DNA of 35,093 bases, taken from IMG/VR virus record IMGVR_UViG_3300024229_000018, positions 1 through 35,093 of that record; one strand, 5' to 3'. Source of the stretch: a virus. A program made the translations under genes and the position numbers. Each line of letters opens with the position of its first letter. The first letter of the stretch is position 1. Below are positions 1 to 35,093 of the stretch, piece after piece. Under the pieces are notes generated by a model. It did not search any database, was not told the DNA's origin, and worked only from the letters and a program-made list of their open reading frames with translations.

Positions 1-1106
1 TATTTCACCTAAAGTCATTTCTTGTACTTTGCCGATCAAAGCATTTTTTTGATTTGTTGGCAAATCAGATCTTTCCAGGAATTTTTCTATTGACCAATAC
101 TTAGCTCCTTTGTGTTCAATAGCTTTTGTCTTTCTTAATATTTCCCATTCTTCTGGAGAAATGTTGTATCTTTTCAATGCTTGTTGTCTAAGCTTTGGAA
201 GATCTTTAAAAGCTTTTGCAGAGTCTTTTGCGAGTTGTGAGAAATGCGCCATTCCAAAACCTTTTCGTAAAGCATCTGTCCAAGGAGAAAGCAATGAAGC
301 TCTCATAGTAGCATCAGCAGCTTTAGCTGCAAAATCAGCTCCAGTGATCTCTGTAAATCTATTTGCTGCTAATGCACGTGTTGTCCAGGCTTCTGCAACT
401 AATCCCATCTCAACTGCAAAAATTCGATCTTCTTTATTGGCTGGATTAAATTGACGAAGCGCTTCTTTAAATACTTTCATAGAAGGTATGCCATTTATCT
501 TTGCTGTCATTCTGGCAATCCAAGGATCATTTAATGACGATAAGAAAGCTCCACCTAATTGTGCTGCAACTAATAAACTCCTGGTCGTTCTTGAAAAATC
601 AGCAACAGTGGTCATAACTGCGTTATTAACTTTTCCAGAAGCCACATTCCAAATCGCATCTAACTGAGCTAATCGAACTTCATTAGCTCCATCTTTTTTT
701 GACATTGTTCTTAGGTATTCGTAACTTGCTTGCGGGTTTGGTCCTAAAACTTCCATCATCGCAATTTCATGACTCATATTTGAGAGATGATCATTCATTG
801 TTGTATATAGATCCGGACGACCATATTGATCATTAAGATCTAACCAATCATCTACATTTTTAAAAATTAACACTCTGTGTTCCTGGTGTCTGTTAGCCAT
901 CTTAGTTCCACCTCTGACTCCAGGCTCTAAGCTTGCTAATCCATCAGTAGTAATGTCATCATAGGCACGTTCAAGTAATATTCTTAATTCCAGGTTGTTC
1001 ATTGGAATACCAAGATGATTTATCATTCTGTCACGATCTAATTTAGATCCAAATTTGTCAACAAAATCTTCTTTAGATATTCTTTTTACTAACTTTGGAT
1101 CCCACC
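1..1106. repeat. Terminal overlap, copy A (diverged allele of 33988-35093)
   Basis: This stretch aligns without gaps to 33988-35093 at an offset of 33,987. By hand count there are about 56 substitutions. The first 126 bases and the last 127 bases are identical, and all differences lie between positions 127 and 979. Only about seven of the changes alter the encoded protein. Identical flanks of about 127 bases look like a k-mer overlap from a graph assembler that passed twice through a strain-variant bubble. I read this as the overlap of a circular assembly, not as a biological terminal repeat, whose copies would be identical. Confidence 0.9.
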
Positions 1107-1701
1107 AATGAGGAAACCAATTTTCTAATTTTCTAATACCGCCACCAGCACGATTAAAGCGCAGCCTGGCTTCATCAAAAACTCCAGAAATCTGTTCAGC
1201 AAACTCTTTAGCAATTTTGTTACCAGTATCAACTCCTTCTATTTCACGAACCACATCTCTCATGCCAGCTATATCCTGGCGAAATCCAAGCGTTTTTGTG
1301 CGAAACTGCTCCATAGCTCTTGCTATCTTGCTGTGAAATTGTCCAAGTATTGCTTTTGCTCTATAGTTAATATTTGACTCGCTTAATATGTCGTCTATGT
1401 CTTTAGTTAAAATAGACACAACACCGCGTTTGAAACCTTTTGGATGAGCTTGAGCAGCATCTATAGCTTCTTTTATCTTTATAACTTGTAGTGCTTTTTG
1501 TCTGCGCTGTAATTTAAGCTGAGTCATTTTTGCTTCAATAGCATCTGTTTGTGCCATTCTTTTTGCTGCTGCTGGATCTTTACCTTCCAGGATATGACGT
1601 TCAGTAAAACCAGTGACAGCATCTTTAAGATCTAAAGCCATTTGATCTGACACTAATCTTGCTGCAACTCCATCATCAATACATTGAATTAAACTAGGCA
1701 T
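1..1701 (-). CDS. Internal virion/ejection protein, N-terminal 567 residues (continues at 33987 on the circle)
   Basis: An open frame starts at ATG 1701 and runs without a stop off the left end of the window. Joined across the circular junction to 33987-33268 it gives exactly 807 codons, that is 806 residues. The ATG shares one base with the stop of the upstream gene (TAATG), so translation is probably coupled. The N-terminal third is charged and helical, followed by a Trp-rich motif, ENWFPHWWDPK, near residues 190-200. Its place, last in the row of large proteins after tail tubular protein B and just before the tail fibre, matches the T7 gp16 position, so I infer a DNA-ejection protein. No transglycosylase motif was recognised. 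It is absent from simple ORF lists because no stop codon lies inside the window. Confidence 0.75.
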   Translation of the reverse strand, partial: MPSLIQCIDDGVAARLVSDQMALDLKDAVTGFTERHILEGKDPAAAKRMAQTDAIEAKMTQLKLQRRQKALQVIKIKEAIDAAQAHPKGFKRGVVSILTKDIDDILSESNINYRAKAILGQFHSKIARAMEQFRTKTLGFRQDIAGMRDVVREIEGVDTGNKIAKEFAEQISGVFDEARLRFNRAGGGIRKLENWFPHWWDPKLVKRISKEDFVDKFGSKLDRDRMINHLGIPMNNLELRILLERAYDDITTDGLASLEPGVRGGTKMANRHQEHRVLIFKNVDDWLDLNDQYGRPDLYTTMNDHLSNMSHEIAMMEVLGPNPQASYEYLRTMSKKDGANEVRLAQLDAIWNVASGKVNNAVMTTVADFSRTTRSLLVAAQLGGAFLSSLNDPWIARMTAKINGIPSMKVFKEALRQFNPANKEDRIFAVEMGLVAEAWTTRALAANRFTEITGADFAAKAADATMRASLLSPWTDALRKGFGMAHFSQLAKDSAKAFKDLPKLRQQALKRYNISPEEWEILRKTKAIEHKGAKYWSIEKFLERSDLPTNQKNALIGKVQEMTLGEI

Positions 1702-4700
1702 TAAGATCCTCCCATACAAGTAAACAGATCATTAACAACTTTTTCGTCTTGATCTATATCATTGAAAATTTTTCTTGCTCCCTCAATCTCCACTATTTCT
1801 TCACCAAATCCATCTACTCTTGAGTAAGGCACTTGGAAATCACCACCAAACTGATCAACAATTCGCTGTGCTTCTATAATTTCACTATCTATCATCTTTG
1901 CCATTTCTGGATCATTTAAATAGATACGTTCTGTAGCACCAGGTATAATAGATTTAGAGGTAGAATTTATGTTTAATGATTCAGACGTAGTCGATTGGTT
2001 TAACTGGGAAGGCTTTCCGGCAGTTGTCGTAGCTCCACCAGATGGATCTATAGCAGCATTTACCATTGACGATCCAGATCTTCCAGGAGTTTGGGAGCCT
2101 GTTTCACCTCTTGATGTTATGGAATCTGGCAAAAAACTCTCTAAAGCTGTGTTCCAGGAAGTCTTTGAAAACTGGCTGGCTCGCGAATAAAGCTTATCTT
2201 GTTCTTTATTTAATCTATTAAATTCTGCTTGATTTTTTGGTGGTATGACTCCATCTTCGAGTAAGTCTTTTTGTTTGTCATAAATATTGTGTCCACTATT
2301 TTCTCTTGAAGGCACGTCAAAATCAGATATAAATTTCTTCATATCCTCTGTAAAAAGATCATCTACAAAATCTTTGCCTTCTTTAGCTGCTAATAAGTGT
2401 GGCTCCCACATTTGAATTTCACCTATTTGACCATTCTTAAAGCGAACTATTAATTTATGGTCAAAATATCCAGCACCATTCATTATGAATCCTTCATCAA
2501 GAACCTCATATTTATCACTTATTCTTTTAATTATTTTGGCAGTATCAGAATAATTTTTGAGTGCAAAACCCATTCTTATAACATCAGTTAGTCGTCCAGT
2601 TTTTCCTTTGTATTTATCCTTAACCTTGTTTTTAACTTTTTTTAATTCTTTAATTCCTGGACTTAAAAATAAACCATCATCTCCAAGATCTTTAGCAATT
2701 TCTTTTCCAATTTTTTCAAATTGTTTTTGCAGAGGTTTTGCTTTTTTATGATATTCCGCAACATTTAAATTTGCTTTTAATTGTTTGCTTCTGAATTCTA
2801 ATTCAGCTTTAGCAATACTTTTATCATCAAGATCTTGCAGCTTAACTGGTTTGCCAATCTCTGGCTTTGTGATTACTTCTGGTTCTATACCGCCATCTTT
2901 AATTGCTTGCTTAACTGCTTTAACAATTCCTTTAGTAGAGTTTTGTAAGGATTCACCAGCTTTAAGTTTTGCTGCTGCTTCATTTATTGCATCAGATACT
3001 GGTCCTTTATTGTTAGCCAGGGCAGTTAAAGTTGCCAGGGAGTTTTCATCACTCGATAAACGCTGAAGGTTTTTAGCACGATCTAAAACATTACCACCGC
3101 CACTGATCCTATTCTCCTGATCAGTTAAAGTTTTAAATACAGCTCTATCTTTTTTTAGCCTACTAACAGCGTTATCAATTACTTTAGCTCTTTCAACAAT
3201 AAGTGATTCACTAAACTCCACACCACCAAACAGATCATCAGTCTTAACTTTAGTAAAGCCAGCTGCATTCATATCGCTGATCATTGATCTAGCCTGGACT
3301 AAATTTGCTGGTTTAGCTTTTGCCAGGGCACGAATAGCTGCTGCCTGGTTAGCGCCACCTTCAATAAGATCTCCAACTAAAGCTCCAAATCTTTCTGGAA
3401 TAGTTTTATCAATCATTAATCTAAATGATTCATCGTCTAATTTAGATAGGCCTCTACCTTGCATAACAAGTGCTTGATTTGGCGGTAGATTGTCAATAAT
3501 TGATCTACCCTCTGGCCCAGCATCCCTAAGTATTTTTGCAGCATCTATGGCTGATCCTGTGCCTTGTCCAATATTAATTGCAGCAGCTTGTTCTCTTACC
3601 ATTTGAGGAGTGGAGCCATCTACTTCTCTTAATACAAAAGCATTGATACTTATATCGTCAGCACCTTCAGCTGCTAGTCTTTTTGCAAGTCCAAGTCTTT
3701 GATGCCCATCCGCAATAAACTTAACTCCATCTGCTCGTTCCCAAACAATAACTGTATTAGCTGCAATAGGATCCCAATCTTTAACACCTTTTAAAGCATC
3801 ACTTACTCCTTGAGCATCACCATCAGCTTTAAATTGAAATGTAGCAGCATCAACTTGAATATCATTTGGATTTAATTGTTGAATATCTCCTCTTGAAACT
3901 AATCCTTCAATATCTGAATCTCCAGGTAAACGACCTTCATCTAAAGCCTTTTGTATAACTTCCATTGGCTTGTATTGAGATTCTAAAAATTCTCCTGGTC
4001 CAGCTCTACCACTAGAATACATATCAACAAAACTATCTAAAATATCAGCTTCTGTTGTCTTTCCCTGGGCCCTTAATTTTCTTGCAGCACTTGCTGCTTC
4101 AATGACATCTACAGTAACAGATCCACCAGCTCTAATAACACCAGCAAAACCACCAACAGTTAATACTGTAATTGCAGCATCTTTTAAACTGTATGGACTT
4201 TCTAGTCTTGATTTCCAATCCATTACTTTAGGCTGAATTAATGCTTCAGCGCCCATAGCAATTCCAGCTTCAGTAAAGAAAGCTTTTAATGCGTTTGCTG
4301 TTTTAGTACCGCCAGTAATTTTTCCAGTACCTAAAAATAAAGAAGCAAGAATTATTGGATCTTGAAAGGCACCTACAACTGTTCCAGCTATCTCTCCAGC
4401 TACACCGCCCCAGGTACGATTACCTGTTACTTGCTCCATGTTTTCACGAATCTTTTGAGCTTCAGACTGAACCGATACCATCATCTGATCGTAGGTTAAT
4501 AATCCAAGTTCTGGATGTTTTTTCTGTAATTCTAGTATTTCAAAAGTGCGATCCCTATATTCTTTTTTATCGTTTTCAAAACTATCAAGAATGCGCTCAT
4601 TCGTTATATCATAAGTATTGACAGCATTAGGATCATAGCTTGGATCATCAAGCGTTCTTAATTTTTGCAGCTGCTCTTTAATTGGATCCCCTATAACTCC

Positions 4701-4856
4701 TTTCTCAGAGCCAGACATCCACTCATATTTAAAGTTTTCTAAACTAGCATTAAAGTTATCTCTATAAGTCGTTTCCGGTCCCAGCTCTTCAATTGTGGGC
4801 CCAAATAGGTTTACCTTATCGTAAAAGTCCTGGGTACCGGAATTAAAAGCGCTCAT
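1701..4856 (-). CDS. Giant virion protein (1051 aa) with ParB-like and RelA/SpoT-like domains
   Basis: This is probably an internal (ejected) virion protein, judged by its place between two other large proteins behind the tail tubular genes. Residues 150-245 contain Gly/Ala-rich hydrophobic stretches that could contact membrane. Residues 325-445 resemble a ParB-like nuclease fold, with the hallmark DGHQR at 383-387 and a following Asn/Gly-rich segment (INIGQGTG). Residues 750-860 resemble a RelA/SpoT-type nucleotidyltransferase: TDVIR near 757, GYFDHKL at 796-802, EIQMWEP at 813-819, then HNIYD. The last 150 residues are Ser/Thr-rich and low in complexity. Start and stop overlap both neighbours by one base (TAATG). 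Domain calls rest on motif reading only. The fusion recalls the polyvalent proteins described for phages and conjugative elements. Confidence 0.7.
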   Translation of the reverse strand: MSAFNSGTQDFYDKVNLFGPTIEELGPETTYRDNFNASLENFKYEWMSGSEKGVIGDPIKEQLQKLRTLDDPSYDPNAVNTYDITNERILDSFENDKKEYRDRTFEILELQKKHPELGLLTYDQMMVSVQSEAQKIRENMEQVTGNRTWGGVAGEIAGTVVGAFQDPIILASLFLGTGKITGGTKTANALKAFFTEAGIAMGAEALIQPKVMDWKSRLESPYSLKDAAITVLTVGGFAGVIRAGGSVTVDVIEAASAARKLRAQGKTTEADILDSFVDMYSSGRAGPGEFLESQYKPMEVIQKALDEGRLPGDSDIEGLVSRGDIQQLNPNDIQVDAATFQFKADGDAQGVSDALKGVKDWDPIAANTVIVWERADGVKFIADGHQRLGLAKRLAAEGADDISINAFVLREVDGSTPQMVREQAAAINIGQGTGSAIDAAKILRDAGPEGRSIIDNLPPNQALVMQGRGLSKLDDESFRLMIDKTIPERFGALVGDLIEGGANQAAAIRALAKAKPANLVQARSMISDMNAAGFTKVKTDDLFGGVEFSESLIVERAKVIDNAVSRLKKDRAVFKTLTDQENRISGGGNVLDRAKNLQRLSSDENSLATLTALANNKGPVSDAINEAAAKLKAGESLQNSTKGIVKAVKQAIKDGGIEPEVITKPEIGKPVKLQDLDDKSIAKAELEFRSKQLKANLNVAEYHKKAKPLQKQFEKIGKEIAKDLGDDGLFLSPGIKELKKVKNKVKDKYKGKTGRLTDVIRMGFALKNYSDTAKIIKRISDKYEVLDEGFIMNGAGYFDHKLIVRFKNGQIGEIQMWEPHLLAAKEGKDFVDDLFTEDMKKFISDFDVPSRENSGHNIYDKQKDLLEDGVIPPKNQAEFNRLNKEQDKLYSRASQFSKTSWNTALESFLPDSITSRGETGSQTPGRSGSSMVNAAIDPSGGATTTAGKPSQLNQSTTSESLNINSTSKSIIPGATERIYLNDPEMAKMIDSEIIEAQRIVDQFGGDFQVPYSRVDGFGEEIVEIEGARKIFNDIDQDEKVVNDLFTCMGGS

Positions 4857-7048
4857 TAATATGTTTCCGGTAAGCCAGCGCGTAAAAAGTATTTAAACTC
4901 AAATGGTTCGCCATTTGGTTTTCTTAAAATTTCTAAATCACTTTCTCCATATTGGATAATGTAAACACCCTCGCCATATGGAGGTACGTTTACTAATTTT
5001 TCATTTTTTATAAGATCTAAAACTTCTTCATCAGTGTAGCCAATAGCAGCAGTTTCAGTACCATTTGCTTTAGCATGAGCTTTAATATCATCAAGTTGCA
5101 GATCTTTTAATCTATCGCTAAAGTTTCCAGCAGTTATTTCTGGACTAGGAGGAATAATGCTATAAGGAACCCTTCCGCCAGGCATAGATCCCATGTCTAT
5201 AATGCCACCCATTATTTGTTTTACAATTGTTTCTACATCTTGTCCTACCGCAGTTCCAGTTTGTGGTTCTGTCATATACGCTGCTGTAGCTGCTTCTATA
5301 ACTGCGCCTTTATATGTAGGATTGTTATTTAAAACATCACCCATAACTCCAGTAATTGCTTCATGTAAACCTGTTGGTTTTTCTACAACTCCTAACCTTA
5401 TAAGATCCATGCCTTCTAAAATTTTAAAAGCCAGCGTTGGGTTATCGTTTAATACAAGCTCACCAACCATAGTGTATTCAACAGCATTCTTGTCAAACAA
5501 TTGCTCCATTACTTTAGAAGCACCATCTCCAAGTCCATCAACTAAATTTGTCATAGTTTTTACTTTTGATACTAATGGGACTTCTGCACTGTCCATATAA
5601 CTAATTAAAGATTTTGCTTCTATATCTGTAAAAGGAGAAAGCTCCATATCGTAATGAGCTTCAACTACTTGATGTAATTGCATACGTTGTTCGTAAAATT
5701 CAGCACTATTAAATTGTGGATCTGAAAAATCAATTTGTGGAAGATCTGAAATAACACCTTGCTCAAAAGCTAAATTCATTGCATTGCCTTTGTTAATCTC
5801 CGACATAGTGTAGTCATGAGTTGCTTCCATGCGTTCTAATAATCTTGTTGTGCCAGGAGGTAAGTTTTTATGCTTTTTTAAATCGTTAATCATTTGCTCT
5901 TGCTCTATGGGCGAGCGATCAACAAAACTAATTCCATCTTCATTTGGTGTATCAATCATTTGTCTTGTAATTATTAGTTCTAACTCTAGCTCTTCAGCAA
6001 CATCCATGTCACCATTTAATTGAGCAGCTAAAGCTAAATCCTCAATACCATCTGGAATTTGATTGTTCTTTAAAGCATAAATTGCTTTTTTAGCCTGTCT
6101 TTTAATCTCTTTTGTTTTTGCAGCTTGTTGCGCTTTAAAAGCAGCATTAGCTCTTGACTGATCACTGCGATCCCTGGAAATTAAAGTTTCCATTGCGGAA
6201 ATAATTTTTCTTTTAGTTTCTGGAAGTATGCTTACTTCGTCGCCATTTTCGTCAACTAGCTGATCTGTGTATTCACTAAAAGCATCTAAAGCATTTTCTG
6301 CTGCTTCAATACCATTAGCGTCTAATTCTCTTTTAAACTCTCCTAGGATTAATTCAAAATCAGCTGCTTCACTTAGCTTGCTCATTGTTTCATCTAAATA
6401 AGCTTGATTAACTCCAGGTAAGTTAGCTTCTATACCAGCCTCAATAGCTGTGCGAATTTGATTTATCTGATCATCTGATCCTTCAATATCTCCCTGGGCA
6501 GCCATTTGCAGAGCTGCTTCCATTCCAACGTCAACACCTTTTTGTATAGTAGCAACTTGGTTTTGTTGCTCCATCTTCATAAAATCTTGACCAATTTTTA
6601 TTGTTCCATTACTAATGGCAGTATTAAGATCAGCTTCAGCAAGAGCATATAAACTTGAATCTACTTTTGACAACATCCCTTTTTTATAGCCAGCTGCTTT
6701 TTCAGTAAAGGCAGCAACATCAAAAGGGTTTTCCATTTTTAACCTGGAGATGTTTTCATTAATATCTACTTTGATTGCAGCAGCATGAGAAAGTTGAGCG
6801 CCTTTGTTAAATGCCCTAGATCTAATTGTTGAATTATCACTAAGATCTAAACCGCCAATCTTGCCACTTGCAGCTAATTGTCCAGCTTGCTCTCCTTCAA
6901 ATGCAGCTTGTTTAGCTTCTCGATCAAACTGTCTGTCAGAAAATGAGCGCAGACGTTCAGCCAGGGACTGTAAATTATTAGCTTCTGCTTTTGATGTTGG
7001 AACTGCCTGGGCAGCTTCAGATCTTTGGTATCTTGTTATTTCAGCCAT
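4856..7048 (-). CDS. Internal virion protein, 730 aa (T7 gp15 position)
   Basis: A large, mostly helical, acidic protein rich in Ala, Glu and Gln, with long amphipathic stretches and no signal peptide or transmembrane segment. It lies directly after the gp14-like gene (one-base gap, TAA-T-ATG) and overlaps the 1051-residue gene by one base. In T7-like virions this slot encodes the internal core protein that is ejected to help carry DNA across the periplasm. Similarity in sequence is not obvious to me, so the role is inferred from length, composition and gene order. It could equally be described as a hypothetical structural protein. Confidence 0.6.
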   Translation of the reverse strand: MAEITRYQRSEAAQAVPTSKAEANNLQSLAERLRSFSDRQFDREAKQAAFEGEQAGQLAASGKIGGLDLSDNSTIRSRAFNKGAQLSHAAAIKVDINENISRLKMENPFDVAAFTEKAAGYKKGMLSKVDSSLYALAEADLNTAISNGTIKIGQDFMKMEQQNQVATIQKGVDVGMEAALQMAAQGDIEGSDDQINQIRTAIEAGIEANLPGVNQAYLDETMSKLSEAADFELILGEFKRELDANGIEAAENALDAFSEYTDQLVDENGDEVSILPETKRKIISAMETLISRDRSDQSRANAAFKAQQAAKTKEIKRQAKKAIYALKNNQIPDGIEDLALAAQLNGDMDVAEELELELIITRQMIDTPNEDGISFVDRSPIEQEQMINDLKKHKNLPPGTTRLLERMEATHDYTMSEINKGNAMNLAFEQGVISDLPQIDFSDPQFNSAEFYEQRMQLHQVVEAHYDMELSPFTDIEAKSLISYMDSAEVPLVSKVKTMTNLVDGLGDGASKVMEQLFDKNAVEYTMVGELVLNDNPTLAFKILEGMDLIRLGVVEKPTGLHEAITGVMGDVLNNNPTYKGAVIEAATAAYMTEPQTGTAVGQDVETIVKQIMGGIIDMGSMPGGRVPYSIIPPSPEITAGNFSDRLKDLQLDDIKAHAKANGTETAAIGYTDEEVLDLIKNEKLVNVPPYGEGVYIIQYGESDLEILRKPNGEPFEFKYFLRAGLPETY

Positions 7049-7049
7049 A

Positions 7050-7436
7050 TTATCCTATGTCCATTGAATTCTGAGCAGCATTCAATAAAGTATTGCCAGC
7101 ACTTTGATAACCATAACGCCTGGCAGCTTTTCCTTCTTCTAATAATGATTGACGTTTCATAGCCAGGTTAGCTGCTCCCATATCTTGATCATATTCAAAT
7201 GTTTCTACATCTTGATTCATTAAATTAAGTGAAGATCCTTGAAATGCTGCAACATTTTGAGCACCTCTAACAGCATTCTGAGTAGCTAATGCAGCCACTA
7301 ATCGTTTCTTTCTTTGGATCTCTTTATCCTTTGCTGCAAATGTTTCTCTGTCAGCATCTCTCTCATAAGCTTGTTGTTTAGCTCGACCAGCTTGAATACT
7401 CGCACCAGCACTAGCTATTGCCAATAACATTCCCAT
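7050..7436 (-). CDS. Internal virion protein, gp14-like (128 aa)
   Basis: The start at 7436 is chosen because its ATG shares a base with the stop of the tail tubular B gene (TAATG). A longer in-frame start at 7523 would overlap that gene by 88 bases and add a non-typical leader. The protein begins with a short hydrophobic Ala/Gly segment (MGMLLAIASAGASI) and continues as an Ala/Arg/Gln-rich amphipathic helix with the pattern AKQQAYERDADRE. This layout is typical of T7 gp14-type internal virion proteins, which are ejected and insert in the outer membrane. It ends one base before the 730-residue gene. Confidence 0.7.
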   Translation of the reverse strand: MGMLLAIASAGASIQAGRAKQQAYERDADRETFAAKDKEIQRKKRLVAALATQNAVRGAQNVAAFQGSSLNLMNQDVETFEYDQDMGAANLAMKRQSLLEEGKAARRYGYQSAGNTLLNAAQNSMDIG

Positions 7437-9118
7437 TACGCTTCTACCTCTATTGCTAATCCGAGCACTGTCATTGGTGTCGGATCTGTTTGGGTGATCG
7501 TGACCTGGGCCAGCTCTGTCCACCCTAATAAATACATTTCTTTCAGCCCTGTGTAAGCTGTTGGTGCGCTATCTAAAGACAAACCAAAGTTACGATCTAT
7601 AAACCGATCTCCATTAATACTTATGCCTAAAGATTCATAAACATTAGGCACAACTTTAACAATTCGTTTTTTCCTGGTCAGTGTTGGCCCATCCTGGAAG
7701 TCCATGTTGATCGGCATTGTTGTAACTGTCGTTGTGTAGTCCAGGCCAACTTCGACATTCGTTGCTGTTTCTGCCAGGGTAATTGATCCAGAACCTGGAG
7801 TAGCGTTTGCTCTAACTTCTCCATCTGCTCTAACGCGAGATTCTTGGCCATTTAGATGAGCTAATCCAGTAACTGCTGTGCCTGGTGATCCTAATACTAC
7901 TGTTTTGTTTGCGTCAGTATAAGTTGAGGAATCGAGTTGCTCCAGGAACCTAACTACTGATCCATTAATTGTTCTTTTAACTACAAAGTAAACATCGTCG
8001 ACTACAACTGCTACTGATTCAATTTCTCCAGATGTAGTCCATTTAGTCCAGCCACTAACTTCTTGAGATCTTAACGTGTTGTAAACACCTACTGTGCCAT
8101 CGCCATTAACGAAATAGACGTAGTTTGCATCATCATTAGCAGTACCCTTTAATACGTCCATATCGACCGGAGCATTAAGCAAATGCGAAGCCAATAATGA
8201 AACAGTGCCAGCTGTATATGAATCTTCATTGTAGGAAAATAAAAACTCTCTGACTGATTTACCTGTGCGATCTACAAAGATAACAGCACCATCAATATTT
8301 TTAGGCGGTACTGCTCCAGATCCAAATAATGTTTCTCTTCTTACTGCACTTTTTGATGGGGTAATAGGAGAGTCTTGCATAGAGAACTCACCACCAGTTG
8401 TAAAGATTTGTAAATGTCGTCCAGAATAAACAGCTGTAATAGCGTTGACTTGATCTGTATCTAATGTGACATCGATTCCTTCATCATCTAAAGAAGTGCC
8501 AACATCAAAATTAAAGAAATCATTTGTTTTAGATCCCCATAAAGTTTGAGGGCGGGAGAGTGATCCACCAAACCATAAACGTCCCTGGAAGAATGTAGCA
8601 CTTTTTGGCCAGCCTTTTGCATTAGACCAGACATCTACATTGCCAGATCCATAATTAAACTGCGGAATATTACTTAAACTAATTGTTGATAGTGTCCAGG
8701 AAGTATGTGATCCACCTCTGACTAATTTTCTTGGCGCATGATCTTTATGGACCAGGATCATTGTGTCCGCTGATTGTGTCCAGGATAATTCAAATAACTG
8801 AGCAGTTGTGTAAGGTGTTGTGACATTTGCCTGGTGAACACCATCTTTATAAACTGCAACACTTAAATTAGTAAACACCATTAAATAAGTTTGCTCTACG
8901 TTAAAAGCAAAAGAAGCTAACCTGGCTTTATTGTTAGACGCTGTATTAGCAATATATTTTAATCCTGGACGACGTTTTATACCGCCTTGTGGCATTGTTA
9001 CTACGTTTTCAGCTACTTCAGCTCCCTGGTAGAAATGTTTTATATCTGTCCTGGACGCGAGTCGAGGATCTAGTACACCAGAAACAAAAGAAGTTTGCAG
9101 CGTAATAACTTTTGCCAT
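7436..9118 (-). CDS. Tail tubular protein B (gp12-like, 560 aa)
   Basis: This protein forms the nozzle of the short tail. The N-terminus is diagnostic for the family: an opening SFVSGVLDPRLASRTD followed by a VTMPQGGIKRRPGLKYI motif near residues 40-57, where the conserved GG.RRRPG-type segment sits. The rest is beta-rich, as expected of the propeller domain. The length is shorter than T7 gp12 (about 790 residues) but common in smaller podoviruses. It overlaps tail tubular A by one base at its start and the gp14-like gene by one base at its end, so the three are likely translated as a coupled set. Confidence 0.9.
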   Translation of the reverse strand: MAKVITLQTSFVSGVLDPRLASRTDIKHFYQGAEVAENVVTMPQGGIKRRPGLKYIANTASNNKARLASFAFNVEQTYLMVFTNLSVAVYKDGVHQANVTTPYTTAQLFELSWTQSADTMILVHKDHAPRKLVRGGSHTSWTLSTISLSNIPQFNYGSGNVDVWSNAKGWPKSATFFQGRLWFGGSLSRPQTLWGSKTNDFFNFDVGTSLDDEGIDVTLDTDQVNAITAVYSGRHLQIFTTGGEFSMQDSPITPSKSAVRRETLFGSGAVPPKNIDGAVIFVDRTGKSVREFLFSYNEDSYTAGTVSLLASHLLNAPVDMDVLKGTANDDANYVYFVNGDGTVGVYNTLRSQEVSGWTKWTTSGEIESVAVVVDDVYFVVKRTINGSVVRFLEQLDSSTYTDANKTVVLGSPGTAVTGLAHLNGQESRVRADGEVRANATPGSGSITLAETATNVEVGLDYTTTVTTMPINMDFQDGPTLTRKKRIVKVVPNVYESLGISINGDRFIDRNFGLSLDSAPTAYTGLKEMYLLGWTELAQVTITQTDPTPMTVLGLAIEVEA

Positions 9119-9669
9119 TACTGTCTAGCCTCAATAAATGGAGAATGGACAATAGCTTTCGTCGGCCTTGATTGTGAATCTGTGAACCTGGCTCTTCTTA
9201 GGTTGTAGTCAAACATGCGACGATACTCTTCAGCTTTGTTAGAGTTGTCAGTGATCGCAATAGCAAAAACTGAAGCAAGAAGGTACTCTAATATTCTTTG
9301 AAAGTATGCGGGCATTTCTGCTTCTGGTGCTTTATAAACATAATCCAGATCAACAGTTTGTGAATTTGTGTACAGCTTATCCTCAAAGATCTCATAGTCC
9401 ATGTTTGGATGAATTGTCGTTGCAATAATATAATCAGCGGGTAACTGGTAAGCATAATCCCAGGTATTAACTGGTTTAGCTGTCAGCTGCGCTAATGTGA
9501 CTTTAGCTGAAGCAAATCTCCAGCGATGTTGTGATAACAGATCTTCATAAGTTGTTTCGTATAAAGCATCTGCAATGTTGGCTCCGGCTCCACCATCTGT
9601 GAAACTAGCGATTGAGCCATGGCCTATCAAATTTAATGCGTTAGAACATATCTCAATTGATGTTGCCAT
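9118..9669 (-). CDS. Tail tubular protein A (gp11-like, 183 aa)
   Basis: This is the adaptor between portal and nozzle. The sequence shows the family signature: an N-terminal ICSNALNLIGHGSI segment, LSQHRWRFASAK near residues 44-55, a YAYQLPADYI motif near 73-82 and a helical C-terminal half. Its length is close to the T7 gp11 family (about 190 residues). It follows the capsid gene after a 65-base gap that holds a terminator-like hairpin, and its stop overlaps the start of tail tubular B. No separate promoter is evident, so expression probably comes from read-through. Confidence 0.9.
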   Translation of the reverse strand: MATSIEICSNALNLIGHGSIASFTDGGAGANIADALYETTYEDLLSQHRWRFASAKVTLAQLTAKPVNTWDYAYQLPADYIIATTIHPNMDYEIFEDKLYTNSQTVDLDYVYKAPEAEMPAYFQRILEYLLASVFAIAITDNSNKAEEYRRMFDYNLRRARFTDSQSRPTKAIVHSPFIEARQ

Positions 9670-9680
9670 AATATTTCCTT

Positions 9681-9716
9681 AAAAAAAATGGCAGTACCCC
9701 TATATGAGATACCACC
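9681..9716 (-). terminator. Intrinsic terminator after the capsid gene
   Basis: Read on the minus strand, a seven-pair stem (GGTGGTA with TACTGCC, two G-U pairs) closes a 13-base loop and is followed after one base by a run of eight T. It sits just past the capsid stop codon and before tail tubular A. T7 has its terminator in the same place, after gene 10. The wobble pairs suggest partial termination, letting some transcripts continue into the tail genes. Confidence 0.6.
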
Positions 9717-9734
9717 ATTCAAGTTACAACTTAA

Positions 9735-10559
9735 TTACTCTTGCCAGCTGATAGAAACTAATCCAGCTGCATCACGAACAACAGCACCAGCTTTCATCAT
9801 GCCATTACATAGCCATGAAGTTTTCTGTGGAACCCAGTCAACTTTCGCTGTGATTTCCATTCCAGTTGCTAGTCCAACTGCTGATGAATGCCAAGCAAAA
9901 CCTTCACGAACACCAGACGATAAGTCTAGTCCGCCTTCCGCGCGTGTTTCGATAACGTGGAATTTGAAACCCATAAAAGTGTCTAGCTCACCAGATACCA
10001 AAGAACGAACTGAGTTGTAGTCAGCGCTTTGTACTTGAGTTACACTTAATAGATCCTCAAGACCAGCTGCTGATACTGCGATGTGACGATCGCTCGATGG
10101 TACTCCTTTATCAGTCATTGATTTTGAAGCTGTAATAAGCTTGGCTAGAGTTAATCCCGCAGAACCATGGGCAATTGATGTACCCGCAGTAGCTGCGTCC
10201 ATTGCATCTAAAATAAGTTGATCACGACGACGACCAAGTGCTCCAGCGATAGTTGTCTGTAGCTCAGTCTTTTCATCGAAGTTTACTTCTTTAGCGTCAA
10301 AGATGTCTGTGTACTCTGGCGCGTTCCAGTTGGTTAGAGTACAGTTGATCAAAGAATGAGAGATACCCATTGCAACAACATCTGCTGATGTGTTCTTCTG
10401 GTTGGCAAGGCCTTTACCCATTGCTCTGAATTTATAAATGTCACCAACAACATCATTACGATTAGTGACAGTGTCTTTTAGGCCACCATTTGTTTGGAAA
10501 ACGTGCTTGACTTCAGAGTCAAACAGCTGTTGGGCAGCGGATGATAAATTTGCGGACAT
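9735..10559 (-). CDS. Major capsid protein (274 aa)
   Basis: This is the main shell protein, probably with the HK97-type fold. It starts with a short N-arm (MSANLSSAAQQLFDSEVKHV). A central acidic stretch and a C-terminal beta-rich part with GFAWHSSAVGLATG and VDWVPQKTSWLCNGMMKAGAVV are typical of small podovirus coat proteins. It lies between scaffold and tail tubular A, as expected. The start has a very strong Shine-Dalgarno (GGAGG five bases before ATG), its own upstream promoter and a downstream terminator, fitting a need for high expression. G+C content is higher here than in neighbouring tail genes. Confidence 0.9.
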   Translation of the reverse strand: MSANLSSAAQQLFDSEVKHVFQTNGGLKDTVTNRNDVVGDIYKFRAMGKGLANQKNTSADVVAMGISHSLINCTLTNWNAPEYTDIFDAKEVNFDEKTELQTTIAGALGRRRDQLILDAMDAATAGTSIAHGSAGLTLAKLITASKSMTDKGVPSSDRHIAVSAAGLEDLLSVTQVQSADYNSVRSLVSGELDTFMGFKFHVIETRAEGGLDLSSGVREGFAWHSSAVGLATGMEITAKVDWVPQKTSWLCNGMMKAGAVVRDAAGLVSISWQE

Positions 10560-10605
10560 AAGTCCTCCTTTATAGTTAGTTAAAAAATTACCTTTTTTGC
10601 CGGGT

Positions 10606-10620
10606 GTCCGCCATGCGGGC
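10606..10620 (-). other. GC-rich hairpin in capsid 5' leader
   Basis: A six-pair stem with a three-base loop lies inside a short G+C-rich patch (about 10598-10630) in the otherwise AT-rich leader between the capsid promoter and its ribosome binding site. It could stabilise the capsid mRNA 5' end, or hold a regulatory fold. No known RNA family is recognised. Confidence 0.4.
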
Positions 10621-10677
10621 CGAAGTCCTACCTAGCTGGGTTCTATAAAGAAGTGTCCAATGGCTGGATTTTCTCTG

Positions 10678-10707
10678 ATTATAAGCTACAAATCGTTTCT
10701 TGTGCAA
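10678..10707 (-). promoter_or_regulatory. Putative capsid promoter
   Basis: On the minus strand TATAAT (10678-10683) is a perfect -10 box. TTGCAC (10702-10707) is a weak -35 at 18 bases. The start would lie near 10671, giving a leader of about 110 bases before the capsid ATG. Two TTGTATC motifs (plus strand) lie just upstream at 10712-10718 and 10754-10760, the same heptamer found at the lysogeny switch. This is the first real gap in the leftward gene series. Confidence 0.5.
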
Positions 10708-10791
10708 CAAATTGTATCTTTTTTTGGTGGTTACTTAGGGCAACCAATCCCACTTGTATCTAACTAGGCCGGAGAAATATGAGGAGAGCTA

Positions 10792-10977
10792 TCAAGCCTG
10801 TTTAGATTGGCAGTGAACCTGGGAGAAATTTGTCCATGCCTCATATCCCGCGTTAAACTCATCAATAACCTTTTGTGGCCCATAAATAAGATCATGATCC
10901 TTTCCATCCCTGGCACAAAAATAACCAATTTGCCAGGCCCAAGGTTTGGTTTTATGACGACTATTATTATTGTCCAT
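10792..10977 (-). CDS. Small conserved-looking phage protein (61 aa)
   Basis: The function is unknown. The ATG at 10977 lies 11 bases inside the end of the scaffold gene; a TTG four codons earlier is less likely. The sequence has a compact aromatic core, PWAWQIGYFCARDGKD, and ends with a charged tail. Similar tiny proteins with a GYFCARDG-type motif occur near phage structural genes, but I cannot assign a role. No strong Shine-Dalgarno is visible, which suggests translational coupling to scaffold. Confidence 0.55.
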   Translation of the reverse strand: MDNNNSRHKTKPWAWQIGYFCARDGKDHDLIYGPQKVIDEFNAGYEAWTNFSQVHCQSKQA

Positions 10978-11680
10978 AGAACTGTTCAAACTTTTCTGCT
11001 ACTTCTTGTCGGAATGCTGCTGATTCTTTGTACTTTGGATCAGCTATCATTTCTTTTAATGCAGCTTCATTCATTCCAGGAGCTCTAACTGTGTTAGATG
11101 TTGGCATTTTGCCCTCAGAAGTTTTAGCAATTAGAGCTTCCAATACTTCAACACCGGCAGCTGTCGTTGCTAAACCTTTAAAGCCTTCATATTGATCTGG
11201 AGTCAAATTACCTTTACCCCAATCACCAAGATCTCTTAACCTGGCATTTGCATTTTTACCTAGTGCCTGGATCTCAATCGACTTCGCAGCTTCTGGATCA
11301 TTAGCTTCTACTTCCATTCTTGCAAAGCCATGAAGCATTTGATCGAAAGTGTCCTGGCTCATGTTGGTTTCTTTCGCTACATTCTGGAACCATTCAATCC
11401 TCGGATCTTCCATATCGAACTCGCCTGGCAGATCTTCTGGTGCTTTTATTTCGTAACCGGCTTCTGGCGATCCAGTGAAACCTCCGAACTTTTTTTCGAG
11501 TTCAGCATAGGCTTTGGCCTGGTCCTCCACTGATTTGTATTTATCTTTTAACCATTCTGGTTTTTCACCATCTTCTGGCGCAGCTGCTTCGACTTCAGTT
11601 GATTCAACTGTTTCTGTTGCAGCTTCTTCTGTTGTAGTTTCTTCTACTGGGTTTTCGTCTATCAAAGTTTCTTCGCTCAT
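10967..11680 (-). CDS. Capsid scaffolding/assembly protein (237 aa)
   Basis: This protein guides prohead assembly and leaves before DNA packaging. The first 45 residues are extremely acidic (Glu/Thr/Val/Ala). A segment PEWLKDKYKSVEDQAKAYAELEKKFG near residues 41-66 is the signature of T7-like capsid assembly proteins. The remainder is helical and ends with a basic/aromatic tail (VAEKFEQFYGQ), typical for scaffold binding to coat. It sits between the portal-side small gene and the capsid. Confidence 0.88.
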   Translation of the reverse strand: MSEETLIDENPVEETTTEEAATETVESTEVEAAAPEDGEKPEWLKDKYKSVEDQAKAYAELEKKFGGFTGSPEAGYEIKAPEDLPGEFDMEDPRIEWFQNVAKETNMSQDTFDQMLHGFARMEVEANDPEAAKSIEIQALGKNANARLRDLGDWGKGNLTPDQYEGFKGLATTAAGVEVLEALIAKTSEGKMPTSNTVRAPGMNEAALKEMIADPKYKESAAFRQEVAEKFEQFYGQ

Positions 11681-11694
11681 ATTATCTCCAATGT

Positions 11695-11973
11695 TTATTT
11701 TTTATCTGCCAAAGACAACTGATCAATGATCTGTCTAACTATGTTGTTTTGGCCCTCTCTGATCCCGGCACCGAATTGTGTCGAGTTTGGATTTAGCACT
11801 GGCTTATCAATCGTAATAGATTTCAGCCGATCCAGAACGTATTGCCCCGCATCTGTACTAAAACATTCTTGGAACTGGCCCGCTATTTCATGCGACTTGG
11901 CTTCGTTCTCTTTCCTGGCTTTTTGTATTTCTTTACCATCTAAATCTAATTTATCCCAACTGCTCTCCGCCAC
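11695..11973 (-). CDS. Bbp19-like small phage protein (92 aa)
   Basis: The protein shows the pattern of the Bbp19-like phage family: FQECFSTDAGQYVLDRL near residues 34-50 and a C-terminal GIREGQNNIVRQI segment. Members usually lie next to the portal in podoviruses; their function is not known. The start is GTG at 11973, inside the last 23 bases of the portal gene, preceded by GGAGATGCAAG as ribosome binding site. No ATG is available that would keep the N-terminal region. Confidence 0.75.
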   Translation of the reverse strand: MAESSWDKLDLDGKEIQKARKENEAKSHEIAGQFQECFSTDAGQYVLDRLKSITIDKPVLNPNSTQFGAGIREGQNNIVRQIIDQLSLADKK

Positions 11974-13504
11974 CTTGCATCTCCTGTTGTGCTTGCATCG
12001 CTTCTGTTGCTTGCGCTTGCAATTCCGTTCTCTCTTCTTTCGATCTAATCAGCTCTTGATCAATACCAAGCTTCTTACCTATATAAGCCGGCATATCTTC
12101 CATCCTTGTTCCCAACGCAAAGACTTCTGGTCCAAGAGCCATAGCCATTTCCATGTATTGCTGAACTGCTAACATATCTTCTTGATCCTGTGCCCTGGCT
12201 AATGGTGAAGTATGCTTGATCGTGACTTCACGACCATCCACTTTAAACTCACCAAGCTTGCCATTCTTCTTCAAGATATATACAGCTCGCTTAACAATCT
12301 TCTCGATAAATTCAGTCTGTAACCTGGAGAAAGCTGATCCAGCATCCATGACTAACTCTTGACCACGCAATGACATTTCAGTTGCTGTCTTTGTTGGAGA
12401 GTCCATACCGCCATAAGGTTCAGCAAACAAACATTTGTTAATACTTTCTCTAAGATCTTCCATGACTAATTCAGATACATTGAAGTCACCAGCTCTGTCC
12501 AGGGGACGTAATGTTGGATTTGAGCTGTCGTTAGATCCGACCGGGATGGCTGTACCTGGCTCCAGGTTGATGTTATATGGATTGATAACTCCATCATCAG
12601 TTACTGTGTAGATCCCAGAAATAGCCAGGGCAGCATTGCGAAGAGCAAACTCACTGACTTTATTGACTGTTTTGATCGCGGGTAATACTTGCATGACTCT
12701 ACCACGACCAAGGATCTCACCTGGTACAACCATTTCCCGGAACACGATCCAAGGAGAAACTTCGTAATACCTAGTAAATATCACTTTTTGATGCTCTCTC
12801 TCGATCACGCACTGATAATAAGCGTTCTCTTTTGGAGCAAATACTGTGCCTTCGATCAGATCGATCTTAGCATCTGGCTTGTCTTTTACTTTTCTTGCAG
12901 CTTCATCTGATAACTCAGCGCCTGGCCAGATCCTTTCTACGTGCCTAGCTGGTACAGAATGAACTCTCCAGATCGTTTCGATAGATCCTTTTGGTCCTTC
13001 TTCTGGATAGAGATCAGCAAGCGGAACTGCTGTGAAGTGTAATAATGAATCGCCACCTGGTTCAGCTTCCTCTAACATCAAAGCGCCTGTTGATACGCTG
13101 AGATCTAGTAAAGCTTCATGTGCCTGTGTAGCAAAGTTTGAATGATTAATGTGATCAAATAAAATATCGTTGGCTTCGTCCAAATACTCCTGGACTTCTT
13201 CTTCATCTTCAACGACTTCTGATCCTACAACTAATTTGGTCCACTGTCGCCAGGGCGGAATGAGAGTAGCTTGTAATCTTGAAGCAAACTTCTGGACTCC
13301 CATGACTGCGGTCGAGTCATAGATGTCGACATTCTTTTTTTGTCCTGGAGTATGAAGGGAGAAGTTTTCACGCTGCGGTAGTGCAAAATCATAACATTCT
13401 CTGAGATGATTGATCCAAGGATCCTTTCTGCTTCTAGCTGCTTCGTATCGAGCTATCAGTTCTTTAACTGTCCCCAGCTCTTTAGGGATCTTAAATTTAG
13501 ACAT
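11951..13504 (-). CDS. Portal / head-tail connector protein (517 aa)
   Basis: This protein forms the dodecameric channel for DNA packaging and ejection. The N-terminal region is typical for T7-like head-tail connectors: RYEAARSRKDPWINHLRECYDF followed by a DSTAVMGVQKFASRL motif near residues 63-77 and a PPWRQW motif near 83-88. The centre contains VVPGEILGRGRVMQVLPAIKT, and the C-terminus is Gln-rich (QAQATEAMQAQQEMQGGG), also usual. The length matches the family (500-550 residues). The start is one base after the small basic gene. Confidence 0.92.
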   Translation of the reverse strand: MSKFKIPKELGTVKELIARYEAARSRKDPWINHLRECYDFALPQRENFSLHTPGQKKNVDIYDSTAVMGVQKFASRLQATLIPPWRQWTKLVVGSEVVEDEEEVQEYLDEANDILFDHINHSNFATQAHEALLDLSVSTGALMLEEAEPGGDSLLHFTAVPLADLYPEEGPKGSIETIWRVHSVPARHVERIWPGAELSDEAARKVKDKPDAKIDLIEGTVFAPKENAYYQCVIEREHQKVIFTRYYEVSPWIVFREMVVPGEILGRGRVMQVLPAIKTVNKVSEFALRNAALAISGIYTVTDDGVINPYNINLEPGTAIPVGSNDSSNPTLRPLDRAGDFNVSELVMEDLRESINKCLFAEPYGGMDSPTKTATEMSLRGQELVMDAGSAFSRLQTEFIEKIVKRAVYILKKNGKLGEFKVDGREVTIKHTSPLARAQDQEDMLAVQQYMEMAMALGPEVFALGTRMEDMPAYIGKKLGIDQELIRSKEERTELQAQATEAMQAQQEMQGGGEQLG

Positions 13505-13505
13505 A

Positions 13506-13697
13506 TTAACCTAAGGTGTTGCTGTAAATACCTCTTTCATCACCAGAGATCAGACTCATGCGTCCTTGCTTGGCACGTTTACGAGCTTCTTCTCTAGCTG
13601 CAATTTGCTTGTCAAGTTTGACATCTTCTTTCTCTTGCCTAACTTCAGCTTTAGTTTTAGCTGGTGGTGGTGCTGGTGCTGCTTTCCTTTTTCCCAT
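13506..13697 (-). CDS. Small basic phage protein (63 aa)
   Basis: A Lys/Ala/Pro-rich head is followed by a charged helix and an ending ARKRAKQGRMSLISGDERG. Short proteins with an RAKQGRxSLI motif are common directly before podovirus portal genes. Their role is not established. The gene overlaps the preceding 159-residue gene by 41 bases and ends just ahead of the portal start. Confidence 0.65.
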   Translation of the reverse strand: MGKRKAAPAPPPAKTKAEVRQEKEDVKLDKQIAAREEARKRAKQGRMSLISGDERGIYSNTLG

Positions 13698-14136
13698 GAT
13701 GCTCCTTGATTAAATGTTTATACAATTGATTCGCGGTGTATATATGCCAGGTTCTTAAACCGCCAATCCCTAACAAGGCCTTAGTTTGCTCAACACAAGT
13801 GCAAAGTGTTGGCCAGGGATTTCGGATCCTGGTGTTATCACGACGAATATTAACGTGGATTATAACACTACAATTAGTATCGCTGACAACATTTTGTATC
13901 TTATGTTGTGGACCAAAGGGTAAAACGTGGATGTCAGTCCCGCCAAGCCTAGGATTAAAAGAGATCCAATTGAATCCATCCCAACGTACTGCCCACACAT
14001 GACGAATGCCTGGTTTAAGCAATTTGGCAAGTTTCCAGGGCATATCACCATGCTCGAATATAACGTACCATTCAGCAAAGTCATACTTCCAATCTTCGAT
14101 CAGTGAGTGCTTGAGCCAGCTCAAAAGATCTTCCAA
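13657..14136 (-). CDS. Conserved phage protein of unknown function (159 aa), possibly papain-like
   Basis: An N-terminal half has the pattern IRHVWAVRWDGFNWISFNP, and a later segment reads CTCVEQTKALLGI followed by WHIYTANQLYKHLI. The spacing of His (near residue 46) and Cys (near 112) could suit a permuted papain-like amidase, but this is only a guess. The C-terminus is a Ser/Thr tail. It overlaps the terminase end by 16 bases and the next small gene by 41. If enzymatic, it is one of few candidates for peptidoglycan hydrolysis in this genome. Confidence 0.6.
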   Translation of the reverse strand: MEDLLSWLKHSLIEDWKYDFAEWYVIFEHGDMPWKLAKLLKPGIRHVWAVRWDGFNWISFNPRLGGTDIHVLPFGPQHKIQNVVSDTNCSVIIHVNIRRDNTRIRNPWPTLCTCVEQTKALLGIGGLRTWHIYTANQLYKHLIKEHHGKKESSTSTTTS

Positions 14137-15398
14137 TCCTGTTTGAGAACAGCTGGACCATTCATACCTTCATGACGTTTATCAATCCAGGCGACAGCGA
14201 AATATCGGAAGGCATCAGCTCCATGTGAGCTCCAATCATGTAGTGGGCGATCCTTGTAAACTCTTTTGTCCTCGTCATACTCGCAGCGGTAATAACTCAG
14301 AGCTCTGATTCCATCAGCGCAGCGATTCTCATCAAAATAACACCTAGGCAATATTCTCCTGGCAGCTTCTATGCCATCCATGATCGGTAGATTCGGTGTG
14401 ACTCGGAACACAATCCCCATTTGCCTGGCTTGATCCTTTCTTGATTTACCAGTGGTCAGCTCTCGTACTTGAATATCATGAGGGGCCCAGTGATCTCCAA
14501 AGGTGATGCCATGCGTATCTCGAAAGTCATGCAGCCAATTGATGTAATGTTGTAACCCTTCTCCGCTGTTCTCATAGTAACCAACAACTCGCAGCTCAGT
14601 GCCAGCTCTCTGGATCAGCCAGATTGAGGTTGCGTCTGCTATTCCAAGATCCCAGAATGAATGAACCGGCAGCACTGGATCAATTGGAACTTTGGTGATC
14701 CTGTTGTCCTCCCTGGCTGCTTCGATCTGCCTGGCATAATAGGCACCCTTCCTGTTTTCTAGTGGCTCTCCAAGCCAGATATGCTTGTATAGAGCTTTAT
14801 CGACTTTCTCCAGGTGTACCCTTTCCTTCTCCAAAGTTTCTGGAAAAAATGGGTTGTCAACGTAATTGACTTTGACTACGTATGAATCTTCTGGTGGATT
14901 GACTACAAACCTTTGGTAAGTTGGATCCAGCAGATCCTGGGCATTAAACGAGATCCAGATCTCACTGCCTGGAGCTCTTATGGTCGGAATAAGAGTATCG
15001 TAACTGACTGAAGTGATTTTTTCTGCTTCTTCGAGCCATACCACCTGGATTCCTTCCATTGATTTGATCTTGGTGATGTTTGATCTGAGTCCTTCAAAGC
15101 TAAACCTGGATCCATTACGACCAATGATCTGTGTCTTTTGAATGTCAAAGAAATCTTCCAGGCCCATTCGCTCGATCGTATCAGCAAGGAGCAGCAGCAC
15201 TGAGTCATTGATCGACTTCTGGATCTCCCTGGCGCATAAGATCCTGGTCTTTTCTCGGTAAGCTCTCATGATCAAGAGCTGCGCGATCGTCCAGGATTTG
15301 CCAGATCCTCGCCCTCCATGTGCTACTTTGTATCGATGAGGATTTAAGAAGGGTTCAAACTTCTCAGTGATTTGTATGCGGAGCTTCGTCGTCGTCAT
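14121..15398 (-). CDS. terL: Terminase large subunit (425 aa)
   Basis: This is the ATP-driven DNA packaging motor and nuclease. Walker A is GGRGSGKS at residues 28-35, and Walker B is VVWLEEA at 119-125, with the catalytic Glu pair. The C-terminal nuclease shows FWDLGIADATSIWL (Asp 250), HDIQ (Asp 308) and DWSSHGADAFRY (Asp 395), the three acidic positions of the RNase H-like fold. The length fits the family. The start overlaps the zinc-binding small gene by 35 bases. It is unusually dense in GATC (about 25) and CCWGG (about 14) by hand count. Confidence 0.95.
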   Translation of the reverse strand: MTTTKLRIQITEKFEPFLNPHRYKVAHGGRGSGKSWTIAQLLIMRAYREKTRILCAREIQKSINDSVLLLLADTIERMGLEDFFDIQKTQIIGRNGSRFSFEGLRSNITKIKSMEGIQVVWLEEAEKITSVSYDTLIPTIRAPGSEIWISFNAQDLLDPTYQRFVVNPPEDSYVVKVNYVDNPFFPETLEKERVHLEKVDKALYKHIWLGEPLENRKGAYYARQIEAAREDNRITKVPIDPVLPVHSFWDLGIADATSIWLIQRAGTELRVVGYYENSGEGLQHYINWLHDFRDTHGITFGDHWAPHDIQVRELTTGKSRKDQARQMGIVFRVTPNLPIMDGIEAARRILPRCYFDENRCADGIRALSYYRCEYDEDKRVYKDRPLHDWSSHGADAFRYFAVAWIDKRHEGMNGPAVLKQDWKIF

Positions 15399-15555
15399 AA
15401 TGATTGAGATCGTGATAATGAACCATATCTACTATGGCTTGATAACACCAGGGACAAAATGCTACTTCAGTGATCCCAAAGTAACCTTCGATTCCACCAT
15501 CCATTTCGTCATATTCACTGGCACAAACATTGCATGTATGCTCTATCGAAGCCAT
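15364..15555 (-). CDS. Small zinc-ribbon-like protein (63 aa)
   Basis: Two Cys pairs, CNVC at residues 8-11 and CPWC at 34-37, flank a Gly/acidic loop (DEMDGGIEGYFGITEV). This is a probable zinc ribbon, common among small phage proteins with a GYFGI core. The C-terminus is His/Asp-rich, partly because it is co-encoded with the terminase start (35-base overlap). The function is unknown; nucleic-acid or terminase-associated binding is conceivable. Confidence 0.65.
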   Translation of the reverse strand: MASIEHTCNVCASEYDEMDGGIEGYFGITEVAFCPWCYQAIVDMVHYHDLNHYDDDEAPHTNH

Positions 15556-15701
15556 TGCATTTGATGAATGATATAAGGAGCGTAACCAATCCAGAAACCT
15601 AGAAAGATCCCAAGGTAAAGTTTGTTTATGGGTTGCTTATGGACTTCCACTTCGATTGGATAATCCACTGGTTGTTTGATCAAAGGCTTAACTCTTTTCA
15701 T
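15543..15701 (-). CDS. Small membrane protein (52 aa)
   Basis: The frame starts at ATG 15701, inside the end of the small terminase gene (14-base overlap), and ends inside the zinc-ribbon gene (13-base overlap). It has a basic N-terminal part, a single hydrophobic segment LYLGIFLGFWIGYAPYII (about residues 29-46) and a short tail. The tight overlaps on both sides and the clean membrane segment support it as real. Its role is unknown. Confidence 0.6.
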   Translation of the reverse strand: MKRVKPLIKQPVDYPIEVEVHKQPINKLYLGIFLGFWIGYAPYIIHQMQWLR

Positions 15702-16092
15702 TTCTTAATATCTCCACTTGTATGGTTGCTGGCATTGGGTTCTCTGGATCATTAGACATGACTTGCTTATCTAGTCCATGGATCCTCGCTTTGACGTTTA
15801 AAGCTGATATAGCTGCCCCAGGTTGGCCCAGGGATCTAGCTAATTGCCGATCCTCGTCAAGTTCTTTTGATAGTGATTCGACAGTCACCTCAAACTTTTT
15901 TTGTAGCGTTAATTGCAGCTCACCGATTCTTGTTGCAATCTTGGTGTTATCGAGAAGCGCTACTGCATTTCTATTTATCGAAGCTCCTTTCATTTTTTGA
16001 CAGTCATAACTCTGCCTATAAGCTTCACTTGCATTTCCTGTTTCAATATAGGATTTGCAAAACTTTTCTTGCTTTACTGTTAATTGGTTCAT
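15688..16092 (-). CDS. terS: Terminase small subunit (134 aa)
   Basis: This protein recognises phage DNA to begin packaging. The start MNQLTVKQEKFCKSYIETGNASEAYRQS (residues 1-28) is the classic opening of the terminase_2 family, whose first helices form the DNA-binding domain. The later part has VESLSKELDEDRQLARSLGQPGAAISALNVKARIHGL, also typical. ATG 16092 forms an ATGA overlap with the nuclease stop; an upstream GTG (16107) would be less well placed. Confidence 0.85.
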   Translation of the reverse strand: MNQLTVKQEKFCKSYIETGNASEAYRQSYDCQKMKGASINRNAVALLDNTKIATRIGELQLTLQKKFEVTVESLSKELDEDRQLARSLGQPGAAISALNVKARIHGLDKQVMSNDPENPMPATIQVEILRNEKS

Positions 16093-16481
16093 ACTTTTGC
16101 CCACCACTGATCCTCTATAAATTTATATTCTTTATCCACACTGATCATCAAACGATTGATCACTTCTATTACATCTTCCAAAGAGTAAACAACTTCAACA
16201 TGACCGCCCGCAGCTCTGATCCTTTCATGAAATTCAACCTGGACTTTGCTTAACCTTCCCTTCGGAGAGTTTGTTTTAGGCTTTTTAACTTCCAAACCAA
16301 TATATCTGCCAGAGTGAACGATCGTTAGATCTGGGACACCAGGCTTAACTCCTTCTCTCTTCAGTTTTGTCCCGGTCCTCAGATTTCTGCTGCCACCATT
16401 TGGAACTGCCCAATAACAAATGCCTTGAAGATCTAAATAATCACATATTGCTTTTTGGACCTGGTGCTCAACATCTGCCAC
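16089..16481 (-). CDS. VRR-NUC domain nuclease (130 aa)
   Basis: This is a small restriction-fold nuclease of the VRR-NUC family. Key segments are an N-terminal Glu in EHQVQKAICDYL, then GVKPGVPDLTIVHSGRYIGLEVKKP (residues 44-68) with the catalytic Asp and the Glu-x-Lys pair, and LSKVQVEFHERIRAAGG. Members act on branched or structured DNA and often lie in phage replication modules. The start is GTG at 16481, sharing a base with the stop of the preceding gene (TAGTG). Its stop overlaps the small terminase start. Confidence 0.88.
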   Translation of the reverse strand: MADVEHQVQKAICDYLDLQGICYWAVPNGGSRNLRTGTKLKREGVKPGVPDLTIVHSGRYIGLEVKKPKTNSPKGRLSKVQVEFHERIRAAGGHVEVVYSLEDVIEVINRLMISVDKEYKFIEDQWWAKV

Positions 16482-16633
16482 TATTTTTTCCCAGGCTTCT
16501 TTGGCACTGTAGTTTTTGCGATCAACTCTTCAAGATCTACTTGCCAAGGATCTGGCCAAACTCCAGAATGCTTTTCAGATTCTTCAATTCTTTTTCTAAT
16601 CTCCAACAATGCTTTCTTCAGCTCGTCGCTCAT
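16481..16633 (-). CDS. Small helical protein (50 aa)
   Basis: A short gene is locked between two others: ATG 16633 overlaps the stop of the helicase-loader gene (ATGA) and its own stop overlaps the nuclease start (TAGTG). The product is a charged helix (DELKKALLEIRKRIEE), then a WPDPW motif and a basic tail. No function is recognised. The double translational coupling is the main evidence that it is expressed. Confidence 0.6.
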   Translation of the reverse strand: MSDELKKALLEIRKRIEESEKHSGVWPDPWQVDLEELIAKTTVPKKPGKK

Positions 16634-17214
16634 GCGCTTCTCCTATTCATAAAATAATTAATAATGTTTTTCTGGTGATCGTCTTTCATTTTTTCGATCT
16701 TCTCTCTCCTGGCTTCTTGCTCATCGTCACTAATATCTAGCCACTGCGGTTGACAATGAAAATTAATCATCATCTGCGATTCTTGATTGGTCCAACCTCG
16801 ATGCTGTTTGTTGTAGTTCTTGAACCAGACCTGGACATAACCAGGTACTTCACTTTTAGGATGATCAAAAAAGAAACGATACTTGCCTTTATCATCAGCA
16901 TTCATCCACATCTGAGCATAGTCTTTTGTGGTTTCTCTTTTATCCTCCAGGCCTTTGTTAAGCTTTGGTCGCCCGCCACAATATTCAATAAACTTAGGAA
17001 GGGATGGTGCAAATTCTGATCCAGATCTTCTCACCAGTTCGATCCCATGTAATACATCCACCATGGGGATCCCAGATAAACCCTTGGACCACTCCTCGAT
17101 TAAAAAGTTCATCCATTCTTCATCATCATCCATCTTTGCAGCAAAAGAAGGGAACATCACTTTCAAAGTTGATATAGCTCTTGCTGCTGTTTTTTTCTCT
17201 TCTGCGATCATCAT
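16630..17214 (-). CDS. Putative lambda P-like helicase loader (194 aa)
   Basis: The pattern MFPSFAAKMDDDEEWMNFLIEEWSKGLSG (residues 19-47) followed by VLHGIELVR and FAPSLPKFIEYC near residues 68-79 resembles the N-terminal half of phage P-type replication proteins, which bring host DnaB helicase to the origin. The C-terminal part is charged and aromatic. It directly follows the initiator (ATGA-type overlap at 17211-17214), reproducing lambda O-P order. The assignment is by motif and position and is moderately sure. Confidence 0.6.
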   Translation of the reverse strand: MMIAEEKKTAARAISTLKVMFPSFAAKMDDDEEWMNFLIEEWSKGLSGIPMVDVLHGIELVRRSGSEFAPSLPKFIEYCGGRPKLNKGLEDKRETTKDYAQMWMNADDKGKYRFFFDHPKSEVPGYVQVWFKNYNKQHRGWTNQESQMMINFHCQPQWLDISDDEQEARREKIEKMKDDHQKNIINYFMNRRSA

Positions 17215-17822
17215 CTCGCGTACTCCTTCAATAATTGATTTCCAGCTCTCTTTGCTACTCCTGGAGATCTTCGCCCGCCTTGATCCTGTTCTTTAGATAA
17301 CCAGGCATTGACAAACTTCTTGATCCCAGTTTTTGTTTTACGTTTCGTAGGATTGCCATCGATCCATCCCACCATATTGCGCAGCTCTTGCTCCACATTA
17401 ACAGCTGGGTAAAGATCTCTATACTTTACGAGATCATCTTCAAAGATTGGAAAGAGGGATTTATCATTGAGCTGCAACCTAATAAAGACATTAGCATTAT
17501 CATTTTCATTAACATTATCATTAACATTTACATTAGGTTCGTTCTTGGTTTCCTTTTGGTTATTTTTAGGTTTCTCTTCGCTTTCTTCTTGCTTTGGCCT
17601 TCCACCTTTATTTCCGTTCTGCCATTTCTTATAGTTGGCTTCGAGCTGCGGTTGGATCAGCTTAAACATTGCAGCTGCCATCGGTCCCATATCAGCATTC
17701 TTATGATCCAAGCCAAACTCAAAGATCGCCCTGTAAAGCTCGAGCTCCTGGTGATCATCCAAAGCTTTAGCAGCTTCATAAAAAGATCTATAGAAAACGA
17801 TCGAATCTCTTTTCGTTTTCAT
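17211..17822 (-). CDS. Replication initiator-like protein with DUF6291 N-terminus (203 aa)
   Basis: Residues 5-75 (SIVFYRSFYEAAKAL to NGNKGGRPK) match the DUF6291 type of phage replication protein. A linker of repeated Asn-Val/Asn-Asp dipeptides follows near 95-112, then a C-terminal part with YPAVNVEQELRNMVGWI and KTGIKKFVNAWLSKEQD, typical of phage replisome organisers. It probably binds the origin and works with the P-like protein. The linker is encoded by eight tandem CATTNN hexamers, which may be part of the origin, as in lambda O. The ATG is one base past the end of the cro-like gene. Confidence 0.7.
   Translation of the reverse strand: MKTKRDSIVFYRSFYEAAKALDDHQELELYRAIFEFGLDHKNADMGPMAAAMFKLIQPQLEANYKKWQNGNKGGRPKQEESEEKPKNNQKETKNEPNVNVNDNVNENDNANVFIRLQLNDKSLFPIFEDDLVKYRDLYPAVNVEQELRNMVGWIDGNPTKRKTKTGIKKFVNAWLSKEQDQGGRRSPGVAKRAGNQLLKEYAR
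17489..17536. repeat. Eight tandem CATTNN hexamers inside the initiator gene (origin candidate)
   Basis: The plus strand reads eight consecutive hexamers beginning CATT: CATTAG, CATTAT, CATTTT, CATTAA, CATTAT, CATTAA, CATTTA, CATTAG. The tract is very AT-rich and encodes the Asn-rich linker of the initiator. Lambdoid phages carry iterons and an AT-rich unwinding region inside the O gene, so this is a plausible origin. A plain low-complexity linker is the alternative. Confidence 0.5.
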
Positions 17823-18058
17823 TAAGCTTCCTCCGGTGGATATATATCTGGCCTGGTGTGATGACGCGCAACTTCTCCGCCAGTAGCTTTCTCCAGGTTA
17901 ATCACATGAATGTCAGCCACTCTCCTCTGTTTATGCGCCCACAATTTCACAAGTGGAGTAGAAACCCCAAGCTCCTGTGCTATACTTCCCCAGATCTCAT
18001 TAAGGGACCTGTAATTGCCGAGTGCTTTTTCTTTTCTTCCGTACTCAATTAATGTCAT
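17822..18058 (-). CDS. Cro/YdaS-like regulator (78 aa)
   Basis: A small helix-turn-helix protein. The ATG at 18058 is preceded by GGGAG; the 20-codon longer frame starting at TTG 18118 would run through the operator and is less likely. The core IAQELGVSTPLVKLWAHKQRRV forms the recognition region, followed by HVINLEKATGGEVARHHTRPDI, the classic C-terminal signature of YdaS/Cro-type phage regulators. It is divergent from the CI-like gene and heads the leftward replication and packaging operon. It probably represses the repressor promoter during lytic growth. Confidence 0.8.
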   Translation of the reverse strand: MTLIEYGRKEKALGNYRSLNEIWGSIAQELGVSTPLVKLWAHKQRRVADIHVINLEKATGGEVARHHTRPDIYPPEEA

Positions 18059-18089
18059 TTTTTCATAATCTCCCAATAAATTGTGACAG

Positions 18090-18118
18090 ATTGTATCATA
18101 TTGCTGATTAAGATACAA
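18090..18118 (-). promoter_or_regulatory. Leftward promoter (PL) for the cro/replication operon
   Basis: On the minus strand TTGTAT (18113-18118) and TACAAT (18090-18095) are spaced by 17 bases, with the -10 matching five of six. The start would lie near 18083, about 25 bases before the cro ATG. Both boxes are inside the two arms of the inverted repeat 18091-18118, so a bound repressor would cover the promoter. Confidence 0.55.
18091..18118. promoter_or_regulatory. Operator candidate O1 (inverted repeat)
   Basis: A perfect seven-base inverted repeat, TTGTATC (18091-18097) and GATACAA (18112-18118), with 14 bases between. It covers the -35 and -10 of the leftward promoter. It is a probable binding site for the CI-like repressor and/or the Cro-like protein. 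Confidence 0.6.
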
Positions 18119-18131
18119 ATATTATTCTAAA

Positions 18132-18161
18132 AATGATACATTTCTGGTAGAATATATCATT
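18132..18161. promoter_or_regulatory. Operator candidate O2 and repressor promoter
   Basis: A second perfect seven-base inverted repeat, AATGATA (18132-18138) and TATCATT (18155-18161), with 16 bases between. A rightward promoter TTCTAA (18125-18130), 17-base spacer, TAGAAT (18148-18153) is overlaid on it and would serve the CI-like gene. The repeat includes TGATACAT, which recurs upstream of the recombination genes at 21060. Confidence 0.5.
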
Positions 18162-18194
18162 GGAGCGCTACAAAATTAAATCGGAGAAAACCTT

Positions 18195-18593
18195 ATGGGA
18201 ACATGGATTTCGAGAGCAAAAAGAGTTATGACTGAGAAGAATTTAACTCAAACTGATATTGCACCTTCTATGGGAAAAAATACTCGCGGAGCGATTGGTC
18301 ATTATTTCACTGGACGATCAAAACCAACATTGGATCAACTAGAAGGATTAGCTAAATTCCTTGGTGTATCACTGAGCTGGCTGGTTTCTGATCATGGAGA
18401 AAATACAGCAGTTGATGACGACACTTTGGAAGAATGTTTAAAGCTTGTTGAAGAAGCTGAAGAAGAAGCTGGGATTGAATTATCACCAAAGCAAGCTGCA
18501 AAAATGACAACCTATTTATATCGAGCTGCAAAAGATGGACAAGAGATCAACAACAAACGCGCAGCTGAATTAATAACATTAGTAACATCTTAA
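18195..18593 (+). CDS. CI-like repressor, XRE HTH without peptidase domain (132 aa)
   Basis: Residues 4-62 form an XRE-type helix-turn-helix: RAKRVMTEKNLTQTDIA, then the recognition region GAIGHYFTGRSKPTLDQLEGLAKFLGVSLSWLV. The remaining 65 residues are acidic and helical. There is no S24/LexA-like Ser-Lys peptidase, so it cannot be inactivated by RecA-stimulated self-cleavage. The ATG follows GGAG at eight bases. It is divergent from the cro-like gene and is the only recognisable maintenance repressor here, so I infer lysogeny control. Confidence 0.85.
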   Translation: MGTWISRAKRVMTEKNLTQTDIAPSMGKNTRGAIGHYFTGRSKPTLDQLEGLAKFLGVSLSWLVSDHGENTAVDDDTLEECLKLVEEAEEEAGIELSPKQAAKMTTYLYRAAKDGQEINNKRAAELITLVTS

Positions 18594-18688
18594 CAGATAC
18601 TTATTGTATTATGTTCTAGTATGAACTATAAAGTGGTTGAGTTACTTTCCCTGTACCACTCTAATAACAAAAAAAGGAAGTTAAGGTT

Positions 18689-18708
18689 GTGCAGCAATGC
18701 ACTTTTTT
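18689..18708 (+). terminator. Intrinsic terminator after the repressor
   Basis: A five-pair stem, GTGCA with TGCAC, closes a GCAA (GNRA) tetraloop and is followed directly by six T. It lies about 95 bases after the repressor stop and probably ends the repressor transcript. Confidence 0.65.
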
Positions 18709-18761
18709 AGCTGGCTGATTGAATCCTACATTACAGCCTAAAAAACAATACAGGAGTAAGA

Positions 18762-18986
18762 ATGTTTAATCGTTACATACTTGATTCTGATACTTTTCAA
18801 AATCTTAACAAGCGTCGCGATCTACGACGTAAACTTGCAAAACAAATGATCTTAGATACAAACTATTTAAAAGTTGAAAGATTCTTTTTACGCTTTTTCT
18901 TTTTTTGTATTTTAATTTATACAATTTCACATTACATAGTGTATGGTGATTTGTTCTTTGTACATCACTACGCTATCCATGGATAA
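18762..18986 (+). CDS. Small membrane protein (74 aa)
   Basis: A good ribosome binding site (AGGAG six bases before ATG) precedes a basic N-terminal part (KRRDLRRKLAKQ) and one strongly hydrophobic, Phe-rich segment (FFLRFFFFCILIYTISHYIV, about residues 41-60), followed by a short tail. The basic side suggests N-in orientation. It lies between two terminators next to the repressor, a usual place for lysogenic-conversion or superinfection-exclusion genes, but no function can be read from the sequence. Confidence 0.6.
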   Translation: MFNRYILDSDTFQNLNKRRDLRRKLAKQMILDTNYLKVERFFLRFFFFCILIYTISHYIVYGDLFFVHHYAIHG

Positions 18987-19022
18987 CCTCTTTATCCATT
19001 AATTTAAAATTATTTTTCCCCT

Positions 19023-19044
19023 TGTAGGCCTTACCGGGCCTACA
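19023..19044 (+). terminator. Terminator isolating the early rightward promoter
   Basis: An eight-pair perfect stem, TGTAGGCC with GGCCTACA and loop TTACCG, is followed by a T-rich stretch (TTTCTTATCTTTTCTT). It lies 39 bases upstream of the early promoter and would insulate it from the repressor region. Confidence 0.65.
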
Positions 19045-19082
19045 TTTCTTATCTTTTCTTAGATACTTTGTGTAATTAATTG

Positions 19083-19111
19083 TTGACAAGGATACAATAT
19101 GTAACTATACT
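19083..19111 (+). promoter_or_regulatory. Early rightward promoter (sigma70 type)
   Basis: TTGACA (19083-19088) is a perfect -35, and TATACT (19106-19111) a near-consensus -10, with an ideal 17-base spacer. The spacer contains GATACAAT (19091-19098), the same core as in the operator at the switch, so repression by the CI-like protein is likely. It drives the early operon from 19142 through recombination genes. Confidence 0.8.
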
Positions 19112-19141
19112 AGGCGGTGATTTAATAAGAAAGGGAGAAAA

Positions 19142-19408
19142 ATGAGAAAAGTTCCGAATGTTAAATTGTTCAATAAAGTTGTGGATCGAGCTGTCAATGA
19201 GCTTGAGTTCTACAATGATCCAGTATCTTACCGATGTGATCTTCTGACTGCCCATGCTGATGTTGGCCTGGACTTTGAGAAGCTCCTGGATTTTCCAATT
19301 CATGATTTCTTTCATGATGTGGTTGGCCTGGGATTAAACATTGATCGATACAAATGCAAAGTTGAGAATAACTTTGTTCCACGTTGTGCTTTACCGGAGG
19401 AGGTGTAA
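19142..19408 (+). CDS. Hypothetical early protein (88 aa)
   Basis: This is the first gene of the early rightward operon, about 25 bases after the expected transcription start, with AAGGGAG as ribosome binding site. The product is a soluble, mixed-charge protein with FPIHDFFHDVVGLGL near its centre. I do not recognise a family. Its stop shares one base with the next start (TAATG). First genes in such operons often encode host take-over or anti-repressor factors, but nothing in the sequence proves this. Confidence 0.65.
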   Translation: MRKVPNVKLFNKVVDRAVNELEFYNDPVSYRCDLLTAHADVGLDFEKLLDFPIHDFFHDVVGLGLNIDRYKCKVENNFVPRCALPEEV

Positions 19409-19968
19409 TGAGTACAAGATCTAATGTGTTAATCAAGATGGGCGATACAAAGATTTATCTTTATCGTCACTCTGATGGCTACCCAGGCGCTAATGGCGCT
19501 GATCTAGCTGAGAAATTAATAAAGCATAAAAATAAAGGCAAAGCTTTTATTAATGATCTGCTGGCTGAACGATATGAAGCTACTGAGTATCGTCCAGAGC
19601 GACCGGTATGGGAATTGACTAATGGTTTGCATGGTGACATTGAATGGCTTTATGTTTTTGAAATGGCTGATGGTGATTTCTATGACATACCAGTTTTGGT
19701 TAAAGTGATTGAGCGAGCTCATGCTGATCCAGATTTAGATAAGCCATGGCCAATGATCAAGGATGAAGATATTGAAAAAGCTAAAGAGATTGGTCTGGAT
19801 GGTTTGATCGAAATGGTTAATTTGGATCGAGCTGAGATGAATAAATTTACTGCGGATCATGTTTTGAAAGCTTTGAGATCTGGAGAAAACCTTGGATATG
19901 CAAATGATTCTGTGTTCTACGATCTGATCAAGGTTCCAGAGGAAGAAAAACTTGAGGAGGTAGCTTGA
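19408..19968 (+). CDS. Conserved hypothetical early protein (186 aa)
   Basis: The start ATG 19408 overlaps the preceding stop and follows GGAGGAG; a TTG eight codons earlier is unlikely. The N-terminus, MSTRSNVLIKMGDTKIYLYR followed by HSDGYPGANGADLAEKL, is a recognisable pattern of short phage and plasmid proteins with an Arg-Ser-Asn start and a His-x-Asp-Gly-Tyr-Pro motif. A later segment LHGDIEWLYVFEMADGDFYDIPV resembles the same group. The C-terminal 100 residues are acidic and helical. The function is unknown; a role in early take-over is inference from its place. Confidence 0.7.
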   Translation: MSTRSNVLIKMGDTKIYLYRHSDGYPGANGADLAEKLIKHKNKGKAFINDLLAERYEATEYRPERPVWELTNGLHGDIEWLYVFEMADGDFYDIPVLVKVIERAHADPDLDKPWPMIKDEDIEKAKEIGLDGLIEMVNLDRAEMNKFTADHVLKALRSGENLGYANDSVFYDLIKVPEEEKLEEVA

Positions 19969-19978
19969 GTAGGAAGAA

Positions 19979-20000
19979 GCTCCTGGCATTTGCCAGGGGC
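19979..20000 (+). other. Strong RNA hairpin between early genes
   Basis: Nine base pairs (one G-U) with an ATTT tetraloop form just after the 186-residue gene. It is not directly followed by a T run, so it is a weak terminator at best. It may act as an RNase-protecting or processing element in the early mRNA. Confidence 0.45.
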
Positions 20001-20029
20001 ATTATTTTGTCAACTAGGAGAAAAAAATA

Positions 20030-20377
20030 ATGGGATTACTTGTAAGTGTTTATAAAAATGGACGAGATTCTACTGCTGGTGGAGATTCGTCTAAAGCTGT
20101 AGAAATATGCGTCATAAATGTTCCAGGGCCATTTGAGCCAGATGATCACACTCCAGCGTTTGCGTTAGTGCCTAACGCTTTAAATAGTGTTGTTTTAAAA
20201 CCAGTACATGAACCAGACAATATGATGGGGCCATGTTTTGGTGGGAACTATGCTGCAACTTCTGATAGTCGATTTGACGAAGCAATTGAAGAAATGCTGG
20301 GACATAGGTTTTATGGAGCGATACCAATTCACGATCGGTTTGATAGTTGGGAAGCTTATGATTATTTATCACGTTAA
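20030..20377 (+). CDS. Conserved hypothetical early protein (115 aa)
   Basis: An AGGAG site nine bases before ATG gives a clear start. The sequence LLVSVYKNGRDSTAGGDSSKAVEICVINVPGPFEPDD, then MMGPCFGGNYAATSDSRF and PIHDRFDSWE, is a conserved pattern seen in small proteins of phages and other mobile elements. No catalytic residues are obvious and the function is not known to me. It sits in the early operon between the 186-residue gene and several tiny genes. Confidence 0.75.
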   Translation: MGLLVSVYKNGRDSTAGGDSSKAVEICVINVPGPFEPDDHTPAFALVPNALNSVVLKPVHEPDNMMGPCFGGNYAATSDSRFDEAIEEMLGHRFYGAIPIHDRFDSWEAYDYLSR

Positions 20378-20386
20378 GGAGGTGAA

Positions 20387-20617
20387 ATGATAAAAGGTTT
20401 TGAAAATTGGGAGGAGCTTGGAAAATGCTCAAAGATTCCAAATGATTATTATGACAGTGTGTATGGATCAACTGATCACGATAAAAATGTTTATAAGAAA
20501 AAGTTTAATAGCTTTGATGATCTGGAAGAGTTTTGGTTTTGTAATTTATTTAATCGAAACTTTAAATCTAAAGTTATTGGCAAGAGTCTTTTGTATTGGA
20601 AAAAGGAGGAGGTGTGA
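20387..20617 (+). CDS. Small hypothetical early protein (76 aa)
   Basis: The gene has a near-perfect ribosome binding site (AAGGAGGTG before ATG 20387). The product is rich in aromatic and charged residues (YYDSVYGSTDHDKNVYKKKF, then FDDLEEFWFCNLFNRNF) and has no recognised domain. A competing frame at 20400 lacks such a site. Its last codon overlaps the next GTG start. Confidence 0.65.
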   Translation: MIKGFENWEELGKCSKIPNDYYDSVYGSTDHDKNVYKKKFNSFDDLEEFWFCNLFNRNFKSKVIGKSLLYWKKEEV

Positions 20618-20844
20618 GTAAAGAAAAATACAGCGTGTTACGTTTCAAAGTTTCACAAATTAATATCTTAATACATAACCTAATGGCTCATATACGAATA
20701 ATCGCTGATGATCGTAACATCGAGCCAAAGTTAGCTGAAGATCTGGGCAAATGTATCGAAGCTCTTGATCGTACAAAAAGTGCTAACTCAGAATTTAATC
20801 ATTTAATAGAAAAATTACCGGAGGTGATCAATGGATCTAATTGA
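20614..20844 (+). CDS. Small helical early protein (76 aa)
   Basis: The start is GTG 20614, forming a GTGA overlap with the upstream stop and preceded by GGAGGAGG. The upstream TTG in frame is less likely. The product is amphipathic and helical throughout, without membrane segment or known motif. It overlaps the next gene by 14 bases. Confidence 0.6.
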   Translation: MSKEKYSVLRFKVSQINILIHNLMAHIRIIADDRNIEPKLAEDLGKCIEALDRTKSANSEFNHLIEKLPEVINGSN

Positions 20845-21052
20845 AGAAAAAGATGAGTATTCAGACTTTAAAGATGAGTGCGCCCACTTTCCAAAGTCTA
20901 TTTGGAATGCAGTTCGAGATCTTGTTACTGGAGGAATGCCAAGATCTTTAGCAGTAGAACAGGGAGAAGCCTGGCTTAAAGAACGGAACCTTGTGGTCCA
21001 GGATGCAAAGTCACATGCAGCTCTTTTTGACGTCCTTAGTGGATACAAATAA
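20831..21052 (+). CDS. Small hypothetical early protein (73 aa)
   Basis: A GGAGGTG site precedes ATG. The product is acidic at its start, with IWNAVRDLVTGGMPRSLAVEQGEAWLKE in the middle, which may form a short helical bundle. No family is recognised. It ends 39 bases before the exonuclease gene. Confidence 0.6.
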   Translation: MDLIEEKDEYSDFKDECAHFPKSIWNAVRDLVTGGMPRSLAVEQGEAWLKERNLVVQDAKSHAALFDVLSGYK

Positions 21053-21053
21053 T

Positions 21054-21082
21054 ATCATCTGATACATAAAATAGCATATAAT
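21054..21082 (+). promoter_or_regulatory. Putative promoter of the recombination genes
   Basis: A perfect TATAAT -10 (21077-21082) lies ten bases before the exonuclease ATG; the -35 region (21054-21059, ATCATC) is poor. GATACAA (21042-21048) and TGATACAT (21060-21067) flank or fill it, so it might be regulated by the switch proteins. Transcription would start near 21089, making the message nearly leaderless. Confidence 0.45.
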
Positions 21083-21091
21083 ACTACTACT

Positions 21092-22006
21092 ATGAATAAA
21101 AATACTAACACAAAAGATATGACTCACGACGAATGGCTTGCTGCTAGGAAGCGTGGTATAGGCGGATCGGACGCTGGTGCGATCCTTGGATTAAGTAAAT
21201 GGAAATCTCCTCTTGATGTTTACCTGGATAAGATTGGTAGCGCAGAAGATACACCAGATAGCGAACGTATGTATTGGGGCCGAACCTTGGAGGATATAGT
21301 CGCAGCTGAGTATGAGAAAAGATCTGGCAATAAAGTCCGACGTAATAACAGGATCATTGCTCACAAAGATTATGACTTCATACTTGCTAACCTGGACAGG
21401 GAGATCGTTGGAAAGAATGGGATCCTGGAGTGCAAGACTTCTGGATATTCTCCAGATTGGGGTGATCTTGGATCAACTGATATTCCAGAATATTATCTTG
21501 CCCAGGTTTATCACTACATGGCTGTGACTGATGCTGAGTTTGCTGATGTTGCAGTTCTGATCAACGGAAATGATTTTAGGATCTATCACATACCTAGGGA
21601 CCAGGAAATTATAGATCACCTGGTCGAGAAAGAAGTTGAGTTCTGGAATGACAATGTCCTGGCTAAAGTGCAGCCGGATCCGATCAACAACACTGACATT
21701 AAAAACAAATGGCCACATGACAATGGCGCAACATTAATTTCTAAAAAGCTTGCAGCTAAATGTTCCAAGCTCAGTGGAGTTAATTTAAAGATACGAGATC
21801 TCACTAAGATCAAAAGTGATTTGCAAGTTGAGATCCAAAAAGAGATGGCTGATCATTCATCACTAGCTGATGAGTCCGGCCAACTTCTCGCGACTTGGAA
21901 AGAGAGCTCCACTCGTCGCGTTGACACCAAGCGACTCAAAGAGGATGGGATGTATGACAAATACGCTACTGAATCTTCGAGTCGCACCTTTCGTTTAAAG
22001 ATATAG
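21092..22006 (+). CDS. YqaJ-type viral exonuclease (304 aa)
   Basis: A phage recombination exonuclease that resects double-stranded DNA ends. RKRGIGGSDAGAILGLSKW (residues 20-38) is the family signature. The nuclease core has YWGRTLEDIVAAEYE (61-75), LDRE (Asp 102), GILECKT (Glu 113, Lys 115) and YLAQVYHYMAV (Gln 138). It forms a pair with the Bet-like annealing protein directly downstream. No Shine-Dalgarno is visible, and the ATG lies only ten bases after a TATAAT box, so translation may be leaderless; a start at 21119 is the alternative. Confidence 0.9.
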   Translation: MNKNTNTKDMTHDEWLAARKRGIGGSDAGAILGLSKWKSPLDVYLDKIGSAEDTPDSERMYWGRTLEDIVAAEYEKRSGNKVRRNNRIIAHKDYDFILANLDREIVGKNGILECKTSGYSPDWGDLGSTDIPEYYLAQVYHYMAVTDAEFADVAVLINGNDFRIYHIPRDQEIIDHLVEKEVEFWNDNVLAKVQPDPINNTDIKNKWPHDNGATLISKKLAAKCSKLSGVNLKIRDLTKIKSDLQVEIQKEMADHSSLADESGQLLATWKESSTRRVDTKRLKEDGMYDKYATESSSRTFRLKI

Positions 22007-22014
22007 GAGAAGAT

Positions 22015-22644
22015 ATGGGGAATAAAAGCTTAACAAAAGTAATGGCAGCTAAGTTCGATATGGAACCTGGCCCATTTATTAATGCACTGAAAGAAACTGC
22101 TGTCCCAGGCAATATTAGCGATGGACAATTTGCAGCGTTCTTAATGGTTGCTAAGGAATATAACCTTAATCCAATTACCAGGGAGATCTTTGCGTTTCCT
22201 TCCCAAAGTGGTATTCGACCGATCGTTTCAATCGATGGCTGGATGAAGTTGATTAATAACCATCGAGATTACAACGGAATGAAGAGCACTGACAATTTAG
22301 ATAAAGAAGGAAATTTAATATCTATTACTGTTGAGATGTTTCGTAAAGATCGTGATCATCCTGTAGTGGTTACTGAGTACATGAGTGAATGTCGACGTAA
22401 CACTCCAACTTGGAAGCAATGGCCAGCCAGGATGCTTCGACATAAAGCAATGATCCAGGCTGCAAGATACGCATTTTCTTTTAGCGGTATTGAAGAAGAG
22501 GATGAGTTTAAAAGATCTGAGATTCCTGTGGAAGCAGTAGTTGTAGATTCAGAAGTAAAAGGTGCTGAAGCAATGAAGCAGAAGTTAATTAATAAAGGAG
22601 AAGCTAATGACGCTGAAACAAGAAGTGCTGCAAAAGTTGATTGA
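22015..22644 (+). CDS. bet: Bet/RecT-family single-strand annealing protein (209 aa)
   Basis: This protein anneals the single strands produced by the exonuclease. The diagnostic block EYNLNPITREIFAFPSQSGI then IVSIDGWMKLINNHRDYNG (residues 48-88) and TWKQWPARMLRHKAMIQAARYAFSFSGI near 131-158 are typical of lambda Bet-type proteins. The start follows AGGAG at six bases and is eight bases after the exonuclease stop. The C-terminal tail overlaps the next gene by 38 bases. At 209 residues it is shorter than lambda Bet (261) but contains the core. Confidence 0.92.
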   Translation: MGNKSLTKVMAAKFDMEPGPFINALKETAVPGNISDGQFAAFLMVAKEYNLNPITREIFAFPSQSGIRPIVSIDGWMKLINNHRDYNGMKSTDNLDKEGNLISITVEMFRKDRDHPVVVTEYMSECRRNTPTWKQWPARMLRHKAMIQAARYAFSFSGIEEEDEFKRSEIPVEAVVVDSEVKGAEAMKQKLINKGEANDAETRSAAKVD

Positions 22645-22816
22645 TGCCTGGCCAGATGGAATTACTAACCATGATTTTCCAGCTGGCACATCATTAACAC
22701 AACGTATTGCAGATCTTAAATTTAAAGATGGCAAGAACATCGAAACAGTGAGGGTTCCTCACATAACTAAGCATGGCAAGAAAGGCAGCCATGCACTTTA
22801 TAAACTTATTGCATAG
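22607..22816 (+). CDS. Small hypothetical protein, possibly winged-helix (69 aa)
   Basis: The gene starts inside the bet 3' end after a good AAAGGAG site. The product has a helix-rich start (LKQEVLQKLIDAWPDGI), a segment TSLTQRIADLKFKDGKNIETVRV that could be a recognition helix plus wing, and a basic end (HGKKGSHALYKLIA). This layout suits a small DNA-binding protein in the recombination module, but the call is only structural guesswork. Confidence 0.65.
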   Translation: MTLKQEVLQKLIDAWPDGITNHDFPAGTSLTQRIADLKFKDGKNIETVRVPHITKHGKKGSHALYKLIA

Positions 22817-22825
22817 GAGAATAAG

Positions 22826-23107
22826 ATGGCAGAAAAAATGTACAACTTAAAAGTAAAGAATGGCACTTACATGAAAGATGGTGAGGAGAAAACAAACTAC
22901 ATTTCATGTGGAGTTGTTCTTAAAGGCGATTATGGTCCATACATCATAATGGATAAAACATTCAATCCAGCTGGTGTCGAAACAGATCCTGGCAAAACTG
23001 GAATATCTATTTCAATGTTTAAGGATGAGCCAAGGCAAGCAGCACCTCAACAAGCTGCGCGACAAACACCACCATCAAATGTTAATTTTCCAGATGAACC
23101 ATTTTAA
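22826..23107 (+). CDS. SSB-like protein with acidic C-terminal tip (93 aa)
   Basis: Residues 1-65 are beta-rich with alternating basic and aromatic residues. Then comes a Gln/Ala/Pro-rich linker (QAAPQQAARQTPPS), and the last residues are FPDEPF. Bacterial SSB ends in an acidic tip with a final Pro-Phe used to recruit repair partners, so this looks like a miniature phage version. The place after exonuclease and annealase supports binding of single-stranded DNA. The start has AGGAG seven bases before ATG. The stop overlaps the next small gene by 14 bases. Confidence 0.6.
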   Translation: MAEKMYNLKVKNGTYMKDGEEKTNYISCGVVLKGDYGPYIIMDKTFNPAGVETDPGKTGISISMFKDEPRQAAPQQAARQTPPSNVNFPDEPF

Positions 23108-23258
23108 GCCTGTCTTAATTGGCATTTACTTTATAACCATCCTGGGGATCGCTGGTGCTATGGATTACCAGGATGAACTTTACGAACATAACTTTTACAT
23201 CGAAGCTGTATGCTCCGGTGAAGTTTATGATCACAAACAATTAAACCCGGAGTGTTAA
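23094..23258 (+). CDS. Small membrane or exported protein (54 aa)
   Basis: ATG 23094 lies inside the end of the SSB-like gene; a longer frame from 22974 runs in the shadow of that gene. Residues 5-22 (KPVLIGIYFITILGIAGA) are a hydrophobic segment, followed by an acidic tail with Cys (DYQDELYEHNFYIEAVCSGE). Similar short phage proteins with an N-terminal anchor and Asp/Tyr/Cys-rich tail exist. The role is unknown. Confidence 0.55.
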   Translation: MNHFKPVLIGIYFITILGIAGAMDYQDELYEHNFYIEAVCSGEVYDHKQLNPEC

Positions 23259-23450
23259 ATGGAAGAATACACACATAAGTTTTTAAGAGTAAAACAGGTG
23301 GCACAATTACTAGAGTTATCTGTTCCTTCTGTGTACAGATTACAAAAAAGTGGTAAGATACCACCATCAAGAACAGTTGCTGGAAGTCAGCGTTGGATTT
23401 ATAGTGAAATGATAGAGTATTTAGATGAGTGTGTAGCCAATCCAAATTAG
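23259..23450 (+). CDS. xis: AlpA/MerR-type excisionase (63 aa)
   Basis: A single winged helix-turn-helix: FLRVKQVAQLLELSVPSVYR (residues 8-27) then LQKSGKIPPSRTVAGSQRW and an end helix. This is the HTH_17/AlpA layout used by excisionases. It starts directly after the previous stop (TAAATG), with GGAG as binding site, and ends seven bases before the first arm-type repeat of attP. It would bend DNA to direct integrase towards excision. A plain transcription regulator is the alternative. Confidence 0.75.
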   Translation: MEEYTHKFLRVKQVAQLLELSVPSVYRLQKSGKIPPSRTVAGSQRWIYSEMIEYLDECVANPN

Positions 23451-23456
23451 ATCAAT

Positions 23457-23478
23457 CTATACCAGTATCTATACCAGT
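23457..23478 (+). repeat. Paired direct repeats, left of attP (integrase/Xis arm sites)
   Basis: CTATACCAGT occurs at 23457-23466 and 23469-23478, a 12-base pitch. The same pair with the same pitch recurs at 23677-23698, on the other side of the attachment core. Paired direct repeats on both sides of a core are typical arm-type sites for tyrosine integrases. Confidence 0.65.
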
Positions 23479-23532
23479 AAATCTTAAAAATTTTATAAAT
23501 CCTTTTGTAACAAGCCTATAGCGAATTAGTTA

Positions 23533-23552
23533 GATTCCGGCTCCGGGCACCA
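23533..23552 (+). other. attP core with tRNA 3'-end identity
   Basis: The 20 bases GATTCCGGCTCCGGGCACCA read as the end of a bacterial tRNA: T-loop end, T-stem, acceptor strand TCCGGGC, discriminator A and CCA. The acceptor strand matches tRNA-Phe best; tRNA-Leu is an alternative. No tRNA 5' part precedes it, so it is not a gene. It lies between excisionase and integrase and is the likely crossover site, restoring the host tRNA after integration. Confidence 0.75.
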
Positions 23553-23565
23553 AGCAAATTAAATC

Positions 23566-23591
23566 AAGCAGTCTTAATGGCTGCTTTTTTT
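23566..23591 (+). terminator. Terminator right of the attP core
   Basis: A six-pair stem (AAGCAG with CTGCTT), a nine-base loop and seven T. It would end early transcripts before the integrase gene. It may also have come with the host tRNA region, since tRNA genes often end like this. Confidence 0.65.
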
Positions 23592-23676
23592 GTTTCTGTA
23601 AGTGAGTTATAAGAGAAATTGATACTCTCATTATCTCTCGAAATATTAAAACATCATCATTATTTCTTGCTGTAAA

Positions 23677-23698
23677 CTATACCAGTTTCTATACCAGT
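23677..23698 (+). repeat. Paired direct repeats, right of attP and upstream of integrase
   Basis: CTATACCAGT at 23677-23686 and 23689-23698, again with a 12-base pitch, ending eight bases before the integrase ATG. Binding here by integrase would also block its own expression. Confidence 0.65.
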
Positions 23699-23706
23699 AA
23701 AGAAAT

Positions 23707-24867
23707 ATGCTAACAGATCGTTTTATTAAATCAGTAAAACCTGGTGAAAAAGAAAAATTTATTGCAGACTATAATGGCTTATATTTAAGGATTGGTCCTA
23801 CTCAAGAAGGTGGTGGAAAAACCTGGAGATTTCTTTATACTTCACCAGGATCTAAATACCCAGTTAAAAAAAGCCTGGGTAAATATGATCATGTTAGTTT
23901 AGTTGATGCCAGGGATATAGCTCGCGATTATAAAAAACAACTGGCCCTGGGTATAGATCCATTTAGAAAGAAAGCAAAAGAATTAACAGCTGCTTCTGAT
24001 TTTATTGAAGCCTATGCTGAATTAAAAGGTTTAAATAAAACTACAAAAGCTTATGATGATGTAGTTAGGAACATAGGATATTTAGTTGATAATCTAGGAG
24101 ATCATCCACCACATGATTATTCTAAAGTAGAGATCAATAGTTTTATTAGAGATCGTTTAAGATCTGTCAAGACAACTTCTGTGCGTCGAGAATTAAATTC
24201 AATTTGTGCTGTTTTTAATCTAGTTTATGAAGAACATGAGATTGATCACTTCCATCGTTTCCGAAAATTAAACATACCAAACTTTGGATTAGATAGTGAA
24301 GAGCGTGAAGATTTTACTTCTGATCAATTAAATTTTTTGAGAGATGTTGTTGGAGGATCTGATAACAAAACAGAACAGATCATAGGTTTATTAATTGATA
24401 CTGGCATGAGATCTTCTGAAGCAGTAGGATTAGCTTCTCGGGATATAAACCTGGGACGAATACCTCATGTTGTTTTACATAAGAATCCTATGCGTAGGCT
24501 AAAGAATAGAAGCTCTCAAAGGATCATTCCCCTGGTCGGATCTTCACTATCCGCTGCTCAATGTTTAGATCTTACAGAAGAGTGGGTTTTTCCAAGATGG
24601 TTAAAAAAAGATCGTAGTAAAGATACTGCTAATGCAAATGTAAATAATAGAATTCATAGAATACTTGGGCCAGGATCTCCAACGTCACATTCCTTTCGGC
24701 ATACTCTAGCTACCAGGTTAAGATCAGTTGAATGTCCGGAGTACATGAGAAAAGAATTAGGTGGTTGGGCCAGTTCTGTTTCAGAGTCTTATGGTACACC
24801 AACAGACATAACTAACAAAGCTGCTTATATTGAGAAGTCCCTGGACTGGGTTACTGAGATCTTATAA
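23707..24867 (+). CDS. int: Tyrosine recombinase / integrase (386 aa)
   Basis: This enzyme integrates and excises the phage at a tRNA. Residues 1-80 form the N-terminal arm-binding domain typical of P4-type integrases (LTDRFIKSVKPGEKEKF, then DYNGLYLRIG and GKTWRFLYTSPG). The catalytic set is visible: Arg 235 in TGMRSSEAVGL, HSFRH with His 328 and Arg 331, and Tyr 362 in SESYGT after GGW. The length is normal. The start lacks a clear Shine-Dalgarno and lies just after the right arm repeats. The gene converges with the phosphoesterase and overlaps its end by 17 bases. Confidence 0.93.
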   Translation: MLTDRFIKSVKPGEKEKFIADYNGLYLRIGPTQEGGGKTWRFLYTSPGSKYPVKKSLGKYDHVSLVDARDIARDYKKQLALGIDPFRKKAKELTAASDFIEAYAELKGLNKTTKAYDDVVRNIGYLVDNLGDHPPHDYSKVEINSFIRDRLRSVKTTSVRRELNSICAVFNLVYEEHEIDHFHRFRKLNIPNFGLDSEEREDFTSDQLNFLRDVVGGSDNKTEQIIGLLIDTGMRSSEAVGLASRDINLGRIPHVVLHKNPMRRLKNRSSQRIIPLVGSSLSAAQCLDLTEEWVFPRWLKKDRSKDTANANVNNRIHRILGPGSPTSHSFRHTLATRLRSVECPEYMRKELGGWASSVSESYGTPTDITNKAAYIEKSLDWVTEIL

Positions 24868-26005
24868 GATCAATACTGGCTGTGTTGCGCCCTACTTCGC
24901 CAAACTCTTTATGCAGCAGAATGCAATTCATTTCGCGGTTTGATCTATAACCCATTCCAGAATGCCAGGCATCTTTTGCTGCAAGCGTTCTAAAACTTTC
25001 CCAGGTACAACCCGCTGACTCGATCACGTTGCGAGAATGAATATGTCCAGTGTACCAATATCTGTATTTAGCATCACCCCATTCTTTAGGTTTATCAGCA
25101 GCCATGATCATTGGCAGCTTCTCTGGTTTGGCCATGTCACCATGAGTTGATCCTATTAAAACTTTTCCGAATTTGTAATACCAAAATTTAGATGGCTTAA
25201 TATCTACAGTCACTCTTGGCTCGTCATGATACATACGCTCGAGTGCTAATCCAATAAATAGTGAACTATGAGAATCGTGGTTGCCTATTATTGACTTAAC
25301 TATGACGTGCTTATGTTTTCGCAGCGCTGAAGTTACGATCTCGCACATAAGATCTATACCAACTTTTAAAACCTTGTGCCAGCGTCCATCAACATCCAGG
25401 GCATTGCCACCTTTAGCTGTTCTGTTCTGATCATTATCGGAGTGAAAGAAATCTCCCAGGTTAAGTATGACTGCTGTGTCAGTTTGTGGAGATCTTTCTA
25501 CCAGGGCATTTGTTGCTCTTTGAAGATCTTTAGTTGCGATCTTTAAATCAAAATCTTCACCGGACTCATTACGATGGGCCAACATTCCAATGTGTGGATC
25601 GCCCATAACATAAGTAGCCAGGAGATCTGAATCAGTTAGTCCTGGTGGATTTACTTTAACTGGTTTAAATTCTCCCAGGGCCTCATTAAATATGTTGGCA
25701 ACTTCTTCTGGATCTAATCCATCTTGCTGCGTTTTTACCCATTGGATTTTTACCTGGCCATCATCACCATAAAGAGTTGATACACCTTTGACATTAAATC
25801 CCTGGGCAGCTTCATGAACCATATCAGCTTCTGGAGCTATGCCCTGAAGAGCTGCTCGCTTTCTTATAGCTCTAATAGTTTTAGAAACATTTTGATGAGT
25901 TATTCCTAGCTCCTCACCAACTTTTGCCATAGTGCCATATTTAATATATAGCTCTAACTTTTTCTTTTGTGCGTCTGTATTACAGAACTCAAATAAATGT
26001 TTCAT
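24851..26005 (-). CDS. HTH-metallophosphoesterase fusion (384 aa)
   Basis: Residues 11-50 are a helix-turn-helix (YGTMAKVGEELGITHQNVSK). Residues 130-345 are a calcineurin-like phosphoesterase with all metal motifs: GDPHIG (Asp 136, His 138), LGDFFHSD (Asp 185), GNHD (241-244), THGD (His 288) and GHIHS (His 321, His 323). Such fusions are common in small podoviruses; nuclease or phosphodiesterase activity on DNA is likely, but the substrate is unknown. The ATG at 26005 has GGAG at five bases; a 15-codon extension overlaps the holin and is less likely. It is the last gene of the leftward series. Confidence 0.85.
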   Translation of the reverse strand: MKHLFEFCNTDAQKKKLELYIKYGTMAKVGEELGITHQNVSKTIRAIRKRAALQGIAPEADMVHEAAQGFNVKGVSTLYGDDGQVKIQWVKTQQDGLDPEEVANIFNEALGEFKPVKVNPPGLTDSDLLATYVMGDPHIGMLAHRNESGEDFDLKIATKDLQRATNALVERSPQTDTAVILNLGDFFHSDNDQNRTAKGGNALDVDGRWHKVLKVGIDLMCEIVTSALRKHKHVIVKSIIGNHDSHSSLFIGLALERMYHDEPRVTVDIKPSKFWYYKFGKVLIGSTHGDMAKPEKLPMIMAADKPKEWGDAKYRYWYTGHIHSRNVIESAGCTWESFRTLAAKDAWHSGMGYRSNREMNCILLHKEFGEVGRNTASIDLIRSQ

Positions 26006-26006
26006 G

Positions 26007-26441
26007 TTATCTCCGAGAGGAAATACTGCTCCCAAAATACAAACCAACAACAGCCATGATTGCGTGGCTTAACCACTCTGGAGTAACTACTCCCTCAAGT
26101 TCAATGTACTCTGTAACTTCATGAGTAAAGTCCAGGAAAAGAATTTTGAAACCTTCAGTTGAGATCACTGGGACTTGACTTGTCTGCCCTAATAACGGAG
26201 CAAGTATCAAGAACATTGCCATTGCCATAAAAGAAACAACTAGGAATTTACGAGTCCAGTTAGCATGAGGTGTGCTCCATTCTCTTGCAGCTGATCTGGA
26301 GAGCTCGTTTTCTCTTCCAGCTTCCAGGGCCATTTTCCATTGCTCTGCTTTGTCAGCGTTAGATTGGGACCAGATCCTCATTACAGCTCCGCCCACTGTT
26401 GAACCAAGCATTGTCACAACTTCCATAGGAATGCCAAACAT
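26007..26441 (-). CDS. Holin of the three-segment type (144 aa)
   Basis: An N-terminal amphipathic/hydrophobic part (VVTMLGSTVGGAVMRIW), then a charged helix (SNADKAEQWKMALEAGRENE), a membrane segment at about 65-85 (KFLVVSFMAMAMFLILAPLL) and another at 123-139. The WSTPHANWTRKF motif before the second segment is typical of the phage holin group found also in gene transfer agents (3TM holins). It would form inner-membrane pores at lysis. It ends one base before the phosphoesterase ATG and starts overlapping the 32-residue gene. Confidence 0.75.
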   Translation of the reverse strand: MFGIPMEVVTMLGSTVGGAVMRIWSQSNADKAEQWKMALEAGRENELSRSAAREWSTPHANWTRKFLVVSFMAMAMFLILAPLLGQTSQVPVISTEGFKILFLDFTHEVTEYIELEGVVTPEWLSHAIMAVVGLYFGSSISSRR

Positions 26442-26539
26442 CAGCCTAATAAATTAGCTAATAGACCAAGAACTACAATGCCAGCAAAAATCACTTTTGT
26501 TTTGTTAGCTTTATAAAATTCAATTATCTTGTCATTCAT
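26441..26539 (-). CDS. Tiny membrane protein (32 aa)
   Basis: A short frame with AGGAG seven bases before ATG and a stop sharing a base with the holin ATG (TGATG). After a charged start (MNDKIIEFYKANKTK) comes one hydrophobic segment VIFAGIVVLGLLANLLG that runs to the C-terminus. The coupling with holin suggests a holin-associated or antiholin-type peptide. It is too short for family recognition. Confidence 0.5.
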   Translation of the reverse strand: MNDKIIEFYKANKTKVIFAGIVVLGLLANLLG

Positions 26540-26540
26540 A

Positions 26541-26606
26541 TTAAACTCCTTTAGTTAAAACAGTTACTATTATTTGAGCAACAATTATTAAAATTGCTGT
26601 TTTCAT
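26541..26606 (-). CDS. Very small hydrophobic peptide (21 aa)
   Basis: ATG 26606 overlaps the stop of the preceding gene (ATGA). The product MKTAILIIVAQIIVTVLTKG plus Val is nearly all hydrophobic. Its 3' end contains the ribosome binding site of the next tiny gene. It may be a real coupled peptide or a translation bridge; support is limited to overlap and composition. Confidence 0.35.
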   Translation of the reverse strand: MKTAILIIVAQIIVTVLTKGV

Positions 26607-26821
26607 TTACTATCAATCTCTAAAACAAGATCAATAATTTTTTCTAGCTTTACATCTATTGAGTCAAACTTTTTTTCAGTTGCTTTTTGTTGAGATTGCA
26701 GTACAGCTACATCTCTTTCAATTGCTGTGACATACATGATCATTAATACAATCATTGTTCCAGTTGTTGCAATATGTGATAGTGATATTGCTTTACTTAA
26801 ATGCCATCTTTCAGAAGTCAT
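26603..26821 (-). CDS. Membrane-anchored coiled-coil protein (72 aa)
   Basis: After a short polar start there is one membrane segment (LSHIATTGTMIVLMIMYVTAI, about residues 14-34), then a coiled coil (VAVLQSQQKATEKKFDSIDVKLEKII). It overlaps both neighbours by four bases (ATGA). The layout with one anchor and a coiled coil in a lysis region resembles small spanin or holin-partner proteins, but no lipobox or signal peptide is present. Function unproven. Confidence 0.6.
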   Translation of the reverse strand: MTSERWHLSKAISLSHIATTGTMIVLMIMYVTAIERDVAVLQSQQKATEKKFDSIDVKLEKIIDLVLEIDSK

Positions 26822-27090
26822 AAAAATTTCTCATATATGTAATTAATTTCTTTTTGAGTAAATGAAAGTTCTCTTACCAGGGCCTCAATTTTTGCTTCAA
26901 GCTTTGCCCTTTCTACTTCATGTGAGTAATGCTTAGAAGAGGGAACGATTTGCATGTCTGGTGTAACTAATAGATTCATAGCCTGGTTTAATCTGACTAT
27001 GTCATTGTTAGCTGAAAACAATTGAGATCCTAAGAATGCCACAAAAGCAAACATTAGACCGACGATACCTTGCATTATTTTTTCGTTCAT
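26818..27090 (-). CDS. Membrane-anchored helical protein, possible spanin-like (90 aa)
   Basis: A hydrophobic N-terminal segment (IVGLMFAFVAFLGSQLF, about residues 9-25) is followed by a polar periplasm-like part and a coiled-coil end (VERAKLEAKIEALVRELSFTQKEI). It could be an inner-membrane spanin, as this topology suits an i-spanin, but no outer-membrane partner is recognised. Four-base overlap downstream and one-base overlap upstream. It also contains the last GATC and lies just after the last CCWGG before the motif-free island. Confidence 0.6.
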   Translation of the reverse strand: MNEKIMQGIVGLMFAFVAFLGSQLFSANNDIVRLNQAMNLLVTPDMQIVPSSKHYSHEVERAKLEAKIEALVRELSFTQKEINYIYEKFL

Positions 27091-27320
27091 TAGGCTTCTA
27101 CTTTAGCTGCCTTTAATTCATCAGTAGTAGTCATACTATCTACTTGCTTTGTAATATCTCTGAGCCTTTGTTTCTCTGTCACAATAGCTGAAGTTGATGT
27201 ACCAGCTTCTTGTGCCTTCATAAAGAGAATGTCTTGTTCCTCTAACAGAGGTTTTCTGTCTGCTCTAAGTCTGTCTTTAGTAATGACTTTGGCTTTAGCT
27301 ATATCTACAGTTATAGGCAT
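27090..27320 (-). CDS. Small helical protein (76 aa)
   Basis: A charged, wholly helical product: ITVDIAKAKVITKDRLRADRK, then LLEEQDILFMKAQEAGTSTSAI and a C-terminal helix (RLRDITKQVDSM). Similar small proteins lie at the end of fibre clusters in other phages and may be fibre assembly or scaffolding helpers. No firm family. It overlaps the genes on both sides by one base (TAATG). Confidence 0.6.
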   Translation of the reverse strand: MPITVDIAKAKVITKDRLRADRKPLLEEQDILFMKAQEAGTSTSAIVTEKQRLRDITKQVDSMTTTDELKAAKVEA

Positions 27321-27598
27321 TATTTATTCTCCTTCATATTGTATTTAGCTAAGTCCTCTGCACTCAAGTCTGCTGAAGTCTTTTCATCAGAACCAGCAGT
27401 ATATGTCCAAGCATTTCTAAAAGACCTGTCAGATAAGTCAACTGAGTCAGCTATGATTTCGTACTTAGTGCCAGTAGGTAAATCTTTGTTAGCTATGTGT
27501 ATTATCTTTTCTTCATCTGTACCTGTTAGCTGTGCTAAAAATTTAGGAGCTGGTGTTAATACTTGAGCCACTCCACCATTGTCATATATTAATCTCAT
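27320..27598 (-). CDS. Hypothetical protein in fibre cluster (92 aa)
   Basis: ATG 27598 follows TTGGAG at six bases and lies one base after the upstream stop; a TTG four codons earlier is less likely. The product opens with MRLIYDNGGVAQVLTPAPKF and includes LPTGTKYEIIADSVDLSDRSFRNAWTYT, a pattern reminiscent of small fibre-associated proteins. No catalytic or membrane features. The role is unknown. Confidence 0.6.
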   Translation of the reverse strand: MRLIYDNGGVAQVLTPAPKFLAQLTGTDEEKIIHIANKDLPTGTKYEIIADSVDLSDRSFRNAWTYTAGSDEKTSADLSAEDLAKYNMKENK

Positions 27599-27599
27599 A

Positions 27600-28427
27600 T
27601 TAATCTCCAAAAACTATTAAAGTGTTTTCACTTCTGTCTACATAACCCGCATTTCCGTTTTTAGCAGTAGCAACTTTAACACGTCCTGTTTCTAAATTAG
27701 CTGTGCTGCTATCAGCAAAATACATAACTGCACCATAATAACCATCTTGAGTCATTCCACTTACAGCATAATTAGCGTTAGCCATAGCGTTAGAAAAATT
27801 TACCCAAAACTGACCAGTACCACTATCAGTAAGACTAGACACATTATGAGAATCGTTAATAGCTGCTGTACCAGTACCATTAAAATTACACCAAGCCTTT
27901 GCAGTAAACTGTGACAAGCCTCTGCCATCGTTTGTAATATTTAAAGCAGTAGTCCAAGTAATCGCTGAATCTGCTGAACCTGAAGATGCTACTTTAAATT
28001 GATGAGTGCCACCTTCTTGAGAATAATCTGTAGCATAAGACGATTCCATATATTTATAATTCTCACTTACATCAATCATCTTAGCGTTGTTTGAAAGATG
28101 TGTTTGATTTGAATACCCATAAACAGCACCTCTGTTGCCAGATTGTATAACTTTAGGATACCAATCAGTTTCAGGAGTTACACCGAAACCTACATTTTCA
28201 TTTGAATCAATTGTTATAGCAGTAGCATCAGCATTGTCATCAATACCTGTCGAGGTAAAGTTAGGTATCGTACCTGTCAGCTTGGTTGCATCAATCGTAG
28301 TAGAAGTAAACGCACCAGCAGAACTGATACTCGCTTTCTCTACTCCGTTGGCTTGGAACTTTATGTCTTTAGAAGAACCATCAGCGTTTAGTGTTAGATG
28401 TTCGTCACTTGATTTTATTGTACTCAT
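27600..28427 (-). CDS. Fibre/receptor-binding-type protein (275 aa)
   Basis: The N-terminal 60 residues have the fibre-repeat pattern HLTLNADGSSKDIKFQANGV and KASISSAGAFTSTTIDATKL. A central part (about 75-200) is rich in Tyr, Ser and Gly, and the C-terminal 85 residues (SLTDSGTGQFWVNFSNAMAN, then YAVSGMTQDGYYG, ending TLIVFGD) look like a compact beta domain used at fibre tips. It probably binds the host surface. It overlaps the preceding gene by four bases (ATGA). G+C and word use differ from the head genes. Confidence 0.65.
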   Translation of the reverse strand: MSTIKSSDEHLTLNADGSSKDIKFQANGVEKASISSAGAFTSTTIDATKLTGTIPNFTSTGIDDNADATAITIDSNENVGFGVTPETDWYPKVIQSGNRGAVYGYSNQTHLSNNAKMIDVSENYKYMESSYATDYSQEGGTHQFKVASSGSADSAITWTTALNITNDGRGLSQFTAKAWCNFNGTGTAAINDSHNVSSLTDSGTGQFWVNFSNAMANANYAVSGMTQDGYYGAVMYFADSSTANLETGRVKVATAKNGNAGYVDRSENTLIVFGD

Positions 28428-28969
28428 CTTAATAATGCTCCCGAAAAGTGAATTAATTTAGTTGTTGTTCCTGAAGCAGTTTCAGTATAAGAACCTAACC
28501 AAAGATTATCTCCAGCATTTAAATTAAGAATTATTGTTCCTGTATTGTGTACTTGGGAATTTACATTACTTCTCGTACCACCAGTACCACTCATCTTATA
28601 CATCGTATCGTGTGTTCCTGAGTATGTACCCCCTTCACGATATAATTGACCAACGACTTCATTGAAAGTAGTGTAATTGTTTGCAACTGTACTAAAGTCA
28701 TTCATAATTAAAGCAGTAATTAAATAAAGTCCAGCTTCAGATACTTTTATATAACCACTTGAGCCAGCAGTAACTGTAATTCCTGAACCAGCATAATAAT
28801 TTCCTGTAGGTGCAGTAATACTTAATTTGTTTGGTGGCCAACTTTGTGAACCAGTTTGTGTTGGGCCTTCTAAATACCAAGAAGAATTATTTGTGCTAAT
28901 ATCAGCAGAAGTAATTGTTCCGTCTTGTATTTTGTTGACTCCAGTTGAGCCACTAATCTCTGTTGGCAT
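28424..28969 (-). CDS. C1q/TNF-like fibre-tip protein (181 aa)
   Basis: A short stem, GVNKIQDGTITSADIS, is followed by a jelly-roll-like domain: GLYLITALIMNDF (about residues 81-93) and IILNLNAGDNLWLGSYTE, ending FSGALLR. The last part matches the C1q-type signature (GDxLWL and a final FSG-LL), a fold common on trimeric phage fibre tips. It is likely a receptor-binding subunit. The motif IxDGTITSADI is shared with the 84-residue protein at 30319. Confidence 0.65.
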   Translation of the reverse strand: MPTEISGSTGVNKIQDGTITSADISTNNSSWYLEGPTQTGSQSWPPNKLSITAPTGNYYAGSGITVTAGSSGYIKVSEAGLYLITALIMNDFSTVANNYTTFNEVVGQLYREGGTYSGTHDTMYKMSGTGGTRSNVNSQVHNTGTIILNLNAGDNLWLGSYTETASGTTTKLIHFSGALLR

Positions 28970-28979
28970 TTACTACTCC

Positions 28980-29297
28980 TTATGGTTTAGGATTGGCATC
29001 CTTGACAGCTTTAATTGCTTTGTGCCACTCACCTGTTGCATCTAACTTACCAGCAGTCATATCGTGGTACAGTTGGTCTAACTGCTCCTTGATTTCTGCA
29101 TAAGCTGTTGCCCTTGTTCTTTGGTATGCGTTACCATCATAGACACCTTGCAGTCTTGTAACCTCTGCGTCTATTTCGCTCTGTGTGGGTTCAGTTTGTT
29201 TACTGTCCAACCACTCTAATTCGTCACCTCTCAATACCCATTCAGCGTTTGGCTTTAGGGATTGTAGGGCATCGACTGTTGTCATCTCATTTGCCAT
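28980..29297 (-). CDS. Fibre-associated small protein, paralog 1 (105 aa)
   Basis: The central part ATRLQ-like (EVTRLQGVYDGNAYQRTRAT) and the end AIKAVKDANPKP match the 99-residue protein at 30584 (EVTRLQAVYDSQEYARKRKA and AILAIKSEFPKP). The middle, IKEQLDQLYHDMTAGKLDATGEWHKA, is a pattern common in phage tail-fibre neighbours, thought to be assembly helpers. N-terminal 35 residues hold a small WVLRGDELEWLD motif. It follows the 170-residue fibre-tip gene. Confidence 0.65.
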   Translation of the reverse strand: MANEMTTVDALQSLKPNAEWVLRGDELEWLDSKQTEPTQSEIDAEVTRLQGVYDGNAYQRTRATAYAEIKEQLDQLYHDMTAGKLDATGEWHKAIKAVKDANPKP

Positions 29298-29327
29298 TTC
29301 TTACTCCTGTTAAAATTAAATTAAAAA

Positions 29328-29840
29328 TCATCCCGCTATCTCCATTAATACAAGTTGGGTTTTTTCGCCATCACTATTCATCTTAATTAAGTTACCACCA
29401 TAAGAAGAAGCCTGAAGTTTATAAGTAGTAGCAGATGTTGTTGATGGACTGTCTATATACGAAATGTTATGTGATGAATGAATTTCTCCAGCATTAGCAT
29501 AGTATTGAGAATAATTACTATTAGATGTCCATACAGCTGTAGAACCTCTAACAAGTTTTGTTCCAAAACCAGAGCCAGCAATTGAAGTTCTAGCGTGCGC
29601 TCTCCACATAACAAAAATTTTACTTGCTGTAGATGATGGTGTAATTGTTGCGCTATGACCTATATCAGTATATGTGGCAGTAGATAAATTTGTTTGGGTT
29701 GAATGTTCTGAAATAACAACTTGCAACACAGCACCAGTAGGCATACTCGCACTTGTCATTCCCGATAGCTGATTCTGTAAGGCTATAGTGCCTGAACCAT
29801 CTGCGGTTTCTAATTGGTCTACTTTAATTTTTGATGCCAT
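29328..29840 (-). CDS. Fibre-tip protein, paralog of 29840 and 30885 genes (170 aa)
   Basis: An N-terminal stem (KIKVDQLETADGSGTIALQN) is followed by the shared tip domain: VLQVVISEHSTQT, then SATITPSSTASKIFVMW, a central LVRGSTAVW, then SYIDSPSTTSATTYKLQ and the end LVLMEIAG. The same blocks in the same order occur in the genes at 29840 and 30885. The variable parts between blocks are probably surface loops. It may act as a receptor-binding subunit. Confidence 0.7.
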   Translation of the reverse strand: MASKIKVDQLETADGSGTIALQNQLSGMTSASMPTGAVLQVVISEHSTQTNLSTATYTDIGHSATITPSSTASKIFVMWRAHARTSIAGSGFGTKLVRGSTAVWTSNSNYSQYYANAGEIHSSHNISYIDSPSTTSATTYKLQASSYGGNLIKMNSDGEKTQLVLMEIAG

Positions 29841-30319
29841 TAGCCAGCTACCTCCATAAGTGTTATAAACGCATCAGAACCGCCCCACCCAACAAACACA
29901 GAACCAGCAGCACCTGTTTTCATTTGTGTTTTATAGGTAGTTGCTGATGTAGTGCTTGGTGAATCTAAATAAGAACAGCTACAAGAGCCTACTTGATTGT
30001 CGCCCGATGCGTTGTCATAAGCAGCCATAGTTTCAAAATTACTTATGACTGTAGAACCACGCAATAAATTTAACATTAGTCTAGAGTTACCACTTTGTTT
30101 GCCACATCCAGTATGTATTACATTAACAAGTATTTTGTTAGAAGATGAGGTTGGTGTTATTGAAGCTGTTAATCCAGTATCTGCCCAAGTAGATGTTGAA
30201 TTGCTATGTGTTCCTGAACTAACATATTTAACATTAACAACTTGTACTATATGACCAGCAGGCATTTGCAAATCATAACCAGTTGGTGCTTGTATTGCTT
30301 TGACTTCTAATGTACTCAT
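29840..30319 (-). CDS. Fibre-tip protein, paralog of 29328 and 30885 genes (159 aa)
   Basis: A short stem (STLEVKAIQAPTGYDLQMPAG) precedes the shared domain: IVQVVNVKYVSSG, TASITPTSSSNKILVNV, LLRGSTVI, SYLDSPSTTSATTYKTQ and a final ITLMEVAG. Conserved blocks are the framework, while the segments around residues 75-110 differ most between paralogs. One-base overlaps (TAATG) join it to both neighbours. Confidence 0.7.
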   Translation of the reverse strand: MSTLEVKAIQAPTGYDLQMPAGHIVQVVNVKYVSSGTHSNSTSTWADTGLTASITPTSSSNKILVNVIHTGCGKQSGNSRLMLNLLRGSTVISNFETMAAYDNASGDNQVGSCSCSYLDSPSTTSATTYKTQMKTGAAGSVFVGWGGSDAFITLMEVAG

Positions 30320-30573
30320 TACACTACGCTCCAGTTTCCGTTGACTGTGACTGTGTAGCCATCAGCAATTGTTATAGGCCCCGCGCTCATCCCATTAGAT
30401 GTACTAGGAATGGTTATATTCTCAGATATTGTTTGGGCATTGGTTCTGATCACACTCGAAGCTCCTAGACTTGGGCCACCTAACTCTACTGCTGAGTTAA
30501 TGTCACTAGCAGTAATTGTGTTGTCTAGTATTTCGTTTGTGGTAATTCCACCGCCACTAATTGTTATTGCCAT
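30319..30573 (-). CDS. Short fibre-stem protein (84 aa)
   Basis: The product resembles a fragment of a marine-type tail fibre: TISGGGITTNEILDNTITAS at the start and NGMSAGPITIADGYTVTVNG with a terminal WSVV. The last block recurs at the C-terminus of the 555-residue fibre (NALTAGPITINSGVSVTIPT, then WIVA), so the two share a terminal module. It may be a trimer-capping peptide. Confidence 0.6.
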   Translation of the reverse strand: MAITISGGGITTNEILDNTITASDINSAVELGGPSLGASSVIRTNAQTISENITIPSTSNGMSAGPITIADGYTVTVNGNWSVV

Positions 30574-30583
30574 CTAGTTACTC

Positions 30584-30883
30584 CTATGGTTTTGGAAACT
30601 CAGACTTAATTGCTAATATGGCATCCTTGTGTGTAGTCGTGCCATTAATAGAATCATCGCTGATTAATTCAAATTGATTTAACGCATCGTATTTAGCTTT
30701 GCGTTTTCTTGCGTATTCTTGGGAGTCATAGACTGCTTGGAGTCTAGTTACTTCTGCTGAAATTAAAGATTGATTTAATACAACTGTATTGCCTTTTTCA
30801 TCCCACGCTTTTAGTGGTGAAGAATGAGAAATAGTAGTAACTGTTGAATGTGTGTTTCTTATTGCTAAATCTTTATCTACCAT
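30584..30883 (-). CDS. Fibre-associated small protein, paralog 2 (99 aa)
   Basis: Paralog of the 105-residue protein at 28980: shared EVTRLQAVYDSQEYARKRKA and a common ending (KDAILAIKSEFPKP). The N-terminal 35 residues differ (AIRNTHSTVTTISHSSPLKA). It lies directly after the 235-residue fibre-tip gene, as the other copy lies after the 170-residue one, so the pair seems to be duplicated as a unit. Confidence 0.65.
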   Translation of the reverse strand: MVDKDLAIRNTHSTVTTISHSSPLKAWDEKGNTVVLNQSLISAEVTRLQAVYDSQEYARKRKAKYDALNQFELISDDSINGTTTHKDAILAIKSEFPKP

Positions 30884-30884
30884 A

Positions 30885-31592
30885 TTATGCTCCTATTTCC
30901 ATTAAAACTAAAGATGAAACCATATTAGAGTCCATAACCTTGCAAGTTCCATAAGTTGCTTTAAATTTAAAAGAATAAGTTAAACTTGATGTAGAGTTAG
31001 GGCTATCAAGATATGTTATATGTGCTGGATTTCTATCATCAGAAGAACCCGATTGATAAGCTAAATGATTAACTGACAAACCCCAAGCCTGTCCACCTAA
31101 ATTAGTACCATCTCTATCTATTCCCATAAAACAAAAAACATTCTGAACATTAATCCAAGTTTGTGTGCTTAATATACAAAGAATTTTGCTTGATGTTGAT
31201 GAAGGCGTTATTGCAACTGATAAATCTGTCGATTGCCAACTTGTTGCATTTGTTGAATATTGAGTGGTAGATGTATCTTGAACAACTTGCAACACTTTTC
31301 CACCACTCGGTAAGTTGGTAAGATTAGCACCACTAATAGCTGGTAATGTTCCAGTAATGTTAGCTGCTGGAATAGCTGTTAAATTAGCTGCACTTGCTGC
31401 TGGTAATGTAGCTGGGAATCTAGCATCTGCAATTGTGCCTGTTAGATTAGCTGCTGGTACGCTAGAGTTCTCATCTAACAAAGTACCTGTTGTGTCAGGT
31501 AGTGTTATCGTTCTGTCTGTACTCGTATTCGGAGCAGTTACAGTTAGTACCCCTGTGCCTGATGCGTGACCTTGTATTTTTACTTTACTCAT
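30885..31592 (-). CDS. Fibre-tip protein with repeated stem (235 aa)
   Basis: The stem is a typical marine-phage fibre repeat: TGVLTVTAPNTSTDRTITLP, then three imperfect AANLTGTIADARF/AANLTAIPAANITG/GANLTNLP units (residues 48-95). The tip domain matches the other two paralogs: VLQVVQDTSTTQYS, SVAITPSSTSSKILCIL, TYLDSPNSTSSLTYSFK and LVLMEIGA at the end. It lies eight bases after the 555-residue fibre gene and may attach to its C-terminus. Confidence 0.7.
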   Translation of the reverse strand: MSKVKIQGHASGTGVLTVTAPNTSTDRTITLPDTTGTLLDENSSVPAANLTGTIADARFPATLPAASAANLTAIPAANITGTLPAISGANLTNLPSGGKVLQVVQDTSTTQYSTNATSWQSTDLSVAITPSSTSSKILCILSTQTWINVQNVFCFMGIDRDGTNLGGQAWGLSVNHLAYQSGSSDDRNPAHITYLDSPNSTSSLTYSFKFKATYGTCKVMDSNMVSSLVLMEIGA

Positions 31593-31599
31593 AATTCTC

Positions 31600-33267
31600 C
31601 TATGCTACTATCCAAGTTGAACCCGTTGGAATCGTAACTGAAACCCCTGAGTTAATCGTTATCGGCCCAGCAGTCAAAGCGTTGTTGCCACTTGTTATGC
31701 TATAGTTAGCTGATATGGTATGTGCGTGTTCGTATAGACCTTTGTCTGTCGTATTACCACCGCCTACTGGACTCCAAGCTGAACCATCGTAAATTTCAGC
31801 GCTAGTGTCTGTTGTGTTGAATCTCATAAAACCAGCAGAAGGTGAGCCATCTCTTTGTGCTGTTGTTCCAGCTGGTAAGACTCCAGAGCCTGTGTTTGAT
31901 GTTTTGCTAACTACTGTTGCTGGATCTAAAGCAACATCTGACCAGGAGGATCCAGAATAAACTCTCATTCTGTTCGTGCTGGTGTTGTAATACATATCGC
32001 CAGCAGTTAAAGCATCGCCATCATTATCTACTGTAGGATCAGAACTCTTTGCTCCAAGATAGCTATCATCAAATGCGTCTGCGGAAGCTGCTGCTGCTGC
32101 TGCCGAAGCTGCTGCTGCTGTAGCGCTTGAAGCTGAATTTGTTGCCTGGGTAGTAGCTGTCGTTGCCTGGGTAGTAGCGGTTGATGCTGAAGTAGAAGCT
32201 GACGTTGCGGATCCCGCTGCTGCTGTAGCAGAGGAAGCTGCTGCTGTCGCTGAACTGGCAGCATTAGTTGCTGAAGTTGAAGCTTCTGAAGCTTTTGTTG
32301 TTGCTGTTGATGCACTTGTTGAAGCAGAGGTAGCACTTGTAGCTGCTGCGTTTTTAGATACTAGAGCTGCTGCTTCTGATGCTTCTGCATTTGTTTCAGC
32401 TGTTTCAGCATTTGTTTCGGCTGTTTCTGCTGCTGTCTTGGCAGTTTCCGCAGCTGTCTTAGCAGTTTCGGCTGCTGTTTTTGCTGTATCAGCTCCAGTT
32501 TTAGATGTGGCTGCTGCGGTTGCTGAACTGGCTGCTGCTGTGGCTGAGTTTGCAGCTGCTGTCGCACTGGCTGCTGCTGCCGATGCAGATGTCGCTGCTG
32601 CTGCTGAATCTATTAATAGGGCCCAATTACCATAACCAGCATTTGAAGTTAGTGGTTGTGATCCAGCTGCTGTATGAGCAGTTAAACAAATATAAACATT
32701 TGAATTTGATGTGTCTTTAACTAGATCACGAACAACGTATGCTGTTCCAGCTGCCCAGTTTCCTCTCCAAACTCCAAGCTCCTGGGTAATTGTAGGATCA
32801 CATGTAGAAGAAAATGATAAAACTTTGTTGGCACGATCAGTATCACTTTCTGTAAATTCAGATAATGGAATGCCAGTTGTGAATTGACCAAATCTTAATA
32901 CTCTATTGTTAAGATCATATTCAACTTGCTGGATCATCATTGCTAATTTATCCAGATCGTCGTTTAATGTTTCAGCTCTAAAGGTTCCACCAGTTTGATA
33001 ATCTGAGCTTCTAGCTACTGGAAGATCTCTATAGATTGTTACAATTTCTCCAGCTGAAGCGCCAGATCCTAATACAACATTTCCGCCAGAGCTCGTTCCA
33101 GCTCCAGTAACTGTGTAATGAGTTGTTAATGTTTTAAGGGTTGATCCTATATAAACTTTTAGATCTGTATTTGCAAATATTGGAAACGCATAAGCAAATG
33201 TAGTTTGGCCAGCACTAGCGGTGTACTGAACGCGTGGTGTAATATCACCGACTGTTAATGTTGCCAT
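31600..33267 (-). CDS. Tail fibre with T7 gp17-like N-terminus (555 aa)
   Basis: Residues 1-155 are the T7-type tail-fibre anchor that attaches to the tail (TPRVQYTASAGQTTFAYAFP, then LPVARSSDYQTGGTFRAETLN and DKLAMMIQQVEYDLNNRVLR). Residues 166-219 resemble a chitin-binding-like module (WRGNWAAGTAYVVRDLV, YICLTAHTA, NWALL). Residues 221-398 are an Ala/Ser/Thr-rich heptad-like rod. Two short repeats (MRVYSGSSWSDV and AEIYDGSAWSPV) and a terminal AGPITI module follow. The last 107 codons lack the GATC/CCWGG words that the rest of the gene contains, so the 3' end seems to be replaced. It starts directly after the ejection-protein stop. Confidence 0.88.
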   Translation of the reverse strand: MATLTVGDITPRVQYTASAGQTTFAYAFPIFANTDLKVYIGSTLKTLTTHYTVTGAGTSSGGNVVLGSGASAGEIVTIYRDLPVARSSDYQTGGTFRAETLNDDLDKLAMMIQQVEYDLNNRVLRFGQFTTGIPLSEFTESDTDRANKVLSFSSTCDPTITQELGVWRGNWAAGTAYVVRDLVKDTSNSNVYICLTAHTAAGSQPLTSNAGYGNWALLIDSAAAATSASAAAASATAAANSATAAASSATAAATSKTGADTAKTAAETAKTAAETAKTAAETAETNAETAETNAEASEAAALVSKNAAATSATSASTSASTATTKASEASTSATNAASSATAAASSATAAAGSATSASTSASTATTQATTATTQATNSASSATAAAASAAAAAASADAFDDSYLGAKSSDPTVDNDGDALTAGDMYYNTSTNRMRVYSGSSWSDVALDPATVVSKTSNTGSGVLPAGTTAQRDGSPSAGFMRFNTTDTSAEIYDGSAWSPVGGGNTTDKGLYEHAHTISANYSITSGNNALTAGPITINSGVSVTIPTGSTWIVA

Positions 33268-35093
33268 TTAAAATACTCCTGTTTCTGACATATCAATTGA
33301 TTCTGTTGGAGCAGAAGATCCAGGCTTCCACCAATAAGATTGACCATATTCTGTTTTTCTTTTATTAACATCTCTTCTAAATTTTTCATACGCTTTTGGA
33401 TCCAACATCTTCTGTAATTGATCTAAAATTGTTCGTTCAAATATGCCTCTAATGTACCAAGTTGAACTGCCAGGTGTATAACGTCGTAGGAATTGTATCA
33501 TATCAGCGCTAAGATTTGTATCTTTCCCGGCAGTTAATTGATCCACATTTCCTTTAGTTATATCCCATATATCATTACCTAAACCCCATACTGGTCCAGC
33601 AAGGCTTTCCATGAATGATTGACCAAATCTATTTGTTTCGGCAAATAAAAAATCTCCAAAGATTCCAGTACCACCACCTTGTAAAAAAGCAGCTTTCCAA
33701 AAATTAGGATCATTCATATCTCTTGGGTTTCTGCCTTTTGCAATGTCTTTAGCCTGGAGAGCTATAGCACCAAAGACTGTTAAACCTATAGTTAGTTGAG
33801 CAATATAGTTTATTTTGTTAGCTGTTCCTTCTAAAGCAGCTCCTCTGTATAGCTGTTTCATAATCATTAAGATAGGAAATGATTTGTACATTGCTGCAAA
33901 CCTTATAATTTCTCCAGTACCACCTCTTCTAGTACCCATAGTAGCTATTGCTTCTGATCTAAAATCTGGCATCAATACAGCATGATCTATTTCACCTAAA
34001 GTCATTTCTTGTACTTTGCCGATCAAAGCATTTTTTTGATTTGTTGGCAAATCAGATCTTTCCAGGAATTTTTCTATTGACCAATACTTAGCTCCTTTGT
34101 GTTCAATAGCTTTAGTCTTTCTTAATATTTCCCATTCTTCTGGAGAAATGTTGTATCTTTTTAATGCTTGTTGTCTAAGTTTTGGAAGATCTTTAAAAGC
34201 TTTTGCAGAGTCTTTTGCAAGTTGTGAGAAATGTGCCATTCCAAAACCTTTTCGTAAAGCATCTGTCCAGGGAGAAAGCAATGAAGCTCTCATAGTGGCA
34301 TCAGCAGCTTTAGCTGCAAAATCAGCTCCAGTGATCTCTGTAAATCTATTTGCTGCTAATGCACGAGTTGTCCAGGCTTCTGCAACTAATCCCATCTCAA
34401 CTGCAAAAATTCTATCTTCTTTATTAGCTGGATTAAATTGACGCAGCGCTTCTTTAAATACTTTCATAGAAGGTATGCCATTAATCTTTGCAGTCATTCT
34501 AGCTATCCAAGGATCATTTAATGACGATAAGAAAGCACCACCTAATTGTGCTGCAACTAATAAACTCCTGGTTGTTCTTGAAAAATCAGCAACAGTAGTC
34601 ATAACTGCGTTATTAACTTTGCCAGAAGCTACATTCCAAATCGCATCTAACTGAGCTAATCTAACGTCGTTAGCTCCTTTCTTTTTTGACATGCTTCTTA
34701 AATATTCATAACTTGCTTGAGGATTAGGCCCTAAGATCTCCATCATTGCAATTTCATGACTCATGTTTGATAAATGATCATTCATTGTTGTATAAAGATC
34801 TGGACGACCAAATTGATCATTAAGATCTAACCAGTCATCTACGTCTTTAAAAATTAAAACTCTGTGTTCCTGGTGTCTGTTAGCCATCTTAGTTCCACCT
34901 CTAGCTCCAGGCTCTAAGCTTGCTAATCCATCCGTAGTAATGTCATCATAAGCTCTTTCAAGTAAAATTCTTAATTCCAGGTTGTTCATTGGAATACCAA
35001 GATGATTTATCATTCTGTCACGATCTAATTTAGATCCAAATTTGTCAACAAAATCTTCTTTAGATATTCTTTTTACTAACTTTGGATCCCACC
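33268..35093 (-). CDS. Internal virion/ejection protein, C-terminal part (copy B, open at the window end)
   Basis: The frame is open to the right edge; the first Met inside the window (35013) is internal, as copy A at 1-1701 shows the true start. The part from 33987 down to 33268 completes the 806-residue protein. It contains a hydrophobic segment, YIAQLTIGLTVFGAIALQ, about 190 codons from the end, and ends with a short acidic tail (ESIDMSETGVF). Over the overlapping region it differs from copy A in about seven residues (for example Asp/Asn, Phe/Tyr, Lys/Asp), all conservative or surface-like. Role inferred from gene order, as a DNA-ejection protein. Confidence 0.75.
   Translation of the reverse strand, partial: WDPKLVKRISKEDFVDKFGSKLDRDRMINHLGIPMNNLELRILLERAYDDITTDGLASLEPGARGGTKMANRHQEHRVLIFKDVDDWLDLNDQFGRPDLYTTMNDHLSNMSHEIAMMEILGPNPQASYEYLRSMSKKKGANDVRLAQLDAIWNVASGKVNNAVMTTVADFSRTTRSLLVAAQLGGAFLSSLNDPWIARMTAKINGIPSMKVFKEALRQFNPANKEDRIFAVEMGLVAEAWTTRALAANRFTEITGADFAAKAADATMRASLLSPWTDALRKGFGMAHFSQLAKDSAKAFKDLPKLRQQALKRYNISPEEWEILRKTKAIEHKGAKYWSIEKFLERSDLPTNQKNALIGKVQEMTLGEIDHAVLMPDFRSEAIATMGTRRGGTGEIIRFAAMYKSFPILMIMKQLYRGAALEGTANKINYIAQLTIGLTVFGAIALQAKDIAKGRNPRDMNDPNFWKAAFLQGGGTGIFGDFLFAETNRFGQSFMESLAGPVWGLGNDIWDITKGNVDQLTAGKDTNLSADMIQFLRRYTPGSSTWYIRGIFERTILDQLQKMLDPKAYEKFRRDVNKRKTEYGQSYWWKPGSSAPTESIDMSETGVF
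33988..35093. repeat. Terminal overlap, copy B (diverged allele of 1-1106)
   Basis: Counterpart of 1-1106 with about 5% substitutions, no indels, and identical flanks of 126 and 127 bases. It shows that at least two co-existing strains contributed to the assembly. Confidence 0.9.

Follow-up and report, generated by a model that had tools for sequence, protein, structure and literature searches.

GATC and CCWGG are over-represented throughout the core of a temperate phage genome and across its clade

The stretch of DNA analysed here, which we call the window, comprises positions 1–35,093 of IMG/VR record IMGVR_UViG_3300024229_000018, a phage contig with a GC content of 39%. A terminal direct repeat, in which positions 1–1106 are identical to positions 33988–35093, marks the contig as circular or terminally redundant; this repeat is to be counted once, and because of it the segment 1–1740 is not independent of the window's end. 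Profile scans revealed podovirus-like genes for a T7-type capsid assembly protein, a head-tail adaptor and a terminase, with the terminase large subunit encoded at 14121–15398 on the minus strand (phrog_3717, 1.8e-68). The gene set is temperate, with a tyrosine integrase (23707–24867, plus strand; phrog_1, 2.9e-39), a CI/Cro-like repressor recognized by profile match (18195–18593, plus strand) and RecE/RecT-type recombination; a YdaS-like protein is encoded at 17822–18118, divergent from the repressor gene. The putative attP core, GATTCCGGCTCCGGGCACCA (23533–23552, plus strand), consists of 20 bases that match the 3′ end of tRNA-Leu(TAA) genes exactly, and an 18-mer of it was present in 11 of 369 gammaproteobacterial genomes, every time inside tRNA-Leu(TAA); the 3′ end of this tRNA gene is the likely integration site of the phage. 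Known phages gave no DNA match to positions 1–25000 of the window.

GATC and CCWGG are the classic targets of Dam and Dcm methylation. An earlier note on this DNA had called attention to their abundance in the terminase gene, and its counts there were exact, at 25 GATC (one per 51 bases) and 14 CCWGG (one per 91), as was its count of nine CCWGG in 8461–9120; in 1–1740 we likewise recovered its nine CCWGG, together with 18 GATC where it had given 19. The over-representation is real and larger than that note had described, extending genome-wide rather than being local to the terminase: the whole window contains 336 GATC and 173 CCWGG, alongside 73 GTAC and 9 CCSGG. We compared these counts with codon-preserving shuffles, in which synonymous codons were permuted within each gene so that protein and codon usage stayed fixed. 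Over the whole window GATC reached an observed/expected ratio of 1.84 (z 17) and CCWGG one of 2.98 (z 23); no other 4-mer and no other 5-mer, respectively, stood higher, and the excess is thus independent of codon usage. Next came AGCT and GCWGC, both at 1.33, while AGATCT stood at 3.0; the control words GTAC and CCSGG were not enriched, with codon-corrected ratios of 0.76 and about 0.57. Neither of the outcomes that the earlier note had named as refuting its claim, ratios near one after correction or an equal excess of such unrelated words, was obtained. The gene at 31600–33267 is rich in Ala/Thr/Ser coil, and GCTGCTGC-type repeats there inflate the GCWGC counts.

For the terminase gene alone the shuffles predicted 12.9 GATC and 3.6 CCWGG, and the observed values were reached in 0 of 2000 shuffles. 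This gene is typical of the genome core (1107–27100), where word counts and shuffles indicate enrichment of both words in the majority of genes and in intergenic DNA. For GATC every codon frame shows an excess (1.5, 1.9 and 2.9), as do two of the three for CCWGG (6.3 and 5.7), its frame 0 being at just 1.17-fold; outside the genes there are 29 GATC against 13 expected and 15 CCWGG against 2.6 expected. The sites follow a nearly random distribution, in which GATC has a density of about one per 90 bases, and we could not detect any spacing, phasing or longer consensus around them in the window.

The core ends in a sharp compositional break at about 27.1–31.6 kb, which corresponds to a tail-fibre module (about 27100–31600) with almost no GATC or CCWGG. 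Enrichment resumes over 31600–35093, where observed and expected counts for individual genes are 15 and 8.4 GATC at 31600–33267 and 10 and 3.2 CCWGG at 33268–35013. Viral contigs carrying relatives of the window gene 27600–28427 are often devoid of both words: in 15 such contigs, picked out of 44 loci for lacking GATC and CCWGG and totalling 147 kb, where 650 GATC and 151 CCAGG would be expected, we counted none of either, and the median over all 44 loci was 0.47 for GATC and 0.18 for CCAGG. The word profile of the tail region is closer to these purging phages than to the window core (correlation 0.57 versus 0.25), and the module was probably imported recently from phages that had purged both words. 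Similar tail genes also occur in Pelagibacter phages, and a common tail module is no proof of a common host.

Conservation of the sites was compared between the window and a near-complete relative (G005) that is 83% identical over 23.8 kb. CCAGG ranked first of about 317 5-mers, with 91 sites kept against 46 expected, and GATC ranked 1–2 of about 130 4-mers, with 188 kept against 125 expected; these ranks hold in both directions and relative to the codon-position expectation, and at wobble positions only, GATC still ranked 1–2 and CCAGG 13th and 6th. This conservation fits either selection or a directed repair bias, without telling them apart. Among IMG/VR relatives of the terminase and capsid, the excess characterizes one old phage clade of GC 39–55%, known mostly from seawater, in which both words occur at two to five times expectation. 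Relatives near the window have GATC at about 2.2–2.9 and CCWGG at about 3–5.5, a GC-55 subclade has CCWGG at 5 and weaker GATC at 1.7, and a ‘plume’ subclade, labelled after what we take to be the origin of its samples, has a GATC excess without much CCWGG. Parsimony on the capsid tree gives three changes per word. Ratios are neutral or low in relatives that fall outside the clade, and the excess is absent both from lambda (GATC 0.59, CCWGG 0.86) and from the Methylophilales phage MEP301 (0.99 and 0.55), which has a capsid related at 42%. C5-cytosine methyltransferase genes are present in L181, L182 and L183 (the records of L033, L029 and L036), which are relatives in the subclade without much CCWGG enrichment.

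Many other short words are purged from the window, including GCAGG (0/36, observed/expected), GAGAC (0/24), GCSGC (0/24), CTGCAG (0/32) and GATATC (0/20), and within 1107–27100 also TCAGG, ACGG, AGCCC, GGCGT and many 6-base palindromes that do not contain GATC or AGCT. The purging of recognition-like words, as in restriction-site avoidance, therefore applies to words other than GATC and CCWGG. The list of purged words varies among subclades of relatives, as if each had met different restriction systems.

In the window, in G005 and in the scanned records of the window clade we found no match to PF00145 or PF02086 that would indicate a Dam- or Dcm-family methyltransferase; other methyltransferase families were sought through Pfam and PHROGs scans of the predicted proteins. 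Our searches for the host returned no close candidate: the terminase search of genome contigs gave only a contig from a Methylophaga-labelled MAG at 76% (GC 58%) and remote matches, the integrase search in the 369 gammaproteobacterial genomes gave no close relative, and the attP 18-mer led to tRNA-Leu(TAA) and to no single host, with no matching bias in the sampled genomes that carry it.

CCWGG enrichment goes with integrase carriage, an association that we treat as a lead. In a tally of those records of at least 20 kb that could be classed, 8 of 10 CCWGG-enriched records carried an integrase versus 1 of 13 others, with two shorter records (G438 and G439, 11 and 14 kb) counted among the eight; tested as 8/10 versus 1/11, the association gave p 0.002, uncorrected for kinship among records that are related and in some cases incomplete. 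The tally agrees with a report that site elimination is weaker in temperate than in non-temperate phages, which was ascribed to methyltransferases (PMC6286503). Several marine phage contigs (L287, L299, L303, L307, L310 and others) have zero GATC and zero CCWGG, and no integrase was found in the examined contigs of this kind of 40–46 kb. Four contigs with an integrase in their record (L212, L217, L219 and L286) have GATC ratios of 0–0.7 together with CCWGG ratios of 3–4, so that the two words can be decoupled.

The earlier note had offered several interpretations, which are partly supported: indirect evidence favours a link to the host or to methylation. Dam and Dcm classically act on these two words, their sites persist between diverged relatives in a temperate lineage, and precisely these words have been purged to zero by other marine phages. 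Specifically, we tentatively propose, as a plausible account that we would stop short of calling probable, that constitutive methylation of both words by the host is what keeps GATC and CCWGG in the genomes of this lineage. Such a host would methylate GATC (Dam-like m6A) and CCWGG (Dcm-like m5C) with enzymes neither of which, as far as we found, the phage encodes, and restriction in the host population would remove most other short words from the phage. The two words, always methylated in progeny and prophage, would be safe and could be kept and accumulated, either through selection for methylated phage DNA or through a repair bias that is coupled to methylation and operates in the prophage, along the lines proposed for HIP. 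This account needs the further assumption of a positive benefit or a repair bias, because the absence of restriction pressure alone predicts neutrality rather than excess. Inference enters with the methylation, with who the host is and with the gain to the phage. The differences among subclades, with the plume group having little CCWGG and the GC-55 group weaker GATC, count against host methylation as the explanation. A test for deamination of methylated CCWGG found an excess of C>T at position 2 in the window clade and none in the GC-55 clade, and transitions in CAG/CTG codons could produce a similar asymmetry.

The main rival is a plain host imprint, an inherited bias of the kind that the note had also offered: the host chromosome would show an equal excess for unrelated reasons, and the prophage would have come by drift to share the chromosome's word composition. 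The temperate lifestyle is in keeping with this, as are two small, low-GC gammaproteobacterial genomes (G069 and G359) whose GATC ratios of around 1.7–2.3 are close to those of the plume subclade. These genomes (L141, L170 and L171; L144, L172 and L173) are 1.3–1.4 Mb in size with a GC content of 41–45%, and their CCWGG ratios are mostly near or below 1. In sampled gammaproteobacterial stretches GATC is otherwise mostly at 1–1.6, with 2.3 reached in the two small genomes. Against the imprint, the density of the joint pattern peaks at about 417/Mb among the 369 gammaproteobacterial genomes, compared with 627/Mb in the window, the sampled genomes above 250/Mb have a GC content of about 57% or more, save for one sampled stretch, and CCWGG is at 2.6 or less in sampled gammaproteobacterial chromosomes compared with 4.8 in the window at GC 39%; this comparison covers gammaproteobacterial genomes only, and the true host may lie outside it. 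On balance we consider the imprint unlikely, if still a serious contender. We are considerably more sceptical that the words are intrinsic to the phage, serving as sites for packaging, recombination, replication or a phage DNA-binding protein, and regard this as improbable: the sites are conserved beyond expectation, but a packaging or recombination word, as the earlier note had also suggested, fits poorly with near-random scatter at about one GATC per 90 bases and no phasing, regular spacing or extended consensus, it would be a coincidence for two unrelated palindromes each to be a classic methyltransferase target, and the tail module manages without either word. The note's further suggestion of strand marking for mismatch repair would leave CCWGG unexplained.

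Two further explanations fare worse. Dcm and Vsr co-occur in enterics, and very short patch repair could convert CTWGG to CCWGG, with a similar bias acting on GATC; CTAG is indeed somewhat low in the window. However, CTWGG is undepleted (CTAGG 17/19, 0.89; CTTGG 53/47, 1.12), on which ground we rejected Vsr repair, among single changes of CCWGG between relatives the inner C>T that Vsr would suppress is the most frequent, and the mechanism is silent on GATC, all of which makes such a mutational bias very improbable. Still less credible, if only slightly so, is a by-product of avoidance, in which codons that would create neighbouring words like GCAGG and TCAGG are shunned and the synonymous alternatives yield CCAGG and GATC instead. 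Both of these position-1 neighbours are purged in the window, but when shuffles were barred from 28 of the purged words, with a stringency beyond that seen in the phage, CCWGG rose only from 49 to 64, against 150 observed, and GATC from 164 to 186, against 294 observed, and in the GC-55 clade CCAGG is at 5.5-fold while GCAGG and TCAGG are at 1.06 and 0.87. The excess is thus independent of neighbouring words, and the constrained shuffles and the GC-55 values led us to reject displacement.

Reportedly, Deschavanne and Radman found GATC to be counter-selected in enterobacterial phages by methyl-directed mismatch repair, which concerns one of our two words and host machinery like that in our preferred account of host methylation, but acts in the opposite direction to what we see in the window. 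phiX174 is devoid of GATC (PMC5014478), and the CB of GATC is below 1 in 46 of 46 phages whose hosts encode a Type IIM GATC enzyme (PMC6286503). The window and its relatives resemble published cases of restriction-site avoidance (PMC6286503) in purging many other words, and phages with related tails purge GATC and CCWGG to zero, yet in the window these two words lie above expectation. A modified word in excess is also known from Helicobacter genomes with a CCGG restriction-modification system, where the authors tentatively put the excess of CCGG down to a benefit of methylation; unlike the window, that case concerns one word in a bacterial chromosome, with a Kr of around 1.4–1.5 (PMC4687349). 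Over-represented palindromes accompany orphan methyltransferases in cyanobacteria (PMC4390886), and the words of the window are similar to HIP1 of cyanobacterial chromosomes (GCGATCGC; PMC4390886) in that they are short methyltransferase-target palindromes, far above the expectation from composition and codon usage, conserved in a way that indicates maintenance, and built on a unit that contains or is GATC. They differ in residing in a phage, in being two separate short words rather than one 8-bp unit, in their density of about one per 90–170 bases rather than about one per 1000, and in that the responsible methyltransferases are putative, with none for either word found in the window or G005. 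The phage words could act like HIP only through the host, and we do not class them as HIP, to which they appear akin in kind.

Searches of the open-access literature turned up no description of a phage in which GATC and CCWGG are both enriched, and phage word statistics have so far been read almost entirely as avoidance. Our analysis suggests that host DNA methylation can make GATC and CCWGG worth keeping for a phage. A stronger and rather doubtful reading is that marine phages split into hoarders and purgers of these two host-methylated words, and that the temperate lineage actively builds up its stock of Dam and Dcm sites as dense methylation benefits its DNA, possibly as a label of self or as a block to overlapping nucleases; hoarding would then be the positive counterpart of restriction-site avoidance. 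A clade that holds both words, set against phages with related tails that delete them, provides a natural contrast for asking whether methylation is beneficial or merely tolerated. The finding is also relevant to the unsolved question of how HIP palindromes arose, and word profiles that trace the methyltransferases of the host would help host prediction.

Follow-up and report, generated by a model that had tools for sequence, protein, structure and literature searches.

A tail-fibre tip cassette with a foreign short-word signature in a GATC- and CCWGG-rich phage genome

Described systems and the locus studied here

Modular exchange of tail-fibre and receptor-binding genes is documented in phages (PMC3945230) and in the Nahant phages (PMC8766483), where a host-range module is replaced between diverged genomes. 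Rad52-like recombinases have been put forward as agents of phage mosaicism and relaxed homologous recombination has been documented, while no virulent-temperate exchange was seen among E. coli phages (PMC3945230). A separate body of work concerns restriction-site avoidance. Rusinov et al. (2018, PMC6286503) described phages from which Type II-like palindromes have been lost almost completely, an effect strong in those that are apparently virulent, and avoidance of Type III or IIS sites was reported to be rare in phages in the same study. In broad-host-range plasmids, wider travel goes along with more targets avoided (Shaw et al. 2023, PMC10359461).

The locus presented here, in a stretch of 35,093 nucleotides of marine phage DNA from a viral metagenome record (IMGVR_UViG_3300024229_000018; hereafter the window), resembles the described fibre exchanges insofar that a host-range module is replaced between diverged phages, that the borders lie in conserved sequence, and that the recipient encodes an annealing protein. 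It differs in that the word regime also switches at the borders, and in that integrase-bearing and integrase-lacking phages have the same cassette. The loss of palindromes is as near-complete, and as strong in apparently virulent phages, as in the study of Rusinov et al.; here, however, it is tied to a module and is unlike that of the carrier, and two of the words are over-represented in the recipient. Whereas the plasmids are whole replicons, the unit in question is a gene cassette of 1-5 kb inside phage genomes. We are highly confident that a modular host-range cassette makes up the block, and that it came from a pool of word-excluding marine phages by recent recombination inside the fibre gene. 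It is mostly from gene trees that such swaps are deduced, and here short-word content marks one independently. In the literature searched, no report was found that uses short-word content to trace where a phage module came from, although this does not prove that none exists.

Word content of the block and of its genome

A first-pass annotation of the sequence had pointed to a fibre region nearly free of GATC and CCWGG. By direct count, positions 27030-31922 hold one GATC (at 30448) and no CCWGG, as compared with 25 GATC and 14 CCWGG in TerL (14121-15398). The nearest CCWGG outside the block are at 26982 on the left and 31942 on the right, and the nearest GATC at 27026 and 31923. The counts and coordinates of the annotation were all exact, including a right border at codon 448 of the fibre gene ((33267-31922)/3 = 448), and its expectation of about 50 GATC and about 30 CCWGG agrees with the 54 and 28 that flank density yields (Poisson P 1.5e-22 and 7e-13, respectively).

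Correction for coding, by permuting synonymous codons within the same genes, with an order-2 Markov model used in addition, reveals that two things make up the contrast, namely enrichment in the genome and depletion in the block. The flanks contain 245 GATC where 124 are expected (z 16.4), 131 CCWGG where 38 are expected (z 24.3) and 205 AGCT where 147 are expected, and the rest of the genome is thus rich in both words, as had been claimed. When its own codons are permuted, the block shows depletion of GATC (1 vs 9.0 expected, P 0.001) and of CATG (0 vs 13.1, P 0.001), a word absent from the first-pass annotation, and weaker depletion of ACGT (1 vs 6.6) and CCGG (0 vs 3.9). CCTGC is also low (1 vs 10.5 expected), whereas GGCC is kept (5 vs 4.6). 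The absence of CCWGG should be interpreted with caution, since only 1.1 are expected from the block's own coding (P 0.32, not significant) and 4.9 under the order-2 Markov model (P 0.01). We therefore dropped it as stand-alone evidence; it stands out only by comparison with the enriched flanks, and the depletion originally proposed for both words stands for GATC but is not significant for CCWGG on the block's own coding. The opposite pattern is displayed by CCTGA/TCAGG, which is found at its expected level in the block (11 vs 9.8) but is nearly missing from the backbone (2 vs 39 over ∼21 kb of coding sequence).

The enrichment of the flanks is real and explains most of the raw contrast. From this it could be hypothesized that the flanks were once normal and then gained GATC and CCWGG, the block being the part that did not, without any transfer. 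We find this hardly credible, since GATC and CATG fall below the neutral level in the block, which finds its nearest relatives among unrelated phages and whose neighbours switch at the borders.

The recipient carries T7-like structural genes, TerL, a repressor-like gene and, all on the plus strand, a RecE-like exonuclease (21092..22006; phrog_434, E 1e-92), a Bet-like single-strand annealing protein (22015..22644; phrog_252, E 1e-60) and a tyrosine integrase (23707..24867; PF00589 and PF13356). The first two are candidate recombination functions, and the integrase indicates that the phage is probably temperate. The window ends (1-1106 and 33988-35093, offset 33987) overlap by 1106 bases at 95% identity with 56 mismatches, which suggests a circularly closing genome of ∼33,987 bases from a mixed-strain assembly; the window is probably a near-complete genome, the sister G005 being 33,997 bases long. 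Searches of the window for tRNAs and against Rfam gave no matches. Relatives of TerL were found only in a contig of a Methylophaga MAG (76%) and in three distant ones. A host corresponding to this MAG was rejected, as CCWGG is not enriched in the MAG pieces (124 vs 166 expected) and the gene is missing from five order-mates, and no host was assigned.

Borders, ancestry and anatomy of the cassette

Three lines of evidence support an origin of the block (27088..31914, minus strand) outside its present genome. First, homology to GATC-avoiding phages starts at 31914 (8 loci) and stops at 27088 (14 loci), which agrees with the word borders within 9 and 62 bases. Homology breaks near 31.9 and 27.0 kb, which the first-pass annotation had proposed as a check, are thus found. 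Secondly, the nearest neighbours switch at these points. On the upstream side of 31914, the GATC-rich sister G005 (87%) ranks first among full-length relatives, and left of the block the closest are L188 (90%), L184 (76%) and G005 (72%), all GATC-rich; within the block the closest relatives are GATC-poor phages at 80-98%. The suggested swap of a fibre module, with one border inside the fibre gene, is borne out by this switch. Thirdly, the same cassette is found at 80-98% nucleotide identity in phages whose 40-46 kb are essentially free of GATC and CCWGG, and a search with the tip genes recovered phages with neither word over loci of 5.6-17 kb. Relative to base composition, G008 (42.4 kb) has 0 GATC where 148 are expected, G015 has 0 of 140, G017 1 of 138 (40 kb counted in each of these two), G020 3 of 161 and G022 (14 kb) 0 of 49. 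A possible source under other word constraints, as had been postulated, therefore exists. Taken together, the sequence comparisons support the view that the cassette is a recent import from unrelated phages purged of GATC and CCWGG.

The phages that hold the cassette have little else in common. G008, G022, G007 and G014 share only 3-9% of their length with one another outside their own genus, and the cassette is in all four. A direct donor, in which the cassette would match at high identity from end to end, was not found; carriers match in patches, with variable tips between. Among cultured phages, megablast gave no match for 24.8-35.1 kb, and blastn with the cassette gave only pieces of ∼43-130 bases, in pelagiphages and one cyanophage.

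Two close relatives differ from the window at the locus and do not carry the fibre region as one co-inherited block. G005 has the same layout with a different cassette, likewise GATC-free, and L187 is 75% identical to the window on both sides but carries an unrelated region between, with ordinary GATC and CATG. The locus is therefore a replacement site. As the fibre C-terminal domain is present in G005 too (76-91% identity along this part), cassettes of this kind may have been in the lineage for a while and been replaced several times, not just once. Recency of the present swap, also claimed at first reading, is supported by the fact that the words enriched in the recipient have not built up in the cassette, and that it still has its 11 CCTGA/TCAGG, a word that its new backbone excludes.

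A chimera of two phages could produce such junctions by assembly alone, and the metagenomic origin of the window, together with the 95% match of its ends and the mixture of strains, gives some reason to consider it. However, both junctions are also present, at 99.985% identity, in another contig (L009), and the layout recurs in G005 with its own cassette. We attach almost no probability to an artefact of this kind.

The imported block comprises the last ∼104 residues of the fibre and a run of small tip genes, in line with the first description of the depleted region as fibre C-terminus plus tips; all its genes are on the minus strand, as is the resident part of the 555-aa fibre (31915..33267), a T7 gp17-like N-terminal anchor followed by an Ala-rich stalk. 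Residues 4-129 of the fibre match phrog_1640 (E 1e-42), and a conserved anchor of this type is thus present; residues 1-118 match residues 1-122 of the podophage fibre orf22 (PDB 9efk). The imported C-terminal domain (31600..31914) is a conserved socket of four fibre kinds, found behind N-terminal contexts of 555, 408, 184 and 179 aa, and is 86-90% identical to its counterparts in G014, L269, G020, G008 and L016. The occurrence of these 104 residues behind four kinds of N-terminus explains how many virions can accept one cassette.

Beyond the socket lie a tip protein of 235 aa with a phrog_6942-like C-terminal domain (30885..31592), a 99-aa protein of the phrog_9114 family (30584..30883), for which an assistant or chaperone role would be a guess, and a small fibre-end-like protein of 84 aa (30319..30573; matches to phrog_7459 and phrog_5342) whose gene contains the only GATC of the block. 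These are followed by a 159-aa tip (29840..30319) of the same domain family as the 235-aa tip, with the conserved start MSTLEVKAIQAPTGYDLQMPAGH, and by a 170-aa tip with a predicted TNF-like jelly roll (29328..29840). A second phrog_9114 protein, of 105 aa (28980..29297), is 92-95% identical at the nucleotide level in many unrelated carriers. Next come a 181-aa tip without family match (28424..28969) and a 275-aa tip of the phrog_11355 tail-fibre family (27600..28427), whose first ∼55 residues are 95-98% identical in nucleotides among carriers while the remainder is variable. The left end is formed by a small conserved gene of 96 aa (27320..27610; 30 relatives) and a final gene of 76 aa (27090..27320), where donor homology stops at 27088. 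Across the tip genes (27600-31592) and those of other carriers, a highly conserved, gene-specific start is joined to a variable domain that comes from a single family, like keyed plugs with exchangeable heads, and the tip gene order differs among carriers.

Three of the small genes form one family, in which each gene has a conserved start of its own, the middle varies and the end, of LMEIAG type, is again conserved. The profile of the tip family matches residues 475-656 of orf22 (E 4.6e-20), the distal end of that fibre, and the tips are therefore distal fibre domains encoded apart. In contrast to orf22, which is one polypeptide, anchor and tips are here separate genes and only the distal part is exchanged. 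The AlphaFold2 model of the tip at 29328-29840 (pLDDT 85.7) is a predicted TNF-like jelly roll, with the Pgp3 C-terminal domain and the lectins PLTL and BC2L-C as its nearest folds in the PDB (TM 0.51-0.63 by query). At 12-19% identity there is no common sequence family, and the likeness is one of predicted fold; on this model the tips may bind glycans.

A possible union of excluded words and the travel of the cassette

Word avoidance at this locus goes with the travelling cassette itself in almost every carrier, and not with one donor lineage alone, which adds to the original proposal. The under-representation goes beyond composition and coding, by synonymous permutation and order-2 Markov model. 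In the pooled cassettes of 46 carriers, the observed/expected ratio (O/E) is 0.15 for GATC, 0.16 for CCWGG, 0.08 for CATG, 0.13 for CGCG, 0.33 for GCGC, 0.36 for GGCC, 0.42 for CCGG and 0.42 for ACGT. All eight are words that some carriers exclude, whereas eight palindromes that no carrier excludes have pooled ratios of 0.65-1.09. Even where CATG is tolerated in the backbone (O/E 0.65), the cassettes hold almost none of it (22 vs 215 expected). In a blind test on 24 carriers we took 4- or 5-mers that another carrier excludes and the own backbone tolerates, with the adjacent 3 kb as control. The cassette O/E was 0.20 for 4-mers and 0.29 for 5-mers, compared with 0.62 and 0.80 in the control, and the cassette was the lower in 22/23 and 21/23 carriers, respectively. 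Words excluded by nobody were at 1.00 (4-mers) and 1.02 (5-mers). The carriers have common cassette ancestry, and these statistics therefore overstate independence.

The scarcity of GATC and CATG in cassettes of nearly every carrier, whatever the backbone, might also be expected if the cassette were native and its low counts reflected fibre-tip protein composition or codon use rather than origin. This is very improbable. Permutation of the block's own codons restores both words, only words that other carriers exclude are depleted, and the fibre-tip region of the sister L187 has ordinary GATC and CATG.

We hypothesize that the nomadic cassette holds the union of its carriers' restriction-site exclusions, while each backbone holds only its own, and our judgement on this hypothesis is evenly divided. 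A competing hypothesis, which we regard as possible but somewhat doubtful, is that the signature reflects the regime of one multi-avoiding home lineage exporting cassettes to all others. A class excluding GATC, CCWGG, CATG and GGCC does exist (G022, L091, L092, L100, L168 and L173) and has close cassettes, G022, L091 and L100 being of the type required. However, the window block keeps GGCC, a word that this class excludes, and is poor in ACGT, which the class tolerates; CCTGC, low in the block, is not strongly low in G022 (10 vs 18). The GGCC and ACGT counts also weaken any single known donor regime for the block.

If the union hypothesis is true, host-range modules would arrive pre-cleared for restriction in hosts that the new carrier never met, and the word spectrum of a tip cassette would show the restriction regimes, hence the host groups, visited, a prediction that could be put to the test in uncultured phages. 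Short DNA words can in this way act as travel stamps for host-range genes. The presence of the same tips in phages of very different word regimes suggests that these meet in common hosts. Host range would also be tied to restriction, insofar that new receptors also bring in sites: the window cassette carries its CCTGA/TCAGG sites into a backbone nearly without them, a possible cost of the swap.

As to mechanism, the most likely course is that co-infection, or infection of a lysogen, brought recipient and donor together and that strands annealed in the C-terminal domain of the fibre and in the small genes of the left end. The resident tips would be lost and receptor specificity replaced in one step, with homology-driven annealing of the RecE/Bet type as the probable agent. 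The common C-terminal domain at its right border and the small conserved genes at its left provide the cassette with matching ends, and it is re-pluggable behind unrelated anchors. The exclusion of GATC, CCWGG and other short words in the source pool would most simply be restriction-site avoidance, a reading in line with published work (PMC6286503, PMC10359461).

Word regimes themselves shift quickly. The G008-type carriers have a DNA polymerase A 39-42% identical to those of HTVC104P, CRP-804 and HTVC021P and no integrase match, and may have their home among the HMO-2011-like podophages. Within one genus with G008, G015, G017 and G020 (81-88% identity), G016 matches G008 at 82% identity across 57% of the latter's length. 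Its word regime is nonetheless the reverse of that of G008, with CATG excluded (1 vs 139) and CCWGG tolerated (51 vs 48). G016 contains a C5-methyltransferase gene (L062:17044-18072, minus strand).

The lineage of the window (the window outside 27088-31914, L002-L005, L184, L187-L189 and G005) has O/E of 1.46-1.73 for GATC and 1.9-3.9 for CCWGG, and among 229 fetched contigs only the window, its relatives and L265 have a GATC ratio of at least 1.4. A phage methyltransferase behind this enrichment was rejected, as none of Dam or C5 type, the two families searched, was found in the lineage. Asymmetric 5-mers are nearly absent from the window backbone, L002, L003, L004 and G005 (observed/expected in the lineage: CCTGC 0/39, CCTGA 2/51, AGCCC 1/26, GAGAC 0/28), which looks like avoidance of Type III or IIS sites. 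In G007, L197, L195, L200 and L297, CCWGG is enriched 2.3-3.0-fold and GATC is not; in L197, GATC is almost absent (2/32 expected). The two words therefore vary independently.
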